Positions 1 to 64,000 of a stretch of DNA of 64,000 bases are shown one piece after another. A program made the position numbers and the translations under genes. Source of the DNA: Ignavibacteria bacterium RIFOXYB12_FULL_35_14 (lineage in GTDB: Bacteria; Bacteroidota; Ignavibacteria; Ignavibacteriales; Ignavibacteriaceae). The DNA lies in the NCBI GenBank assembly GCA_001803045.1, contig MHAR01000033.1, positions 1-64,000 on the forward strand. Reading direction: 5' to 3'. Each line of letters begins with the position of its first letter. The first letter of the stretch is position 1. A model generated the notes under the pieces. That model saw only the letters and a program-made list of their open reading frames with translations. It did not search any database and was not told the origin of the DNA.

Positions 1-75
1 TAAATCAAAGAACACGTTAGTAAAAAATATTAAAAATTTGTTGTTGGTAGCTTAGTTAAGCGGTCAACTTGAGTG

Positions 76-113
76 TTTAAAATAAAAATGGCTGCCAAAA
101 TTAAGGCAGCCAT
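76..113 (-). terminator. Rho-independent terminator of the Ig-like lipoprotein gene
   Basis: A perfect 9-bp inverted repeat (ATGGCTGCC / GGCAGCCAT, arms 88-96 and 105-113, 8-nt loop) lies just beyond the stop codon at 133. Read on the minus strand it is followed by a T-rich stretch, the usual layout of an intrinsic terminator. Confidence 0.75.
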
Positions 114-132
114 ATAAAGAGTTAGTTATAGT

Positions 133-1554
133 TTAGTCTTTATTGCCACTAAGAATCACCGAAGCTTTACCGTTAGGTCCCTCAGCTTTAATTGATATTA
201 CTACAGGAGTATATTGATTTACTAATGTATCAACTAGGGCATCCCAAACCACAAAATTGAATTGAGTCCAGCTTCTGCTTTGTGTATCTGGAAGAATTAT
301 ATCAACATCACCTTGAGACTTAACATCTTCACCATCAACGGTAACTTTAATAGAAGTTCCACCTGCAAGAGGATTAGAATTTTGATCTGATAATGTATAA
401 GTAAATGCTTGGATACCACCTTCAGGAATGGAAAATGAAGTTGGCGAAGCCGTTATCTGTGGAACACCGGAGAAAAGAACCACGATATCGCGACTAATAT
501 TTACTGAGTTTTGATCTGCTGTAGTGGCAGTTACGGATGCAAAACCCGGTCCAAATATAGGATGATTTGGTCTAGGAAGAGCTGAAATTAAATTCACCGT
601 TCCTATTCCTAATGAGTTGGTTTGAATAGACCCCTCAATTATACCGCCTGTTGTAGTAAAATAAACAGAAGTAAGTGGTCTTACAGGGTTTGCGTATTTA
701 TCACCAACGTAAGCAGTGATAGGATCCTGCAATCCAAAGATGTTATATCCTGCAAAATTTGATTTTTCCGGAGCGATGCTAAAATGATCAAAATCAGGTA
801 ATCCGCCATGGATTGAAATTGCGACAGGCAGCGAGGTAATTTTTTTAGAACCCAAAGTTATTTCTGCAATAATTTGGACGACACCTGCTTTGGTACCACT
901 TGTAAGATTAACAGCCGCCTGACCGTTGTTATTTGTCTTTACAACTGCTGGGCTGAGCACCTCACCGCCTCCAGGACCAGCGCCGAATTTAAAATTAACA
1001 TCAATTGAATGAGCAAGGTCAATCGGTATTCCTGCCGAATCTTGAACCACAAAAGTAATCTTTGCGGTTTCTTCAGCTCCGCTTTCCTTAACACCAATGC
1101 TGTTTGTACTTTGCGATAGAAGAAAAATGCTCACAGGATCGCCGGAAGGAACGGAGCTTGAACTTTTATATTCTAATTCAATTATTGGTACCGTTACATC
1201 CGAGTTGCCGCTAACAAAAACATTTAAACTGTCAGTAACATATCCTGGTTTTGCTGCAACAAGAGATAAGTTTACGCTTGTTGTTACGGTTATATCCCGG
1301 TTAAACTTCCCTTGATTATCTGTATAGAAGACAAGTTGTCCATTTAATCCACTAACTGTTATTTGTGCGCTATCAATCGGAGTGCCTGTTAATTTGCTGA
1401 TAACTTGTCCGCTTAATTTTATTGTTTGCTGTGTTTGCTGCTCATCTCCGCCACCGGTAACCTGAGTGTCCGACTCACAGCTATTAACAATGACTGAGAA
1501 GGTGAGCAGAAGTATTATTCCTGCTAAATGTTTTTTAAGAGATGTAATTGACAT
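133..1554 (-). CDS. Secreted lipoprotein with carboxypeptidase-regulatory-like and Ig-like (Big_1-type) domains
   Basis: 473 residues. The N-terminus has a basic start, a hydrophobic stretch and a lipobox-like end (IVNSC, about residue 26), so it is probably a lipoprotein anchored in the envelope. Residues about 45-130 resemble a carboxypeptidase-regulatory-like beta-sandwich (ISGKLTGTPIDSA-type pattern, here GQVISKLTGTPIDSAQI). Residues about 140-370 look like two bacterial Ig-like domains, with the alternation of 'T..NG.A.V.L.SG...G' seen in Big_1 repeats. No enzymatic motif is visible. A surface or adhesive role is inferred. It stands alone, with a terminator downstream and a 334-bp upstream gap. 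The exact ligand or function cannot be read from the sequence. Confidence 0.8.
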   Translation of the reverse strand: MSITSLKKHLAGIILLLTFSVIVNSCESDTQVTGGGDEQQTQQTIKLSGQVISKLTGTPIDSAQITVSGLNGQLVFYTDNQGKFNRDITVTTSVNLSLVAAKPGYVTDSLNVFVSGNSDVTVPIIELEYKSSSSVPSGDPVSIFLLSQSTNSIGVKESGAEETAKITFVVQDSAGIPIDLAHSIDVNFKFGAGPGGGEVLSPAVVKTNNNGQAAVNLTSGTKAGVVQIIAEITLGSKKITSLPVAISIHGGLPDFDHFSIAPEKSNFAGYNIFGLQDPITAYVGDKYANPVRPLTSVYFTTTGGIIEGSIQTNSLGIGTVNLISALPRPNHPIFGPGFASVTATTADQNSVNISRDIVVLFSGVPQITASPTSFSIPEGGIQAFTYTLSDQNSNPLAGGTSIKVTVDGEDVKSQGDVDIILPDTQSRSWTQFNFVVWDALVDTLVNQYTPVVISIKAEGPNGKASVILSGNKD

Positions 1555-1861
1555 AATATTATTCCAAATAATTATTAATAGTTATTTGTAAGAGAATTTT
1601 TTTCGGTTCAAATGAATGATTCAGTAGTTCATCAGTTCCTGAGTTTGCTCAACTTCTATACCTAAGATAAAGAATGGGTTTTTGTCTCATTTTGTTAATT
1701 TTTTATTAAAAAAGTAAGATTTACCGAGTTTTTGCGTAATTTTTTGCGGAGGGAGTTATCTAAGGTTTACAATTGAATCATGTAAGATTAGTACGAGTGT
1801 AGGTTTGAATGATGCTATGACAATTGAGTTAATTTTGCATGTCGCTCCACTTAGTAATAAA
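1555..1861. other. Intergenic region, no gene seen
   Basis: AT-rich stretch upstream of the lipoprotein gene (which starts at 1554) and downstream of the sugar transferase gene. It should contain the promoter of the leftward lipoprotein gene, but I cannot assign a convincing promoter motif. No RNA gene or credible small ORF is seen. Confidence 0.4.
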
Positions 1862-1880
1862 GCGGTTCGAAGACCGCCTT
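1850..1880 (-). terminator. Probable terminator of the leftward polysaccharide genes
   Basis: A GCGGT / ACCGC stem (1862-1866 and 1873-1877, 6-nt loop) follows the stop codon at 1889. On the minus strand it is followed by TTTATTA. It is short but correctly placed for an intrinsic terminator. Confidence 0.5.
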
Positions 1881-1888
1881 AAATATTT

Positions 1889-3295
1889 TCATACTGCTCT
1901 CGTTTCGCCCTTAATCATTTGCCAAATTGTAAGAATTATAATCTGTATATCAAGCCAAATTGACCAATTCTCGATGTACCAAATATCATATTCAATTCTT
2001 TTACGGGTTCGTCTTTCATTTTCAATTGGATCGGTGGAGTCGCCTCGCAATCCATGAACTTGAGCCCAGCCCGTTAAGCCCGGTCTAACACGGCTTCTTA
2101 GTTTTATTTCATCTACAATTTCAGAATAGACTTCGTTGTAGGGAAGAAAGTGTGGTCTCGGCCCAACAATTGACATATCACCCTTAAGAATGTTAAAGAA
2201 TTGAGGAAGTTCGTCAAGGTTAGTTCGTCTTAAAATGCTGCCAATCTTTGTAATTCGAGAATCACCTGCAATAACTGGCGAGAAGGATTGGTTTTCAGAA
2301 TTTGCGCTAGTGATAAGTGTTCTGAACTTGTAAAAATTAAATGCCTTATTTTTCATCCCTATTCTTTTCTGCACAAAAAAGACTGTACCTCTTGAAAATA
2401 ATTTGATAAAAATTACTATTAGTGGAATAAGCCAGCTCAGAAATAATATGATTATGAACAGTGAGAATAAAATGTCAATTAATCGTTTGGTAAATCTCCA
2501 ATGTGCCTCTGCCAAAGGTTCATCACGGATAGTGATGATCGGAAAATTTTCAAACATGGTAATGCGGAATTTTTTGGAGATAAATCTAAAATAATCGGGT
2601 ATGATATGAACCCGTACTGCATGACGATTGCAAACCTTGATTATTTGATCAAGCCTGGCAAATTCTTGAATTGGCAGCGCAACAATTACTTCGTTAATAT
2701 TTTTTGATAGGATGACTTTCTCTAAATCATCTATTTTACCAATTAGCGCGGTTCGAGTCGGCTCTGCTGTTACATCATCTAAATAGCCGGCGAATTTGTA
2801 GGAAAATGACTGCTTCTTTATTGTTGAATTATAAAAATTTCTAGCAACTTCCCCTGAGCCAACAATCACGATGTTCTGAATTTTATTTTCTCTGAGGCTT
2901 AATTTGCCTATGAGCATTTTGAGGAGTTGAATCCTAATGCTGATGAAAAAAATCAGCACAAAAGCATAGATGAGAATAAAATTTCTTGTAAAAAGATCTT
3001 CTTTAGCTATAAAAATGAATAAGATTGCAGCTATGATTTGAACAAAGGTGTTTTTAAGTATATTGTTGAACTGGAAAGAAAACGAACGAAGATTATTATC
3101 CTCATAAAAACCATTTACGTTAGAGGTAAAATACCATAGAAAATTTAGTGCGGCGAGCAGGATAAACATGTGATTTCGCGCCATCAAAGTTTGAAAAGAT
3201 TGTGCGAGAATAGCTGATGCTGTAAAAATTATGTTTAATAATAATAGATCTAGAAAAAGTCGAAAATAATAGTTTGATCTCTGATTAGCTATCAT
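1889..3295 (-). CDS. Polyprenyl-phosphate sugar-1-phosphate transferase (WcaJ/WbaP-type, initiates exopolysaccharide repeat)
   Basis: 468 residues. The N-terminal half has four to five hydrophobic segments and a CoA-binding-like nucleotide fold (IVIVGSGEVARNFYN, about 145). The C-terminal part, from about 270 on, is the bacterial sugar transferase domain: a membrane re-entrant helix, then FFVQKRIGMKNKAFNFYKFRT, LDELPQFFNILKGDMSIVGPRP and RPGLTGWAQV, all hallmark motifs. It transfers a sugar-1-phosphate to undecaprenyl phosphate at the inner membrane and so starts assembly of a surface polysaccharide. It is last in a leftward three-gene run. Its start codon overlaps the stop of the upstream glycosyltransferase in an ATGA, implying translational coupling. 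The sugar used (glucose or galactose type) cannot be decided. Confidence 0.93.
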   Translation of the reverse strand: MIANQRSNYYFRLFLDLLLLNIIFTASAILAQSFQTLMARNHMFILLAALNFLWYFTSNVNGFYEDNNLRSFSFQFNNILKNTFVQIIAAILFIFIAKEDLFTRNFILIYAFVLIFFISIRIQLLKMLIGKLSLRENKIQNIVIVGSGEVARNFYNSTIKKQSFSYKFAGYLDDVTAEPTRTALIGKIDDLEKVILSKNINEVIVALPIQEFARLDQIIKVCNRHAVRVHIIPDYFRFISKKFRITMFENFPIITIRDEPLAEAHWRFTKRLIDILFSLFIIILFLSWLIPLIVIFIKLFSRGTVFFVQKRIGMKNKAFNFYKFRTLITSANSENQSFSPVIAGDSRITKIGSILRRTNLDELPQFFNILKGDMSIVGPRPHFLPYNEVYSEIVDEIKLRSRVRPGLTGWAQVHGLRGDSTDPIENERRTRKRIEYDIWYIENWSIWLDIQIIILTIWQMIKGETRAV

Positions 3296-4425
3296 TTCTT
3301 AAAAAACTCTTCACTCTTAATTTTTATAAAAGATTTGATCTTCTCCTCAAAAATACTTCTGTCAAATTGCTTCGCATAATTACTCAGAATTTGTGGGTCA
3401 AAAGTATTTTCACTTTTTTCAAATCTCGCAACTGCATTCACAATATCATCTGGGGTTTGATCTGAAAAGTGAATGCCATACTTCCCATCAACTATTGTTT
3501 CAGCAGTTCCGCCTTTATTTAATGCAATTACGGGCGTTCCGCAGCTTAGAGCTTCAATAACTGAAATTCCAAAATCTTCTTCAGCCGCAAAAACAAATGC
3601 CCGGGCTCGTTTCATATATTCTGCAAAGTCATCAACTTCCTTGTAGTTGATCATCTTAACATTTTTAGCTGACTTAGCTTTAATTTTTTCTTTGTCTGAT
3701 CCTTCTCCAATGATAATTAATTTTTTATCGGGCATTTTTGAAAACGATTCGGCAATAAGATCGATTTTTTTATATGGAACGAATCGCGATGCTGTTAAAT
3801 AAAAATCTTCTTTATGAGATTCACAACTGAATTTTGCGGTATCAACCGGCGGATAAATAACCTCTGCATCCCTTCTGTATATCTTTTTAATTCTCCTGGC
3901 AATGTAATTTGAAATGGCTACAAAGTAATCCACACGATTAGCAGAAACCACATCCCATGTTCTTATGTTGTGTAGAGCCGGCTGTAAAATTAGTTTCTGA
4001 ATCCTGCCAACAAAGCTTTCCTTATCAAAATATTGATGGGTAAGATCCCACGCATATCTTATAGGTGTATAACAATAACAAATATGCAGTTGGTTCGAGT
4101 TGGTTAATGCTCCCTTGGCAAATGCATGTGAGCTTGATATTACTAAGTCGTAACCGGACAAATCAAATTGTTCTATCGCGAGCGGGAAAAGCGGGAAATA
4201 GTGGCGATGATACTTATTTGCGAGCGGTAATTTCTGAACAAAAGATGTTTTTGCATTTTTACCTTTTAGAATTGTTTGCCGATCCTTCTCATTTAAAAAA
4301 TCAACAAGAGAATAGATATCTGCATTATTCCAAATGTTTGTAAAGGATTCTACGCACCTTTCGGAACCGGCATATGTTGTAAGCCAATCGTGTACTATAG
4401 CGGTTTTTAGATTTTGATTAATCAT
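3292..4425 (-). CDS. Glycosyltransferase family 4
   Basis: 377 residues with the two-Rossmann GT-B layout. The N-terminal half binds acceptor, starting AIVHDWLTTYAGSERC, a common opening in mannosyltransferase-like GT4 enzymes. The C-terminal half carries the nucleotide-sugar signature E-D-F-G-I-S-V-I-E-A-L-S-C-G-T-P-V, including the EX7E pattern, plus FVPYKKIDLIAESF. It is expected to add a sugar from a nucleotide donor to the lipid-linked repeat unit on the cytoplasmic face. It overlaps the downstream sugar-phosphate transferase by 4 bp and follows another GT4 gene by 17 bp, so the three form one operon. Donor and acceptor are not predictable here. Confidence 0.92.
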   Translation of the reverse strand: MINQNLKTAIVHDWLTTYAGSERCVESFTNIWNNADIYSLVDFLNEKDRQTILKGKNAKTSFVQKLPLANKYHRHYFPLFPLAIEQFDLSGYDLVISSSHAFAKGALTNSNQLHICYCYTPIRYAWDLTHQYFDKESFVGRIQKLILQPALHNIRTWDVVSANRVDYFVAISNYIARRIKKIYRRDAEVIYPPVDTAKFSCESHKEDFYLTASRFVPYKKIDLIAESFSKMPDKKLIIIGEGSDKEKIKAKSAKNVKMINYKEVDDFAEYMKRARAFVFAAEEDFGISVIEALSCGTPVIALNKGGTAETIVDGKYGIHFSDQTPDDIVNAVARFEKSENTFDPQILSNYAKQFDRSIFEEKIKSFIKIKSEEFFKK

Positions 4426-4442
4426 AACCTATCAAAATTATT

Positions 4443-5558
4443 TTAGTTTGTAATAACATCGTCAAATTCAAGCTTAAGATTTTCAGCAAATCTATCCCGG
4501 TTAAACCTCAAAATGTTTATATATCCTTTATCAATTAATTCAGCGCGTAAACTTTTATCATTTGTCAACATCGTCATTTTTTCGGCAAGCGCTTCGAAAT
4601 TAAGCGGCTCAAAATACAATGCAGCATCTCCGCAAATTTCCGGAATGGATGCTGAATTACTAGCTATTACAGGACACCCACAAACCATAGCTTCTAAGGG
4701 CGGTAATCCGAATCCTTCGTACATAGATGGAAAGATTAAACATGCGGCATTACTATAAATTAAAGGTAAATCATAATCTTTCACGAATCCAGGAATAATT
4801 ATATTGTCGTTTTGATCGCATAGTTTTGAAATTTCAGTGTCCTTGCTAAGATCCTCCTGCTTTAAACCTATGACGACTAACTTCTTAGCAGCAGGATGTT
4901 TCCTCAACCAAATATTGAAGGCTAAAAGAGCGGTTTTAAGATTTTTATGCGGTTTTATGCTGCCCACATAAAGGAAATAATCCTCGGGTAATTTGTAAGT
5001 CGCCCTTATTTTTTCAAATGATTTTTCCTGTAATGTATTTCTTAATATTTCGTTATCAATGCCACAATAGACTATTCTTATCTCTTTTTCTTTAACATGA
5101 GTGTATTTGATTATTTCATTTTTTGAAAATTGTGATATAGTTATAACTTTGTCAGACTTTTTGATAGCCGCATTGATCATGTATTTGGCATAAATAACTT
5201 TCGGAAGAGAAAGCTGATCGGCAAAAACCAGATGGTTTACATCATTAATTATTACGGCTCTTTTGGAAGCTTTTATCTTTAAAATGGGAATGTTATAATG
5301 AGGTGAAACGAAGAGATCGCATTTGGGAATTTTCGTCGGCAGCTCTAACTGCTCCTTTAGTGAATATATCGGGCTTTTCATATCAATAATGCTTGTTTCG
5401 TTTGACCAGGGAAAGGAGTCTAGAATTTCAGCGTTTCCAAGTAATGTTAGCTTATAATGCTCAACGAGGCTCGGGATCATGTTCTTTATGTTAGTGCCAA
5501 TTCCCGAATGGTTAATCATTCTTGCATCTAACGTTATATCGAATTTCTCAGTTCCCAA
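4443..5558 (-). CDS. Glycosyltransferase family 4
   Basis: 371 residues, GT-B fold. The diagnostic C-terminal segment reads MYEGFGLPPLEAMVCGCPVI followed by SNSASIPEICGDAALYFEP, the pattern of mannosyltransferase-like GT4 enzymes (EX7E and the phosphate-binding loop). FLYVGSIKPHKNLKTALLAF is the usual start of the second domain. It is the first gene of the leftward arm of the polysaccharide locus. The 164 bp to the divergent GT2 gene at 5723 must carry promoters for both directions, though no clear motif is seen. The specific sugar is unknown. Confidence 0.92.
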   Translation of the reverse strand: MGTEKFDITLDARMINHSGIGTNIKNMIPSLVEHYKLTLLGNAEILDSFPWSNETSIIDMKSPIYSLKEQLELPTKIPKCDLFVSPHYNIPILKIKASKRAVIINDVNHLVFADQLSLPKVIYAKYMINAAIKKSDKVITISQFSKNEIIKYTHVKEKEIRIVYCGIDNEILRNTLQEKSFEKIRATYKLPEDYFLYVGSIKPHKNLKTALLAFNIWLRKHPAAKKLVVIGLKQEDLSKDTEISKLCDQNDNIIIPGFVKDYDLPLIYSNAACLIFPSMYEGFGLPPLEAMVCGCPVIASNSASIPEICGDAALYFEPLNFEALAEKMTMLTNDKSLRAELIDKGYINILRFNRDRFAENLKLEFDDVITN

Positions 5559-5722
5559 AATAAATTAGATTTCCTTTAGAATGAATTATATTTACTGAAG
5601 ATAATGTACAATTATTTTTACAGTGTTAACATTGCACTCAAAAATATACACTAACATATTGAAATACCACATCGGTTTTGTATCGTAATTCCGTTAGTCG
5701 AATGTTATTCAAAAATTAAACA

Positions 5723-6529
5723 ATGAAATTCTCAATAATAACCCCAACCAATAATTCCGGGAATACTATTATCCGGAATGCTGAGTCCATTATCAGCCAA
5801 ACGTACAAAGAATTTGAACACATCATTATAGATAATTTAAGTGAGGACAATACTGTCCAACTAATAAAAAATATTTATGAAAAAGAGGTATTATCTTCCA
5901 GGCTAAGAGTTATAAGCGAAAAAGATTTTGGTATTTCCGATGCATTTAATAAAGGAATTAAAGCTTCAACAGGAGATATAATTGCTATTCTTAATAGCGA
6001 TGATTCTTATTATGATGAAAATGTTTTTTCTCGGATTATAAATATATTACAAGTTGATGAAAAGCTTTTTGCACACGGTAATATTTATTTTGTTGATCCA
6101 CGATTTGGTTCTAATATCAGACATCCTTTACCCACTAAAATTATGAGGAGTTATCAATATAATCACCAAACAATGTTTATTAAGAAGGAATTATATAATA
6201 GCGTGGGATTGTATAACACTGATTTTCTACAATCAATGGATTATGAATTTTACTGTAGGATAGCTAATAATTATGACCCCGAGAAAATATCAGTTTATAT
6301 TAGTGAAAAACCTCTTGTGAAAATGTTTGCCGGGGGAATATCGTGGAGGAACGAATTTTTAAGTATAGAAGAAGAAAAGAAAGCACTTAAGCTGAATGGT
6401 TTTTGGAATTATCAAGGAAAAAAGTTTTATTATTCAAGGAAACTAAGGGCAAAGTTTAAAATGTTTTTTAATGTATTAGGGCTTCAAGTTATAGTAAAAA
6501 TTTGGCGGAAATTTAAATGGAAAAATTAG
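5723..6529 (+). CDS. Glycosyltransferase family 2
   Basis: 268 residues with a GT-A fold: FSIITPTNNSGNTIIRNAE at the N-terminus, a D at the end of strand 4 (HIIIDNLSEDNT), and a metal-binding DXD-like motif in ILNSDDSYYDENVF. QTMFIKKELYNSVGLYN and MDYEFYCRIANN match the acceptor half of the family as seen in colanic/O-antigen GT2 enzymes. It starts the rightward arm of the locus and is AT-rich like its neighbours. A 124-bp AT-rich gap separates it from the flippase gene. Confidence 0.9.
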   Translation: MKFSIITPTNNSGNTIIRNAESIISQTYKEFEHIIIDNLSEDNTVQLIKNIYEKEVLSSRLRVISEKDFGISDAFNKGIKASTGDIIAILNSDDSYYDENVFSRIINILQVDEKLFAHGNIYFVDPRFGSNIRHPLPTKIMRSYQYNHQTMFIKKELYNSVGLYNTDFLQSMDYEFYCRIANNYDPEKISVYISEKPLVKMFAGGISWRNEFLSIEEEKKALKLNGFWNYQGKKFYYSRKLRAKFKMFFNVLGLQVIVKIWRKFKWKN

Positions 6530-6653
6530 TCTTCTAATTAAAATATTAAGACAATTATTTGGTTTACTAAGTACGCTTTATAGAATATGATTATCCTTAA
6601 CTCTTTAAAAATTCTAAAAAGTCTCCAAAAGAAACAAATGCAGTTTAATCCAA

Positions 6654-8006
6654 ATGTCATTGTCGAAAAATATTTTTAATAAAATATTTTTAAAACTGAG
6701 TTATCTTAGTACAAATAAGTATACCGAAAACACTTATTGGTTACTTGCCGAGAGAATAATTCGCATTAGCATTAATCTTTTCATCACCATTTATCTTGTT
6801 AGATATTTAGGTCCTCAAAAGTTTGGGCTTTTAAGCTACGCAATAAGCTATTTTAGTATCTTTTCCAGCTTTGCGTCATTAGGGTTGGACAATATTCTTG
6901 TTAGAGAATTGGTTTCGGATGCTGACAAAAAAAACCTGCTGCTTGGAACGAGCATTTACTTAAGATTAATAGCGGCTTCTGCAACAATCCTATTGGTAAT
7001 GATAGCCATATTAGTTACCGGAGAGGATTTCTTAACATCCATTTTAATTATATCCATTTCATCTTCAGTAATTTTTCAGAGTTTTAATGTTATCGATTAT
7101 TACTTCCAAGCAATGGTACAATCCAAATATGTAGTGTATTCTCAATTTGTTAGTTTGATCATTGCATCTGTTGTAAAAATTCTTTTGATTTATTACAAAG
7201 CAAACCTGATTTACTTCGCAATTACTATTACTTTGGAATCCATATTGCTTGCATTAGGTTTATATTTCATTTATAAAAAATATAATTTCGGCAAATTAAA
7301 CTGGCAGTTTAGCTACGAGGTGTCTAAAAAATTGCTCAAAGATTCTTTTCCATTAATTTTAAGTAGTATAGTAATTGCCGTTTATATGAAGATTGATCAA
7401 ATTATGATAAAAAAAATGCTAACTGATAGCGAGCTTGGATTTTATGCGTCGGCAGTGAAAGTTTGTGAATCGTTTTACTTCATTCCGATGGCTTTAACTA
7501 ATTCGGTTTTTCCTGCAATAATAAATGCGAAAAAAAAAGGTGAAAAATTCTATAAAATTCGGTTACAGCAGCTATATAATTCGGTTACGTGGATTTCAAT
7601 CGGAATAACTATTCCGATTACGATTTTTGCTCCGCAAATTATCACCTCGCTTTATGGAGAAAAATTTATTTCGGCCTCTCCGGTTCTTCAAATATACATT
7701 TGGTCTACCGTTGCAACCTTTTTGGGAGTAGCGAGCAGTCAATTTTTAATTGCAGAAAATTTTACAAAAATATCATTCTATCGAACTCTGATTGGAATGA
7801 TCACTAATGTTGTCCTGAATTTTATTCTGATACCCAGAATTGGAATTATTGGTTCTGCAATTGCTACGTTGATATCTTATTCAGCAGCAACATTTTCTTT
7901 GGTTTTATGGAAAGATACATATAAGCAAATAATCATGATGATCAAAGCAGTCTTTTTAATTTCGATTATTGATTATTGGAAAAATAGAAAGGAGCTCTCT
8001 AGATAA
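6654..8006 (+). CDS. Wzx-like oligosaccharide flippase (MATE/MOP superfamily)
   Basis: 450 residues made of about 12-14 hydrophobic segments. The N-terminal region (YLVRYLGPQKFGLLSYAISYFSIFSSFASLGLDNILVREL) and a mid-protein segment (YMKIDQIMIKKMLTDSELGFYASAVKVCESFYFIP) are the conserved blocks of polysaccharide-biosynthesis flippases. It should move lipid-linked repeat units across the inner membrane. Its presence fits a Wzx/Wzy-type pathway, but no Wzy polymerase is recognisable in the window, so that gene or the export genes must lie elsewhere. The end of the gene overlaps the possible start of the following methyltransferase-like gene. Confidence 0.92.
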   Translation: MSLSKNIFNKIFLKLSYLSTNKYTENTYWLLAERIIRISINLFITIYLVRYLGPQKFGLLSYAISYFSIFSSFASLGLDNILVRELVSDADKKNLLLGTSIYLRLIAASATILLVMIAILVTGEDFLTSILIISISSSVIFQSFNVIDYYFQAMVQSKYVVYSQFVSLIIASVVKILLIYYKANLIYFAITITLESILLALGLYFIYKKYNFGKLNWQFSYEVSKKLLKDSFPLILSSIVIAVYMKIDQIMIKKMLTDSELGFYASAVKVCESFYFIPMALTNSVFPAIINAKKKGEKFYKIRLQQLYNSVTWISIGITIPITIFAPQIITSLYGEKFISASPVLQIYIWSTVATFLGVASSQFLIAENFTKISFYRTLIGMITNVVLNFILIPRIGIIGSAIATLISYSAATFSLVLWKDTYKQIIMMIKAVFLISIIDYWKNRKELSR

Positions 8007-8658
8007 AATAAAAACATTAATAAAGCTTATTTTCGAACCCAGACTTTTAAGAGCATTGCTTTTTGCAAGGCATAATGGGTATCTAGTTGATACAGGTTGG
8101 AATAATTCGTTTGTTTCTAAAGAACCATTGGATAAAAATGGTAAACCAATTCCCTGGCTTACTTATCCGGCGATTTCTTTTTTGTCTGATAGATTAAGTA
8201 TAAATAATGATATTTCATTATTTGAATATGGCAGTGGCAATTCAACTATTTATTACTCGCTTAGGGTAAAAAAAGTAATTGCTGTTGAACATAATAAAGA
8301 ATGGTTTGATAAGATAAAAAATCGATTAAATAAGAATGCGGAAATTATTTTCAAGGAAGTTGATGAAGATAGAGATGGAGATTATAGTCGCACAATAAAA
8401 TCTACCAATGAAAAATTTAATATTGTGATCATTGACGCAGAAGAAAGAGTTAATTGCATTAAAAATTGCTGTGATAGTCTTACCGAGGATGGTGTTATTA
8501 TCTTAGATGATTCTGAAAGAAAAGAATATACGGACGGGATTGAATTTTTAAGTCGTAAAGGATTCAAACGGTTAGACTTTTATGGAATAGCTGCTGGGAT
8601 TATGTACCAAAAGTCTACATCAATATTTTACAGAAAATTAAACTGTTTGAATATTTGA
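7969..8658 (+). CDS. SAM-dependent methyltransferase-like protein
   Basis: 229 residues. The core has a class I methyltransferase layout: FEYGSGNSTIYYSL (motif I, glycine-rich), VIAVEHNKEWFDKI (acidic end of strand 2), FNIVIIDAEERVNCI (motif around strand 4) and DGVIILDDSERKEY (strand 5). The target is unknown; a small molecule or sugar of the polysaccharide is inferred from context. The start is uncertain. A TTG at 7969 gives a 38-bp overlap with the flippase, but the only good ribosome-binding sequence (AAAGGAG, 7988-7994) lies inside the overlap, with an ATA at 8008 at the right distance and no ATG nearby. The C-terminal half is unaffected. Confidence 0.75.
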   Translation: MIIGKIERSSLDKIKTLIKLIFEPRLLRALLFARHNGYLVDTGWNNSFVSKEPLDKNGKPIPWLTYPAISFLSDRLSINNDISLFEYGSGNSTIYYSLRVKKVIAVEHNKEWFDKIKNRLNKNAEIIFKEVDEDRDGDYSRTIKSTNEKFNIVIIDAEERVNCIKNCCDSLTEDGVIILDDSERKEYTDGIEFLSRKGFKRLDFYGIAAGIMYQKSTSIFYRKLNCLNI

Positions 8659-8674
8659 TATAAGGAAAAATCTT

Positions 8675-9867
8675 ATGCGAATTGCAATTTTAACCTATCT
8701 ATACAATGAAATGATCAGTTATGTTTATGAATTGTTTCCAAATCTTAACAAATTAAATTATCTAGATCAAAAAAAATCATTGATAATAATATCTGAATTT
8801 GGGCTTCGGGTTGGGAAAGTGCTTTGGAAGAGCAAAAAATTTCAGTGATGACGATTCCTACTAATATGCCATATTTCTTAAGAAAGTGGGCCGAGGAAAA
8901 CGGTTCAAAACATACAGAGAAAAATCAAATCATTGTAGAAATGTTAAAAAAGTTTTTGCCTGATATTTTTTTATATGATCTTCATTATGACGATTTGTTT
9001 GACCAGATAAAAGCCAACCTCAACACAATAAAGATGGTCGTACTGTGGAAGGGAAGTCCGCCTGTTAATATGGAGATATTTAAAAAAGTTGATCTAACTA
9101 TTTCTTGTGCACCGGAGGAAGTTAAAAGTCTTCGAGGAATGGGTTTCAAAATCGAACATCTCCATCATGCTTTTAATAAGAATATTTTAAACGGGCAGTT
9201 ACAAGCAAATAAAGAATTCGAATTAATATTTATTGGGCAGATTTATCGTGCAATCGGTTTTCATACGGATCGCGACAGGATGCTTAAACAAATTGTTAAA
9301 GAAATGGAAATAAATGTTTTTTCCCCCTCCTATGAATTAGGGTTTTCTGATTTTCTTTATCATTTAGTTAAAAAATCGGCTCTGACTTTACCACTACCAT
9401 TTTATTTTATATCGGATAAATTTTCAAATAAATATTCGATAAAGTTAGAAAAGGCAAGGGAATACCCATTTTTTCCATATTCATTGAAATTTAAAAAGTC
9501 TTTGCATCCAGCGGGGTATGAAAAAAAAATGTACGATGTTATCAGGAGTTCCAAAGATGTTTTGAATATCCATGCAGATTCATCTCCACAATTCGCCTTT
9601 AACATGAAATTATTTGAAACAACAGGAGTTGGCAGTTGCCTTCTGACTGATTGGAAAGAAAATATTAATCAGCTATTTGAAGAAGATGAAGAGATTGTTA
9701 CTTACCGAAGTCCAGAAGAATGTGTGCAGAAAGCCAAATGGCTTTTAGCAAATAGTAAAGAGCGGGGAATTATTGCTAAGAAAGGACAGCAAAGAACTTT
9801 TGCCTCTCATTTATATGAACATCGTGTCCCGGAATTTCTATCTATAATTAAGAAACATTTGGAGTGA
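8675..9867 (+). pseudogene. CgeB-like glycosyltransferase (Glyco_trans_1_2 type), frameshifted near its 5' end
   Basis: An ATG at 8675, preceded by a purine-rich TAAGGAAAAAT, opens a frame beginning MRIAILTYLYNEMISYVYEL that stops at 8847. The rest of the protein continues in another frame from about 8800 to 9867 (GWESALEEQKISVMTIPTN onwards). Joined, the two parts give the usual opening of this family, where a short N-terminal strand is followed by a long linker and a 'G...L...G' segment. The C-terminal part (FETTGVGSCLLTDW, YRSPEECVQKAKWLL) is the family-1-like glycosyltransferase tail. The shift must lie between 8797 and 8846, because the target frame has a stop at 8794-8796. A one-base deletion in the G/T-rich stretch 8798-8816 explains it, either as a real mutation or an assembly error. 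Confidence 0.75.
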
Positions 9868-9882
9868 CTCTAAAATTATTTT

Positions 9883-10872
9883 ATGTACAACTTCTGCACG
9901 CTGTTTAACACCAAATATTTGTCGCGAGGTTTAGCTTTATATCATTCGCTGAAAAACGTATGTAATGATTTTCATCTTTACATTTTTGCTTTTGATGATC
10001 AAACTTATGCTATACTCAATAAATTACAATTACCTGATACTACTATAATTTCTCTCAGTCAGTTTGAAGATAAAGATCTTCTCAGTGTTAAATCTGGTAG
10101 AACTATTACTGAGTACTGCTGGACTGCCACACCTGCTACAATTTATTATGTGATTAAGAATTTTGATGTGGAAAGTTGTACTTACATTGATGCCGATATT
10201 TACTTTTATTTATCTCCTAAGATTATTTTTGATGAACTAGGAGATAATTCAATCTTGATAACAGAGCATCGATTCTCACGTGAATACAGAAAAGAAGAAA
10301 AACTTAACGGCAGGTACTGCGTTCAGTTCATAACTTTTAAGAATGATGAATATGGTTTGGGAGCATTAATTTGGTGGAAGAATCAATGTATTAATTGGTG
10401 CTATAACAGAATTGAGAACGGAAAGTTTGGAGATCAGAAGTATTTAGATGATTGGACAACGCGATTTAAAAAAGTTCACGTACTTCAGCATCTTGGCTGT
10501 GGATTAGCAGGATGGAATATTTCTCAATACAAATTTTACAAAGTGAATGACGATTTCTATGGACTAGAAAAAAAATCTGGATTACGATTTGATGTTGTAT
10601 TCTACCACTTTCATTATATAAGATACTACACAAACGGAAAATTGCAATTAGGTGCAAGAATTATTTCGGAAAGTGCCAAGGAATATTTCTACAGGCCATA
10701 CCTTAAAGAACTCGATGAAATTAAACAGAAAATCGTTAAGATAAATCCACAGATCGATCCGCACGGAACTGAGGAGCAGGTTTACAATTGGAAAACTCCT
10801 TTGTCTTATCTTAAAAGAAAGATCATAGGGACACACAATGTTTACAAGTTAGAGGATTTTTCAAAACAATGA
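9883..10872 (+). CDS. GT-A glycosyltransferase (nucleotide-diphospho-sugar transferase fold)
   Basis: 329 residues. The opening MYNFCTLFNTKYLSRGLALYH and the metal-binding triad D103-A-D105 in YIDADIYFY are typical of GT8-related nucleotide-sugar transferases. FGDQKYLDDW and HLGCGLAGWN are the second conserved blocks. It probably adds one sugar to the surface glycan. It lies 15 bp after the CgeB-like gene and overlaps the next gene by an ATGA, so it is co-translated with the GT2 downstream. Its sequence family is common in exopolysaccharide loci but poorly characterised; donor and linkage are unknown. Confidence 0.8.
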   Translation: MYNFCTLFNTKYLSRGLALYHSLKNVCNDFHLYIFAFDDQTYAILNKLQLPDTTIISLSQFEDKDLLSVKSGRTITEYCWTATPATIYYVIKNFDVESCTYIDADIYFYLSPKIIFDELGDNSILITEHRFSREYRKEEKLNGRYCVQFITFKNDEYGLGALIWWKNQCINWCYNRIENGKFGDQKYLDDWTTRFKKVHVLQHLGCGLAGWNISQYKFYKVNDDFYGLEKKSGLRFDVVFYHFHYIRYYTNGKLQLGARIISESAKEYFYRPYLKELDEIKQKIVKINPQIDPHGTEEQVYNWKTPLSYLKRKIIGTHNVYKLEDFSKQ

Positions 10873-11621
10873 AAATCTCCTCCATCACCATAGCCAAAAA
10901 CGAAGAAACCAACATTGAAAAATGTATTGAAAGCTTACACGAATGTGTCGATGAAATAATTGTACTTGTTGACGAGGAATCACAGGATAAAACTTTAGAC
11001 GCTGTGAAATCGTATCCAAATGTGAAATGTGAAGTGCTTAAATGGATGGGTTATGCTAAGACAAAGCAATATGGAGTTTCACTTTGTTCAAACGACTGGA
11101 TTTTTTGGATTGATGCGGATGAAGTTGTTACGAATGGATTATCAAAAGAACTAATTGGATTTAAAACAACATCGCCAAGGTTTTCCGCGTATTCAATTCC
11201 ACGCAAAGCGTTTTTTCTTGGAAGATGGATAAAGCACAGCGGCTGGTATCCAGGTAGAGTTACACGCCTTTTTAATAGACATAGAGTTAGATTCAGTGAA
11301 AATGATGTTCATGAACATCTTGTTGTTGAAGGTGAAATCGGAAAACTAAATTCTGATCTTGAGCACTTCACAGATCCAAACATTTACCACTATTTCCAAA
11401 AGTTTAATCGCTATACAACGTTAGCGGCGGAAGAAATGGTTAAAAAAGGAAGGTCATTTTCTATAATCGATCTTCTTCGCCCAGTTGGAATTTTTATAAA
11501 AATGTATTTTCTAAAACTAGGGTTCCTGGATGGTATTCAAGGATTTATACTTGCGGTATTTTCATCGGCATATGTTTTTACAAAATATTGTAAATTTTGG
11601 GAGCTAAAAAATAAGGATTGA
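10869..11621 (+). CDS. Glycosyltransferase family 2, WaaE/KdtX-like
   Basis: 250 residues. ISSITIAKNEETNIEKCIESL, then EIIVLVDEESQDKTLDAV and WIFWIDADEVVT give the GT2 nucleotide-binding and DXD motifs. FLGRWIKHSGWYPGRVTRLF and VHEHLVVEGEIGKL are the blocks characteristic of the WaaE/KdtX (LPS core beta-1,4-glucosyltransferase-like) branch. A C-terminal hydrophobic helix (FLDGIQGFILAVFSSAYVFTK) suggests membrane association. The ATG overlaps the stop of the preceding gene. The role is addition of a hexose to LPS core or a related glycan, by family analogy. Confidence 0.88.
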   Translation: MKISSITIAKNEETNIEKCIESLHECVDEIIVLVDEESQDKTLDAVKSYPNVKCEVLKWMGYAKTKQYGVSLCSNDWIFWIDADEVVTNGLSKELIGFKTTSPRFSAYSIPRKAFFLGRWIKHSGWYPGRVTRLFNRHRVRFSENDVHEHLVVEGEIGKLNSDLEHFTDPNIYHYFQKFNRYTTLAAEEMVKKGRSFSIIDLLRPVGIFIKMYFLKLGFLDGIQGFILAVFSSAYVFTKYCKFWELKNKD

Positions 11622-11627
11622 TTAAAA

Positions 11628-11936
11628 ATGGATAAAAATAATTCCAACGAACTTTTATTTATGCAATTAGTTTTACAAAACCAGCAATTAGCAATGATGT
11701 CGATGGGAAAGCTCAAAAATCCCGTGAGTGATAAGATTGATCGCAATCTCGAATTTGCTAAAATGTCTATTGATACACTCGATATGATTGCAGTTAAAAC
11801 AAAAGGCAATCTATCGGAGTATGAAGAGAAATTTTTAACCGAAGTAATTAAAGATTTAAAGCTTAACTATGTTGATGAAGTTAGTAAAGATCAGAAAACT
11901 GGAAAAAGTAAAGCTGAGGAAACTTCAAATAAGTAA
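11628..11936 (+). CDS. DUF1844 family protein
   Basis: 102 residues. The central segment LFMQLVLQNQQLAMMSMGKL, then IDRNLEFAKMSIDTLDMIAVKTKGNLSEYEEKFL, is the conserved core of DUF1844, a small helical family found widely in deltaproteobacteria and Bacteroidota-related phyla. Function is not known. It begins 6 bp after the GT2 gene and is therefore probably the last gene of the rightward polysaccharide transcript, although DUF1844 genes also occur in other contexts. The lysine-rich tail (about 88-102) is likely disordered. Confidence 0.85.
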   Translation: MDKNNSNELLFMQLVLQNQQLAMMSMGKLKNPVSDKIDRNLEFAKMSIDTLDMIAVKTKGNLSEYEEKFLTEVIKDLKLNYVDEVSKDQKTGKSKAEETSNK

Positions 11937-12053
11937 AAGCGTTTCTTATACTGTCATGAAGTCATTCATAATCAAACAAAAATAGCATTGGAATGAGATG
12001 GTATATAGAAATTGGAAAGTTCTAATCTTAGAACAGATAATCTTGCTGAAACA

Positions 12054-12478
12054 TTACCGGTGGTAATAGTCTGCACGGCTTACTTCTAATAGCTTACTCA
12101 TCAGCCACATCGGATATTGCTTCCTGTGCTCTTTCATAAACCTATATTTTACTACTTTTCCTTTGCGAAGAATGCTATGGCTTTTTTCCCCATAGGGGTG
12201 ACTGTGTCATAAAATGGCTCTCTCCATTTTTACTATCGTCAATTCTTTTTTCAGATGCATTAACTCTTCCTCTTCAGGCTTCATTTTCCTTTTCCCGGAA
12301 ATGCATTCTGCTGATCTTCAAGATAAGCTCTCTTCCAATTATAAAGTGAGTTCTCATTTACCCCATGGTCTTTCGAGATACGATTTATACTTATTCCTAC
12401 CTCAACTATCATTTTTACTGCTGATAGCTTGAATTCTTTATCCCATGTTTTTCTTTTTTCTAGCATGTTAGCTCCCAT
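12054..12478 (-). mobile_element. Decayed IS3-family insertion sequence (orfA broken, orfB truncated)
   Basis: On the minus strand the orfA start lies at 12478 or, more likely, at the second ATG (MLEKRKTWDKEFKL), preceded by GGGAGC. TWDKEFKLSAVKMIVEVG and RISKDHGVNENSLYNWKRAY form the IS3 OrfA helix-turn-helix. A one-base loss at about 12281 ends this frame. The leucine-zipper segment MKPEEEELMHLKKELTIVKM continues in the -1 frame to a stop at 12208. A 22-bp insertion (12188-12209) then separates it from KKAIAFFAKEK, the normal orfA end, which contains the AAAAAAG slippery motif of the family. Only about 30 residues of OrfB remain (KYRFMKEHRKQYPMWLMSKL, ending at 12054). The element is inactive. 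Confidence 0.85.
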
Positions 12479-12533
12479 AATTTTTATAAATATTGTTGCT
12501 TTTCCTTTTGTCTACGAAACGGAGGTAGGAGCA

Positions 12534-12719
12534 AATATGCTGCTCAGTCATAGCACAGGTATATTCAATTGGTACAAATATCGTATAATTCCCAGACCAT
12601 TGGAGGGTTTTAATAACAAATTTAAAGTGCTAAGAAGAAAAGCATACGGCTACAGGGATAACTATTTCTTTAAGCTGAAAATTAATACCTTAGACGAAAC
12701 CAGGCATGCATTATTGTGA
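12534..12719 (+). mobile_element. C-terminal relic of an ISL3-family transposase
   Basis: The frame ending at 12719 encodes about 60 residues with GIFNWYKYRI, PLEGFNNKFKVLRRKAYGYRD and FFKLKINTLDETRHALL. This is the conserved end of ISL3-type DDE transposases (canonical pattern GPLEG.NNKIK..KRQAYGFRD..FFKL). Nothing of the N-terminal or central catalytic part is present upstream, where the opposite strand carries the IS3 relic. Its real 5' boundary is therefore unclear. It is a fragment, not a functional gene. Confidence 0.8.
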
Positions 12720-12735
12720 TGAACCAAATAAAGAA

Positions 12736-12757
12736 ATGGCGACCAAATGATCGCCAT
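12736..12757. terminator. Hairpin after the ISL3 relic
   Basis: Perfect 7-bp stem ATGGCGA / TCGCCAT (12736-12742, 12751-12757) with an 8-nt loop, followed by ATTTGTAATT on the plus strand. It could be the old terminator of the transposase gene. Confidence 0.4.
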
Positions 12758-12819
12758 ATTTGTAATTATCAAACTATGAATTGAAAGTTATCTAGTCACC
12801 TTACGCAAGAGTGAAGAAT

Positions 12820-12871
12820 ACAAACCCAGTTCCTAACGCATATTCCTAAAAATCAAAAGAACTGGGTTTGT
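12820..12871. repeat. 52-bp hairpin repeat, copy 1 (ACAAACCCA family)
   Basis: Perfect 13-bp inverted repeat ACAAACCCAGTTC / GAACTGGGTTTGT (12820-12832 and 12859-12871) enclosing 26 nt. A second element of nearly the same length and outer sequence lies at 47582-47634. On the minus strand this copy lies beyond the group II intron, 3' of the T9SS-protein gene at 13368-14234, so it may have been that gene's transcript end before the intron arrived. Confidence 0.7.
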
Positions 12872-12908
12872 CTGCGAATTTTCATCATTGCCTAGCATAA
12901 CGTGAGTT

Positions 12909-13336
12909 GTAGAGTAGGACAAGGGCGCAGTTCCCTCTTGCGGGACTGTTTCCCTTGCCCCCTCATCAAACCGTACGTGAGGTTTTCCCTCATACGGCTT
13001 TCCTGAATACTTATCCCGTCTTGCGAGATTGCTTACTCCAAGATTTCTGAGCTTATATGTTTGGTAGCTTTCGCAATACATACTCCATCATCTCTTCATA
13101 CACTATTATTCAGTCGAGACCCTTCCCTAATGTAATGTTTTGCTGCATTACCATTCTATCCCAACTTCTATTTGTCGGGACTTCAGTACTACGATCTCAT
13201 CCGCCACCTTTACTGCTCACTCTCACTTCGTTGCCTTATAGAGAGTGTCTTCTTGTCAGTCGAAGACTTCCCAAGTTCCTGAACTTTCTTTCTGACCGTG
13301 TCATCACTAACACCCCGGAGATGTTGTATGTCGCAC
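12909..13336 (-). mobile_element. Group II intron without reverse-transcriptase ORF
   Basis: The minus strand begins at 13336 with GTGCGAC, matching the GUGYG 5' consensus of group II introns. About 335 nt later comes a clear domain V (12968-13001), followed by a GC-rich hairpin (CAAGGG...CCCTTG) that fits domain VI. The sequence then runs TCCTACTCTAC, suggesting a 3' end near 12909. Total length is about 430 nt, close to the ribozyme part alone of compact (IIC-like) introns. No reverse transcriptase/maturase is present and all reading frames here are short or lack any protein motif. The intron sits 31 nt after the stop of the T9SS-protein gene on the same strand. Ends are approximate. Confidence 0.75.
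12968..13001 (-). ncRNA. Group II intron domain V
   Basis: Read on the minus strand, a 34-nt hairpin has a lower stem AAAGCCGTA / TACGGTTT, the catalytic AGC triad, a bulge and an upper stem GAGG / CCTC capped by GAAA. This is the most conserved part of group II introns and anchors the identification. Confidence 0.8.
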
Positions 13337-13367
13337 TCTATTTTCACCCATACAATACTGACTTCGC

Positions 13368-14234
13368 TCATTTCAGTAACGTCATCTTCACGCTTTGCGT
13401 ATGGCCATTTGCATTCAGCTTCGCTATGTAAATTCCACTTTGCATACCCTCTGCGTTAAAATCAGCATTATACGTTCCAGCTTTTTGATGTTTATTCACC
13501 AATGTTGCTATTTCCTGTCCAATCAAGTTATAAACTTTCAATTCAACAAAAGATTCTTCGGGAATAGAGTACTCGATTTTTGTTGATGGATTGAAAGGAT
13601 TGGGATAGTTCTGCAATAGCTCATACGAGGTTGGTGTTTGGCTGTTCGCAATTTCTTTTACATCAACAAAGCCTCCAAAACTGAGGTCATCGACGTACGC
13701 GCCGCCCCCAGCTGTCCAGTTTTCAGAAGTATCGATATACGAAATATATATTGTTGCCGTATCCGGGATTTCATCTGTACCGTAACTAATGGGTAGGACA
13801 AATTCATTATAATTAGGAGCATCGCCACTTAAAACTTCAAATCCACTTCCAATTGCGTTTTCCCCCTTAGTAAGAAATACAATTATTTCTAATATTTTAT
13901 TTGGTGAAGGGACAAGCTTGTAGTAACCCCTTAAACTTCCATAGCGCTGAGAAACTGGAAATCCAGCCCAATTGTTTTGTACATCGCCGCTTGTAGCATA
14001 AGCAAAAAAAGGGAATCCTAAATAGCTTTCAATGGAGAGCTTAATTGCTGATGAACCAGAATAACTTTCTGGTGATTGCGTTACATTAGTCATAAATGGT
14101 GGAAAATTACCGGTAATCCAGCCATCAGGTTCGCCGCCTGTCCAATTTTCAAATCCGGCATTTGGAATTTGAGAAAACAAAACACAAGAGAATAGAAAAA
14201 ATAAAGCGAACATTTGTAGAAAGGCTTTCGGCAT
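13368..14234 (-). CDS. T9SS-exported protein with beta-sandwich domain (PCMD/carbohydrate-binding-like)
   Basis: 288 residues. An N-terminal signal peptide (MPKAFLQMFALFFLFSCVLFS) is followed by IPNAGFENWTGGEPDGW. That motif opens many secreted Bacteroidota beta-sandwich (PCMD- or CBM-like) domains, here about residues 22-190. The C-terminus (about 205-288) is a complete type A T9SS sorting domain: NYPNPFNPSTKIEYSIPE, LKVYNLIGQEIATLVN, GTYNADFNAEGMQSGIYIAKL and a final SVKMTLLK. It is expected on the cell surface or in the medium. No catalytic motif is visible. A group II intron follows 31 nt after its stop codon. Confidence 0.88.
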   Translation of the reverse strand: MPKAFLQMFALFFLFSCVLFSQIPNAGFENWTGGEPDGWITGNFPPFMTNVTQSPESYSGSSAIKLSIESYLGFPFFAYATSGDVQNNWAGFPVSQRYGSLRGYYKLVPSPNKILEIIVFLTKGENAIGSGFEVLSGDAPNYNEFVLPISYGTDEIPDTATIYISYIDTSENWTAGGGAYVDDLSFGGFVDVKEIANSQTPTSYELLQNYPNPFNPSTKIEYSIPEESFVELKVYNLIGQEIATLVNKHQKAGTYNADFNAEGMQSGIYIAKLNANGHTQSVKMTLLK

Positions 14235-14327
14235 GTTGTAACTCCTTTTTATTTTAAGTTGCTAAAGTATAAATATTTAAGTAATCTTATCCAAACATTA
14301 TGGATATAATTATTTAAATCAAACTGC

Positions 14328-14870
14328 ATGAATAAGATTTTCTTGTTTTCTGTCTTGATCTGCAGTCAATTACAATCATTACAAAATAAACCATTAGACA
14401 AAGTGGAAATAAAAATTACAAGCAATGCATTCAAAGACGGTGAACTAATTCCCTCAAAGTACACCTGCGATGGCATAAATGTTTCCCCTGATCTAAAATG
14501 GAACAAGCCCAATGATAAAATTAAATCATTTGCCTTAATTGTTGATGACCCGGATGCTCCAAGCGGTGATTTTGTTCATTGGATTGTTTATAATATCCCA
14601 GACAGCATTATTGAATTTCCAGAAAATGTTACTTCTTCCAAAAACATTCCCGAAATGTTTACGATAGGAAAGAATGATTTTGGGAAAATAGGTTACGGCG
14701 GACCGTGTCCTCCTTCAGGAACTCATCGATACTATTTTAAGATTTACGGATTGGATACTGTTCTTCATAATGCCGAAGCGGGATTAAGCAAATACAAGCT
14801 GCTAAAGGTTATGGAAGGACATGTTGTTGCAAGCGGTCAATTGATGGGTAAGTATAGCAGAAAAAGATAA
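14328..14870 (+). CDS. YbhB/YbcL family PEBP-like protein
   Basis: 180 residues. After a hydrophobic N-terminus (probably a signal peptide, residues 1-18) comes the phosphatidylethanolamine-binding-protein fold: ITSNAFKDGELIPSKYTCDG, SPDLKWNKP, FALIVDDPDAPSGDFVHWIVYN (the DPDAP and HW motifs lining the ligand site) and GYGGPCPPSGTHRYYFKIYGL. Length matches bacterial YbhB/YbcL proteins. The biological ligand is not known for most bacterial members. It is monocistronic, divergent from the T9SS-protein gene at 14234 and convergent with the CBS-domain gene. Confidence 0.93.
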   Translation: MNKIFLFSVLICSQLQSLQNKPLDKVEIKITSNAFKDGELIPSKYTCDGINVSPDLKWNKPNDKIKSFALIVDDPDAPSGDFVHWIVYNIPDSIIEFPENVTSSKNIPEMFTIGKNDFGKIGYGGPCPPSGTHRYYFKIYGLDTVLHNAEAGLSKYKLLKVMEGHVVASGQLMGKYSRKR

Positions 14871-14916
14871 GTCTTCAGATCCATTTTTTTTCTTTATCTT
14901 AATCTTAATTTTGCGT

Positions 14917-15354
14917 TTATCTCCTGCTGTCAGTAATATATCTCACCAATTGATCAATCTCGAACTCCTTCTCATCAATAATAGCATTTACAACATCGCC
15001 GATTGAGATTACACCGGCTAATTTTCCTTGATCATACACAGGCAAATGCCTTACTTTTTTATTTATCATCAATGCCATGCACTCATCCGTTGAAGTATCA
15101 AGCTCTACATAAATTACGTTTGGCGACATAATTTCACTTACAAGACTTTCTTTAGAGGATTTACCTTCAAGTGCAACTTTACGAGCATAATCTCTCTCCG
15201 AAATTATACCGATCAGGCTTCCACTATCCAAAACTAAAAGGGCGCCCACTTCTTTTTCTGCCATTAGCTGAAGGGCTTCAAATATTTTTTGATCGGGAGA
15301 GATTGAATAAATTGTATTTCCTTTTTTGAGAAGCATTTCACGGGCTGTTTTCAT
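14917..15354 (-). CDS. CBS-domain pair protein
   Basis: 145 residues consisting of two CBS motifs. Residues about 8-65 read GNTIYSISPDQKIFEALQLM, then GALLVLDSGSLIGIISERDYARKV. Residues about 75-140 carry MSPNVIYVELDTSTDECMALM, then HLPVYDQGKLAGVISIGDVVNAII. Such stand-alone pairs bind adenine nucleotides (AMP/ATP or similar) and act as energy sensors or as partners of other proteins. The GIISERDYARKV...ISIGDVVNA pattern is typical of small cytosolic CBS proteins in many phyla. A partner is not evident from the neighbourhood. Confidence 0.92.
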   Translation of the reverse strand: MKTAREMLLKKGNTIYSISPDQKIFEALQLMAEKEVGALLVLDSGSLIGIISERDYARKVALEGKSSKESLVSEIMSPNVIYVELDTSTDECMALMINKKVRHLPVYDQGKLAGVISIGDVVNAIIDEKEFEIDQLVRYITDSRR

Positions 15355-15527
15355 GCTTTATCCTTTCAGAAACATTTATGAAACTATAATTCAAATTTTG
15401 TGTTGAATATAAACTCTAAATTGCTTGCAGTCAAATAAAAAGTTATACTGATTTTAAGAAATATTTCCGGCGCCTGACCCGCTCGAACTGTATTCCGAAG
15501 CAAAAGACAATTAAAATCTAGAGCTTA

Positions 15528-18356
15528 TCATTTTAATATTGTACTAAGCGTTTTTAGTCCTTTATTCAAATCACCACTGATACGCACTCTCACAATTCTC
15601 CGATTCTTGTTGGTTAATGCTCTAAAATCACCCAAAGTTTGTGCATGCTGAAGTGTCGCAAAATCGTATCCCGAACCGGGAAGTTCAATTTTAAGTTCTG
15701 TATCTGCTGTCAATAAAACATAAAGTCCTTTGTTTGGACCACCCTTGTGCAGCTGCCCCGTTGAATGTAAATATCGTGGACCATAACCAATTGTCGTTGC
15801 CGTCTTATACTTCTTACTAAGTTGATTTCTTATGGCTTGCAGCTGTTTTTCTCTATCCGAGGTCTGAAGAAAATATGCAAGGAACGAAATGTAATCCGAT
15901 GGATTAGCAAGCTTAAAAAATTTATTGAGAATATCCTTAACCGCTCTGCCAGTTAAATTTAAAGATTGATCGGCGTAAACAGAAATCGAATCCGTTTTTA
16001 CAAGAGGTATCGTTTCGGCAAAACTTCCGCTATGTTTCCATTCAGCTAATAAATCATTTGTATTCTTCTTACTTTCTGATACATTCGGTTCATCAAAAGG
16101 ATTGACTCCAACAACTACACAAGCTGTCGCAGTTGCAATTTCCCATCTTAAAAATTCTCCGCCTAAACCATGAATATCAGGAAGCATAATTCGCACAACA
16201 GGAAATCCGGCTGATTCAAGTGAAGCGAGCTTTTTCTCTGATGCTGCATCTTTTTCCTTTTTAATGAACATGTAAACAAATACCCTGTCTTTTCCGTATT
16301 GCTCTTTTGATCCGAGTAATTCTCCTTCAACAGGAAGAATACCAAATCCTTCTTTTCCTGTACTTTCTGCAATTAGCTGTTCAACCCAAAGACCGAATGA
16401 TTTGATTGATGGTGAGAGAATAAAAGTTGCTTTGTCTCGCCCAAGTTTTTGATTGATGCCGAGAAATGCCCCAAGACTTACTCCGGGATTAACATCCGAT
16501 GGAATGAATGGGCTGCAGCTTTGTTTCATTCGGTAAGCGCTTTTCAGAATTTCTTTAATATTAATTCCAATGAGCGCCATTGGTACTAATCCGAAGAATG
16601 ATAAAGCCGAGTATCTTCCACCGTAATCTTCCGGATTTGTAAAAACATATCGGAAGTTTTTGCTTCTCGCTTCTGATTCTAACGATGTTTTAGGATCAGT
16701 TATAGCAATAAAATGATTTCCTGGATTTCCAATCTTATTTACTTCGTAAAGATTGTAGAAATATTTGTAGAAACTGTTTGATTCAATCGTTGAACCGGAT
16801 TTGCTTGCAACCATGAACAGGGTCTTGTTAAGATCAATTTGCGATTCAACATGATGTACTGCTTCGGGACTCGTATTATCAAGCACAAAAAGCTTTAAGT
16901 ACCCTTTCTTCGTTCCAAATGTTTGAAGAGCAACTTCAGGACAGAGACTACTTCCTCCCATTCCAAGTAAAACTGCATAGCTGTATTTATCAGCTCGAAC
17001 ATTTTTTACAAAATCATTTATTTCATCAACTCGATTCATAAACTCTTCTACTCCAAGCCAGCCGAGACGATTTTTTATGGTAACTGAAAGTTTTGGATCA
17101 TTTTTCCATAGGTAAGAATCTTTTGCAAAAAGTCTGCGGGTGAATTGCTTATCATTTAAGGAAGTTAATGCGGCTTTAATAGAAGATTCAGATTTACCAT
17201 AAAAGAAGTTTTGTGTGCCGATTTTATCTTCAAGAATTTTTAATCTTTCTTGAGCTAATTTTCTGATCAGCTTATCGAACGGCTCAATAAACTTCTGAAC
17301 TCCTTCGTTTGTAAGTTGAGATGTAATCAAATCGATATCAATTCCCAACTTTTTCAAATTTACAAGAACTTGATGAGCTTCATCAACATTTATAAGAATT
17401 GTGCTTTCTTCTACCTTTCCATGATTACTGAACGCAGCAATGGTAACTTCGGGAAGAGTGTTTACTGTGTTGTAACCAATGAGCGGTTCCACATATTTTG
17501 TATCGATGTATAATGGGTCTTTTGTGCTTGTGCTTGCCCACAGAGGACGCTGAACTTTTGCACCCGCAGATGCTAACTTTTCCCATCTTTCACCGCTGAA
17601 AATTTTTAAGAAACTTTTATAGGCAAGCTTTGCACTTGCAATTGCAGATTTGCCAAGGAGATGTTCCGGTCGGGGTAAATCTCCAAAATCTTTTGTCGGA
17701 TTAATTGAATGTCCAAGTAATTGATCTGCAAGCACATCAATTCGACTGAGGAAGAAGGATGCAACAGAAGCAACCTTATCCACTGGTTTTCCTTCAGCAA
17801 GTCTACGATCAAGAGCGTTTATATAGGCATGTGCAACATCTTCATAAGCTTTAATTGAAAAGAGAAGTGTTGCGTTAACATTAATTCCTTCATACAAAGC
17901 CAGTTCGATGGCGGCTAATCCGGCTTGGGTTCCAGGAATTTTTATATGGCAATTTGGTCTTTTAACTTCCGAAAACAATCTTCTTGCTTCACTTAATGTT
18001 TCTTCGGTGTCGTGAGCGAGATACGGAGAAACTTCCAAACTTACATATCCATCAACACCGTTAGAACTTTTATAAACATCTTTAAAAAGATCGCAAGCAT
18101 CTTGAACATCTTTAATTGTAAGCGTATCGTAAATTTCAAGAACAGATTTGCCTTCTTTTGCAAGTTTTTCAATTTGCTTATTGTAATCGGAACTTTCAGA
18201 AATTGCTTTATAAAAAATTGCGGGATTAGAGGTTTGTCCTCTTAAACCTTCTTTGGTAATACGTTTTTTAAGTTCACCAGATTTTATCATGCTACGTGTT
18301 AAATTATCTAACCAATAACTCTGACCATAATCAATCAGCTTAGTCAGGTTGTTCAT
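15528..18356 (-). CDS. tal-pgi: Bifunctional transaldolase / glucose-6-phosphate isomerase
   Basis: 942 residues, the length expected of the known fusion. The N-terminal third is transaldolase: LRGQTSNPAIFYKAI, then HIKIPGTQAGLAAIE with the Schiff-base lysine, NVNATLLFSIKAYEDVA, and LWASTSTKDPLY. The rest, from about 410, is phosphoglucose isomerase: LLGMGGSSLCPEVALQTF, FMVASKSGSTIESNSF, GGRYSALSFFGLVPMALIGI and LIAESTGKEGFGILP. It links the non-oxidative pentose phosphate branch (sedoheptulose-7-P + GAP to erythrose-4-P + F6P) with glycolysis (G6P to F6P) in the cytosol. Both halves retain their active-site motifs. It is probably monocistronic. Confidence 0.95.
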   Translation of the reverse strand: MNNLTKLIDYGQSYWLDNLTRSMIKSGELKKRITKEGLRGQTSNPAIFYKAISESSDYNKQIEKLAKEGKSVLEIYDTLTIKDVQDACDLFKDVYKSSNGVDGYVSLEVSPYLAHDTEETLSEARRLFSEVKRPNCHIKIPGTQAGLAAIELALYEGINVNATLLFSIKAYEDVAHAYINALDRRLAEGKPVDKVASVASFFLSRIDVLADQLLGHSINPTKDFGDLPRPEHLLGKSAIASAKLAYKSFLKIFSGERWEKLASAGAKVQRPLWASTSTKDPLYIDTKYVEPLIGYNTVNTLPEVTIAAFSNHGKVEESTILINVDEAHQVLVNLKKLGIDIDLITSQLTNEGVQKFIEPFDKLIRKLAQERLKILEDKIGTQNFFYGKSESSIKAALTSLNDKQFTRRLFAKDSYLWKNDPKLSVTIKNRLGWLGVEEFMNRVDEINDFVKNVRADKYSYAVLLGMGGSSLCPEVALQTFGTKKGYLKLFVLDNTSPEAVHHVESQIDLNKTLFMVASKSGSTIESNSFYKYFYNLYEVNKIGNPGNHFIAITDPKTSLESEARSKNFRYVFTNPEDYGGRYSALSFFGLVPMALIGINIKEILKSAYRMKQSCSPFIPSDVNPGVSLGAFLGINQKLGRDKATFILSPSIKSFGLWVEQLIAESTGKEGFGILPVEGELLGSKEQYGKDRVFVYMFIKKEKDAASEKKLASLESAGFPVVRIMLPDIHGLGGEFLRWEIATATACVVVGVNPFDEPNVSESKKNTNDLLAEWKHSGSFAETIPLVKTDSISVYADQSLNLTGRAVKDILNKFFKLANPSDYISFLAYFLQTSDREKQLQAIRNQLSKKYKTATTIGYGPRYLHSTGQLHKGGPNKGLYVLLTADTELKIELPGSGYDFATLQHAQTLGDFRALTNKNRRIVRVRISGDLNKGLKTLSTILK

Positions 18357-18749
18357 TTACATCTCCAGAAAATATTAGTACGAAATGAATTTGTAGTTCA
18401 AAATTTAGTTATGATGGGGGAATATTCAAATGAAGAATTCAGCTTAAATTAAATTGATTCTTAATCTTCTGAATCAACTAGCTAAAACCAATTTATGAAG
18501 TTAAAAAATTAAAATTATTTTTTTAGGAATGCTGGCTATAAAACAATCTTTCCGTTTTTGCAATCTTTTGCATCTCTCGCCTTAATTTATATTCTCAGAG
18601 ACACTTAAGTATAAATTGATTGTTATTTGAATGAGGTTTTGAACAGACACAGAACAATCTCAACAATTCCAAACAAATTTAGATGATTTTCTGACATTTC
18701 AATCCAATGAATTTGTTATCTTATCCATGACTAAATTAAGATTCCTTGC
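18357..18749. other. Divergent intergenic region, no gene seen
   Basis: 393 bp between the leftward tal-pgi gene and the rightward sensor kinase gene. It is AT-rich and should contain promoters for both directions. I see no RNA gene, riboswitch-like fold or convincing small ORF. Confidence 0.4.
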
Positions 18750-20900
18750 ATGATTGGTAGAATAACGAAACCAAGACTGAGGAAGCGAGTCGTGGCGATA
18801 TTCGTCATTGCTGTTTTGTTTCCCTGTCTGTATCTTGGCTACTTGGGACTGAAGTCCATCAAGCAAGAAAAACAGTGGCAGCAACAGCTTGTGCGAGAAA
18901 ATCTCGAAAGATCTCTTTCGCTTACAATCGATCAAATTGAATCGAAATTAGACGATCAGATTCGCGCTTCGCTTCGCCAAATATCGCCACCCTCCAATTT
19001 GACTGAAGCTTACATCAATTCTCTCAGAAACTTGAAAACGCAATCTTCTCTTGTGCATGATGTTTTCTTATTCGACAAAGAATTGCGCCTCGTTTTTCCG
19101 AAGACTTTTCGAAACGAAGAGGGTTCTCAAATAAAAAATCTGAATACTTTACGTCCGCAGGAAAACGAGCATCTTCATGCCGGGGAACATCTTGAGGTTT
19201 TGGGGAAACTCGAAGAAGCCCTAGTTGAATATCAAAAAGGTTTTTCTTCCACACTGTCCAAATCTGTTCATGCAGCGTTACTCTCACGAATTGCTCGATG
19301 TCAGTTCAAGAAGGGCGACTATGAGAATGCCCGAAGAACATATCAGATGATTATCGATGAGGATAAGAATCAGTTCTATGGTGAGGGAATGCCTTACGTT
19401 CTGGTAGCACATCTTCAACTTATCGAGATAGCAGAAACAAAAAGGCTATCCTTAGATGTGCGCAGTCAACTGCTTAACTTCTATAGATTGCTCGTTGAGC
19501 AATCGGATAAACTTGAACAGGCGCAATACAGTTTCTGTCTTGATCAGGTTCAATCACGGCTGCAGCATCAACAGCAATTTCTGTCCCAATATCAGCGAGC
19601 CACACTGGATTCCATAGTGAGGCTCGAGAAAGAGATTAAGGATGAGCATGTTTTTCGGGACTTCCTTCAAATAAATATTCTTCCTGAAATTAAGCAAGAG
19701 ATCAACTCAAAGTTGAGAGATTCTCGATTTAATAATTCTGCTGAAAGAAAAGACATTCAATATCTATCGGAACAATCTGATAGTATTGCCTGGACAATTG
19801 GAATGCGCGTGAACGATGACTTGAAATCTCCAATTAAATTTATCGGTGTCAGGATACGAAGGAATGCACTTCCCGATGCGGTCCGGACAGTACTCAAAGA
19901 GTCTCAACCAAGTGAAGAAGTTCGCATCGCCTTGCTTGATACGGCGGAGCGTACTCTCGTTCCTGACGGATTATCTGCGGCGACAGTCGTGCTCATAAAG
20001 CCATTCTCTCGATTTGAAGAACTTGCTTCAGGAACCAAGTTGGCATTGGTTGCAATTGGAGAGAATCCTCTTGAAACAATCTCATCAAAAAGCTTGATCA
20101 TCTATTATATCCTTCTCGGATCGGTCATTGTGTTAATTGCGTTTGGCATAGTCTTCATTCTTCGGGACATTTCACGAGAGGAGAGGATTGCAGTGATGAA
20201 ATCTGAATTTATCGCTAACGTTTCTCACGAGGTAAAAACTCCAATCGCTACAATCAGAGCACTTGCGGAGAACCTGAATGAAGGTTGGGTCACGGGTCAG
20301 GAAAAACAGCGAGAATACTTTTTCTTGATTGAACGTGAAGCCAAGAGACTTACTCACTTGGTTGAGAATATTCTCGACTTCTCGCGAATCGAAAAAGCAA
20401 AGAAAACCTATCGAATAGAAGCCACCTCTATGGCTGATTCAACGAAGAAAGTAATTGAGCGTTTCCGTTTGCTGGTTGATGTAGATGGAGTTCTCATAAA
20501 AGAAAATATCGAAAACGATTTACCATTGCTCATGCTTGATGCGGAGGCGTATGAACAGGCGTTGTTAAATCTGCTGGATAATGCTGTTAAGTATTCACGT
20601 GAGGAAAAGGTCATTGAGATTTCTGCCCGACTTGAAGATGATTCAATTATCGTTGCAGTGGCTGACCATGGCATAGGAATAAGCAAGAAGGATAGCGAAA
20701 AGATTTTTGAGAAGTTTTACCGTAGTCCGATACCGGATGGGAGAAAAATACCGGGGAGTGGAATAGGTTTAACTCTGGTGAAGGAGATCATTGAGGCACA
20801 TGGGGGAACAATAAAAGTTGAAAGCAAAATCGGCAAGGGAAGTACATTTATACTTTCTTTCCCAATTTCAAAAGATAATACGAAAATGTCTGATGGATAA
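18750..20900 (+). CDS. Sensor histidine kinase with TPR-like extracytoplasmic region
   Basis: 716 residues. A first membrane helix (VVAIFVIAVLFPCLYLGYLGL, about 13-33) and a second near 448-470 (LIIYYILLGSVIVLIAFGIVF) bracket a large sensor region. Within it, about 130-260 reads HLEVLGKLEEALVEYQKGF and CQFKKGDYENARRTYQMIID, which look like TPR repeats. The kinase core has the HisKA box FIANVSHEVKTPIATIRAL (phospho-acceptor His493) followed by HATPase motifs: NLLDNAVKYS (N box), VADHGIGI (G1), FYRSP (F box) and GSGIGLTLVKEIIEAHGG (G2). It autophosphorylates and passes phosphate to the regulator encoded 28 bp downstream. An extracytoplasmic TPR sensor is unusual. Confidence 0.92.
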   Translation: MIGRITKPRLRKRVVAIFVIAVLFPCLYLGYLGLKSIKQEKQWQQQLVRENLERSLSLTIDQIESKLDDQIRASLRQISPPSNLTEAYINSLRNLKTQSSLVHDVFLFDKELRLVFPKTFRNEEGSQIKNLNTLRPQENEHLHAGEHLEVLGKLEEALVEYQKGFSSTLSKSVHAALLSRIARCQFKKGDYENARRTYQMIIDEDKNQFYGEGMPYVLVAHLQLIEIAETKRLSLDVRSQLLNFYRLLVEQSDKLEQAQYSFCLDQVQSRLQHQQQFLSQYQRATLDSIVRLEKEIKDEHVFRDFLQINILPEIKQEINSKLRDSRFNNSAERKDIQYLSEQSDSIAWTIGMRVNDDLKSPIKFIGVRIRRNALPDAVRTVLKESQPSEEVRIALLDTAERTLVPDGLSAATVVLIKPFSRFEELASGTKLALVAIGENPLETISSKSLIIYYILLGSVIVLIAFGIVFILRDISREERIAVMKSEFIANVSHEVKTPIATIRALAENLNEGWVTGQEKQREYFFLIEREAKRLTHLVENILDFSRIEKAKKTYRIEATSMADSTKKVIERFRLLVDVDGVLIKENIENDLPLLMLDAEAYEQALLNLLDNAVKYSREEKVIEISARLEDDSIIVAVADHGIGISKKDSEKIFEKFYRSPIPDGRKIPGSGIGLTLVKEIIEAHGGTIKVESKIGKGSTFILSFPISKDNTKMSDG

Positions 20901-20928
20901 ATAAAATAAATACGCGAGGAGGAAAGTT

Positions 20929-21609
20929 ATGTCCACAATTCTCATTGTTGAAGACGACGAAGTAATGCTCAAAAGTTTGCAAGACGCTTTTGAACACAAT
21001 GGCTTTGATGTATTAACGGCTATGGACGGCGAAAGCGGCCTGCAAATAGCTGAAATAAATTCACCGGATAGTATCATACTTGACGTGATGCTGCCACGGA
21101 CTGATGGTTTTAACGTTTGCCGTACTCTGCGTAAACGCGGTGTGACAATACCTATTATTATGCTCACTGCTCGCGCGGAAGAAATTGATAAAGTAGTCGG
21201 ACTCGAAATCGGTGCGGATGACTATGTCACCAAACCATTCAGCACACGAGAATTGTTGGCGCGCGTAAAAGCGCATCTGCGACGGACAACAGAGAAAGTT
21301 TTATCATTCGAGCATTACGAATTTGGAAACGTCACACTGGATTTAACTACATTCAAAGCTTTTAAAAACAAAAAGCAGATTGATTTAACCTCCACAGAAT
21401 ATTCTCTCATGAAAGTCCTAATCAAACATCGGAATGAGGTCGTCCCGCGTGAAAAAATTCTGAATGAAGTATGGGGTTATGATTCGTATCCGAGTTCCCG
21501 TTCAGTGGACAACCATGTTCTCAACTTACGTCAGAAGCTCGAAGACAATCCGGATAAGCCGGAATATATCCTCACAGTCCACGGATTGGGATATAAATTT
21601 GTAGGATAA
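20929..21609 (+). CDS. OmpR/PhoB-family response regulator
   Basis: 226 residues. The receiver domain (1-120) has the acidic pair ILIVEDDE, phosphorylated Asp52 in SIILDVMLPRTDG, the switch threonine in IIMLTARAEE and the lysine in GADDYVTKPF. The C-terminal winged helix (about 130-226) ends RSVDNHVLNLRQKLEDNP, then YILTVHGLGYKFV, typical of OmpR-type DNA-binding domains. A strong ribosome-binding site (GAGGAGG) precedes the ATG. It pairs with the kinase just upstream. The closely following exported propeller gene (21798) is a plausible target or functional partner. Confidence 0.95.
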   Translation: MSTILIVEDDEVMLKSLQDAFEHNGFDVLTAMDGESGLQIAEINSPDSIILDVMLPRTDGFNVCRTLRKRGVTIPIIMLTARAEEIDKVVGLEIGADDYVTKPFSTRELLARVKAHLRRTTEKVLSFEHYEFGNVTLDLTTFKAFKNKKQIDLTSTEYSLMKVLIKHRNEVVPREKILNEVWGYDSYPSSRSVDNHVLNLRQKLEDNPDKPEYILTVHGLGYKFVG

Positions 21610-21797
21610 TAAGGAATTGAAAGTGAGACGGATAAGTAAGATTGTGTCCTTTTCTTTGTATGAACAGTAATTCTTCTGGACATCTTTTGACAAAAGACTA
21701 ACAAACATTTACATCGATCCAACAATGGCAGATAAACAAGAAAGTATATTGTAGTGAAATTAATTCACTGCAAACAAACCATTAAAGGAGATATGCC

Positions 21798-23876
21798 ATG
21801 AAAAAAATCACAGGAATTTTTCTGCTTGCATTGGAGCTTTGTGTTCTAACATCAATCGCTACTGCACAGCAAAACAAGGCTGAACAGATGTACCAACAGG
21901 CATTGTATGAAATGGAAGGAAGGGGGAACTATGCCAAAGCGATCGACATGTTCAATCAGGTTGTAGCGCAGTTTCCCAAAGAGAAATCTGTTGCAGCGAA
22001 AGCATTGTTGCATGTCGGTATGTGTCAAGAAAAACTCGGAAACCGTGAGGCTCAAAAAGCATACGAACGAGTGATTAAGGACTATACAGATCAACATGAA
22101 GTCGTGGCTGAAGCCCGGGCGCGGCTCGACTTAATTACCGGAAAAGAAAATAAGGAATTCATTATTAGAAGAGTAATAGAAGGGACAGATGTGGGTTTTG
22201 AAGGAGCGGTTTCACCGGACGGCAGGTATTTCTCATATGTAGACTGGGAATCCGGCGACCTCGCCATTTATGAAATTGCAACCGGAAATAGGCGCCATCT
22301 TACGAACAAGGGTTCCTGGGATAAATCAGATGAATTCGCATATTTTTCCAGGTGGTCGCCCGACGGCAAGCAGATTGCCTATGATTGGTACACGATGGAA
22401 AGTTTAATGGAATTGCGTATTGTCGGACTTGATAGCTCGCAACCCCGAATTCTCTATAGCAATAAGGAAGTAGTGTGGTCTCAAACGTATGGTTGGTCCC
22501 CTGACGGAAAACAAATTCTGGCAAGCTTGTTTAAAGAAAACGGTCAAAACCAGATCGTCCTCATATCCATTGAGGATGGGGATGTACGGGTTCTCAAAAC
22601 ACTGGAACTAGGCTTTGATCATCTGAACTTTTCACCGGACGGGCGCTATATCGTGTATCACTTTCAACAAAAAGAAGATTCTCCGGAAAGTGACATCTCC
22701 ATTCTGTCAACTGATGGAGGCCGTGAAATTCCGCTGGTTGAACATCCTGCAAATGATTATGTGCTAGGCTGGGCACCTGATGGAAAAAATATCCTTTTTG
22801 CCAGCGACCGCAGGAATAGCTCGGATGCCTGGATTATTGAATTCTCTCAAGGAAAAGTTCAGGGATCACCCAAACTGATCTCATCAAATATTGGACAAGC
22901 AAATCCGATGGGATTTACTCAGAAGGGTTCTTTCTACTACTATATATATGACAATGCGATGGATATTAATTTTGCGGAACTCGATCCAGAGACAGGCAAA
23001 ATAATCGATCCGCCGAAAAAGCTGAGTGCACGTTTTGAGGGGTCCCTCACTCAACCTGAATACTCACCGGACGGGAAATACATTGCCTATATTTCTGTGT
23101 CGCGCGGTCATTCCGCTCTCAGTATTCAATCCCTCGAAACCGGAAAGATTCAAGAATTCCCATCTAAACTCATGTCTAGAGTTAATACTCCCCGTTGGTC
23201 TCCGGATGGCCGCTCCATTCTTGTCGGGGGCTGGGATTGGAAAGGGAAAAAGGGGATATATCGCATTGATACCCAATCGGGAGTCTCTACACTTGTGGCG
23301 CCGCCCGCTAAATTGGTCTCCGAGAGTTTTTTGGGACAACACGAATGGTCCCGTGACGGGAAATCTATTTTTCTGGAGCGATTTTTTGGCAATATGTCCC
23401 GTTCTATTATGTTAAGAGAGATAGAAAATGGTACAGAAAGGGAGCTCTATCATGAGGAATCCAATTCTAGAGGATTCAAATTATCCTGTTCACCGGATGG
23501 CAAATGGCTAGCTTTTTTGAGAATGGGAATTAAGGAATATGTTTTGAGTATCATGCCGGCTGCCGGAGGAGAATATCGAGATCTCTATAGGTTTAAGTCA
23601 GATAACGCTCAAATTTATTACCAAAAATTAATATGGACTACCGATGGAAAGTACATTCTCTTTGAAAAATTTCAATCCGCAGAAAAGAATTTCAGCTTAT
23701 GGCGAATTCCAATGGAGGGCGGAGAACACCAGAAACTTGAATTAGAATCGGAGTCTTATATTGTGGCAAGTATTCATCCCGACGGGCGACATATCGTGTT
23801 CTCATCTCCCTCTTCTACTGGTGAAAATTCAGGAATCTGGGTAATGGAAAATTTTTTGCCCAAAGAGGAGAGGTAG
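21798..23876 (+). CDS. Exported TPR plus TolB-like beta-propeller (PD40) protein
   Basis: 692 residues. A signal peptide (MKKITGIFLLALELCVLTSIATA) is followed by TPR-like helices (about 28-115: YQQALYEMEGRGNYAKAIDMF, KALLHVGMCQEKLGNREAQKAYERVI). Then come ten or so WD40-like PD40 repeats, each marked by SPDG(K/R) (for example VSPDGRYFSYVDW, SPDGKQIAYDW, SPDGKQILASL, SPDGKWLAFLR), which form one or two TolB-like propellers. Such propellers bind proteins or cell-wall material in the periplasm. No catalytic serine motif of the related S9 peptidases is seen. AAAGGAG precedes the start. It directly follows the two-component system, 188 bp downstream. Confidence 0.85.
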   Translation: MKKITGIFLLALELCVLTSIATAQQNKAEQMYQQALYEMEGRGNYAKAIDMFNQVVAQFPKEKSVAAKALLHVGMCQEKLGNREAQKAYERVIKDYTDQHEVVAEARARLDLITGKENKEFIIRRVIEGTDVGFEGAVSPDGRYFSYVDWESGDLAIYEIATGNRRHLTNKGSWDKSDEFAYFSRWSPDGKQIAYDWYTMESLMELRIVGLDSSQPRILYSNKEVVWSQTYGWSPDGKQILASLFKENGQNQIVLISIEDGDVRVLKTLELGFDHLNFSPDGRYIVYHFQQKEDSPESDISILSTDGGREIPLVEHPANDYVLGWAPDGKNILFASDRRNSSDAWIIEFSQGKVQGSPKLISSNIGQANPMGFTQKGSFYYYIYDNAMDINFAELDPETGKIIDPPKKLSARFEGSLTQPEYSPDGKYIAYISVSRGHSALSIQSLETGKIQEFPSKLMSRVNTPRWSPDGRSILVGGWDWKGKKGIYRIDTQSGVSTLVAPPAKLVSESFLGQHEWSRDGKSIFLERFFGNMSRSIMLREIENGTERELYHEESNSRGFKLSCSPDGKWLAFLRMGIKEYVLSIMPAAGGEYRDLYRFKSDNAQIYYQKLIWTTDGKYILFEKFQSAEKNFSLWRIPMEGGEHQKLELESESYIVASIHPDGRHIVFSSPSSTGENSGIWVMENFLPKEER

Positions 23877-23889
23877 ATTGTGGGAAGAG

Positions 23890-23946
23890 GTAAATTTTGA
23901 TGCAAGTAATTTACCAAGCGGAATTTATTTCTACAGATCTACTTGA
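23890..23946 (+). pseudogene. Decayed tail of a T9SS sorting domain
   Basis: Eighteen codons ending at TGA 23944-23946 read VNFDASNLPSGIYFYRST. This is the near-invariant end of type A T9SS domains (FDAS.L.SGIYFYRL). Nothing upstream in this frame is coding; it lies 13 bp after the stop of the propeller gene, in a different frame. It is likely a leftover from deletion or recombination. Confidence 0.6.
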
Positions 23947-24175
23947 CACCAACGGTGTTTTTCATTGCTGTAATTGTATAATTATGAAGTGGCGTTATAA
24001 AAGTTAGTTGCTCTTTGAAGTAGGTTATAGTTGAGTTGGTAGGTTTTGTATTTGTGTAAGTGAATTACATAATCAAAAAATAATTTCGTTTAGTGAAATA
24101 TAAAACAAGCTAATTATTATTTAGTATAACTTGTAGTTTAACAATTTACTCAGATTAAAAATTTAGGAGGCTGAT
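23947..24175. other. AT-rich upstream region of the first tandem secreted gene
   Basis: About 230 bp with no gene. It ends in a strong ribosome-binding site, TTTAGGAGGCTGAT, immediately before the ATG at 24176. A promoter for the tandem pair is expected here. Confidence 0.35.
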
Positions 24176-24748
24176 ATGAAGTTACATACTTGGTTAGCAA
24201 TTCTAGTTTATATCACAATCACGAGCTCTCTCTTCGGTGCTACTGTTAAAACAAAAAAAGGAGAAATAATAAAGGGCGATATTGCTGGAAAAATTGTACT
24301 AAAAGCAAATGTGATATCAAACGAAGAGGGACGATACAAATATAGAATTGGTTATATTGTTCTAAATGGTAAAGATATTCAGACCATTGATGAGAAAGGC
24401 GTAACAGTAATTGATAGTGTTGAGTTCCCAGTAGTCTTCTATTACTATTCTTATGAAACTCCCCCCAGTGATACAAGATTACTTGGGATCGCCCATTTTT
24501 TTCTCGAATTCGCCTTAAATTCTACCGTTGGTTTTAATGTAAACCTCGATGACGGCACTCTAAGCATTAAAAGCATGATGGGTAGCCATTTAACAGATAG
24601 GTTGATTGGAGAATTGAAAAAAGAGGAGGACGGAGTACAAATTTTGTCGAATATAACAATAACTACTGAAAAGGGAGTTGTTTTAGTCCATATTGACGGG
24701 ATAGTTGAACCAACAAAAAAACTTAACAAAAAAAAGAATAAAAACTAA
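24176..24748 (+). CDS. Secreted protein of unknown function, tandem paralogue 1
   Basis: 190 residues with a signal peptide (MKLHTWLAILVYITITSSLFG). The mature start TVKTKKGEIIKGDIAGKIV and the pattern IVLNGKDIQTIDEKGV recur in the next gene (TQVKLKNGKVLEGTINGLIV, YLTNGEEIGLIDEQGV). So does the end (ITITTEKGVVLVHIDGIVE against IEIVTEKGLVKVPIKSIVE). The 'KxGxxxxGxI' opening resembles short beta-barrel, Sm-like modules seen in other exported proteins, but that is only a resemblance. No known family is recognised. The tail is lysine-rich. A perfect AGGAGG site precedes the start codon. Confidence 0.75.
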   Translation: MKLHTWLAILVYITITSSLFGATVKTKKGEIIKGDIAGKIVLKANVISNEEGRYKYRIGYIVLNGKDIQTIDEKGVTVIDSVEFPVVFYYYSYETPPSDTRLLGIAHFFLEFALNSTVGFNVNLDDGTLSIKSMMGSHLTDRLIGELKKEEDGVQILSNITITTEKGVVLVHIDGIVEPTKKLNKKKNKN

Positions 24749-24841
24749 ATTCTGCTAAATTAAAACTAAGCGACTGATCGCTTAAAAAAGTAAATAGAAA
24801 TATTTTTACATAAATCTCATAAAAAGACAGAAGGAGCAAAT

Positions 24842-25402
24842 ATGAAAAGTCTAAAGAGTATACCATCTATTTTATTAATTTATTTGTTGATACAAAATGC
24901 AACCTTTGCCACACAAGTAAAATTAAAAAACGGTAAGGTATTAGAAGGAACCATTAATGGTCTCATTGTACAAAAAGAAGAAACAAAAAAATCACCTTCG
25001 GAAAAAGATCCAAAGAAAGTAGTTTATAACGCCAGTTACTATTTAACTAACGGTGAAGAAATAGGTTTAATTGATGAGCAAGGTGTACATAAGAATAGTA
25101 ATAAAGTAGTAATTATTAATTGTTCACAAGAGGAAACTCCGTTAAATGATTTAGACGTTGTGGAAACGGGTATTAATGCGCCAGAGTCACCATTCTCTGT
25201 ATCTTATACCGAAGCAGGTGGGACTGTAGTCCGTATAGGAGGTCGCTCTTCTAATCCTACTTCCGTTAGCAAAGATACATTACTTGGTGTATATCGAGCA
25301 GATCCAAAAACAGGAAAAGGTCAAATAATTCTAGAAATAGAGATAGTAACAGAAAAAGGATTGGTAAAAGTACCTATTAAAAGCATAGTTGAGTTTAAAT
25401 GA
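24842..25402 (+). CDS. Secreted protein of unknown function, tandem paralogue 2
   Basis: 186 residues with a signal peptide (MKSLKSIPSILLIYLLIQNATFA) and the same beginning and end as its neighbour 93 bp upstream. The middle (about 85-145) is different. It contains a short Gly/Ser-rich stretch (GGTVVRIGGRSSNPT) in place of the hydrophobic segment of paralogue 1. GAAGGAG lies 8 bp before the ATG. The pair probably arose by duplication and diverged only in the centre. Function unknown. Confidence 0.75.
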   Translation: MKSLKSIPSILLIYLLIQNATFATQVKLKNGKVLEGTINGLIVQKEETKKSPSEKDPKKVVYNASYYLTNGEEIGLIDEQGVHKNSNKVVIINCSQEETPLNDLDVVETGINAPESPFSVSYTEAGGTVVRIGGRSSNPTSVSKDTLLGVYRADPKTGKGQIILEIEIVTEKGLVKVPIKSIVEFK

Positions 25403-25796
25403 AATTAAAAATTTTATAAAAATAAAGGTTTTTAAAACCTTGGAAATAGATGATGGCAGATTCTGTATAACAGATAATAAAAGAGTAACAGGGATTGTTC
25501 AATTTTTTGATGAGGAGTTATTCGTCTGGGGCGATTACCCTGATCCATTTAATCCAACAACTTCTATTTCATTTTCAATGCCCTAAGCAGCGTTTGTAAC
25601 ACTAAAAGTTTATGATGTTGTCGGAAGAGAAGTTGCTAATCTTATGAGCGAAGAAAAAGATGCCGGTATTTATAAATACAATTTTGATGCATCGAAACTT
25701 TCAAGCGGAATTTACTTTTACAGATTGTGGGTTTATCCTGTAAACAGCGGGGCAGGTAATTTTACAGACTCAAAAAAAATAATGTTGATCAAATAA
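25389..25796 (+). pseudogene. Orphan T9SS sorting domain with an in-frame stop
   Basis: From 25533 the frame reads DYPDPFNPTTSISFSMP, then a TAA (25584-25586), then continues in the same frame AAFVTLKVYDVVGREVANLM and on to FDASKLSSGIYFYRLW and TDSKKIMLIK, ending at 25794-25796. The family consensus at the stop is P-E-A, so a single base change of GAA to TAA explains it. The 48 codons before 25533 (from a TTG at 25389) do not resemble anything known. Most of the cargo protein is missing, so this is a relic. It overlaps the end of the preceding gene in another frame. Confidence 0.75.
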
Positions 25797-25888
25797 TTTT
25801 GCAAGTCGTTCTTCTTTCAAGAAGGGATGGAATTAATTCTGTCTCTTCTCTCTATCCAAAACCCGGTGCACAGATAAAAATTTAGTAA

Positions 25889-27106
25889 TTATCTCCCAAA
25901 ATTTTTCTTAGCCAAACCCGCGATTGTTTTACCAATGCTTATTGATGCAGTTGCTGCGGGTGATGGAGCATTGAGAACGTGAATCATCTTTTCTGCTTCG
26001 ACAATTCTAAAATCATCAACAAGATTACCATTTGGATCAACTGCCTGAGCACGCACTCCTGCTCCACCTTGGGTTAAATCATCGTGCCGAATTTCGGGTA
26101 TCAGTTTTTGCAGCGCTTTAACAAATGCATTTTTATTTAAAGAACGATAGAATTCTCCAATTCCCATTTTGTAGTACTTCGCCGCCATTTTCCAAAAGCC
26201 GGAGTAAACTGCCATTTCAAGAATATCCGTTGGCGAAAATTCTTTGTGAGAGTATCCCTCCCGCTTAAAAGCAAGCACGGCATTTGGACCGGCTTCTACC
26301 CCGCCTTTAATCATCCGGGTAAAATGAACTCCGAGAAATGGAAACTGCGGATCGGGAACAGGATAAATTAAATTTCTTACTAAATGTTCCTTTTCTTTTT
26401 TTAATTTGTAGTACTCACCACGGAATGGAATAATTTGCAAACCAGGATTTACTCCGCAAATTTTTGCAACTCTGTCGGAATATAATCCCGCACAGTTCAC
26501 TAGTAACCTAGCTTTATATTCACCAGATTTTGTTTCTAAAACCAGCGAATTATTGTCTCTGCTTAGCGCAAGAAACTTGCTGTTTGTTTTTACTTTTCCT
26601 CCGTTTTCCAGAATTATTTTTGCATACGTTTCCGTAACCTGGTTATAATCAACAATTCCGGTTTCGGCAATGAATAATCCCGCTAATCCTTTGACATGCG
26701 GTTCATATTCTTTCAGTTCTTCCGAACTTAGTCTTTTGATTCCGGTAAGCCCATTTGCTTTCCCTCGTTCTTCAAGATTTTTAAGCTGTGGAATTTCTTC
26801 TCTCAGTGTTGCAACAACGAGCTTTCCGCATTTTTCATGTTTTATGTTGTGCTGTTCACAAAACTTGTACATTAGCTCGCGTCCTTCAACACAATTCTTT
26901 GCTTTGAGTGAGCCGGGTTTGTAATACAGTCCCGAGTGAATTACTCCGCTGTTATTTCCGGTTTGATGCGCAGCTAATTTATTTTCAGCTTCCAAAACAA
27001 GAACAGAGTGAATTCCGATTTCTTGAAGCGCCATTGCAGTAGCGGTTCCGATTATTCCCCCGCCGATAATTACAGCATCGTAAGTTTTCTGTTGCGGCAT
27101 TTGCAT
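25889..27106 (-). CDS. lhgO: L-2-hydroxyglutarate oxidase, FAD-dependent
   Basis: 405 residues. The dinucleotide-binding start DAVIIGGGIIGTATAMAL and then VLEAENKLAAHQTGNNSGVIHSGLYYKPGSLKAKNC are diagnostic of LhgO within the DAO family. The C-terminal GGAGVRAQAVDPNG, LVDDFRI and NAPSPAATASISIGK complete the family pattern. It oxidises L-2-hydroxyglutarate to 2-oxoglutarate with electrons passed to quinone or oxygen, and removes a toxic by-product of central metabolism. It is membrane-associated in other bacteria. Length agrees with the family. It is a single gene, divergent from the LOG-family gene. Confidence 0.94.
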   Translation of the reverse strand: MQMPQQKTYDAVIIGGGIIGTATAMALQEIGIHSVLVLEAENKLAAHQTGNNSGVIHSGLYYKPGSLKAKNCVEGRELMYKFCEQHNIKHEKCGKLVVATLREEIPQLKNLEERGKANGLTGIKRLSSEELKEYEPHVKGLAGLFIAETGIVDYNQVTETYAKIILENGGKVKTNSKFLALSRDNNSLVLETKSGEYKARLLVNCAGLYSDRVAKICGVNPGLQIIPFRGEYYKLKKEKEHLVRNLIYPVPDPQFPFLGVHFTRMIKGGVEAGPNAVLAFKREGYSHKEFSPTDILEMAVYSGFWKMAAKYYKMGIGEFYRSLNKNAFVKALQKLIPEIRHDDLTQGGAGVRAQAVDPNGNLVDDFRIVEAEKMIHVLNAPSPAATASISIGKTIAGLAKKNFGR

Positions 27107-27201
27107 ATCAAATTAAATTCAAAATTGACTAATTAAAATTAGCACATAAATATTTTAGAAGTGAAAAGATTTTTCTGGACTTACTCTTCTCGAACCTTGC
27201 G

Positions 27202-27279
27202 ATTAGGACATTAAACCACAAAGAGCACAAAGAAATTCACAAAGTCCACAAAGAATTTCAACTTATTTGTCCTGCTAAT
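27202..27279. repeat. Degenerate CACAAAG repeats inside an imperfect inverted repeat
   Basis: Four CACAAAG units (about 27217-27253) lie between ATTAGGACA (27202-27210) and TGTCCTGCTAAT (27269-27279), which pair except for a 3-nt bulge. The CACAAAG units resemble the arms of the elements at 40059 and 59622. It lies in the divergent gap between lhgO and the LOG-family gene. Confidence 0.5.
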
Positions 27280-27317
27280 TATAAATTGTCTTATCTTTGC
27301 AAAAACAATTTACTTTT

Positions 27318-27851
27318 ATGCAAAAAACTATTACAATTTTTGGCAGCTCAATACCGCAGCATGGAGATGAACAATACACCGCTGCTGAGAAGCTCGGTGA
27401 ACTTTTAGCATTAAGGGGATTTAACGTTTGTTCCGGCGGCAATCTTGGAGTTATGGAGGCGGTTTCAAAAGGTGCTGTTCGCAACAATGCAAATGCAATC
27501 GGCATTACTCTCGACTCGGTGGGATTTACTTCAAATAAATATCTAACTGAAGAAATTATTTGTACATCTTTGTTTGATAGAATTACAAAGTTAATTCAAT
27601 ATGGTGATGGCTATGTGGTACTTCAAGGAGGGACCGGGACATTATTGGAACTTGCCGCTGTGTGGGAATTGATGAACAAAGATCTGTTAACTGTAAAACC
27701 AATTGCCTGTCACTCAAGCATGTGGAAAGAGGTTGTAAGTGTTTTGAATGATCAGCTTAGGAAAGAAAATCGAATGACAGATTTGGTAAAATGTTTTAAT
27801 TCTGTTGAAGATATGGTGGATTACCTTTCAGAAAAACTAATTAGACCTTGA
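27318..27851 (+). CDS. LOG family protein (TIGR00730-like, nucleoside 5'-monophosphate phosphoribohydrolase fold)
   Basis: 177 residues from the ATG at 27318; a TTG seven codons earlier is possible but less likely. TITIFGSSIP at the N-terminus, FNVCSGGNLGVMEAVSKGA and the signature VVLQGGTGTLLELAAVWELM (GGxGTxxE) define the LOG/'lysine decarboxylase-like' family. Its characterised members hydrolyse cytokinin-type or purine nucleotide 5'-monophosphates to base plus ribose phosphate. The usual family motif is PGGxGTxxE; here the first position is Q, a small deviation. A housekeeping nucleotide-salvage role is inferred. Confidence 0.88.
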   Translation: MQKTITIFGSSIPQHGDEQYTAAEKLGELLALRGFNVCSGGNLGVMEAVSKGAVRNNANAIGITLDSVGFTSNKYLTEEIICTSLFDRITKLIQYGDGYVVLQGGTGTLLELAAVWELMNKDLLTVKPIACHSSMWKEVVSVLNDQLRKENRMTDLVKCFNSVEDMVDYLSEKLIRP

Positions 27852-27954
27852 AATAACAATCCGCCTCAGGCAGATCAAATAGCAAATAACAAACAAACTT
27901 CAAGCATCAATATTCAATAACCAAAATTTGTATTTGGAATTTAGATATTAGGTA

Positions 27955-29046
27955 TTATTTAGATTTTGGTAATTGTTGATTGGAATTTATGAACTCTTCT
28001 ACTACCTTATAAACTCGCTCAACGTCCAATTCTTTTATACACTTAAACTTCACGTCATCTCTCGAACAAATCAGCGGGCGCGGTGAATAGACGAAACATG
28101 GTGCACAATCCAGGTTTAGCGAAACAATTTTGTGCTCGCTTTTCCAGGGGTGAATATAGGCCGGATTTGTGGGACCAATAATTGCCACAATCTTCAATTG
28201 AAGTGCTGAAGCAATATGCATTAAGCTGGAGTCATTAGTTACAAAAACATTGCAGCGCTTCATTACTGCCGCACTCTCGGTTAAATTATGCGATGATACT
28301 GTGTATGCATTAGGTAAAGTAATCTGTTTAACAATACTTTCTTTCAATTCATCTTCATTTGGACCACCGAAAAGCAAAATCTTTGCTTTATTATTTTCAA
28401 TTAATTTACTTCCCAGCTCAGCAAACTTTTGCGGCTCCCATCTTCTTTTCGCTTGATTTTTTAGAATCGCTGAACCGGGGTGAAATCCAATTACTAAATC
28501 TTCATTACTAATGTTTTTTTCTTTTTGGAATGAGCTTGAAAAATCATAATCGGTTTTAATTAATGGAAAATCGAGAGGTGGTTCGTCCTTCAATTTATGA
28601 TCAGACAACTTTTCGCAAAGCTTCAAATTGGTTTGAACATTATGAAATGAATCATCTTCGAGAATTCGTAAATTATTCAGCCAGCCAAAATTTTGAAAAT
28701 CCTTTCGTAAATACTTAACACCTGCCCGTTGCTTAGCTCCAATAAGGAAGTTGATAACGTTGTATTCTTTTCTGTTGGAGGGATATACATTGATGGAAAT
28801 GTCATACTTGCTGCGAAGTGAAAAAACGAATTTAAGTGACTTGATAAATCCCTCGGTAAGAAAATCGAAATAATATACTTTGCTTATGTTTAGATTTCTC
28901 TCATAAAAATCTTTAACTGCTTTGAACATTACAAGTGCGTGAATTTCAGAATCGGGATATGCTTCCTTTAGCAGCTTTAAGGATGGAGTGAACATTAACG
29001 CATCGCCTATTCCGGAGAGAGCATTGACTAATATTTTCATTTTCAT
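27955..29046 (-). CDS. Glycosyltransferase family 9 (heptosyltransferase-like)
   Basis: 363 residues. ILVNALSGIGDALMFTPSLKLLKEAYP is the opening of ADP-heptose:LPS heptosyltransferases. VIGFHPGSAILKNQAKRRW, FVTNDSSLMHIASAL and KIVAIIGPTNPAYIHPW are the conserved C-terminal donor-binding motifs. It should act at the cytoplasmic face in LPS core synthesis. Donor specificity is uncertain, because many GT9 members outside proteobacteria use other sugars. It follows the DUF2723 gene by 70 bp on the same strand, separated by an inverted-repeat element. Confidence 0.92.
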   Translation of the reverse strand: MKMKILVNALSGIGDALMFTPSLKLLKEAYPDSEIHALVMFKAVKDFYERNLNISKVYYFDFLTEGFIKSLKFVFSLRSKYDISINVYPSNRKEYNVINFLIGAKQRAGVKYLRKDFQNFGWLNNLRILEDDSFHNVQTNLKLCEKLSDHKLKDEPPLDFPLIKTDYDFSSSFQKEKNISNEDLVIGFHPGSAILKNQAKRRWEPQKFAELGSKLIENNKAKILLFGGPNEDELKESIVKQITLPNAYTVSSHNLTESAAVMKRCNVFVTNDSSLMHIASALQLKIVAIIGPTNPAYIHPWKSEHKIVSLNLDCAPCFVYSPRPLICSRDDVKFKCIKELDVERVYKVVEEFINSNQQLPKSK

Positions 29047-29051
29047 TTTTC

Positions 29052-29102
29052 AAAGATGACATCTTTTTCGGCAAGGGCAAATGCGTAAAAGATGTCATCT
29101 TT
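29052..29102. repeat. Paired palindromes AAAGATG-N-CATCTTT
   Basis: AAAGATGACATCTTTT at 29052-29067 and AAAAGATGTCATCTTT at 29087-29102 are exact reverse complements over 16 bp with a 19-bp spacer. Each 15-bp core is itself an odd-centred palindrome with centre A or T. The element sits inside what looks like an operon, between the DUF2723 and GT9 genes. Confidence 0.75.
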
Positions 29103-29116
29103 TCGTATAAGATTTT

Positions 29117-32107
29117 CTACCTGATTGTATCTACCCTTCCTTCAGCGGAGACACTCTGCTTTGCAAGGTTTCTGTATTTTTCAACATTGCTTTGAACATT
29201 CTGATCGTTGGGATAAATAGCTTGAAGTCTCTGCCAAATGTCCGCAAGCTTAGCATACTCTTTTTGATTCTCATACGTGTCAATTAAAATTCTATACGGA
29301 TTATAATATGATTGAACATCAGATGGATTTTCTTCCAGCAGCCTCAAAGCTTGTTTTTCAACTTCAGCAGAATATTCTCTAAACTGTTTCTCTCCTCCTG
29401 AATTAAAATATAGATTTCCGATCTCATACAGCAATCCCATCTCCATACCGGTAACTTTCCTTGGAATTTTTTCATCCATCTTATCAAGAGTTTCAACCGT
29501 CAAATCTTTTCTGTTTGTGTTTAGATAATGCAGCGCAAGCCGAATGAACGAGTTGCGATAATTTTGAGTCATTCTTTTATGATTTTCATCCAAAAAAATG
29601 GTTGAATCGTTTAACCCTCTGTAATTAAACCCGGGTTTATAATCTTTGCTGAAGTTTGGGGCATCGGAAAACAATTGCTTTTTCATTATATCCACGTTAA
29701 TAAACTCAACACCTGCCCTTCTCTTTTCAGGAACAACTCTGTACGACATTCCCTCCATCATAAGATATTCATCAAGACCAATTTTGCTGTCTTCCGAACA
29801 AGTAACAGCAAAATAAATTGGTCGTTCCCAAATGTTTGACTCAACAATTTCTTTAACCATAATATCCTGAACACGGATTGCCTTCACATTTCCAAAATTT
29901 AAAGTCGGCTTCAATTGGAATGTGATGGCTCCTTGCCTAAGCACCGATGAATCCGATACATTATAAGTGTTGAACAAATCCTGCGGCAAACCTTCCTTAA
30001 AATTTTGTGGGATAGGAATAGAAACCGATCTTGATTCCCAGGCAATTGGTCTTATGTCTTGAATTTGTGTATCAGAATATCTGATCTTCAAAGTGCCAAC
30101 GTTATAAGGATCATTATCCTTCATTTGTTTGATATACCAAGGTGTGTTAAGCAAACTTAGATTAACAACCTTCACATCTCTTCTAACACCTTCAACATCC
30201 TGAAGATACCAAACCGGGAAAGTGTCATTGTCGCCATTGGTAAAAAGCACTCCGTTCGGTGCACAGCTTTGAAGCAGATTGTAAGAATAATCCCACGGGA
30301 TATAATTTTTCGATCTGTCGTGTGTGTAATAATTTGCAGCAAACATTTTAATCGGGACAAATACAATTCCGAGCGTTAGAACTCCAATAACTGCAACTTT
30401 TTTTAAAGCTTCGCTTTTAGCTTTTGCCTGAGCAATATCCACAAGCGCTCTTATGGCAATTGCAATCCAAATTGAAAACACGAAGAAACCACCGACATAA
30501 AAATAATCTCTTTCTCTCGGCTGCGGCTGCTGCTGATTCTGATAAAATGCGGTTAGGTATCCGAGGAGAATGAACATTATCATAAATACCGATGCCATCT
30601 TCCAATCTTTTTTAAAGTGAAAATAAATTCCAAGCAAACCAAGTATTAGAGGAATTGCAAACAAGGAATCTTTAGCGCTTCCATTAAAACGAATGTTAAA
30701 TATTTTACCGAATAAATTTCCAACTTGATTTAGCGGAGCAATGTTTGCGCCATCATCCTGATTCCATCCTTCTCTACCCGCATAATTCCATAACCAATAG
30801 CGGGTCATCATATGATTCATTTGATATCGCCAGAAGAAATCGAGATCGCTGGTATAGCCGGTGTAAACAACTTGCTGATGCGGTTCGGTTGCAAATCTCC
30901 TTTTGAAGACGGGGAAATCTCCGTACTGCTCTCTGTTTAAGTATGAAACCAATTCAGTAAATGTATTGGGTTCGTTTTCATTCATTGGTGGATTTTGATT
31001 AGATCGGATAATAACCATTGCGAAAGTTGTGAAGCCGATCAAAGCAAAGATGAAAGACATGGCGACAAGATGTATGGTGGGTTTTTTCTCTTTGATCGAA
31101 AAGTGAACAGCATAACCAAGTAAACCGAATAATACCACAAGGAATAAAATTTCAATTGTAATACTATCGCCGGCAACTTCTGTCATTAATGCAGGAAGAA
31201 ATTTTACAATACCAGGATATGTTATGAACAATGCTGCCCCACCAATGAAAAGCGGCATATAAAATGAATTTCTTGTGAAGATCTTCTTCCAAAAAATACC
31301 AATGAAAATTATGCTGATACCTGCAGCAATCATTTTGAATCTGGAGTCATAAGCTTGATATTCTTCAGGACCCGGAGGAGTTGCGGTTTTCTGTGCACTC
31401 CACATCGCTAAAGAAATTAGAATAAGAATTCCTGCATGAATTAAAAATAGAATCGTAGTTTTTTTAAGCTGTTCTTCATCTGCTAAATATTTTCTAAACA
31501 GTATAACCATTGCGACCGGTACGATAGCAAGCACGCTCATCAAATGTACACCTGTTGAAAGCCCTATTAAATAAGCAATCATTAAAATATATTTTTCATT
31601 ATCCTTTTCATCGGCTCTTTCGTGCCAGCGAATCATAAGCCAGGTTACAAATGCTGCAAGTAAAGTACTAAATGCATAAACTTCAGCTTCAACACCGTTA
31701 AACCAAAAAGTATCGCTGAATGCAAATGATAATGCTCCTATTGCGGCGGCAAGGTATGTGCCTAATCCATCTAAAAGATTTTCTGGTTTTTTGCCTCTAT
31801 AATTTTCTATGAGCTTGACCGCAATTAAGTATAAAAAAAGTATGGATGCTGCGCTTGACAAGACCGATATATAGTTAACTCTTAGCCCTATATTTTCTAC
31901 AAACGGTATCATTGCAAAAATTCGTCCGAGTAAAAGAAAGAATGGTGTTCCCGGTGGATGCGGAACTTGTAAGTAAAAGCTTGCTGCAATGAATTCACCG
32001 CAATCCCAAAAAGAAACGCTCGGCTGAACAGTCATAAGTAAAACGACTAAAGAAATTAAAAATACAAACGCACCAATAATGTTGCGCAAGAGCTTATAAT
32101 TCATCAT
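29117..32107 (-). CDS. DUF2723 integral membrane protein with C-terminal TPR region
   Basis: 996 residues. The N-terminus (LRNIIGAFVFLISLVVLLMTVQPSVSFWDCGEFIAASFYLQVPHPPGTPFFLL) is the DUF2723 signature, related to GT-C protein O-mannosyltransferases; the acidic residues in WDCGEF lie where GT-C enzymes bind substrate. About a dozen hydrophobic helices follow to about residue 580. The region VLFTNGDNDTFPVWYLQDVEGVRRDVKVVNLSLLNTPWYI is another conserved family block. The C-terminal about 120 residues look like TPR helices. It probably transfers a polyprenyl-linked sugar in the membrane or periplasm, by family analogy with TMEM260-type enzymes. It lies between a 77-residue gene and the GT9 gene on one strand. 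Confidence 0.9.
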   Translation of the reverse strand: MMNYKLLRNIIGAFVFLISLVVLLMTVQPSVSFWDCGEFIAASFYLQVPHPPGTPFFLLLGRIFAMIPFVENIGLRVNYISVLSSAASILFLYLIAVKLIENYRGKKPENLLDGLGTYLAAAIGALSFAFSDTFWFNGVEAEVYAFSTLLAAFVTWLMIRWHERADEKDNEKYILMIAYLIGLSTGVHLMSVLAIVPVAMVILFRKYLADEEQLKKTTILFLIHAGILILISLAMWSAQKTATPPGPEEYQAYDSRFKMIAAGISIIFIGIFWKKIFTRNSFYMPLFIGGAALFITYPGIVKFLPALMTEVAGDSITIEILFLVVLFGLLGYAVHFSIKEKKPTIHLVAMSFIFALIGFTTFAMVIIRSNQNPPMNENEPNTFTELVSYLNREQYGDFPVFKRRFATEPHQQVVYTGYTSDLDFFWRYQMNHMMTRYWLWNYAGREGWNQDDGANIAPLNQVGNLFGKIFNIRFNGSAKDSLFAIPLILGLLGIYFHFKKDWKMASVFMIMFILLGYLTAFYQNQQQPQPRERDYFYVGGFFVFSIWIAIAIRALVDIAQAKAKSEALKKVAVIGVLTLGIVFVPIKMFAANYYTHDRSKNYIPWDYSYNLLQSCAPNGVLFTNGDNDTFPVWYLQDVEGVRRDVKVVNLSLLNTPWYIKQMKDNDPYNVGTLKIRYSDTQIQDIRPIAWESRSVSIPIPQNFKEGLPQDLFNTYNVSDSSVLRQGAITFQLKPTLNFGNVKAIRVQDIMVKEIVESNIWERPIYFAVTCSEDSKIGLDEYLMMEGMSYRVVPEKRRAGVEFINVDIMKKQLFSDAPNFSKDYKPGFNYRGLNDSTIFLDENHKRMTQNYRNSFIRLALHYLNTNRKDLTVETLDKMDEKIPRKVTGMEMGLLYEIGNLYFNSGGEKQFREYSAEVEKQALRLLEENPSDVQSYYNPYRILIDTYENQKEYAKLADIWQRLQAIYPNDQNVQSNVEKYRNLAKQSVSAEGRVDTIR

Positions 32108-32145
32108 TACCTCTAAGAATGGTCAAATAAAATTTTCGTGAGTTG

Positions 32146-32379
32146 TTAATTTTGTTCGGTTTCCTTTTTCTTGAAGAAAGCATCATATTTTGAGCGATCG
32201 ACAGGAACATTAAATTTATCGTAAAGAGATTTTAGTTTTTTCATTGTAACGGAGTCAAATTCTTCTTCGTCCTTCTGCATTTTAAGAAACATTTTGAAAT
32301 CCTCAGCTTCTTTTCGATCAAACTTATGCTCACATTTTCTCAGAAATTCCAGATATTTTACCTGATCACGGTACGACAT
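32146..32379 (-). CDS. Small charged protein of unknown function
   Basis: 77 residues, highly charged and predicted helical (MSYRDQVKYLEFLRKCEHKF; DFKMFLKMQKDEEEFDSVTM; then a lysine-rich end). No signal peptide, membrane segment or known motif. It starts at an ATG preceded by GGAGGCC on the minus strand. It lies 38 bp upstream of the DUF2723 gene, which suggests co-transcription. Codon use and the ribosome-binding site support a real gene, but the function is unknown. Confidence 0.65.
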   Translation of the reverse strand: MSYRDQVKYLEFLRKCEHKFDRKEAEDFKMFLKMQKDEEEFDSVTMKKLKSLYDKFNVPVDRSKYDAFFKKKETEQN

Positions 32380-32472
32380 AGGCCTCCGTTTTTATGTAAT
32401 TAATTACTGTTAATCTATTTTTTTGTTTCGCAAATTACTGAAACTAATCTTTAAGAAAAAACCAAACAAAGA

Positions 32473-32556
32473 CTATGACGAATTGCGGGATAATTTGTTC
32501 CTTAATGCAAAGCCAATTAATGAAACTACAACTCCAATAGGTAAGAATTGGTTCAT
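32473..32556 (-). CDS. Possible 27-residue hydrophobic small protein
   Basis: In the 338-bp gap 32380-32717 the minus strand has GGAGGAGGT followed 11 nt later by an ATG. It encodes MNQFLPIGVVVSLIGFALRN and seven more polar residues. The shape (one membrane helix with a basic end) fits a small membrane protein, but the length is too short to exclude chance. The remainder of the gap shows nothing I can support. Confidence 0.3.
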   Translation of the reverse strand: MNQFLPIGVVVSLIGFALRNKLSRNSS

Positions 32557-32744
32557 GAAAGGATGTACCTCCTCCGTTCTCTTGACGAAGGACTGGTAAA
32601 ATTGCGGCTACAAGTCTTGTTTTTATACTAATAAGGTTCCTCTGGATCGAAGTATAGAATGTTATGGAGCTGTGTTTGTAAATAGTAGATTTAGTCTACA
32701 AACTCTAGCGAAGAGATGTGCGTTTATTTATTTATTTTTATACC

Positions 32745-33323
32745 ATGAACGAAGATAAATCTAAATACTTCATCCTCCATAAACCTTACGGTTACCTCTC
32801 GCAATTTACTGATAAGCTAAACCGAAAAACTCTTTCCAATCTTAAAAATGTTCCGAAGGATATTTATCCTGTCGGCAGATTGGATATGGATAGTGAGGGT
32901 TTACTTCTTCTATCAAGCGATAAATTATTGGTTGATTATCTTCTCAATCCTCAAAATTCACATGAGAAGGAATATCTTGTCCGGGTAGAAGGAATTCCCA
33001 CTGAAGATGAGATGATTTTATTTAGCAACGGATTACTTATTGAAAATAGAAAAACTTTGCCCGCAAAGATTGAAATAGTTACTCCACTTAATATTTCCGA
33101 CCGTGTTCCTCCAATAAAAAATCGAATGAATGTTCCTGTGTGCTGGTTAAAAATAGTTCTTACAGAAGGAAGAAACAGACAAGTTAGAAAAATGACCGCG
33201 GCAATTGGTCATCCTACTTTAAGATTAATCAGAACAAGAATAAAAAATTTATCTCTTGGTGATTTGAAATCTGGAGAAATCCGGGAGCTAACGGCGCTGG
33301 AAGTTAAAGATCTAAAGAAATAA
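32745..33323 (+). CDS. 23S rRNA pseudouridine synthase, RluE-like (RsuA/RluB/E/F family)
   Basis: 192 residues from the ATG at 32745; an in-frame GTG 27 bp earlier is less likely. YFILHKPYGYLSQFTD, YPVGRLDMDSEGLLLLSSD (catalytic Asp47) and LTEGRNRQVRKMTAAIGHPTLRLIRTRI are the standard motifs. It lacks the N-terminal S4 domain, as in RluE, whose target in E. coli is 23S rRNA U2457. Function by homology is conversion of one uridine of large-subunit rRNA to pseudouridine. It stands alone. Confidence 0.92.
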   Translation: MNEDKSKYFILHKPYGYLSQFTDKLNRKTLSNLKNVPKDIYPVGRLDMDSEGLLLLSSDKLLVDYLLNPQNSHEKEYLVRVEGIPTEDEMILFSNGLLIENRKTLPAKIEIVTPLNISDRVPPIKNRMNVPVCWLKIVLTEGRNRQVRKMTAAIGHPTLRLIRTRIKNLSLGDLKSGEIRELTALEVKDLKK

Positions 33324-33568
33324 AACAATTCTACCCTACTTTACAAACCCTGCTTAAAAATCCGAATAAATACGCCTGTAAACATGGCTTTCAGGCGGCT
33401 CTTCATTCTTTTCAGGCACCTGATTATTAAACTATACCTCAAATAGTTAATGAATTGGCGGCTTTGAAATTAATTAGCAATTGGCACGATTGTTCTGATA
33501 TTCCCATAAAGAATGAATTTGAAATTCTAATTCAATTAACATTATTCACAAAATAAAAGGAGTACACA

Positions 33569-34516
33569 ATGAACAAACAACGATCTCTTCTCGCACAGCC
33601 TTTTTCAATAATAATACTATCAATGATGGTAATGTTTTTCGGCTGTAAAGAATCTGTAGTTGAACCTCTTAGCACAGAACCAACAACAGATAAAGAAGCA
33701 ATGCTCAAATTAGCAGATGAAGATTCTGTTGTCTCATCTTTCGAACCCAACTATAATGAAGAAGATGCGATGACTTTCTTAGGTAAAACAGAAACCGAAA
33801 TTTATCCTTTCAGGGTTGGGCACAAAGTACGTTTAGTCAACAGAAACTTAGATGTTAATGTTGTAGGCGATACCGCTTACGGAACACTAGCTAAAACGTT
33901 TGAAGGAACATTAATAATTGCCGCTTCTTATAATTCAGGAGCAACGTCACCAGATACTGTTATCCGGAAACCATTCACCTCTATAATTACTAAGAAAATT
34001 ATTTTTGTTAAAGTTGCAAATACACAATTCCCTTTTAGAAACTGGAGAATTGCCGCAATATCTCTGCCCGAAGGCGGTGTACTAAGTGCAAACATTGACA
34101 TTCAAAAGTTAACAGCATTCTTACCAAACGGTGATACTCTAATTATCAATTCTCCAAACAGCTATTTCTTATCAAGAGGACAAGGTTGGTGGAGACAGCT
34201 GCCTATTATTGGAACAGGTCAGACGGTTTCACTTAGACTCGAAGTTTACAGCGCTTATGCCGATACTGATTTTGTAACACTTACTTATGGTGCAGATAAA
34301 AAAGGATTTCACAGAGCTAAAAGAAAATTTGTCATGATCTCTTCTGTTCCATCAGGAAGTGGATTTGCAAAAGTGTATGAGCAATCCTATACCGCTCATC
34401 AATTCGTAGGACATTATCATGCAATCGTCAATGCATTTCCAAAGCAAGTTATATTTGATGATGCTACTCTCGTTGAATCAGAATCATGGGGCGTACCTTA
34501 TTTTGTAAGACCATAA
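33569..34516 (+). CDS. Lipoprotein of unknown function
   Basis: 315 residues. The signal sequence ends in a lipobox-like MMVMFFGC, followed by an acidic, Thr/Ser-rich linker (KESVVEPLSTEPTTDKEAML). The rest is polar with beta-strand character and no motif I recognise. GHKVRLVNRNLDVNVVGDTA and HRAKRKFVMIS suggest an extracytoplasmic binding or structural protein. AAAGGAG precedes the start. It has its own terminator at 34538-34566, so it is probably monocistronic. Confidence 0.75.
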   Translation: MNKQRSLLAQPFSIIILSMMVMFFGCKESVVEPLSTEPTTDKEAMLKLADEDSVVSSFEPNYNEEDAMTFLGKTETEIYPFRVGHKVRLVNRNLDVNVVGDTAYGTLAKTFEGTLIIAASYNSGATSPDTVIRKPFTSIITKKIIFVKVANTQFPFRNWRIAAISLPEGGVLSANIDIQKLTAFLPNGDTLIINSPNSYFLSRGQGWWRQLPIIGTGQTVSLRLEVYSAYADTDFVTLTYGADKKGFHRAKRKFVMISSVPSGSGFAKVYEQSYTAHQFVGHYHAIVNAFPKQVIFDDATLVESESWGVPYFVRP

Positions 34517-34537
34517 ATTAGCAGAAATAGAACTATC

Positions 34538-34566
34538 GGGATGCCGCAATTGCGGTATCCCTTTCT
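34538..34566 (+). terminator. Terminator after the lipoprotein gene
   Basis: 10-bp stem GGGATGCCGC / GCGGTATCCC (34538-34547, 34552-34561, one G-T pair) with an AATT loop, followed by TTTCTTATTTT. It is 22 bp after the stop codon at 34516. Confidence 0.8.
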
Positions 34567-34627
34567 TATTTTATATGCACAAAGAATAAATTGAATTTAT
34601 AGAACATCAATTGTAAATTAACCAATA

Positions 34628-35512
34628 ATGAAATCACCAATTAAATATTTACTGCTTTTAGTTCTTCTGGGATCAATCTTCGGTTGCAACAATCCGCAGC
34701 CAACAGCCCTTGTTGAAGATGAAGATCCAATAGAGATAGAAGTAATAACAAAAAATCCTTCAGAACCCACAACCTTTGGAGTGGATTCAACCGGACTGAG
34801 CGAGAATCCCGTACGATTTACAAATGTTATAACTGTCGCAGGCATTAAGCAAACTTTTAAAGGTATTTCACTTAAGACATCGTTTGCACAAGCTGCATTT
34901 TTCGATAAAACAAAACCTGTGTTTGGATTGAGTGGCAAGCTTATTGGATATTCCACATTGACGCCTGGAACAATTTTCTTTAATAATGAAGAGGCTAAGC
35001 TTCGTCCATTTAGTGTGAGATATCGTGTAAATAAAGATACGCTGCTTGGCTTACGCTACATATTGCATAAAAGGGCCGGTTTCGGCGATCCTTTTGATTT
35101 TGATTTTAATTCTAAAATAAATTTTAGATACGTTCCAGATATTTCTTCTGCTGTTAGTTTTGATATTGCAACGCCGCCCGAAATATTCCTTAATTATAGA
35201 CTATCAGGTGCAAAGGCGAATAAGAACCTGAATCTTTTATTAGAGTGGAATGCGGGTTTTATTAAGAATTTTGAAATCTTGTTAAGCATTATTGATGAGC
35301 AAAGAAATATAGTTTTCCCATTGTATAAAATTAAAACCGTCGATGACGGAAAATTTAAAATGCCCAAAAAACTTTTAGAAGAGCTTTCGGCTAGGTTTGA
35401 TAAGATCGCTTTTACGCTTACGCGAAAATTTGAAAAGCAGCAAAGCAATGGCACTAAAGAGCTATTTGTGGTTTCTCAAAGTATAAACAGTATTTCGGTC
35501 GATATTCCTTGA
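34628..35512 (+). CDS. Lipoprotein of unknown function, first gene of envelope operon
   Basis: 294 residues. It has a lipoprotein signal (LLLLVLLGSIFGC, Cys about 20) and an acidic linker. The mature part has beta-rich stretches but no recognisable domain. The stop codon overlaps the start of the next gene (outer-membrane/transglutaminase fusion), so the two are translationally coupled. That makes it a likely partner or maturation factor of that protein at the outer membrane. This is inference from context only. Confidence 0.75.
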   Translation: MKSPIKYLLLLVLLGSIFGCNNPQPTALVEDEDPIEIEVITKNPSEPTTFGVDSTGLSENPVRFTNVITVAGIKQTFKGISLKTSFAQAAFFDKTKPVFGLSGKLIGYSTLTPGTIFFNNEEAKLRPFSVRYRVNKDTLLGLRYILHKRAGFGDPFDFDFNSKINFRYVPDISSAVSFDIATPPEIFLNYRLSGAKANKNLNLLLEWNAGFIKNFEILLSIIDEQRNIVFPLYKIKTVDDGKFKMPKKLLEELSARFDKIAFTLTRKFEKQQSNGTKELFVVSQSINSISVDIP

Positions 35513-37503
35513 GAGTGATTTTACAATTAACATTTGTACTAACAATGTTTTGCTCAATAAACATATGGGCGCAGAGTTCTTTTGGTCTGAATGGGCTTTG
35601 GAATTTAGCGGACAAATCAACGGCATTACTTAATAGTCTTGATAATAATCCATCAAACTATATTTTGCTAAGGGATTGGGGGCTTAGCTTCTCTTACGGC
35701 GGAGAGTTTTCAAAGCCGGTGGCATCAAATATTTATTTGATATCGCTTTCGAAAAGATTTGGGAATCATACTTTAACTGCGAGATACACTCCTGGTTATG
35801 AAAAAGAATTTCTCTTTAGTAATGGAAGCTCTATTATTTTAGAGGATTCTTCTTTCCAATCTCTGAATTCAAGATTCACATATAACGAACTTCTTGGATT
35901 CGGTTATGCATATAAATTTTCACCAAAGTTTAGTGTCGGATTTTCGTTAAGATATTTTACTCAGGAATTTAACAATGAGACTTTTAAGCCGGTCTCAGTA
36001 GGGGATACTTTATTTTTTCTTGAGCGAGAAAACTTAATTGAAACCACGAACTTCTGGAAAGGCGACATTGGTTTTAGTTACTTTTTAAATGATTGGCTTT
36101 CACTTTCCATCGCATCGATAAATCTTTTGAATTTCGGCGAGCAGAGCATTGGTGAAGAAAATGAACAATATGAAATAAGAACAGATAAAGCAGCTTCCTT
36201 AAGATTATCATTTATCCCTTTTTCTCAAACGAGTTTAAATTTTTTATACGAAACCAACAATTCATTTCAATTAGGAATGAACAAAATCTTTAATATTTAT
36301 GATTCTGAAATTGGATTGAGCATTGCAGCACTACATGACAAATATCAATTACCGTTCATAAACGGATTATTGGCGGGATTAACTTATTCAAATGATTTTT
36401 TGGGTATCACGCTCTCGGGCGTTAAGTATTTTCAAAATCGAAATAAAAGTTATTCCTTTTCAGAGTTTAAAGAAGTGGGAATAAATAATCTGATGAACAA
36501 TAAGTACAGTTTTAATAAGGCGGTTCTTACCTTCAGCTTTACTTTAAATACAATACAAGAAAGACTGGTTGAATTTTTATCAGTTGATATTGCCAAAGAA
36601 ATTTATCCAACATTTTTTGAGGCATATATTGATAGTCCATTTGCATACGGACGAGTTGTTAATCTCACGGATAAATCAGTTTCGGTTAAACCATTGGGAA
36701 TGATAGAGGGAATAAATAATAATTACATCCAGTCTCCCGTTGTTACAATTCAGCCGAAAGACACTGCAATTGTTCCGTTTTTCACAATGCCTTTGGATTA
36801 TTACAATAAGCAGAAAACCGAAATTTCTCAAGCATACTTTATGCTTACAACTTCGGGTGAGGAAGCCGATGATAAAATTCAAGCACCAATTTTAATTAAT
36901 GGTGTTAATAGCTGGGATGGGCGGGTGAGAAATTTGCGATACTTTATTAAAAAGGGAATCGAATATTCTATGGGCTATTCTAAAAACATTCTAAGCGGCA
37001 AGAAAAATTTATTGGATACAATTGTTTATTCGCTCTCATCGTTTTATAAGGCAAAATATATTTTTAATGATTTTGTGAAAGAACTTGTTTATACCTCCGA
37101 TCCGAGAGCAACAACTGAGTATGTTCAATTTCCTCATGAAACAATTAAACTCCGTGGCGGCGATTGCGATGATCTTAGCGTTTGTTACAGCTCGTTACTG
37201 GAAAGTGTTGGAATTGAAACAGCTCTTGTTGATTATAAAAACACCGATGCCATTAGGCATGTAAATATTCTTTTCAACACAAAATTAACACCGGATGATG
37301 CTAAGCTCATTACGGAAAACGATACAAAGTATTTTATTCGAAAAGATGAAAATGGAGAGGACGAAATTTGGATTCCCGTTGAGACAACTTCTCTAACTGA
37401 TTTCAATTCTGCATGGGAATTTGGTGCCGATAAATTTTTTGATGAAGCTATCAAAAACTTTGGTTTAGCTGCAGGTAAAGTTGAAATAATAGATGTTTAT
37501 TAA
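35509..37503 (+). CDS. Outer-membrane barrel-like protein fused to a transglutaminase-like cysteine protease domain
   Basis: 664 residues from TTG 35509, or 662 from GTG 35515. A signal peptide ends in NIWAQ. About 25-360 has the alternating beta-strand pattern of PorV/PorQ-like barrels (GFGYAYKFSPKFSVGFSLRYFTQ, FSYFLNDWLSLSIASINLLNFG). After a linker comes a transglutaminase-like domain, about 500-650: LRGGDCDDLSVCYSSLL with candidate nucleophile Cys553, AIRHVNILF with His584, and an acidic/Thr block WIPVETTSLTDFNSAW. This catalytic layout is seen in transglutaminase-like cysteine peptidases (BTLCP and relatives). It overlaps the preceding gene and precedes the FecR-like gene by 31 bp. A barrel carrying a TGase-like domain is unusual. 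Confidence 0.75.
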   Translation: MRVILQLTFVLTMFCSINIWAQSSFGLNGLWNLADKSTALLNSLDNNPSNYILLRDWGLSFSYGGEFSKPVASNIYLISLSKRFGNHTLTARYTPGYEKEFLFSNGSSIILEDSSFQSLNSRFTYNELLGFGYAYKFSPKFSVGFSLRYFTQEFNNETFKPVSVGDTLFFLERENLIETTNFWKGDIGFSYFLNDWLSLSIASINLLNFGEQSIGEENEQYEIRTDKAASLRLSFIPFSQTSLNFLYETNNSFQLGMNKIFNIYDSEIGLSIAALHDKYQLPFINGLLAGLTYSNDFLGITLSGVKYFQNRNKSYSFSEFKEVGINNLMNNKYSFNKAVLTFSFTLNTIQERLVEFLSVDIAKEIYPTFFEAYIDSPFAYGRVVNLTDKSVSVKPLGMIEGINNNYIQSPVVTIQPKDTAIVPFFTMPLDYYNKQKTEISQAYFMLTTSGEEADDKIQAPILINGVNSWDGRVRNLRYFIKKGIEYSMGYSKNILSGKKNLLDTIVYSLSSFYKAKYIFNDFVKELVYTSDPRATTEYVQFPHETIKLRGGDCDDLSVCYSSLLESVGIETALVDYKNTDAIRHVNILFNTKLTPDDAKLITENDTKYFIRKDENGEDEIWIPVETTSLTDFNSAWEFGADKFFDEAIKNFGLAAGKVEIIDVY

Positions 37504-37534
37504 TTCGACCATTAAAAATCTATAGGAAAATAAA

Positions 37535-38218
37535 ATGAAAAACATATTGGTTGTTCTGATTATAAGTGCTGGAATCACATTCGCACAAAAATGCTATGTG
37601 GAAAGCGTAACCGGAACAGCAAAAGCACAAATCGGATCAAGCGAAAAATGGATGGAAGTTGGTGAAGGCGCAGAGCTTCCACCATACAGTACAATCTCAA
37701 CAAGTAAAAATTCATCGGTTGTTTTGGTAAAAGGAAACACTAAATTCACTTTGAAGGAATCTGCGGCGGTCACAGTTAACCACATTAAGAAGATGTCTAC
37801 AGACGATCTTTTGCTAGCTCTTGCAATGGAAGATATGATGAACGCACCAAGAAAAAAGGATAAGAATAAATCGAAAAGTACGCAAGTTTATGGAGATCAG
37901 AATAAAAACGACAAGACCCCCGGGGTTAGTAATGATGAATTTGGATTGATGCGCCTTAACGGTGCAAAGCAATTAGGAGATAATGGGTTTGAAGAATCGG
38001 CTATTGTAGCTGCAAAGGAAACTTATCGGAAATATCCCGAAACTAAAAAAATAATTTCTCAAAGAATTTATTTTGCGAATCTTCTTTATGAAAAAGGATT
38101 GTTCGAAGAAGCTTATGCCGAGTTCAATTCATTCAAGGATTATGGAATGAGCGAAAAAAACAAAGCAGAGGTTGATTCTAAGATTGAATTGCTGAGCAAA
38201 AAGCTTATCAATAAATAA
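37535..38218 (+). CDS. Exported FecR-like domain protein with C-terminal TPR helices
   Basis: 227 residues with a signal peptide (MKNILVVLIISAGITFA). Residues about 20-90 (VESVTGTAKAQIGSSEKWMEVGEGAELPPYSTISTSKNSSVVLVKGNTKFTL) match the beta-rich FecR-type domain found in periplasmic regulators and stand-alone exported proteins. A lysine-rich linker (about 108-125) leads to TPR-like helices (YFANLLYEKGLFEEAYAEF). It has no anti-sigma domain or membrane anchor, so it is not a classical FecR signal transducer. Probably co-transcribed with the two preceding envelope genes. Confidence 0.75.
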   Translation: MKNILVVLIISAGITFAQKCYVESVTGTAKAQIGSSEKWMEVGEGAELPPYSTISTSKNSSVVLVKGNTKFTLKESAAVTVNHIKKMSTDDLLLALAMEDMMNAPRKKDKNKSKSTQVYGDQNKNDKTPGVSNDEFGLMRLNGAKQLGDNGFEESAIVAAKETYRKYPETKKIISQRIYFANLLYEKGLFEEAYAEFNSFKDYGMSEKNKAEVDSKIELLSKKLINK

Positions 38219-38234
38219 AATTTAATTGAGCTTT

Positions 38235-39926
38235 TTACCCCCTTAGAACTTTTCCAGGCATAGCGCCTGTGTGTTTATCGTTATTAATTACAAGTTCGCC
38301 ATTAACAATTACATAAGGAATTCCTTCAGGATATTGGTGTGGGGCGGTAAAAGTCGCTTTATCTTGTATTGCATCATAATTAAAAACAACAACATCCGCA
38401 GCTTTTCCCACTGCTAACCTTCCTCTTTCCCCGTATCCTAATTTATCCGCCGGCATAGAAGTCATTTTCTTAATCATTTCTTCGAGGGAACAAATTTTTC
38501 TTTCTTGAACATACTTTGCTATTGCTCTTGGAAATGTTCCGTATGCCCTTGGATGAGCAATGCTTTTATTCATCGGAGGATATGGTGCATGTGAACCTGC
38601 ATCAGAAGAAATCATTACTCTAGGATGAGCCAAGATTTTCTCGGTTGAACTTTCCTCCATACCAAATCCCACCATCATCGCTCTGTTTTCAGAATCAAGT
38701 ATGATCTTTACAGCGGTATCAAAATAATCTTGACCGGATTCATCAGCAATGCGTTTTATTGTTTGGCCCTGATAATCCTTAAAATCTTGATTGCCAACAC
38801 TTGAAATTAAAACACCATTCCATTCGCCATCAAGGTTAGAAACTTTTTTCTCAGAATGTTCTCTCATTTTTTTAAGCAGTTCTCTGTTGTTGAATCTCTC
38901 TATGAATTTTTCTGTTCCGCCGTCACGCGCCCACAATGGAAAGAGGGCAGATAACTCTGTGTGATAAGCAACGTAAGTGTATCTATCAGCATGAACTTCC
39001 AGTCCATCCTTAATTGCATTATCTATTTTTTCTAATACTGCTTCTGCTTTATGCCAATTTGATTTTCCGGAAACTTTAAGATGAGAAATTAGAAGCCGCG
39101 AAGAAGATTCTTTCGCAATTCTGATAGCTTCATCAATTGCTTCTAGGACGGTATTGTCTTCGTTCCTAATGTGAGTGGAATAAAGCCGAGAGTGCAATGG
39201 TACTGCTTTACAAAGTTCAATTAATTCTTCTGTCGAAGCAAAACTTCCGGGAGTATATTCCAATCCTGTTGATATTCCCACCGCACCATCATTCAATGCA
39301 TTCAGAACTTCTTGTCTCATCGAATTCATTTCGTTGACGGTTGCCGGTCTATCATCAAAACCAACCACAAATTCTCTTATTGTTCCAAGACCAACCATCG
39401 AAGCAATATTCACAGAAAATTTCCGTGAGGAAAAGTTATCGAGAAATTCGCCAAGAGTACGCCAGGTAATTTCCTCACCGTATTCCTCTTTAAAATTGGT
39501 TAATGTGCGCTCCAATTCTTGTCCACCCAAAGGTCCCCAAGAAAATCCATCTTGACCAGTAATTTCGGTTGTAACCCCTTGGCGAATTTTACTTTCGGCT
39601 TTTTGATTTAGTATCAGATCAGAGTCTGTGTGTGAATGAATATCAATAAAGCCTGGAGTTACTTTTAATCCTTTTGCATCAATTAATATTTCAGCATCAG
39701 AAGAATTCAGGTTTCCGATCTCAATAATTTTACCATTTTTTATTCCAACATCAGCAATAAATTCTTTTTTGCCGGTACCATCAATAACATGCCCGCTTTT
39801 AATGATAACATCAAATCCACGGGCAGATAAAAATATTCTGCCGGCTTTTACATCTTTGAATAAAAATAACGACGCTCCCAATACTGATGAGCCATGAATA
39901 AAATTTCTTCGAGAGATCTTTTTCAT
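38235..39926 (-). CDS. N-acyl-D-amino-acid deacylase (amidohydrolase superfamily)
   Basis: 563 residues. The N-terminus MKKISRRNFIHGSSVLGASLFLF is a twin-arginine-type signal, so the enzyme is probably exported folded. The metal-dependent hydrolase core includes VTPGFIDIHSHTDSDL (HxH), EITGQDGFSWG, STGLEYTPGSFAS, STHIRNED, LLISHLKVSG, and SSDAGSHAPYPPM, all shared with D-aminoacylases (AmaR/DAN family). It would cleave N-acyl-D-amino acids to D-amino acid plus acid, perhaps for nutrient scavenging or recycling of peptidoglycan-derived molecules. Monocistronic, convergent with the FecR-like gene (16 bp apart). Confidence 0.92.
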   Translation of the reverse strand: MKKISRRNFIHGSSVLGASLFLFKDVKAGRIFLSARGFDVIIKSGHVIDGTGKKEFIADVGIKNGKIIEIGNLNSSDAEILIDAKGLKVTPGFIDIHSHTDSDLILNQKAESKIRQGVTTEITGQDGFSWGPLGGQELERTLTNFKEEYGEEITWRTLGEFLDNFSSRKFSVNIASMVGLGTIREFVVGFDDRPATVNEMNSMRQEVLNALNDGAVGISTGLEYTPGSFASTEELIELCKAVPLHSRLYSTHIRNEDNTVLEAIDEAIRIAKESSSRLLISHLKVSGKSNWHKAEAVLEKIDNAIKDGLEVHADRYTYVAYHTELSALFPLWARDGGTEKFIERFNNRELLKKMREHSEKKVSNLDGEWNGVLISSVGNQDFKDYQGQTIKRIADESGQDYFDTAVKIILDSENRAMMVGFGMEESSTEKILAHPRVMISSDAGSHAPYPPMNKSIAHPRAYGTFPRAIAKYVQERKICSLEEMIKKMTSMPADKLGYGERGRLAVGKAADVVVFNYDAIQDKATFTAPHQYPEGIPYVIVNGELVINNDKHTGAMPGKVLRG

Positions 39927-40058
39927 ATTACCTCAAAAATATTAATCGGTTAAGTTTGTTTACTCTTGCAAAACACATCTATGAACTCAAAATCATTTGA
40001 AAAATTATCCTATAACAAAATTAAAATTGCGATGGTAACTAAAAAGTTCTTTGTGAAA

Positions 40059-40159
40059 CTTAGTGCCTTTGAGACTTTGTGGCTAATGTTCAATTTTTTC
40101 ATGCAACTATAGTATTTATTTGCCACTAAGACACAATCCGTCAATGGACAGACTCTAAG
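40059..40159. repeat. Inverted-repeat intergenic element, copy 1 (interrupted)
   Basis: The left arm, 40059-40090, reads as in CCTTTGAGACTTTGTGGCTA. The right arm on the minus strand, 40159-40118, reads CTTAGAGTCT, then 13 extra bases (40137-40149), then TTGTGTCTTAGTGGCAAAT. Both arms match those of the element at 59622-59703 in opposite orientation. Element 2 lacks the 13 bases. It lies in the gap between the D-aminoacylase and rhomboid genes. Confidence 0.65.
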
Positions 40160-40185
40160 AAACACCAAGAGAAAATACTTTTTGG

Positions 40186-40794
40186 TCACCCCCTGGGATT
40201 GGCTTCTTCCTCATCTTCCCAGTCATATTTGGGTGCCGGATCTGCTTTTCTAAAAATGAATGCGAACATTATTCCAATTATTGAACCAAAGAGATGTGAT
40301 TCCCAAGAAGTCTCTGCTTTAATTGGAAGGATGCCCCAGGTTAATCCGCCATAAAGGAAAGTTACAATCAGAGCAAGTGCAATTGAGCGATTGTCCCGTC
40401 GAATAATTCCGCTGAAGAATAAAAAGGAAACAAAACCATAAACCAATCCGCTTGCACCAATATGATATGCTTGCCTTGCAATTATCCAAACCAACAACCC
40501 ATGCAAGACATAAACTGCCAAAAATAATTTTCTTGATGAGGTTGGGTAAGAATATGAAATTCCTAAGCCAAGCAGAAGCAGGGGAATTGAATTAGAAATC
40601 AAGTGATTAAAATCCGCATGAATGAACGGAGCAGTAATTATTCCTATTAAACCAGAAATTTTTCGTGGAAAAATCCCCAGATAAGCTAGGTTGATTCCAA
40701 AAGTTATTTCGGCAATTTTGACCAACCATAAAAGTATTACAAATGCTATGGGGTAAAATAAGCTTTGAAATAATTTTTTCTTTTCCGCCGTCAT
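40186..40794 (-). CDS. Rhomboid family intramembrane serine protease
   Basis: 202 residues with six hydrophobic segments. HADFNHLISNSIPLLLLG (loop and TM2 motif), the catalytic-serine motif HIGASGLVYGFVSFLFF (Ser115) and a C-terminal histidine (His167 in SHLFGSIIG) form the rhomboid dyad. It cleaves transmembrane substrates within the inner membrane. The last 25 residues are acidic and polar (PKYDWEDEEE). It is in a run of leftward genes with the PAP2 phosphatase 27 bp upstream, possibly co-transcribed. Confidence 0.93.
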   Translation of the reverse strand: MTAEKKKLFQSLFYPIAFVILLWLVKIAEITFGINLAYLGIFPRKISGLIGIITAPFIHADFNHLISNSIPLLLLGLGISYSYPTSSRKLFLAVYVLHGLLVWIIARQAYHIGASGLVYGFVSFLFFSGIIRRDNRSIALALIVTFLYGGLTWGILPIKAETSWESHLFGSIIGIMFAFIFRKADPAPKYDWEDEEEANPRG

Positions 40795-40821
40795 TCTAGT
40801 ATTTGCTTTTGAGATTCAATA

Positions 40822-41535
40822 TTACCTTTCTTTTGCTTTCTGTAAATATTTTGCTGCAAGCCAGCAAAGGGACGCCCATGCAAGTCCCACAGACCAACCG
40901 GCTAAGACATCAGTAGGATAGTGAACTCCTAAATAAATTCTGCTGACGCCGATTAAAAAAACCAGAAATACCGCAATAGTTAGAATATATACTTTTAAGT
41001 TTTTGTTCGATTGGGCTTTCGCAAGCAATGCTCCTTGAGTTAAATAAACAATTGAGGAGATCATTGCATGCCCGCTAGGAAAACTCATAGATTTTACTGT
41101 TAGCAAATGATAAACTAATGGTGGTCTTTCTCGTGCGAATAGTTCTTTCAAACCAAATGATAGCAATGCACCTCCAATGGTTGCAATCAAAATCAGCCAC
41201 ATGAACTCATATTTCCTTTGAATAAGCAAATAGAAGAATACGGCGGCAGTTATCAGAAATATTACTGTCGCTCCACCTAAAGCAGTTACATCTGTTATTA
41301 TGCCCGTAAGCCATGCTGGTCCAATTGGCAGTTTTTCTGTTTCACCGCTTCGCAGAGAATTAAGTACAAGCTCGTCAAATTTTTGAGTTTCACCTTGCAC
41401 TACTTCTTTTGCAACGAGGGCAAAAACCAGTACGGCTGTTACTAAAATGAAGAGGTTGACTAAAATCTTTAACTCACGGGATGAATAATCCGTGATAAAA
41501 TTTTTGAATGTCACGATTTTTTCTTTTAAGCACAT
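40822..41535 (-). CDS. PAP2 family membrane phosphatase
   Basis: 237 residues with about six membrane helices. The three phosphatase signature motifs are present: KELFARERP (130-138), PSGH (153-156) and SRIYLGVHYPTDV (198-210). Members dephosphorylate undecaprenyl pyrophosphate, phosphatidic acid or phosphatidylglycerol phosphate. The large loop after the first helix suits a periplasmic or envelope lipid substrate. The substrate cannot be decided. Located just upstream of the rhomboid gene. Confidence 0.92.
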   Translation of the reverse strand: MCLKEKIVTFKNFITDYSSRELKILVNLFILVTAVLVFALVAKEVVQGETQKFDELVLNSLRSGETEKLPIGPAWLTGIITDVTALGGATVIFLITAAVFFYLLIQRKYEFMWLILIATIGGALLSFGLKELFARERPPLVYHLLTVKSMSFPSGHAMISSIVYLTQGALLAKAQSNKNLKVYILTIAVFLVFLIGVSRIYLGVHYPTDVLAGWSVGLAWASLCWLAAKYLQKAKER

Positions 41536-41745
41536 TCAGATGTTATCCACAACGATATACTTTAGTTTTCTGATTAACCAAATGACTTCTTGTGAACGCT
41601 AATTTAACTTTACCAAATTTACTTAAGTTGCCGGCTAAATTAGAAATCGATTTTTACTACAATGAAATTTTACCTCCGATTTAATGTACAATTCGGAAGA
41701 AAACCGAAATTTTCTTTAGGCATATATTTTGAAATTATATGACAA

Positions 41746-42435
41746 ATGAATTCTCAAGATAAAATAGCATCAAAAGATTCAAAAAATTTCATTGGAGTTT
41801 TTGGCACACAAATGCCAAGTAAACAAATGTTTAAAAGCTTTTCTGCTTGGTCGCTTCTCATTTCGAACTTACTTATTGCTTTATTCACAATAATAGAAAA
41901 ACAAAGCGTTCTTAACATGCTTTGGGTTTATTGGTTTCAAAGTGTAATAATCGGTGTGTTCAATTTCTTTAGAATTTTGTCTCTTAAAGAATTTGCAGTT
42001 GATGGTTTGAAGATGAACAACAAGCCGCTAAAACAAACAAAGGCTGCAAAGGTAACTGTGGCAACATTTTTTCTGTTTCACTATGGCTTTTTTCATTTCG
42101 TCTATGCAATGTTTTTATTTTCATTTTTTTCTATGGGCGGGATTTTAATAGGCGGGATTGATAGTATTTTTATTCTTCTTACAGCACTGATTTTTTTTGT
42201 TAACTACTTGGGAGAATTTATTTTTACATTCAAACGCGAACAAACAACAGTTCCAAGCTTACCAAGATTAATGATGGCGCCTTATAAAAGAATTATCCCA
42301 ATGCATCTCACAATTATTCTCGCTGGATTTGTATTAATTGGGGGCGCATTTGGTGCAACTAATCCAAATATCGTTATTTTGTTAATCTTTATTGGATTAA
42401 AAACCCTTATAGATCTTATCACACATTCCTATTAA
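41746..42435 (+). CDS. Multi-pass membrane protein, DUF6498-like
   Basis: 229 residues with five or six hydrophobic segments. The pattern LWVYWFQSVIIGVFNFFRIL, a following cytosolic lysine-rich loop, FFLFHYGFFHFVYAMFLF and PYKRIIPMHLTIILAGF resemble the DUF6498 family of inner-membrane proteins. No catalytic residues or transport motifs are recognised. It is transcribed divergently from the PAP2 gene and is followed by a strong bidirectional hairpin. Confidence 0.65.
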   Translation: MNSQDKIASKDSKNFIGVFGTQMPSKQMFKSFSAWSLLISNLLIALFTIIEKQSVLNMLWVYWFQSVIIGVFNFFRILSLKEFAVDGLKMNNKPLKQTKAAKVTVATFFLFHYGFFHFVYAMFLFSFFSMGGILIGGIDSIFILLTALIFFVNYLGEFIFTFKREQTTVPSLPRLMMAPYKRIIPMHLTIILAGFVLIGGAFGATNPNIVILLIFIGLKTLIDLITHSY

Positions 42436-42474
42436 CATTTTTCGTTTTCTGTACTATTTATCTTTAAAATAAAA

Positions 42475-42503
42475 ATGCGGCATAAATAAATTCAATGCCG
42501 CAT
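42475..42503. terminator. Bidirectional terminator between convergent genes
   Basis: Perfect 9-bp stem ATGCGGCAT / ATGCCGCAT (42475-42483 and 42495-42503). It is preceded by AAAATAAAA and followed by AAAAACC, so it can end transcripts from both the membrane-protein gene (41746, +) and the cytochrome gene (42529, -). Confidence 0.75.
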
Positions 42504-42528
42504 AAAAACCGATAGGGTTATTTAAGGT

Positions 42529-43125
42529 TTACTTGCCGTATCTTGCAGCAACTTCATTCGGCGGAACCGGATCGGGAACTTTATTACTTATTGGTTTAAT
42601 GCTCTTTAAATATGCAAATACCGATTTTAAATCCGCATCACTTAATCCTGCAAGCCCCATAAAAGGCATTGGCGGAAGAATTGGCCTGCCGGCTCCGAGA
42701 TGCAATCCGTTTCTCATTGCTCTAATAAATATCTCTTCGGTCCACGCACCAATCCCTGTTTGGACATCTGGTGTGAGGTTGGCAGCGAAAGATATTCCCC
42801 ATGGACCAACCCATGAAGTTAGATCACCGTTACTTAAATACCATTTGCCGGGGCCAATTAATGATGTATCGACTCTTGGAATAACTAATCCTTGCTGATG
42901 ACCGGATAGCAATTTTGTTGTGTCTGGTACAGGTCCCATATCAGTAAAAACTTTAGGGGAATGACAATCGTTACAGCCTCCAAAGTTAACAAGATATGCT
43001 CCTCTTTTAATCATTTCATCTTTAGTCATTACCTTTTCCTGCGGTGAACCACATTGAATCTGCAGAAACACCACAACAGGGAATACAAATAAAAGTAAAC
43101 CATTGAAAAGGTTTTTGATCGACAT
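42529..43125 (-). CDS. Monohaem c-type cytochrome
   Basis: 198 residues. A hydrophobic N-terminus ends at a cysteine (Cys25, FLQIQCGS), so it may be a lipoprotein, although the lipobox is not canonical. A single haem motif C51-N-D-C54-H55 is followed by features of class I/dihaem-related cytochromes: YLVNFGGCNDCHSP, GISFAANLTPDVQTGIGAWTEEIFIRAMRNG, RPILPPMPFMGLAGLSDADLKSVFAYLKSI. The Met in PPMPFM is a likely second axial ligand. Electron transfer in the periplasm is inferred. No oxidase subunit lies nearby. Confidence 0.9.
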   Translation of the reverse strand: MSIKNLFNGLLLFVFPVVVFLQIQCGSPQEKVMTKDEMIKRGAYLVNFGGCNDCHSPKVFTDMGPVPDTTKLLSGHQQGLVIPRVDTSLIGPGKWYLSNGDLTSWVGPWGISFAANLTPDVQTGIGAWTEEIFIRAMRNGLHLGAGRPILPPMPFMGLAGLSDADLKSVFAYLKSIKPISNKVPDPVPPNEVAARYGK

Positions 43126-43419
43126 ATTTTTTCCTTTCCTACTTTCTTTACTACAAACGTAAAAACTAAGTCGGGAAAAAGCAATCTAAATTTGTGATGC
43201 AGCTAACTCTATAAATTTGTTTTTAATTTAGATAATATTGACGTGTTTGTGTCATTAAAATTTCAAATATGATGTGATGCAACCAACTTCTAAATATTCA
43301 AGCGGAGTTTTGTAAAAATGTGCAAGAGAAAATAGAAATTATTTGGGGGCTTGGATCTTGGGGAGTAAAAATAAAAAAAAGCAACCCCAATTGAGGCGGC
43401 TCAATTAAATATTCTGATA
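43126..43419. other. Intergenic region upstream of the cytochrome gene
   Basis: About 290 bp, AT-rich, containing the terminator of the leftward gene at 43420 and, presumably, the promoter of the cytochrome gene. Nothing else can be supported. Confidence 0.35.
43371..43401 (-). terminator. Rho-independent terminator after the GlsB-like gene
   Basis: On the minus strand AGCCGCCTC-AATT-GGGGTTGCT (43401-43380) forms a 9-bp stem with one mismatch, directly followed by a run of eight T residues. Confidence 0.8.
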
Positions 43420-43671
43420 TTAAGCCGCTTTCCTTTTAATGAGTCGATAGATAGCTAACAGAATTATTGCTCCGATTGTTGCCCCAATAAATCCAGCAGT
43501 TTGACCTGGTTCATAAATCCCTAAAAACTGCCCCAAATATGTAAAAACAATAGAACCAGCAATACCAATAAGTATTGTGATAATAATGCCTCCTGGATCT
43601 TTACCGGGCATAATAAATTTCGCCAGTGCACCGGCAACAAATCCAATTATTATTGTCCAAAGAATTGACAT
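43420..43671 (-). CDS. GlsB/YeaQ/YmgE family stress-response membrane protein
   Basis: 83 residues, almost entirely three membrane helices: ILWTIIIGFVAGALAKFIMPGKDPGGIIITILIGIAGSIV, then GFIGATIGAIILLAIYRLI. This is the Transgly_assoc family pattern including the conserved GKDPGG. Length matches the family. Members are stress-inducible inner-membrane proteins of uncertain function. It follows the DUF4126 gene by 30 bp on the same strand; the two are probably one transcript. Confidence 0.92.
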   Translation of the reverse strand: MSILWTIIIGFVAGALAKFIMPGKDPGGIIITILIGIAGSIVFTYLGQFLGIYEPGQTAGFIGATIGAIILLAIYRLIKRKAA

Positions 43672-43701
43672 GCTTTGCCTCTTTTGTTGATGATTAATGT
43701 G

Positions 43702-44280
43702 TTATGATGATGTTTTACTTTTTGCAGTAAATCTATTAGCTAAAGTTTTAGTTGCCCAAACCAGCAATGCAATAACAACAATACCCGCAAATACAGGAAT
43801 AAAAATTGCAAATGCAGCCAATGTTAAGGAACTACCGGATTCAACTGTAGAAAGCACGGAATTGCCTAAACCACCTGTTGTAATTGATGATGTAATTCTC
43901 GTTACCCCTGTCAGCGCTTGGATTGTTCCCGCAACCCCACCGCCGGCAATTATGGCCAGCGTCCAGTTAAGAAGCGGGGACATTCCTGTAACAACCGATG
44001 CCATTAAAATAATGCCCGCAACCACAGCAATGGGTGATGCAATTGTGTCTAGAATATTATCAACCCACGGAATGTAATAACCGGCTATCTCTAAAACCGT
44101 TGCTATGCTGAAAGTAATCAGGGCGGGATAAGTTCCTATCCAACCAAATGAATTTGCAAGTGTTAAATTTCCAGTTAACGAGGCAATACTTATCACAAGA
44201 AATGGAATAAAAATTCTAAAGCCGCTTGCAGCACTTAGTCCTATACCCATTAAAATGGTAAGTAATATTTCAAAATTCAT
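43702..44280 (-). CDS. DUF4126 membrane protein
   Basis: 192 residues with five to six membrane helices. The N-terminus ILLTILMGIGLSAASGFRIFIPFLVISIASL and the segment YYIPWVDNILDTIASPIAVVAG followed by LNWTLAIIAGGGVAGTIQALTGVTRI are the DUF4126 conserved blocks. Function is not known. Its pairing with a GlsB-family gene suggests an envelope-stress role, which is inference. It precedes a 265-bp gap with no visible gene. Confidence 0.9.
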   Translation of the reverse strand: MNFEILLTILMGIGLSAASGFRIFIPFLVISIASLTGNLTLANSFGWIGTYPALITFSIATVLEIAGYYIPWVDNILDTIASPIAVVAGIILMASVVTGMSPLLNWTLAIIAGGGVAGTIQALTGVTRITSSITTGGLGNSVLSTVESGSSLTLAAFAIFIPVFAGIVVIALLVWATKTLANRFTAKSKTSS

Positions 44281-44545
44281 TCGTTAGTTCCAATTAAAGA
44301 TTTTAATAGAATCCTATAAGGATTATTATCGAAAGAAACTCATGACGATAACCGATAAAAACATGAATAAAATTGTGATAATCTCAAATTATTTTAACTT
44401 GATGCTGAAGAATCAGAGCACTGAGAATAATTCCCGCAAAAGCCTATACTATCTCTCAGGAAAAATCGAGTTTTCGTTTTGAAGAACTCCTAACAATTTT
44501 TATCGGTTAAAACTTATGAGTTTACACCCGCAACAGAAAGAGGGG

Positions 44546-45820
44546 TTATTTTTTAGCTTTAAGCAGAATTTCCATCATTGCTTCAGCAGCTCCCGAACAA
44601 ATTTTTCTAATCAAAGCCCTATCGGTTTCATCACCAATCTCATAGGTAAGAGCTGGTGCGTTAAAAACATTATAAGCCCAGTCATCGGAAGTTGGGGCGT
44701 TGTAATCATTCAACGATTCATCAACATTAAGTTTGTAATCCGGAAATATTTCGTGTGTTCTGTTCAACCAGCTTTTCGTTGTTTCATAAGTTGGGTCAAA
44801 ATCCAATGAGCTGTCCTTCGCTATTATGTAAAAAACATCTTGCTGTGTTGAATGAAAATCAACAAAGAATTTTACTTTACTTTGTGATTGCCCGGCAGTT
44901 TTCAGAAGTTCATCTCTTACCAATCTTGTTTCGGGTTGATTAAAAGCAAACCAATCGCGGTTTAAGTCCACGCCATTTGAATTGTGCCGCCAATGTCCCT
45001 CATCTACACCATCGGGATTGACAAGAGGAATTACAATAACACGAAATCTCTTTCTAAAATTTTTTGATAATTCAGAATCGTCTATTAGTTTTTCAACAAA
45101 GGATTTTAATGCAAACGCTCCTGTCACTTCTGGGGGGTGCTGTCTCCCGATAATAAAAACCAAATCAGGGTCTTTATTTTCCTCATTAATTTCTATTTTA
45201 TTAATTGCTCTTCCCTTCGCTGATTCGCCGATTACACTCTTCTTCAAGAAGGATTTAGTCATGAGTTCATCAATCCAGCTTTCATAATCATCAGATAGAA
45301 ACAATTCCTGAGCAGAAACCCAAAGTGAGGTTGGTTTTATCTTCAATTTTAAATTTGCAATTCCTTTAGACGTATCGTTAAAATAATAATTGGTATCAAT
45401 CGGTCTCCAATTATTTCCATCATAACTTAGCTTCGGTATATATCTGTGTGAACCATCTTTGTAAAGAATTTTAAGATTTATTTCTCTGTCCATCTCGCTC
45501 CAAATTTTAAATGAATACCATGCGGAATTGTTAATGGGTGAATTTTCCGGTTCAATTACGGCAATGAATGTGGAATCATCCTCTTGATAAAAATCATTTA
45601 GCCTCGAACCGGGAAATTCGTTGCTTACATAGAGCTTACTGCCGCTAAATAAGAAAGTTCTTTTGTGCTGGGAGTAAATTGTTTTGTTCGTAGTAACTGT
45701 TGAACCGGGAGGATCATAGGGCAGGCCCTTAATCTCTTCTTGAGATGTTTCTTTAGTAGATGAGCAGCCAAAAATCAAAAAAAGAATTGTTGTAATTAAA
45801 TGCAGCGATAAAGATCTCAT
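44546..45820 (-). CDS. M14-family zinc carboxypeptidase-like lipoprotein
   Basis: 424 residues. The signal ends in LIFGCSS (lipobox Cys19). A beta-sandwich region (about 30-165) is followed by the M14 peptidase domain. Zinc ligands are H228, E231 (GRQHPPEVTG) and H323 (DFHSTQQDVFYI); an Asn-Arg pair lies in GVDLNRDW, and the general base is E394 in TYEIGDETD. The N-terminal sandwich plus M14 layout is that of the AGBL/cytosolic-carboxypeptidase-like subfamily in bacteria. It probably trims peptides or cell-wall peptides at the envelope. All catalytic residues are present. Confidence 0.92.
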   Translation of the reverse strand: MRSLSLHLITTILFLIFGCSSTKETSQEEIKGLPYDPPGSTVTTNKTIYSQHKRTFLFSGSKLYVSNEFPGSRLNDFYQEDDSTFIAVIEPENSPINNSAWYSFKIWSEMDREINLKILYKDGSHRYIPKLSYDGNNWRPIDTNYYFNDTSKGIANLKLKIKPTSLWVSAQELFLSDDYESWIDELMTKSFLKKSVIGESAKGRAINKIEINEENKDPDLVFIIGRQHPPEVTGAFALKSFVEKLIDDSELSKNFRKRFRVIVIPLVNPDGVDEGHWRHNSNGVDLNRDWFAFNQPETRLVRDELLKTAGQSQSKVKFFVDFHSTQQDVFYIIAKDSSLDFDPTYETTKSWLNRTHEIFPDYKLNVDESLNDYNAPTSDDWAYNVFNAPALTYEIGDETDRALIRKICSGAAEAMMEILLKAKK

Positions 45821-46011
45821 AAAATTTTGCCTGTGTTTGTTAAAACGTTCTTGGAAATCTTAACTAAAACTAACATAAATTTGAACTAAATTGATTGAAA
45901 TCTCTATTAAGAAAAAGATTGTTCAAAAAATTACCCTTATTTTAAAGGAACAAAATCATTTAAGATAAGTATCATAAACGTTATTAAAATTTATTAGGAG
46001 CAAAGAAGATC

Positions 46012-47397
46012 ATGACACACATAATAAAAGTTCTTTTTCTTGTTCTGTTTATGCTCACCATTTCATCATTCAGCCAAAATCCCGATCAGAAATCAATTGC
46101 AGTTACAGTCTACAATGCTAATCTAGGCGTTGTAAAAGATTTGCGGGAATTGGACATCAAATCAGGCACATCAAAAATTTTCCTTACAGATGTTGCGCAA
46201 TTCATTGATCCAACAAGTGTTCATATAAAAATTAACGGCGAAGTCATCGAGCAAAATTATCAGTATGACCTTGTGAGTCTTGATAAAATTTTACAGAAAT
46301 ATGTTGATAAGGAAATTCAGCTTATCGGCGAGAATAATGAATTCATTGAAGGGAAATTACTCTCAAGCTTTGCCGGACAAATTGTAATCGAGAAAAAGGA
46401 AGGCGGACTAATGATGATTCCCAATACAGCAAAATATCGTTTCTCCGTCGGATCACTGCCCGAAGGATTGATAACAAAACCAACTTTGGTTTGGTTGGTA
46501 AGCTCAAAATCTTCCGGAAAACAAGATGTTGAAATTTCTTATCAAACATCGGGTATGAACTGGCATGCAGAGTATGTTGCAGTGTTAAATCAAAACGACA
46601 CAAAGTTAGATCTCAACTCTTGGGTAAGTGTGGAGAACCATTCCGGTGCAGCTTACAAAAACGCTGTCTTAAAACTGGTTGCAGGCGACGTAAATTTAAT
46701 AACCCCTGGCAGAACTCAACCTTTTGCATACACTGAAGAGATGAGGATGGATAAGGGTGTAGCCCCTCAGCAATTTCAAGAAAAAGAATTCTTTGAGTAT
46801 CACATTTACAATCTGCAAAGACCCGCAACGCTTGCACAAAACGAAACAAAACAAATTTCTCTATTCGAAGCCGGGGATGTTAAAGCAACTAAAAAGTTTT
46901 ATTACAAAAGCGGCGGATATCGTCCCTATTATTACGGCACTACGTCAAGTTCGGGAAAAGTCGCGGTAATTGTTGAGTTTGAAAATAAGGAAGAATATAA
47001 CCTCGGTGTTCCAATGCCGAAAGGTAAAGTGCGTGTTTATAAATCTGACGGAGAAACAATCGAATTCATCGGTGAAGATATGATTGATCATACTCCGAAT
47101 AAAGAAAAGGTTAAGCTTAGAATTGGCGATGCTTTTGATATTGTTGCCGAAGAAGTACAAACTGAAAACAAAAAGATTACCGATAGAGTTTACGAACAAG
47201 CTTATGAAATCACTTTTAAGAACAGAAAGAAAGAAGACATTGTTGTTGAGGTTGAGAGATATCTTGGATTTTATTGGGAAATTTTAAGCTCATCCATCGG
47301 TTACGAGAAGAAAGATTCGCAAAATATAATCTTCAAGGTACCGATTAAAGCTGATAGTGAAACTGTGCTGAAGTTTAAAGTGAGATATACTTATTAG
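46012..47397 (+). CDS. DUF4139 domain exported protein
   Basis: 461 residues with a signal peptide (LFLVLFMLTISSFSQ). The N-terminal part (VTVYNANLGVVKDLRELDIKSGTSKIFLTDVAQFIDPTSVHI) and the central region (LVWLVSSKSSGKQDVEISYQTSGMNWHAEYVAVL, WVSVENHSGAAYKNAVLKLVAGDVN) are the hallmark of DUF4139 proteins. The end is a beta-rich domain. Function is unknown; the family is exported and widespread in Bacteroidota. TTAGGAGC lies 12 bp before the start. It is convergent with the frameshifted T9SS gene. Confidence 0.9.
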   Translation: MTHIIKVLFLVLFMLTISSFSQNPDQKSIAVTVYNANLGVVKDLRELDIKSGTSKIFLTDVAQFIDPTSVHIKINGEVIEQNYQYDLVSLDKILQKYVDKEIQLIGENNEFIEGKLLSSFAGQIVIEKKEGGLMMIPNTAKYRFSVGSLPEGLITKPTLVWLVSSKSSGKQDVEISYQTSGMNWHAEYVAVLNQNDTKLDLNSWVSVENHSGAAYKNAVLKLVAGDVNLITPGRTQPFAYTEEMRMDKGVAPQQFQEKEFFEYHIYNLQRPATLAQNETKQISLFEAGDVKATKKFYYKSGGYRPYYYGTTSSSGKVAVIVEFENKEEYNLGVPMPKGKVRVYKSDGETIEFIGEDMIDHTPNKEKVKLRIGDAFDIVAEEVQTENKKITDRVYEQAYEITFKNRKKEDIVVEVERYLGFYWEILSSSIGYEKKDSQNIIFKVPIKADSETVLKFKVRYTY

Positions 47398-47704
47398 GGC
47401 GCGCGGGATGGTATCTCGTTCCTTTCGGTGGAGATTAAGATTAAGATGAAGATAAAGATTAAGACCTGTCAGCCTCCCTGGCATCCATTGTACATGGGGG
47501 CAGGCTGGCTGATTAAGATGCTTAAAAAATGTTCAATAATGAATATCGAATAAAGAATGTTGAACATTGAAGTAAGAAAGAACAAACCCAATTTCTCTTA
47601 AAGCCAATGTAACGCTTAAAGAAATTGGGTTTGTAAGCATCTTTAATCAGTCAAAATACTATTTGAGTAGTACCCCCATAAGGATTTCTAATAAAATGAT
47701 TTCA
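47398..47704. other. Repeat-rich convergent intergenic region
   Basis: Contains GATTAAG-type short repeats (47429-47463), a compound hairpin with CAGCCT / AGGCTG arms (47470-47510), a TTCAATA/GAATATC/TTGAACATTGAAG degenerate stretch (47531-47570) and the 53-bp hairpin at 47582-47634. No gene is seen. Such stretches between convergent genes are typical sites of dispersed short repeats. Confidence 0.5.
47582..47634. repeat. 53-bp hairpin repeat, copy 2 (ACAAACCCA family)
   Basis: Perfect 14-bp inverted repeat ACAAACCCAATTTC / GAAATTGGGTTTGT (47582-47595, 47621-47634) enclosing 25 nt. Its outer arms share ACAAACCCA with copy 1 at 12820-12871, its total length differs by one base, and GCGTTA recurs in the loop on the minus strand. 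It lies 3' of the T9SS-protein gene that ends at 47705. Confidence 0.7.
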
Positions 47705-47713
47705 TCATTTTAT
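47691..47713 (-). terminator. Hairpin overlapping the stop codon of the T9SS gene
   Basis: Perfect 10-bp stem ATAAAATGAT / ATCATTTTAT with a TTC loop. The arm on the gene side contains the stop codon (TGA, 47705-47707), so the hairpin could both terminate and protect the mRNA end. Confidence 0.5.
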
Positions 47714-50583
47714 CATCAAAAACTTCTTTGATGCAACAAAATCATTAACACGTAACTGGTAGATGTAAACACCGCTTGCCAGTTTACTTGCATCAAATAC
47801 AATCGAATATCTACCTGCTTCTTTCCATTCGTTTAAAAGTGTTGCTACCTCTCTTCCTAATACATCATACACTTTCAATGTTTGCCAACTGCCGACTGGT
47901 GACTGCCAATTAATTCTCGTGGTTGGATTGAATGGATTAGGATAATTATTAAACAAAGCAAAATCAAACTCATTAATTTCTTCTTCAACGGAAGAAACTA
48001 TGATTGTTGTATCAACAGCAAATTGGAAAATATCATCCGTGGTAATTTCTTTATAAGTGATGATTTTTAATGTATCACCATTGTGCGGTTGAATACCGAA
48101 GCTAAAATCAAATTTTATTTGATAGGTAGTGGTGGCATCAGTTGCCCCTTGCGGTTGTAAAATAATTGGTTGGCTATACTTCCAACGTGAAAGATTCTGG
48201 GTTTCCATAGTAACAAAAGCTATATATGTAGCTACCTGTTTCTCTGTCATATTGTGAATCTTAAATGGAGTGACAACTTTTACATTCGTAAAATTTGTGC
48301 GTACAGTATCACTAGGATAAAGATAGCTTCCATTAGAACTTGTATCAAGATTATTAAAAACCACGACCCAATCATTTGGAACTCTCACTTTCGGATTTCC
48401 TACTTGTGGCGGAAAGAATATTGTGTCCGTTTGATTCAGTTCATCTCTATTAAACTTCGATAACGAATAATTAAGATTTGTTTCATAGTCTGTTACTAAA
48501 ATTTTGATTCCGTCAAAAACAGGAGTTGATACTCCCCTCTGAAGTAAATAATCATTTAAGACAATAAAACCCGAATTGAGATTTGTAATGTCCATTAACT
48601 TGGTTGTATCGTTGTTGACTGAAAATGTTAATTCGTAAATATCATCAATAACTTGAGAGGTATCAATTATTTGCACTAAAAATTCGGGTGTTGCATTTCC
48701 CTGACGATGATAAAAATAATTGCTGACGTATGAGGTCGTTTCATAGTTAATTCCAAACGATTTACTTATGATTGTTGTATCAGAATTTCCATCAGATGCG
48801 GTAATTTTTAAGTAATAAGTTGGCGAGTTTGGGATATTAGTAACATCCCAGAAATGAATTTCACCCCCAACTGGAAGAGAATTGTTAAATATTTCAGCAT
48901 ATGTACCTAATGAGTCTAAAGAATACTCAATCTTTATATTCAATTGAGAATTATCCGCATCTTCTGCAAGCCAGCCAATTTGGAGAGGAGAATAATTAAC
49001 CACCGCTCCTTCGAAGTTGAGATCCAAATTTAATTCGGGTTGGGCGTTGACAAGATTATTAATTTTAAATCTATTATCTACAACATCGTAATAATTTTTT
49101 CGTTTATCATTTGGGTCATAAGCAACAATTCTTAATACATAATTCACGCCATCTTTAAAATTGTTTGTGTTCCAGATAAAGGCTGATGTCACTGATAAAT
49201 CCGCAACTAATGGGAGCCATGTTTTTCCCAAATCCGAAGAGCATTGGATAAATACCTTTGCATTCGGATCGGCACCCGAATACTGCCACGTAATTGGAGT
49301 TTCTCCGTTAATTATTCCGTCATTAGGTGATGTTAATTGAATTTCATAATTATTATTTCCTCCATGATAAGCTATGTTATTGCTTATATTGGGCCAATAA
49401 TAGATGAAGTTAATATTTGCAGCATCATAAATCAAATCCTTAAAGTCGTTTGAGAAAAAAATTGCTAAAGCAATTTCTTTACTTTCACCAGCAACTAAGG
49501 AAAAGGGTCCGGTTCCAAAATTTATCACATAATCACCAGGATCATTAAAGTATGTCTGATTTGTATCAATTGATGTCGCCGATAGCCATTCCCACATAAG
49601 AGGAATATTTTTGGGAACATTTGAAAAACTGTTAGTATATGCTGCAGCATGAAATGAAGTAAGATCATTATTATTTGGTGTCTCTAAAAACTTAAATCCC
49701 AATATCCCTGTTTTTGCTCCACCCATTCCCATCCAATCATCATCCCAGCAATAAATAGAGTTTTTTGCCCAATAGAGACTCGAATCCCAAATAGGCCTTC
49801 CTGGTCTAATGAATTGAATTTTATCGTCCGCATAATCTGTATATCCCCCAATATGTGGATCACCATGAAAACCAAAATACAACTTGGGTAAGTCCTTGGG
49901 GCTTTCGTTCTTTAACTTATATTTTACAATTAAGACATCTTTTAATTCCCCACCGAATTGATAAACTCTTACTTCAGCTCTTAATCCCAAGCCTCTTTTA
50001 GAAGTGTCGCTTGGGAAAGGATAATAATTAGTGTCTGGGTTTCCGAATGAAACGTATTTTGATCTATTTGAATAGTCATCCATTACGTAGTAAGCTTCAT
50101 TAAGTGATAGCACGCTGTCAATTCCAAATTCACCTGGCCACTCTGTCCAGCTAGTTGGCCAACTCAATGAATTGAGACTTGTTTCTAACTCATTTTGATT
50201 AGGATTGGCATATCCGCTATCAGGAAGCCAACCCCACTTTTCTGATCCATCAGGAGAATAACCTCCTTGAGAAGTGAGGACAAATGAATCATCGACAATT
50301 ATTATGGTATCACCATTATCGCTTAAAACTTGACCCGCAGCTAAAGGTCCAAACTCAAACATATATCCTAATTTTTTCCAAACTAAATCAGCAACGTTGC
50401 CTGGCGGAGAAAATATATAGGCCGAGAAAAAGAGCCGGTATTATAAAAAATAATTGTTACGTCGTTTGAATTTATTAAAGCAAATTTTTCGTCAGGGAAG
50501 CCGAGAGAGTTGTCCTGCGGGTTAATCTCAATAAAAAAGAATATTGAAAGAATAAATGCGGAGAGAACGTATCTGGTGTACAT
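47705..50583 (-). pseudogene. T9SS-exported multi-domain protein, frameshifted near the N-terminus
   Basis: About 960 residues if repaired. The signal peptide and first segment (MYTRYVLSAFILSIFFFIE, then GFPDEKFALINSNDVTIIFYNTGSF) are in one frame from 50583. The rest continues in another frame (SPPGNVADLVWKKLGYMFEFGP onwards). Adding one T to the TTTT run on the minus strand (AAAA, 50410-50413) gives GSFSRPIYFSPPGNVADLVW and restores one open frame. The body has repeated beta-sandwich segments, and the end is a complete T9SS sorting domain (NYPNPFNPTTRINW; LKVYDVLGREVATLLNEW; FDASKLASGVYIYQL; SKKFLMIK). Whether the frameshift is real or an error cannot be told. Confidence 0.8.
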
Positions 50584-50680
50584 GCTAACTCCTACTAAAA
50601 TATTTTTCCCAAGCGCTAAGTTATGCTTAGCAAAACCTAATGCTTTTTCAATTAAGATTCAATGTGCTAATTTAATATTA

Positions 50681-51061
50681 CTACGTGCTGTAATACATAC
50701 TGCTATCAAGGTACGGCAAAACAGTAATTATCAATACAATTATGGCTATAATGTAAAGCACCATAAACACTAACGTAATTATTATAAAAATCTTCTGTAT
50801 GAAGAAGAACCGGCTTTGTCTTTCGAGTGCACGCTCAAGCATGTTGTTGTCGCTCGAAAGCATGAAAGATAAAAAAGAATCTGAGGATTCTCTTAATCGT
50901 AAACCGGAAATGATTAGCGGGATTCCTAAAATCGCGCCGATTATTGTAATAGAATAAAGCGCTCCGACAATTATATAAAATATGCCGACGAATCTCATAT
51001 CGGAAGTTAATCTGGTGATCGTCGTTCTCAGCATGGGTATAGAACTAATTAGATCTGACAT
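50681..51061 (-). CDS. Small membrane protein, DUF5362-like
   Basis: 126 residues with two helical pairs. DMRFVGIFYIIVGALYSITIIGAILGIPLIISGLRLRESSDSF is the conserved region of a small family of two- to three-helix membrane proteins annotated as DUF5362. A second hydrophobic hairpin follows (IFIIITLVFMVLYIIAIIVLIITVLPYL). No functional motif. It is leftward and separated from the frameshifted gene by about 100 bp. Confidence 0.6.
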   Translation of the reverse strand: MSDLISSIPMLRTTITRLTSDMRFVGIFYIIVGALYSITIIGAILGIPLIISGLRLRESSDSFLSFMLSSDNNMLERALERQSRFFFIQKIFIIITLVFMVLYIIAIIVLIITVLPYLDSSMYYST

Positions 51062-51142
51062 AATTTTTCTCCTAAAGGATTAATAAAAAATTATTGCGGT
51101 ACGAATTTAATTAAGTCCGGAATTTTTCAAAGAAATTTCGCT

Positions 51143-51343
51143 TTAGTCGTGATGTTCTGCTGGAGGAATATTTTCTGCACCTTCAATCTTACCTATTAGC
51201 ATTTCCGGATGATGTGTTAACATCGGTAAGCAATGTGAGCAAATAAATGGGGGCTTACCGGAATAGCTTAAGGTTACTAGGGGTATTTCATTTTCAGACC
51301 GATTGCAGTTTAAGCAATGCTGAAGCTTGGTTTTTTCGTCCAT
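51143..51343 (-). CDS. Small zinc-ribbon-like protein
   Basis: 66 residues. Cys10 and Cys13 (HCLNCN) and Cys35 and Cys38 (FICSHC) form two CXXC knuckles 21 residues apart, the layout of a zinc ribbon. Several His residues follow (LTHHPEM; EHHD). It is probably a cytosolic metal-binding protein of unknown role. An AAGGAAAT site precedes the ATG. It precedes the DUF5362-like gene on the same strand. Confidence 0.7.
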   Translation of the reverse strand: MDEKTKLQHCLNCNRSENEIPLVTLSYSGKPPFICSHCLPMLTHHPEMLIGKIEGAENIPPAEHHD

Positions 51344-52004
51344 ATAATTTCCTTTTAATAATTATTTATTTTCTTAGTGGTTAAGATATTATCACATTAG
51401 TGCAGAACAAAATGATTTTTAAGAAAAGGAATTGTGTAAGCCACTGCGGTCAAAAATAAATATGAAGCAGTAAAAAAGCCTTCTTAATTATCCGTATTAG
51501 ACCGATTTTGATTATCACTGAATTCAATTGCTTTCCTAATTGATTACTCCTCCGTTTGAAAGAGAAATATTGCCTTTGCCGGAAAGGCTTTTCAAAAACA
51601 AGTTATACTACAATTTGTAAAAATAAGCTGAGAGGGTTAAAGAGGACGACCTTATTGGGTTATTAGGGTTACTGATTTCAGACATTTAATCAACAAGTTA
51701 ATACCTGTTTTCTGAAACCTTAGTAAAACAACTAACCTATTAAAATACGACCTTATCACCTTCTTTCTTTGGGATACATTGTGTAACAGAACTTTAAAAT
51801 TAAACCAATCTGAAATTTATTTGGACAGATATGGTTTTGGTCCAATATTTCTACAGAAAGTTTTATCCCTGGTTCGTTTGATCATATAAAAATGGTTTCC
51901 TTTAAACAGGAGTACAGTACTTAGAACTATCGGTTCTACTTTTTAAAATCAAAAAGGGCACGAAATACTCGCCCTTCTAATCGTTTCGATACCCGTAGCT
52001 CAGC
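51344..52004. other. Long intergenic region with weak repeats
   Basis: 661 bp without a supportable gene on either strand. It holds a 10-bp direct repeat ACGACCTTAT (51646-51655 and 51747-51756). Between the copies is an imperfect inverted repeat (TTACT..TTTCAGA / TCTGAAA..AGTAA, 51669-51726). A small palindrome AGAAC-TATCG-GTTCT lies at 51923-51937. No tRNA or ncRNA family is recognised. Confidence 0.4.
51946..51976 (-). terminator. Terminator after the SnoaL-like gene
   Basis: On the minus strand AAGGGC / GCCCTT (arms 51971-51976 and 51954-51959, 11-nt loop) is followed by TTTTTGATTTT. It is about 30 bp after the stop codon at 52005. Confidence 0.7.
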
Positions 52005-52466
52005 TCACTTTTTAATTTCGCCGCCATGATCACCGACAAGCATCCATTTACCGGCCTTTTTCATCAAGATGTCAGTCCAGCGTCCTCTTTCGGTATTGGG
52101 TTTACCATCGACACCTTCTGTAACTTGTGTAAAATAATAATGTACGTAGGCAAAATCTCCGTTCACCCAAATTCTTGCGGGTGTAATTGTATAATACATT
52201 ACCTTACCTTTTGCTGTCCAATAACCAAAAGATTTTTTAACATCGGCTTTCGTGCCGGGTGCTTCGTTCTCATAAGACCAACCATAGTAAGATTCATCAA
52301 AGACAGATAGAAAATCCATTGGTCTATCCGATAAGCCGACTGCCCAGTAAGCATCAACTGCAGTCCAAACTTCCTTTTGAGCATCTGACCATTGTTGTGC
52401 TGGAGAGTTTGAAACAAAGAAGAAAAGAAAAAGAACGAAGAAAAAACCACCAAATAGTTTTTGCAT
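52005..52466 (-). CDS. Exported SnoaL/NTF2-like (DUF4440-type) protein
   Basis: 153 residues with a signal peptide ending SNSPAQ. The mature part QWSDAQKEVWTAVDAYWAVGLSDRPMDFLSVFDESYYGWSYE and the C-terminal block YTITPARIWVNGDFAYVHYYF, then GRWTDILMKKAGKWMLVGDHGG, follow the cone-shaped NTF2-like fold of DUF4440/SnoaL proteins. Its role (ligand binding or enzymatic) is unknown. It is upstream of its own terminator and about 130 bp downstream of the amylase gene. Confidence 0.85.
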   Translation of the reverse strand: MQKLFGGFFFVLFLFFFVSNSPAQQWSDAQKEVWTAVDAYWAVGLSDRPMDFLSVFDESYYGWSYENEAPGTKADVKKSFGYWTAKGKVMYYTITPARIWVNGDFAYVHYYFTQVTEGVDGKPNTERGRWTDILMKKAGKWMLVGDHGGEIKK

Positions 52467-52596
52467 TTTATTCTCCTAATAGAATATTATTTAAGATGTG
52501 AATTAACTGTGTGTTAAGATTAGAAAAGAACAGATGTGAACCAAACAATAATTGCCTCGCTGTGCTGTGGCACACAAGTTTAAAAAAGAAAATTTT

Positions 52597-54444
52597 TTAT
52601 TGTAAACGCAATACCGCTCCCCACTTAGCCGGAATGTTAATTTTTATTTTTAAGTTGATGCTTTGATATTCTGCCTTATCATTCAACAAATCAATCCACT
52701 TTGAGTTAGCGGGAGTTTTTATTTCAGCTTGATGTATTTTATTGCTGTTGTTAAGCACAACAATAATTTTTTCATCATTGTAATTACGCGAGAACGCATA
52801 AAGCTCTCTTTTATTATCTATCAAGACTGTTTCAAAGCTGCCAAGCTGAAGCGCAATGCTTTCATTTCTTATGCGGATGAGCTTCTTGTAGAATTCTAAA
52901 AGCTCATTGTTTACTTCAACTTTGTCATATTGCTTTTTAATCGTTTGATTTGGCAGGTGCCTCTCATCATCATATTTCACATCATCCCAAACCATTGGCT
53001 TGCGACAATCGGGATCGTTTGCACCCCACATCCCAGCCTCATCTCCATAATAAACCATCGGGGTACCAACATACGTCATTTGAAAAATTACAAACAGTTT
53101 TGCTATGCTCAATTCATAATCATTCGGTTTTCTTGTGTCATACTTAGGATTACTTCCTTTCGACACATCATAGTATTTAGCCCAATCTCTGAAACTTCCT
53201 AAATCTCGGTTAACTATGTGGGATAGCAATCTATTTGTGTCGTGGCTGTCGAATAAATTTTGCTGAACATATTCAACTCCACCAGGGAAAGCCTCTCTCA
53301 ATTCTCGGAGTATTCTATCGAACTTGCTTGTTTTAATTCTTGATTTATCGCTTACAAAATATTCTGAGCAGGTAAACGCAAAATTGTAGTTCATCACAGC
53401 ATCGAACTCATCTCCTTTAAGATAGGGCTTGATTACTTTTATCGAATCGATGACTTCTGCTGTCAAATATGCCTGGGGATTAATTGACTTTACTTGCTTT
53501 CTCCAATCTTTCCAGAAAGGATGCTTAATACAAAATGCAACATCAAGCCGCCATCCGTCAATTCCGTCTTCAGGATTGCCATCGTTATTAGGATCCATCC
53601 ATCTTCTAGTTATATCGAAAATATATTTCTTCGGTGCCTCAACAATTCCATTTTCATCCTCTCTGAGTTCAGGAAGTTCCTTCACGCCAAACCAACCTTC
53701 ATATTCGAACTTCTTTCCCATCTTAGGATCATCCCAGGATTTTATTGTGAACCAATCTTTGTAATTAGAATTTTGCTGATTCTTCACAACATCTTTAAAT
53801 GCCCAGCTATTCAATCCCATGTGGTTGAACACGCCATCAATTATAATGTACATTTTTCTTTGGTGAACTTGCCTAACCAATTCAAGAAATAATTTATCTG
53901 CCGAAGTCCAGATCCAAGTTGATGGATCATCCGGAATTTCTTTTGCAATCAATTCTCTGTCACCATTAGGGTTGGGTCCAAAATTCGGATCAACATGATG
54001 ATAAGTTGTCCCATCATACTTATGAAGAGATGGTGCTTCGAAGATTGGGTTAAGATAAAGCGCCGTTATTCCCAAATCTTGCAAATAATCGAGCTTATCA
54101 ATTATGCCCTGCAAATCACCGCCGTATCTTCTTCGCTGAAGATTAAACCAGATATCTTTTCCGTTCTGTTTCTCATATGGCTGAAGTTGATACCAATCCG
54201 ATGTCCACGGATGAATTTGCCAAGGAGAATTATCATCGTGCGGATATGCGCCCTCAATATCTTTTACTGTTGGATCATTACTTAAATCTCCGTTTCGAAA
54301 TCTTTCGGGAAAGATTTGATACCAGACAACTTTCTTTGCCCACTGGGGAACAAAATCATTTTTTTCTTTTGTCATAGTGTTATCTTCTTTTAATAAAAAT
54401 GAAAGTGCAGTAACGCCAAAAATCAAAACAAATAATTGTTTCAT
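52597..54444 (-). CDS. GH13 alpha-amylase family hydrolase (neopullulanase/cyclomaltodextrinase-like), exported
   Basis: 615 residues. A hydrophobic N-terminus suggests export. All four GH13 regions are visible: DGVFNH (203-208), GWRLDVA with nucleophile Asp301, AEV with acid/base Glu330, and FDSHDTNR with Asp402. YGGDLQGIIDKLDYLQDLGITALYLNPIFEAPSLHKYDG is the usual (beta/alpha)8 entry, with a calcium/substrate loop. The C-terminal about 80 residues are a beta-sandwich. It should cleave alpha-1,4-glucans or maltooligosaccharides in the periplasm or outside. Exact specificity is open. The upstream alkD gene lies 1 bp away on the same strand. Confidence 0.93.
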   Translation of the reverse strand: MKQLFVLIFGVTALSFLLKEDNTMTKEKNDFVPQWAKKVVWYQIFPERFRNGDLSNDPTVKDIEGAYPHDDNSPWQIHPWTSDWYQLQPYEKQNGKDIWFNLQRRRYGGDLQGIIDKLDYLQDLGITALYLNPIFEAPSLHKYDGTTYHHVDPNFGPNPNGDRELIAKEIPDDPSTWIWTSADKLFLELVRQVHQRKMYIIIDGVFNHMGLNSWAFKDVVKNQQNSNYKDWFTIKSWDDPKMGKKFEYEGWFGVKELPELREDENGIVEAPKKYIFDITRRWMDPNNDGNPEDGIDGWRLDVAFCIKHPFWKDWRKQVKSINPQAYLTAEVIDSIKVIKPYLKGDEFDAVMNYNFAFTCSEYFVSDKSRIKTSKFDRILRELREAFPGGVEYVQQNLFDSHDTNRLLSHIVNRDLGSFRDWAKYYDVSKGSNPKYDTRKPNDYELSIAKLFVIFQMTYVGTPMVYYGDEAGMWGANDPDCRKPMVWDDVKYDDERHLPNQTIKKQYDKVEVNNELLEFYKKLIRIRNESIALQLGSFETVLIDNKRELYAFSRNYNDEKIIVVLNNSNKIHQAEIKTPANSKWIDLLNDKAEYQSINLKIKINIPAKWGAVLRLQ

Positions 54445-54445
54445 T

Positions 54446-55150
54446 TCAAATTTCTCCTTTCAAATAAGATTGTCTCTTTTTCTCGGGGAATTTTTCAATT
54501 GCATATCGAAGCATTGTTCTCGGCATGTTTTTGTACTGTTTTTTCAGAAACGCTTCTTCTATTTTCACATCTCGATTACCAATTTCCCTCAGCATCCAGC
54601 CAACTGCTTTGTGAATTAAATCGTGTTCATCTTTTAACAGAACATCGGCAATTTCAAAAGTCGTATCATATAAACCGTTCTTTATAAAATGAAAAGTTGA
54701 CATAATGGCGATTCGTCTCTTCCAAAGGTTTTTTGATCGTGTAAATTTAAAAAGTATTTGCTTATCTTTTTCTAAAAGATAGGCACCAATAATTTTTTCA
54801 GCGGAGAGATCAACCAGGTCCCAGTTATTTACTCGTTTTAAGTTTTTAAGATAAAAATCATAAATGACTTTTTTCTTCTCTTCATCACCTTTACTGTATT
54901 GCTCTGTCAAAATGAAAAGGGCAATCAGCCGCTCTTCATGCATCTTTGAATAAAGAAGCTCTTGGATTTCGGGCAATGCTAAGTCTTTAAATTCCTTGGC
55001 AATCTTTCTTGAAACAGGAACTTTTATTCCTAGAAATTCATCACTTTCACCATATTCGCCTTTTCCAGTTTTGAAAAAGCGCAAGTAGACTTTTGCTTGT
55101 TCAGGATTAGCTTGCTTTTTTAAGATTGCCCGCAGACTTTTTAGCGACAT
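54446..55150 (-). CDS. DNA alkylation repair enzyme, AlkD family
   Basis: 234 residues of HEAT-like helical repeats. The family segment FFKTGKGEYGESDEFLGIKVPVSRKIAKEF, the catalytic block NNWDLVDLSAEKIIGAYL (Trp110, Asp114) and the ending NMPRTMLRYAIEKFPEKKR are all typical of AlkD. The glycosylase removes cationic alkylated bases (3mA, 7mG) from DNA without base flipping. Length is normal. The gene ends 1 bp before the start of the amylase, so they are co-transcribed, though their functions are unrelated. Confidence 0.92.
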   Translation of the reverse strand: MSLKSLRAILKKQANPEQAKVYLRFFKTGKGEYGESDEFLGIKVPVSRKIAKEFKDLALPEIQELLYSKMHEERLIALFILTEQYSKGDEEKKKVIYDFYLKNLKRVNNWDLVDLSAEKIIGAYLLEKDKQILFKFTRSKNLWKRRIAIMSTFHFIKNGLYDTTFEIADVLLKDEHDLIHKAVGWMLREIGNRDVKIEEAFLKKQYKNMPRTMLRYAIEKFPEKKRQSYLKGEI

Positions 55151-55420
55151 ACTGTTTCCTCAAAATCCAATTGTAAAAATAAGTATTTTTATTTATAGGT
55201 TTAATTGACGATTGAGATATTTGATTTTACTATTTTTTGAATTGCAAATGCAACCATTTTATCCCGTGTAAAAAGTACTGGAATGAAAGTTGGGGTTCAG
55301 TTTAAAATCATAGACGGGCCACTAATCAAATTATAAAACCGTTTATCAAATGCTTTGTTAAGAGATTTTTAATTTATTATAAATTAAAGTTCAATTTTTA
55401 AACTAAATGGGAGATACAAC

Positions 55421-58156
55421 ATGTACAAACAAAAAATTCTTTTCGCACTCTTAATCCTTCTTTTTGCGTTCTGGAAAACTCCGGCACAGAAAGTGGATGA
55501 CATTAACATTCCTTATCAAAAATTTGTGCTTGATAATGGACTTACATTAATTGTTCATGAAGATCACAAGGCGCCGATTGTTGCAGTTAATGTTTGGTAT
55601 CATGTCGGATCAAAAAATGAAAAGCAAGGAAAAACTGGTTTTGCGCATCTGTTTGAACATTTGATGTTTAACGGAAGTGAAAACTTTAACGACGATTACT
55701 TTCAAGTACTTGAAAGAGTCGGTGCAACCGACCTTAACGGCACAACCAATAAAGACAGAACAAATTATTTTCAGAATGTGCCAACCTCGGCTTTCGATCT
55801 TGTGTTGTGGATGGAATCCGATAGAATGGGGCATTTGCTCGGTGTTATTACACAGGAAAGATTAGATGAACAACGCGGAGTTGTGCAAAATGAAAAACGA
55901 CAGGGTGAGAACAATCCTTATGCGATAAGCTCCGAGATTATTACCACAAATACTTATCCGAAGGGCCATCCATATTCATGGACAGTTATTGGTTTCATGG
56001 AAGATTTGAGCGCTGCTTCGCTTGAAGATGTTCATGAATGGTTCAATAAATATTACGGCTCTGCTAACGCCGTGCTTGTAATTGCGGGGGATGTGAATGC
56101 AGATGAAGTTAAACAAAAAGTTGAAAAATATTTTGGCGATATACCACCGGGACCACCGGTTACAAAGCATCAAACGTGGGTTGCTAAAATGACAGGGACA
56201 AAACGCCAAGTGGCTCAAGACCGAGTTCCTCAATCAAGAATTTATAAAACATGGAACGTTTCCGAGTGGGGTTCTAAAGAACTAGCTTTTCTTGATCTGG
56301 TCAGCGACGTACTTGCTCAAGGTAAAACTTCACGATTATATAAACGGCTTGTTTACGAGAATCAAATTGCTACCGATGTTAGCGCTTATTATTCGCCCGG
56401 TGAAATTGGCAGCCAATTCCAAATTACTGCTACTGCAAAACCTGGCGATGATCTTACGAAAGTTGAAAAAGCAATTGACGAAGAACTCACGAAATTTCTT
56501 AAAGATGGTCCAACGGAAAAAGAACTACAGCGAGTAAAAACACAACACATTGCGGGTTTCGTTAGGGGAATAGAACGAATCGGCGGCTTTGGAGGCAAGT
56601 CTGATATTCTTGCACAAAGCCAGGTCTATGGTGGAAGTCCGGATTATTATAAAACATATCTTAAGTTTGTTAATGAAGCGACAGTAAAAGATTTAAAGCA
56701 AGCTGCCATCGACTGGTTATCCGATGGACAAAACATTCTTGAAATTCATCCGTATCCATCCTTTAAAACTTTAGCATCAGATGTTGACAGATCAAAGCTT
56801 CCGGAGACACAAACTCCTCCGGATGCGAAATTCCCTAAAGTGGAAAAGACAACTCTCTCAAACGGATTAAAGGTTTATCTTGCAACCAGATCTTCCATCC
56901 CGGTGGTTAACATGAACCTGTACGTTGATGCAGGATTTGCTGCAGATCAATCCGTACTTGCAGGAACAGCGAGCTTAATGTCCAACATGATGGACGAAGG
57001 AACTAAAACAAGAAATGCTTTACAAATAAGTGAAGAGCTTGAAATGCTTGGTGCTCAGCTTAGCACTAACTCAGGAATGGATGTGTCGTCGGTTTATCTT
57101 TCAAGCTTAAAATCTAATCTTGATAAATCTCTAGATTTGTTTGCGGATGTTATCCTTAATCCTTCTTTTCCCGAGAAAGAGCTTGACAGATTAAAAAAGG
57201 AAAGAATTGCACAAATTAAAAGAGAAAAGTTAACCCCGGTGATAATGGGGCAAAGAGTATTTCCCAAGTTTTTATACGGCAAAGATCATGCTTACGGCAA
57301 TCCTTTAACCGGATCCGGATATGAAGAAACTGTTTCAAAATTAACAACTAAGGAACTCATCGATTTTCATAAAACATGGTTCAAACCGAATAATTCCAGC
57401 CTGATAATTGTTGGCGATATTACGCTAAATGAAATAAAACCTAAGCTCGAAAAGTTATTCAAGGATTGGAAATCTGGGGAAGTGCCGAACAAAAATATTG
57501 GCTCTGTTGAAGAAGCAAAGAAACCTATTATTTACCTCATAGACAAACCAGGCGCGGCTCAATCAATAATATTTGCGGGAAACATTGCTCCGCTAAAATC
57601 AGATCCAGATGATATTGCAATTGAATCAATGAATCATGTGCTTGGCGGGTCCTTCACATCAAGAATTAACATGAATTTGCGAGAAGATAAACATTGGTCA
57701 TACGGATCAGGAAGTTTCTTGTTCGGATTGAAAGGTCCCCGCCCGATAATGTCGTATGCTTTAGTACAAACCGATAAGACAACCGAATCAATACAAGAAG
57801 TTTACAAAGAGTTTAGCGAGATTTTAGGTTCGCGACCTGTTACCGAAGATGAACTGAATAAAATAAAACAAAATCGGGTTTTAAGGCTGCCGGGTTCTTG
57901 GGAAACTAATTCTGCAGTTCTTAGCTCGATCGGAAACATTATAATGTTCAGTCTTCCCGAAAATTATTATGAGACTTATCCTGAAAAAGTAAAGGGTTTG
58001 AGCTTGGACGATATGAACAATGCTGCTGCAAAGACTCTGAAACCTGAAAATTTAATTTGGGTAGTGGTTGGCGATAAAGCAAAAATAGAAGAGGGATTAA
58101 AAACATTAGGGTACGACCTCTTTTATGCCGATGCGGATGGGAACGTAATTCCTTAA
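55421..58156 (+). CDS. M16-family (pitrilysin-type) metallopeptidase with two M16 domains
   Basis: 911 residues with a signal peptide (LLFAFWKTPAQK). The first M16 domain has the inverted zinc motif H76-L-F-E79-H80 (GFAHLFEHLMFNGSENF) and a downstream glutamate in ERLDEQRGVVQNEKRQ. The second, inactive domain (about 480-880) lacks HXXEH but keeps the fold (KVYLATRSSIPVVNMNLYVDAGFAAD, MNHVLGGSFTSRINMNLREDKHWSYG). Together they form the clam-shell of a zinc peptidase that degrades short peptides in the periplasm. It is followed by a clear terminator. Confidence 0.94.
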   Translation: MYKQKILFALLILLFAFWKTPAQKVDDINIPYQKFVLDNGLTLIVHEDHKAPIVAVNVWYHVGSKNEKQGKTGFAHLFEHLMFNGSENFNDDYFQVLERVGATDLNGTTNKDRTNYFQNVPTSAFDLVLWMESDRMGHLLGVITQERLDEQRGVVQNEKRQGENNPYAISSEIITTNTYPKGHPYSWTVIGFMEDLSAASLEDVHEWFNKYYGSANAVLVIAGDVNADEVKQKVEKYFGDIPPGPPVTKHQTWVAKMTGTKRQVAQDRVPQSRIYKTWNVSEWGSKELAFLDLVSDVLAQGKTSRLYKRLVYENQIATDVSAYYSPGEIGSQFQITATAKPGDDLTKVEKAIDEELTKFLKDGPTEKELQRVKTQHIAGFVRGIERIGGFGGKSDILAQSQVYGGSPDYYKTYLKFVNEATVKDLKQAAIDWLSDGQNILEIHPYPSFKTLASDVDRSKLPETQTPPDAKFPKVEKTTLSNGLKVYLATRSSIPVVNMNLYVDAGFAADQSVLAGTASLMSNMMDEGTKTRNALQISEELEMLGAQLSTNSGMDVSSVYLSSLKSNLDKSLDLFADVILNPSFPEKELDRLKKERIAQIKREKLTPVIMGQRVFPKFLYGKDHAYGNPLTGSGYEETVSKLTTKELIDFHKTWFKPNNSSLIIVGDITLNEIKPKLEKLFKDWKSGEVPNKNIGSVEEAKKPIIYLIDKPGAAQSIIFAGNIAPLKSDPDDIAIESMNHVLGGSFTSRINMNLREDKHWSYGSGSFLFGLKGPRPIMSYALVQTDKTTESIQEVYKEFSEILGSRPVTEDELNKIKQNRVLRLPGSWETNSAVLSSIGNIIMFSLPENYYETYPEKVKGLSLDDMNNAAAKTLKPENLIWVVVGDKAKIEEGLKTLGYDLFYADADGNVIP

Positions 58157-58182
58157 TTAGAAACCTATTATTAACTCAACAA

Positions 58183-58216
58183 AACCCCGGATGCAAGATG
58201 TTTTCGGGGTTTTTTA
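58183..58216 (+). terminator. Strong terminator after the M16 peptidase gene
   Basis: AACCCCG (58183-58189) pairs with CGGGGTT (58205-58211) around a 15-nt loop and is followed by TTTTTT. Confidence 0.85.
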
Positions 58217-58272
58217 TTGTTCCAATCGCTTTCATTTTTTTAATTTAGAACTCACCTCATGCAAGTGAGTGT

Positions 58273-58373
58273 AAAACCTCCGAGGTTTTGTAATTAGTAT
58301 ATTCTTAAAGTTATCTTTTGGTTCTTAATTGAAAATATTTTTATAAAACCATTCATTGAAACCTCGGAGGTTT
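58273..58373. repeat. Paired palindromes AAACCTC-N-GAGGTTT
   Basis: AAACCTCCGAGGTTT (58274-58288) and AAACCTCGGAGGTTT (58359-58373) are exact reverse complements, each an odd-centred palindrome. They flank about 70 bp without a gene, upstream of the MFS gene. The layout repeats that at 29052-29102 with a different sequence. Confidence 0.75.
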
Positions 58374-58432
58374 GTCATTTTGCGTAATGTGCGATAGAGG
58401 CTAGATTTACTCAACCAAACAAATAACAGTCT

Positions 58433-59590
58433 ATGAAACGTCTTCCCAAGCAAGTTATCCTTCTCAGCTTAATCAGCCTTTTTACGGATATGGCAAGCGA
58501 AATGCTTTATCCGATCACTCCGATCTTCCTAACATCGGTGCTTGGTGCATCAATGGCTGTAGTTGGTATGATAGAAGGATTGGCAGAAGTAACCGCTGGA
58601 TTACTTAAAGGATATTTCGGTGTATTATCCGATAAGCTTGGTAAGAGATCAATCTTTGTCGTATTTGGATATGCCCTCTCTGCAATTTCAAAACCATTGC
58701 CTGGTGTTTTTCCAAACACATTAGCAGTCCTATTCTCAAGGATTACAGATAGAATCGGAAAAGGAGTTCGTACTGCTCCGCGTGATGCTTTGCTTGCAAG
58801 CTATGCTGAAAATAATACGGGGGCAGTGTTTGGCTTTCATCGTGCAATGGATACGCTTGGAGCTGTCATTGGTCCGCTGTTAGCATTATTAATGTTGAAT
58901 TTCTTCAAGTTTAACTATCAAATTATTTTTATAATTGCGTTTATACCATCTTTGATCGCTGTTCTTTTTACTTTTTTAATTAAAGATAAGAAATTAGAAA
59001 AAAGTTTACAGCTTAAAACTAATCTTCCTGCTTTCTGGAAAAGCTCACCCTCTCAATACAAAACTCTCTTCATTTTGATAACAATTTTCTCTCTGGTAAA
59101 CAGCAGCGATGTTTTCCTGATTTTGAAATCTAAAAACATTTCCGGCTCCGATACTTTAGCAATAGCAGGATACATTTTTTACAATATCGTTTATGCCGCA
59201 TCATCATACCCGCTCGGAATTCTCTCTGATAAGATTGGCAAGAAAAAAGTATTCATCATTGGATTGTTAATCTTTTCTGTGGTTTACTTTGGATTTGCGT
59301 CACTAACCAGCTTCGTATTCATCTGGATTTTATTTGCTTTCTACGGAATTTATGCATCATCAACAGAGGGAGTATTAAAGGCATGGGTAAGCGATTTGGT
59401 TCCAGATCAAAACAGAGGATCGGCAATAGGTTTGATAACAATGTCATCAAGCATTGCTGTTATGCTGGGTTCCATTCTTGCAGGATATTTGTGGGATATC
59501 TTCGGCTCCCATGTTCCGTTTTATTTATCATCAGCCGTTAGCTTGCTGGTTGCTGTTCTCCTTTACCGCTTTAGTAAAAGTAAATCGTGA
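58433..59590 (+). CDS. MFS transporter
   Basis: 385 residues with about 12 hydrophobic segments. SLISLFTDMASEMLYPITPIFL, then GVLSDKLGKRSIFVVFGYALSAISKP (loop 2-3 motif GxLSDxxGKR) and DRIGKGVRTAPRDALLASYAEN are the markers of a common bacterial MFS subfamily often annotated as multidrug or sugar permease. The second loop motif recurs as GILSDKIGKKKVFIIG in the C-terminal half. Substrate is unknown. No cognate regulator is adjacent. Confidence 0.9.
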   Translation: MKRLPKQVILLSLISLFTDMASEMLYPITPIFLTSVLGASMAVVGMIEGLAEVTAGLLKGYFGVLSDKLGKRSIFVVFGYALSAISKPLPGVFPNTLAVLFSRITDRIGKGVRTAPRDALLASYAENNTGAVFGFHRAMDTLGAVIGPLLALLMLNFFKFNYQIIFIIAFIPSLIAVLFTFLIKDKKLEKSLQLKTNLPAFWKSSPSQYKTLFILITIFSLVNSSDVFLILKSKNISGSDTLAIAGYIFYNIVYAASSYPLGILSDKIGKKKVFIIGLLIFSVVYFGFASLTSFVFIWILFAFYGIYASSTEGVLKAWVSDLVPDQNRGSAIGLITMSSSIAVMLGSILAGYLWDIFGSHVPFYLSSAVSLLVAVLLYRFSKSKS

Positions 59591-59621
59591 TTACGCTCAG
59601 CAATAAACTTCCTTTGTACTT

Positions 59622-59703
59622 CTTAGAGTCTTTGTGTCTTGGTGGCAAATTATCTTTGTCTTCTGAGAAGTAACATTCGCCACAAAGACTCGAAGGCACA
59701 AAA
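59622..59703. repeat. Inverted-repeat intergenic element, copy 2 (uninterrupted)
   Basis: GAGTCTTTGTG (59626-59636) and CACAAAGACTC (59681-59691) form a perfect 11-bp inverted repeat within longer imperfect arms. On the left the sequence continues TCTTGGTGGCAAAT; on the right, in reverse, TGCCTTCGAGTC and TGGCGAATGTTAC are recognisable. Both arms match copy 1 at 40059-40159 in opposite orientation. Confidence 0.65.
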
Positions 59704-59735
59704 ATACACTATCAACGACAAAAATCATTCGATCC

Positions 59736-61220
59736 TCAGCATGAAAACTGCATAAACAATTCTTTTAGCTTAATCTGAATCAACTCCCATGCTTCCCTAA
59801 CATGCCGTTCTTCTGTTCTAATTCCTGAAACAGATAATCTCAAAACATGTTTTCCGTTAAGTTTTGTATGCGAGATGAAGAGCTTACCAGTTTCATTTAT
59901 TCGCTGCAATAGATTTTCATTCAACTTATCAATTTCCGCCTCAGAATTAATTTTAGCAGGATGAGCACGAAAACAAATTGTGCTGAAAGGTGTCAGAGCC
60001 ATTCTCTCAAAGTCTGGATGTTTGTCTATCCATGAGGCAAACAATTGTCCAAGCCGGATATGTTCTCTTAGTCGCTCGATGATGCCGTTGACTCCGAAAT
60101 ATCTTATGATGAACCAAAGCTTTAATGCCCGAAATCTTCTGCCGAGCTGAATTCCGTAATCCATTAAATTTTCTACGGAATTGTCTTCTGCTGTTTTTAG
60201 ATATTCCGGCACAAGACTGAAAGTACGCTTAAGAACATCTGGTTTTCGTATATAAAACAAACTAAGATCAATTGGCGTAAACATCCATTTGTGTGGATTA
60301 ACAACAAGCGAGTCCGCGCGATCAACTCCTTTAAAAATGTATTTCATTTCAGGAAGCATTGCAGTTACACCGGCATGAGCTGCATCCACATGAAGCCAAA
60401 GCCTTTCCTTCTCACATATGTCTGCAATTTTATCAACAGGATCAATACTAGTTGTAGATGTTGTTCCAACTGTAGCAACAGCGCAAAATGGACGCCATCC
60501 GTTTTTCCTATCTTCAATGATCGCCTCAGATAGTTTTTCGGGAATCATTTTAAACTCATTATCGACAGGAATTTTTCTCACACCATCAATACCAATTCCA
60601 AGCAGAATAGCTACCTTTTCAATTGAGGAATGAGCATGTTCAGAAGCATACAATCTCAACTTCGGGATTTTTTCTCCGCCAGATAATCCCTTTTGACGAA
60701 AGCTATATTCCGTCACTTCTTCTCTTGCTGCAGCAATTGCATGCATTGAGCTGACAGATGCAGTATCATAAATAATTCCCCAAAACGATTCCGATAGTCC
60801 GAGCATTTGCCGCATCCAATCAACTGTAACTCGCTCAAGCTCTGTTGTAGATGGAGAGGTTTTCCAAAGCATTCCGTTTGTGTTCAAAGCGGCGCTAAGC
60901 ATTTCGGCTAAAATTCCAGGCCCGCTTGATGTTGAATTAAAATATGCCATGAAGTTTGGGTGATTCCAATGAGTAACACCGGGAATAATTTTCTCATCAA
61001 TATCCGCTAATATTTTTTCAAAACTATCCGATGTTCTTGGTGGATTTTTCGGCAATTTATTTTTTATGTCGCCCGGTTTGATGTCTGGTATAACAGGAAA
61101 CTTCTCAATGTCTGTGAGATATTCGGCTATCCAATCAATCATTTTATATCCGTGCTCTTTAAATTCTTCTGCCGGCATATCGCCAAATACGTTTGATTTT
61201 GATTTGTTATTAGAATTCAT
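59736..61220 (-). CDS. PLP-dependent amino-acid decarboxylase (group II, aromatic-L-amino-acid decarboxylase-like)
   Basis: 494 residues. FGDMPAEEFKEHGYKMIDWIAEYL, GVTHWNHPNFMAYFNSTSSGPGILAEML, WLHVDAAHAG (Asp279) and VVNPHKWMFTPIDLSLFYI with PLP-binding Lys311 are the AADC/DDC family motifs. It decarboxylates an aromatic amino acid (Tyr, Trp, DOPA-like) or a related substrate. In-frame start alternatives exist after residue 15 (MPAEEF). Its ATG overlaps the stop of the large upstream nuclease-motif gene by 4 bp (ATGA at 61220-61217 on the minus strand), so translation is coupled, an odd pairing for a metabolic enzyme. Confidence 0.93.
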   Translation of the reverse strand: MNSNNKSKSNVFGDMPAEEFKEHGYKMIDWIAEYLTDIEKFPVIPDIKPGDIKNKLPKNPPRTSDSFEKILADIDEKIIPGVTHWNHPNFMAYFNSTSSGPGILAEMLSAALNTNGMLWKTSPSTTELERVTVDWMRQMLGLSESFWGIIYDTASVSSMHAIAAAREEVTEYSFRQKGLSGGEKIPKLRLYASEHAHSSIEKVAILLGIGIDGVRKIPVDNEFKMIPEKLSEAIIEDRKNGWRPFCAVATVGTTSTTSIDPVDKIADICEKERLWLHVDAAHAGVTAMLPEMKYIFKGVDRADSLVVNPHKWMFTPIDLSLFYIRKPDVLKRTFSLVPEYLKTAEDNSVENLMDYGIQLGRRFRALKLWFIIRYFGVNGIIERLREHIRLGQLFASWIDKHPDFERMALTPFSTICFRAHPAKINSEAEIDKLNENLLQRINETGKLFISHTKLNGKHVLRLSVSGIRTEERHVREAWELIQIKLKELFMQFSC

Positions 61221-63862
61221 ACCATATTTACAAAGTTTATATTTATTACTTGAACCTTTTTGCCCTTCTGATTTTTAGAATTGAGCTTGTCTGCATAATC
61301 GCTCAAATATTTTGTCACTTGGTTTATATCCAGTCTTTTGCTGGTTTTAGGATGACTCCACTTTTTATCTGCGACATTAATTAAGAGAAAAATCCCATAC
61401 TTAGAGTTGATATCCTTCAAATAAGAATTAATCAATTGATTGCTTATAGCCCTTGATAATTCTTGTACACTATATTCATTTGCTATTTTAATTTCTATTC
61501 CAACAATAAAATTATTTTTACGAATTCTTAAATCTGGCTTTTTGAGATCATCGACTTCCTCTTCACGTGTAACTGAGTAATTGCCTGTCCCGATTAATCT
61601 CAGTCTGTCCGCAATCCACTTTTGAAATTCTGATTCTTTCGTTTTAGAATTAAAAAGTCCCCTGGTGCTAACATCACCTTTCTCAATATGATCTTTAATC
61701 TCGTCAATTTTTTCAAGGGTATAATAAAACAATTCTTCGTCACTTATTATTTCTTTGGTAAATTTTGAATAGAACTGAGCCACATCTTGAGGCCGCCATA
61801 CCTCAGATTCCAACTCTTTTTCGGCTTTTCCTTTTGCTAAGTACTGAAATACATCTCTTGATGAAACTAAGTCCGATTCTTTAGATAGGCTAATAAGTGC
61901 ATTATAAGATTCTTTGCCAGGAATAGAAAGTAACCGATCTAATAATCTTCCTCTAAAGTGTTGAGCATCATCTCTTACATCGGGAGTATATCCACCGAAA
62001 TAAACACTATCATTCTCCTGTTTTATGTGCTTATATACCAATCGCAGAAATTTAACCAACGACTTAATCTCATTAATTTTGCCAAGATCAAAAGATATGA
62101 AATATGAATAATGTCTCGACCTCGATAATTCACCGCAAAGGTTGACCATCAAATCATAGGATTCTTTGGCATTCAATTTCTTTAGTTTTTTTTCTAAATA
62201 ATTTACCGCGTTTGTAAAGTCAAGATTTAACCATGCATCAAACCAAACGATAAAAGCATCGACATCATTTTTAATATTGTTCGTTTTGTTACCGATCAGT
62301 TTATTTACTTTTCCCGAGTCTTTTAGTGACGAATTAAGTAAAATCGATAGGGCATAACTCACATTGATTAAATGATCGGGTGTTTCGGTTTTGATAAGAT
62401 CATAAATTTTCTGACTAGCCAATTCTTTTAGAAGAATTTCTGCGTGTACTAAAGTTGCCAAAACCTCATGTGGAATTGGTTTTTCTTTGGGGGTGTTAAA
62501 TTCCGATTCTATACACACGTTTAAGATTTTCTTAACAGCATCTGGAAAAACGACAGCAATATCTTTTAACCATGAGGGAAAATTATTTATTTCCCTTGTG
62601 GCATATCGGGTTGCCAATTCAGCATCTACCTCTGAAAAAGCAGTCACATCAAATTTATCTGAAATCTCTATTGCAATTCCAGAAAGACCAATAATAACTC
62701 CATATTCAGTTTTATTTCTATCTTCTATTTCATGAGGCAATGGGGGCGACCATGATCTCCAGAATACTTTAAAACCCTCCTTAGCTGCATGTTTCACTTC
62801 AATACCAAACATATCCTCAATAGCTTTAAGGTTATTCTGGCCCCACGAATTTCTTGAACCTTTGGCAGCCATCTTTTCAACTAAATAGTGTAATGTGTTT
62901 AATTCCTTCCCCTTGCGTAGCGAATCTAAGTGGTCTAATAAATACTTTTTGTTCTCGTCTAATTGAATTTCTTGTTGATGCTTTAATTTTTTTTCATCCC
63001 GCTCGATTTTTGCCATGAACTTGTCTGGTCTAGGTTTTGGGGGACTCATGAAATCTATATAATGCTTTGTTAAGTCTTCATCGGTATCAATTATTGATTT
63101 AATTTCTTCATATCTTTCGATGGAAGCATTTTCATCACGAAGAAGATGTAAAATAGAATCAAGTAGTACATGTTTATTCGATAAGTCTGTCGCCTGTATC
63201 AGGTCCCCAATTAACCAGTTAATATCATTTTTACCTAAATACCAGAAATCGTCGAAAAAGTATTGGAGGTTATATAAATATTTGACTTCTAATCCTTTGC
63301 TCTTCTCATGTTGAATTCTCCTATAAAAAAGTTCTCTTTTCAGAGTAGAAAATTTCGAGATTAGTTCTTTTACTTTTACTTTTTCTAAAAGATAATCGCC
63401 AAAATGCTTATGGTAAACTCTCAATATTTTTACTGCATCAGCAAGAACATCAATCCTAAGTTGTATTTCAATTTTTGAACTTAGTTCTCTTCTTAATAAC
63501 GAAGATATTGCCCCACTAATTTCTCTATAATGTATATTTATCGTTCTAAATCGTTCATCCTTATTAGAACTCTGAAGTTTATCTTTGACTATTATTACAA
63601 GTACTTCAAGTAAGTCTTCTAGTTTATCGCCCGAAATGTTAAACCAGTTATGTTCGGCAATATCATATAGAACTTGGGGAATGCTCCTCCAAGATTCATT
63701 CCAGTTACTTTCTGACTTTTTAACAAACTTGATTAGCTCATCTTTGTCTAGATAATTAGGATAACATAGCTCAACAAAATCACCTGCAAGGTTATACGGT
63801 AAGTTCTCAGTATTGGTTATTATATATTCTTTTGCTTTTTCTAATGCAAGGGAATCCTCCAT
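61217..63862 (-). CDS. Large protein with helical repeats and C-terminal PD-(D/E)XK nuclease motif; 5' end probably incomplete
   Basis: 881 residues from ATG 63862. Most of it is alpha-helical, HEAT-like in rhythm, with no ATPase motif in the visible part. The C-terminus (about 745-830) carries a nuclease-type site: Asp777 in KKPDLRI and Glu790-X-Lys792 in VGIEIKIANEYS, after a glutamate-rich strand (TREEEVDD). No standard start lies upstream, yet the 33 codons before 63862 are coding-like in this frame (NILKDNKGEVAIRGSALTAI) back to an in-frame TAA at 63980-63982. The gene therefore probably continued further left and is broken, or is the 3' part of a longer STAND/NACHT-type protein. Its overlap with the decarboxylase gene suggests one transcript. 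Confidence 0.7.
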   Translation of the reverse strand: MEDSLALEKAKEYIITNTENLPYNLAGDFVELCYPNYLDKDELIKFVKKSESNWNESWRSIPQVLYDIAEHNWFNISGDKLEDLLEVLVIIVKDKLQSSNKDERFRTINIHYREISGAISSLLRRELSSKIEIQLRIDVLADAVKILRVYHKHFGDYLLEKVKVKELISKFSTLKRELFYRRIQHEKSKGLEVKYLYNLQYFFDDFWYLGKNDINWLIGDLIQATDLSNKHVLLDSILHLLRDENASIERYEEIKSIIDTDEDLTKHYIDFMSPPKPRPDKFMAKIERDEKKLKHQQEIQLDENKKYLLDHLDSLRKGKELNTLHYLVEKMAAKGSRNSWGQNNLKAIEDMFGIEVKHAAKEGFKVFWRSWSPPLPHEIEDRNKTEYGVIIGLSGIAIEISDKFDVTAFSEVDAELATRYATREINNFPSWLKDIAVVFPDAVKKILNVCIESEFNTPKEKPIPHEVLATLVHAEILLKELASQKIYDLIKTETPDHLINVSYALSILLNSSLKDSGKVNKLIGNKTNNIKNDVDAFIVWFDAWLNLDFTNAVNYLEKKLKKLNAKESYDLMVNLCGELSRSRHYSYFISFDLGKINEIKSLVKFLRLVYKHIKQENDSVYFGGYTPDVRDDAQHFRGRLLDRLLSIPGKESYNALISLSKESDLVSSRDVFQYLAKGKAEKELESEVWRPQDVAQFYSKFTKEIISDEELFYYTLEKIDEIKDHIEKGDVSTRGLFNSKTKESEFQKWIADRLRLIGTGNYSVTREEEVDDLKKPDLRIRKNNFIVGIEIKIANEYSVQELSRAISNQLINSYLKDINSKYGIFLLINVADKKWSHPKTSKRLDINQVTKYLSDYADKLNSKNQKGKKVQVININFVNMV

Positions 63863-64000
63863 TCCTATAATAGCAGTTAACGCCGATCCTCTGATAGCTA
63901 CCTCTCCCTTATTGTCCTTCAGAATATTTAACAGTAGAGTAACAGAATTTTTTAAACTTTCCTTCTCTGCATAATCTAATTAGTAAGAGTTTAATGTGAC

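Follow-up and report, generated by a model that had tools for sequence, protein, structure and literature searches.

A distant HyoA-like NACHT gene, apparently split by one frameshift, beside an amino-acid decarboxylase gene in an Ignavibacteria bacterium

The locus and its two reading frames

The window, that is the whole stretch of 64,000 nucleotides analysed in our study, corresponded to positions 1–64000 of contig C33 in the assembly of Ignavibacteria bacterium RIFOXYB12_FULL_35_14 (G000), and the contig ran on to position 95,798. Towards its right end, the window contained a gene for a group II PLP decarboxylase of the aromatic amino-acid decarboxylase type (59736–61220, minus strand; PF00282, 4.9e-103). 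An ORF of 881 aa was present on the same strand at 61217–63862 and overlapped the start of the decarboxylase gene by 4 bp, as an earlier note on this DNA had claimed. The 881-aa ORF was found to belong to one HyoA-like NACHT anti-phage gene, of which it covers the last two thirds, and it matched positions 544–1427 of the NCBIfam model NF058534 ("NACHT domain-containing antiphage protein," 1430 positions) with 568.2 bits (E 4e-170). The N-terminal part was present in an ORF of 535 aa on the minus strand (C33:63909–65516, ATG at 65510), of which the window held 63909–64000. This ORF contained Walker A and Walker B motifs and matched positions 1–511 of the same model with 531.6 bits (E 4.3e-159). 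Elsewhere in the window, a polysaccharide flippase ORF (6654–8006) was overlapped by 38 bp by the following 229-aa ORF (7969–8658), which had no family match.

The six-frame search with NF058534 placed the N-terminal match at model positions 1–512 and the C-terminal match at positions 501–1427 of 1430. Since the two frames matched one HMM with overlapping model positions, a frameshift and not chance explains the arrangement. On the minus strand, the N-terminal half ended at C33:63942 and the C-terminal half began at 63976, and the place of the shift, where both frames matched the family model, was 63942–63976. A run of six A nucleotides was found inside this stretch at 63948–63953. The C-terminal frame was open for 39 codons upstream of the ATG at 63862 (63863–63979, minus strand), up to a TAA at 63980–63982, and it contained no ATG, GTG or TTG between the TAA and that ATG. 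In the alignment over the junction these 39 codons matched the intact relatives, and the last residues of the N-terminal ORF did not match. The earlier note had described coding-like sequence past the ATG, an alternative open frame and a possible frameshift at the window edge, and all three descriptions held. The other frame was open across the edge, and extension of the contig past the window, as the note had proposed, revealed the NTPase upstream in the shifted frame. Judged from the sequence, the two ORFs belong to a single gene, broken once by a frameshift at the run of six A nucleotides or next to it.

Domains and family membership

The 535-aa ORF contained the Walker A motif GEAGTGKT, with the P-loop at residues 54–61, and the Walker B motif FFLDSIDE. 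The P-loop lysine was conserved in 66 of 68 relatives and the DxxDE of Walker B in all 68. The sequence is too divergent for the Pfam models, and the scores were therefore under the gathering thresholds for both nSTAND3 (17.1 of 27.2 bits) and NACHT (14.2 of 26.7 bits). The fold of the N-terminal part was searched with a relative (L077) in place of the window gene's own sequence, and it matched NLRC4 and NLRP proteins with Z up to 15.7 (NLRC4: Z 15.7, 376 aligned, rmsd 6.9) and Avs4 with Z 9.7. An NLR/NACHT fold is thus predicted for the N-terminal part of the family.

The AlphaFold2 model of the 881-aa ORF had a mean pLDDT of 88 and contained an alpha-solenoid at about residues 1–735, followed by a predicted PD-(D/E)XK nuclease at about residues 740–881 (61217–61660, minus strand). 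The nuclease domain contained E767, D777, E790-x-K792 and Q809-L-x3-Y814. The residues E767, D777, E790, and K792 were identical in 68/68 relatives, and Q809, L810, and Y814 in 67/68. The Q-L-x3-Y motif resembles the RecB-type motif. The model showed helices and strands in the order H743–758, E763–766, E778–782, E785–793, H799–814, E822–829, H846–863, and E869–876, which fits the PD-(D/E)XK core. Fold searches with the whole C-terminal part returned solenoid proteins only, among them HEAT-type matches with modest scores. Sequence searches found no credible counterpart among solved nucleases or those in Pfam, and the PDB profile search with the nuclease domain gave chance matches only. Because the whole-part fold searches were filled by the solenoid, the assignment of the tail to the PD-(D/E)XK nucleases is a prediction from motifs and topology. 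The nuclease site that the earlier note had proposed (D777, E790, and K792) was found at exactly these positions and was invariant in all aligned relatives, its helical-repeat body corresponded to the predicted alpha-solenoid, and the structure prediction, made on the whole ORF, agreed with a nuclease core.

The bNACHT proteins have been described as carrying the effector N-terminally and the sensor C-terminally (PMC12169576). The HyoA-like gene shares with Avs4 (8dgf) and the other Avs/bNACHT proteins a NACHT/STAND NTPase with helical repeats, and both include effectors that are nucleases of the PD-(D/E)XK superfamily. However, its nuclease is C-terminal and its NACHT module N-terminal, and no N-terminal effector precedes the NACHT module, the P-loop being already at residues 54–61. 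The order is opposite to that of most described bacterial NACHT proteins.

The match over the whole HyoA model was made by the two ORFs jointly and not by a single continuous protein. The scores of the halves added up to about 1100 bits, short of the 1200 bits set as the curated cut-off for NF058534, and the gene is for this reason named HyoA-like. Its parts follow one another as in HyoA along all 1430 model positions, and it has the same Walker and nuclease residues. It differs in being split into two ORFs, in its score, in its divergent sequence (at most 27% identity to any relative found) and in the FastTree tree, where it forms a long branch close to the base and its placement is unsure. 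Similarity to EruA (NF058535) was weak in both halves (98.5 and 97 bits), far below the score for HyoA. The literature search on HyoA and EruA returned nothing relevant, and DefensePredictor does not use these names; with no HyoA paper found, the defence role rests on the family name given by NCBI, according to which the gene would protect against phages. The window gene is a distant relative of HyoA, a virus-defence gene of known kind, and the locus is largely ordinary.

The insertion site and the decarboxylase gene

In the congener G001, the genes for a transporter, the decarboxylase and an acyl-CoA synthetase were present in a row without a gap. A stretch of 4.46 kb in our genome (C33:61188–65650; window part 61188–64000) corresponded to only 39 bp in the congener by blastn collinearity, and the block beside the synthetase was identical in both genomes (27/27 nucleotides). 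An imperfect direct repeat of 16/17 nucleotides, TGAATTCTAA(T)TAACAA, brackets the HyoA-like gene on the minus strand, with one copy at 61204–61219 and the second near C33:65553–65568. The start codon of the decarboxylase gene lies within one copy. The repeat may be the scar of the insertion, and its score, which was reached by 0.9% of the shuffles, is suggestive only.

A second, different gene was found at this site in G031, a member of another genus, where the same two genes, for the decarboxylase and the acyl-CoA synthetase, flank one for a histidine kinase (L152:2293–5721) that has about seven PAS domains. The site was considered as a defence hotspot, and this was rejected because the G031 insertion is not a defence gene. 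The collinear congener also lacked a further stretch of our contig at L002:12908–14433 (C33:70907–72432), which contains a 312-aa ORF with no Pfam match, so that the two genomes differ by a single gene here as well.

No defence gene was recognised among the genes read to the left and right of the HyoA-like gene. Elsewhere, the immediate neighbours of HyoA-like genes included Gabija GajB, type III methyltransferase, type III restriction, Fic, SIR2-like and other defence proteins. Integrases, transposases and housekeeping genes were also present among these neighbours. Members of the family thus occur at times in defence islands but are usually solo genes.

The decarboxylase and the nuclease are encoded on the same strand with the 4-bp overlap, and the earlier note had speculated that they might act together in defence. 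The decarboxylase is a full-length member of its type, with DOPA, tyrosine and aromatic-L-amino-acid decarboxylases as the closest solved structures (7xin, 6eei, and 6eew), and is not part of the defence gene. Of 59 relatives, 53 gave a match to it (full-length at 50–78% identity in about 30 of them), whereas HyoA was found in 1 of 97, and the congener possesses both flanking genes without HyoA. In addition, no decarboxylase gene was found in the 91 HyoA-like loci (1.04 Mb covered). A two-gene defence operon is scarcely credible against these results, and the 4-bp overlap results from the insertion. The coupling is incidental and the decarboxylase is an unrelated neighbour. The partnership considered in the earlier note is not supported, as the pair did not recur in these 91 loci. 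Its reading of a broken STAND/NACHT gene with a nuclease tail and helical body stood. Since the insertion, read-through transcription that starts in the promoter region of HyoA may well extend into the decarboxylase gene.

The nature of the split and its meaning

A single-protein search of the genome contigs found no relatives, and an alignment-based search of them found 80. Relatives were read from the same phylum, from plasmids and a phage-labelled contig, and in addition from 80 contigs of genomes and one of viral origin. Intact relatives were single ORFs of about 1440 aa. In the last group, of 81 loci, the gene was a full-length single ORF in 66, and most of the others were cut by contig ends. 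A break at the same place as in our genome was found in 0/81. The split is therefore a private frameshift, in either a decaying gene or an erroneous assembly. The coding sequence was undamaged on either side of the shift, which is accordingly very recent or an assembly error.

In the latter case the cell would have an intact HyoA-like protein, and the interpretation would change on one point alone, the reality of the damage. The lesion is single, it lies at or beside the run of six A nucleotides, and every motif was kept in both halves, all of which argues for an error. However, the 36 intact ORFs of the window contained 123 A/T runs that were six nucleotides or longer (94 of exactly six), so that such runs are not generally misread, which is a mild counter-argument. 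Decay also occurs in this stretch, as a nearby transposase has an in-frame stop. We consider an assembly error a serious possibility but not the favoured one; the reading frame may be intact in the real cell. The transposase, an IS200-like Y1 type (L002:11413–11880; C33:69412–69879), appears to be decayed.

The split could also be functional: if ribosomes occasionally shift by +1, or slippage occurs, at the A run, some full-length protein would be made, or the halves could act as two cooperating proteins. The position of the A run within the overlap of the two frames and the undamaged state of both halves are consistent with this. Nevertheless, no relative shares the split, the sequence requires a +1 shift and not the common -1 shift, and the 39 conserved upstream codons contain no start, whereas a start at the ATG at 63862 would lose conserved residues. 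A functional split is therefore unlikely. It is very unlikely that the split is kept on purpose, with the NACHT switch and the solenoid-nuclease made as two proteins and joined only occasionally, when a frameshift or slippage takes place at the A run; if true, the purposeful split would hold a toxic nuclease scarce until needed.

Different damage was observed in other members of the family. The HyoA-like gene of Rhizobium daejeonense (L088) contained a different split, and most of the Burkholderia glumae plasmids listed (L185:1401–7427 and similar) contained an ISNCY transposase inside the gene. The gene was intact in B. glumae strain BGR39S (L068). Loss seems to be common in the family.

One gene in two frames, with intact motifs, predicted folds and a congener without the gene, is directly supported. 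The locus very probably contains one HyoA-like NACHT/STAND anti-phage gene that arrived alone, landed between the decarboxylase gene and the divergently oriented acyl-CoA synthetase gene, with the decarboxylase downstream by accident, and was afterwards broken by a single frameshift, which left one ORF for the NACHT module and another for the solenoid and nuclease. The split copy is presumably inactive. In bNACHT proteins the sensor, NACHT module and effector act together, and a PD-(D/E)XK effector degrades DNA upon phage sensing (PMC12169576). By analogy, the helical part of an intact HyoA-like protein would bind a phage-made ligand, the NACHT module would act as a nucleotide-state switch followed by assembly, and assembly would activate the nuclease at the C-terminus for the cutting of DNA.

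With this gene, a named anti-phage family gains a damaged member that branches deeply. The gene also adds a detail on that family, namely a conserved, predicted PD-(D/E)XK nuclease at the C-terminus behind an N-terminal NACHT module, with the usual order reversed, and the locus shows that a one-gene defence insertion can mimic an operon with a metabolic gene.
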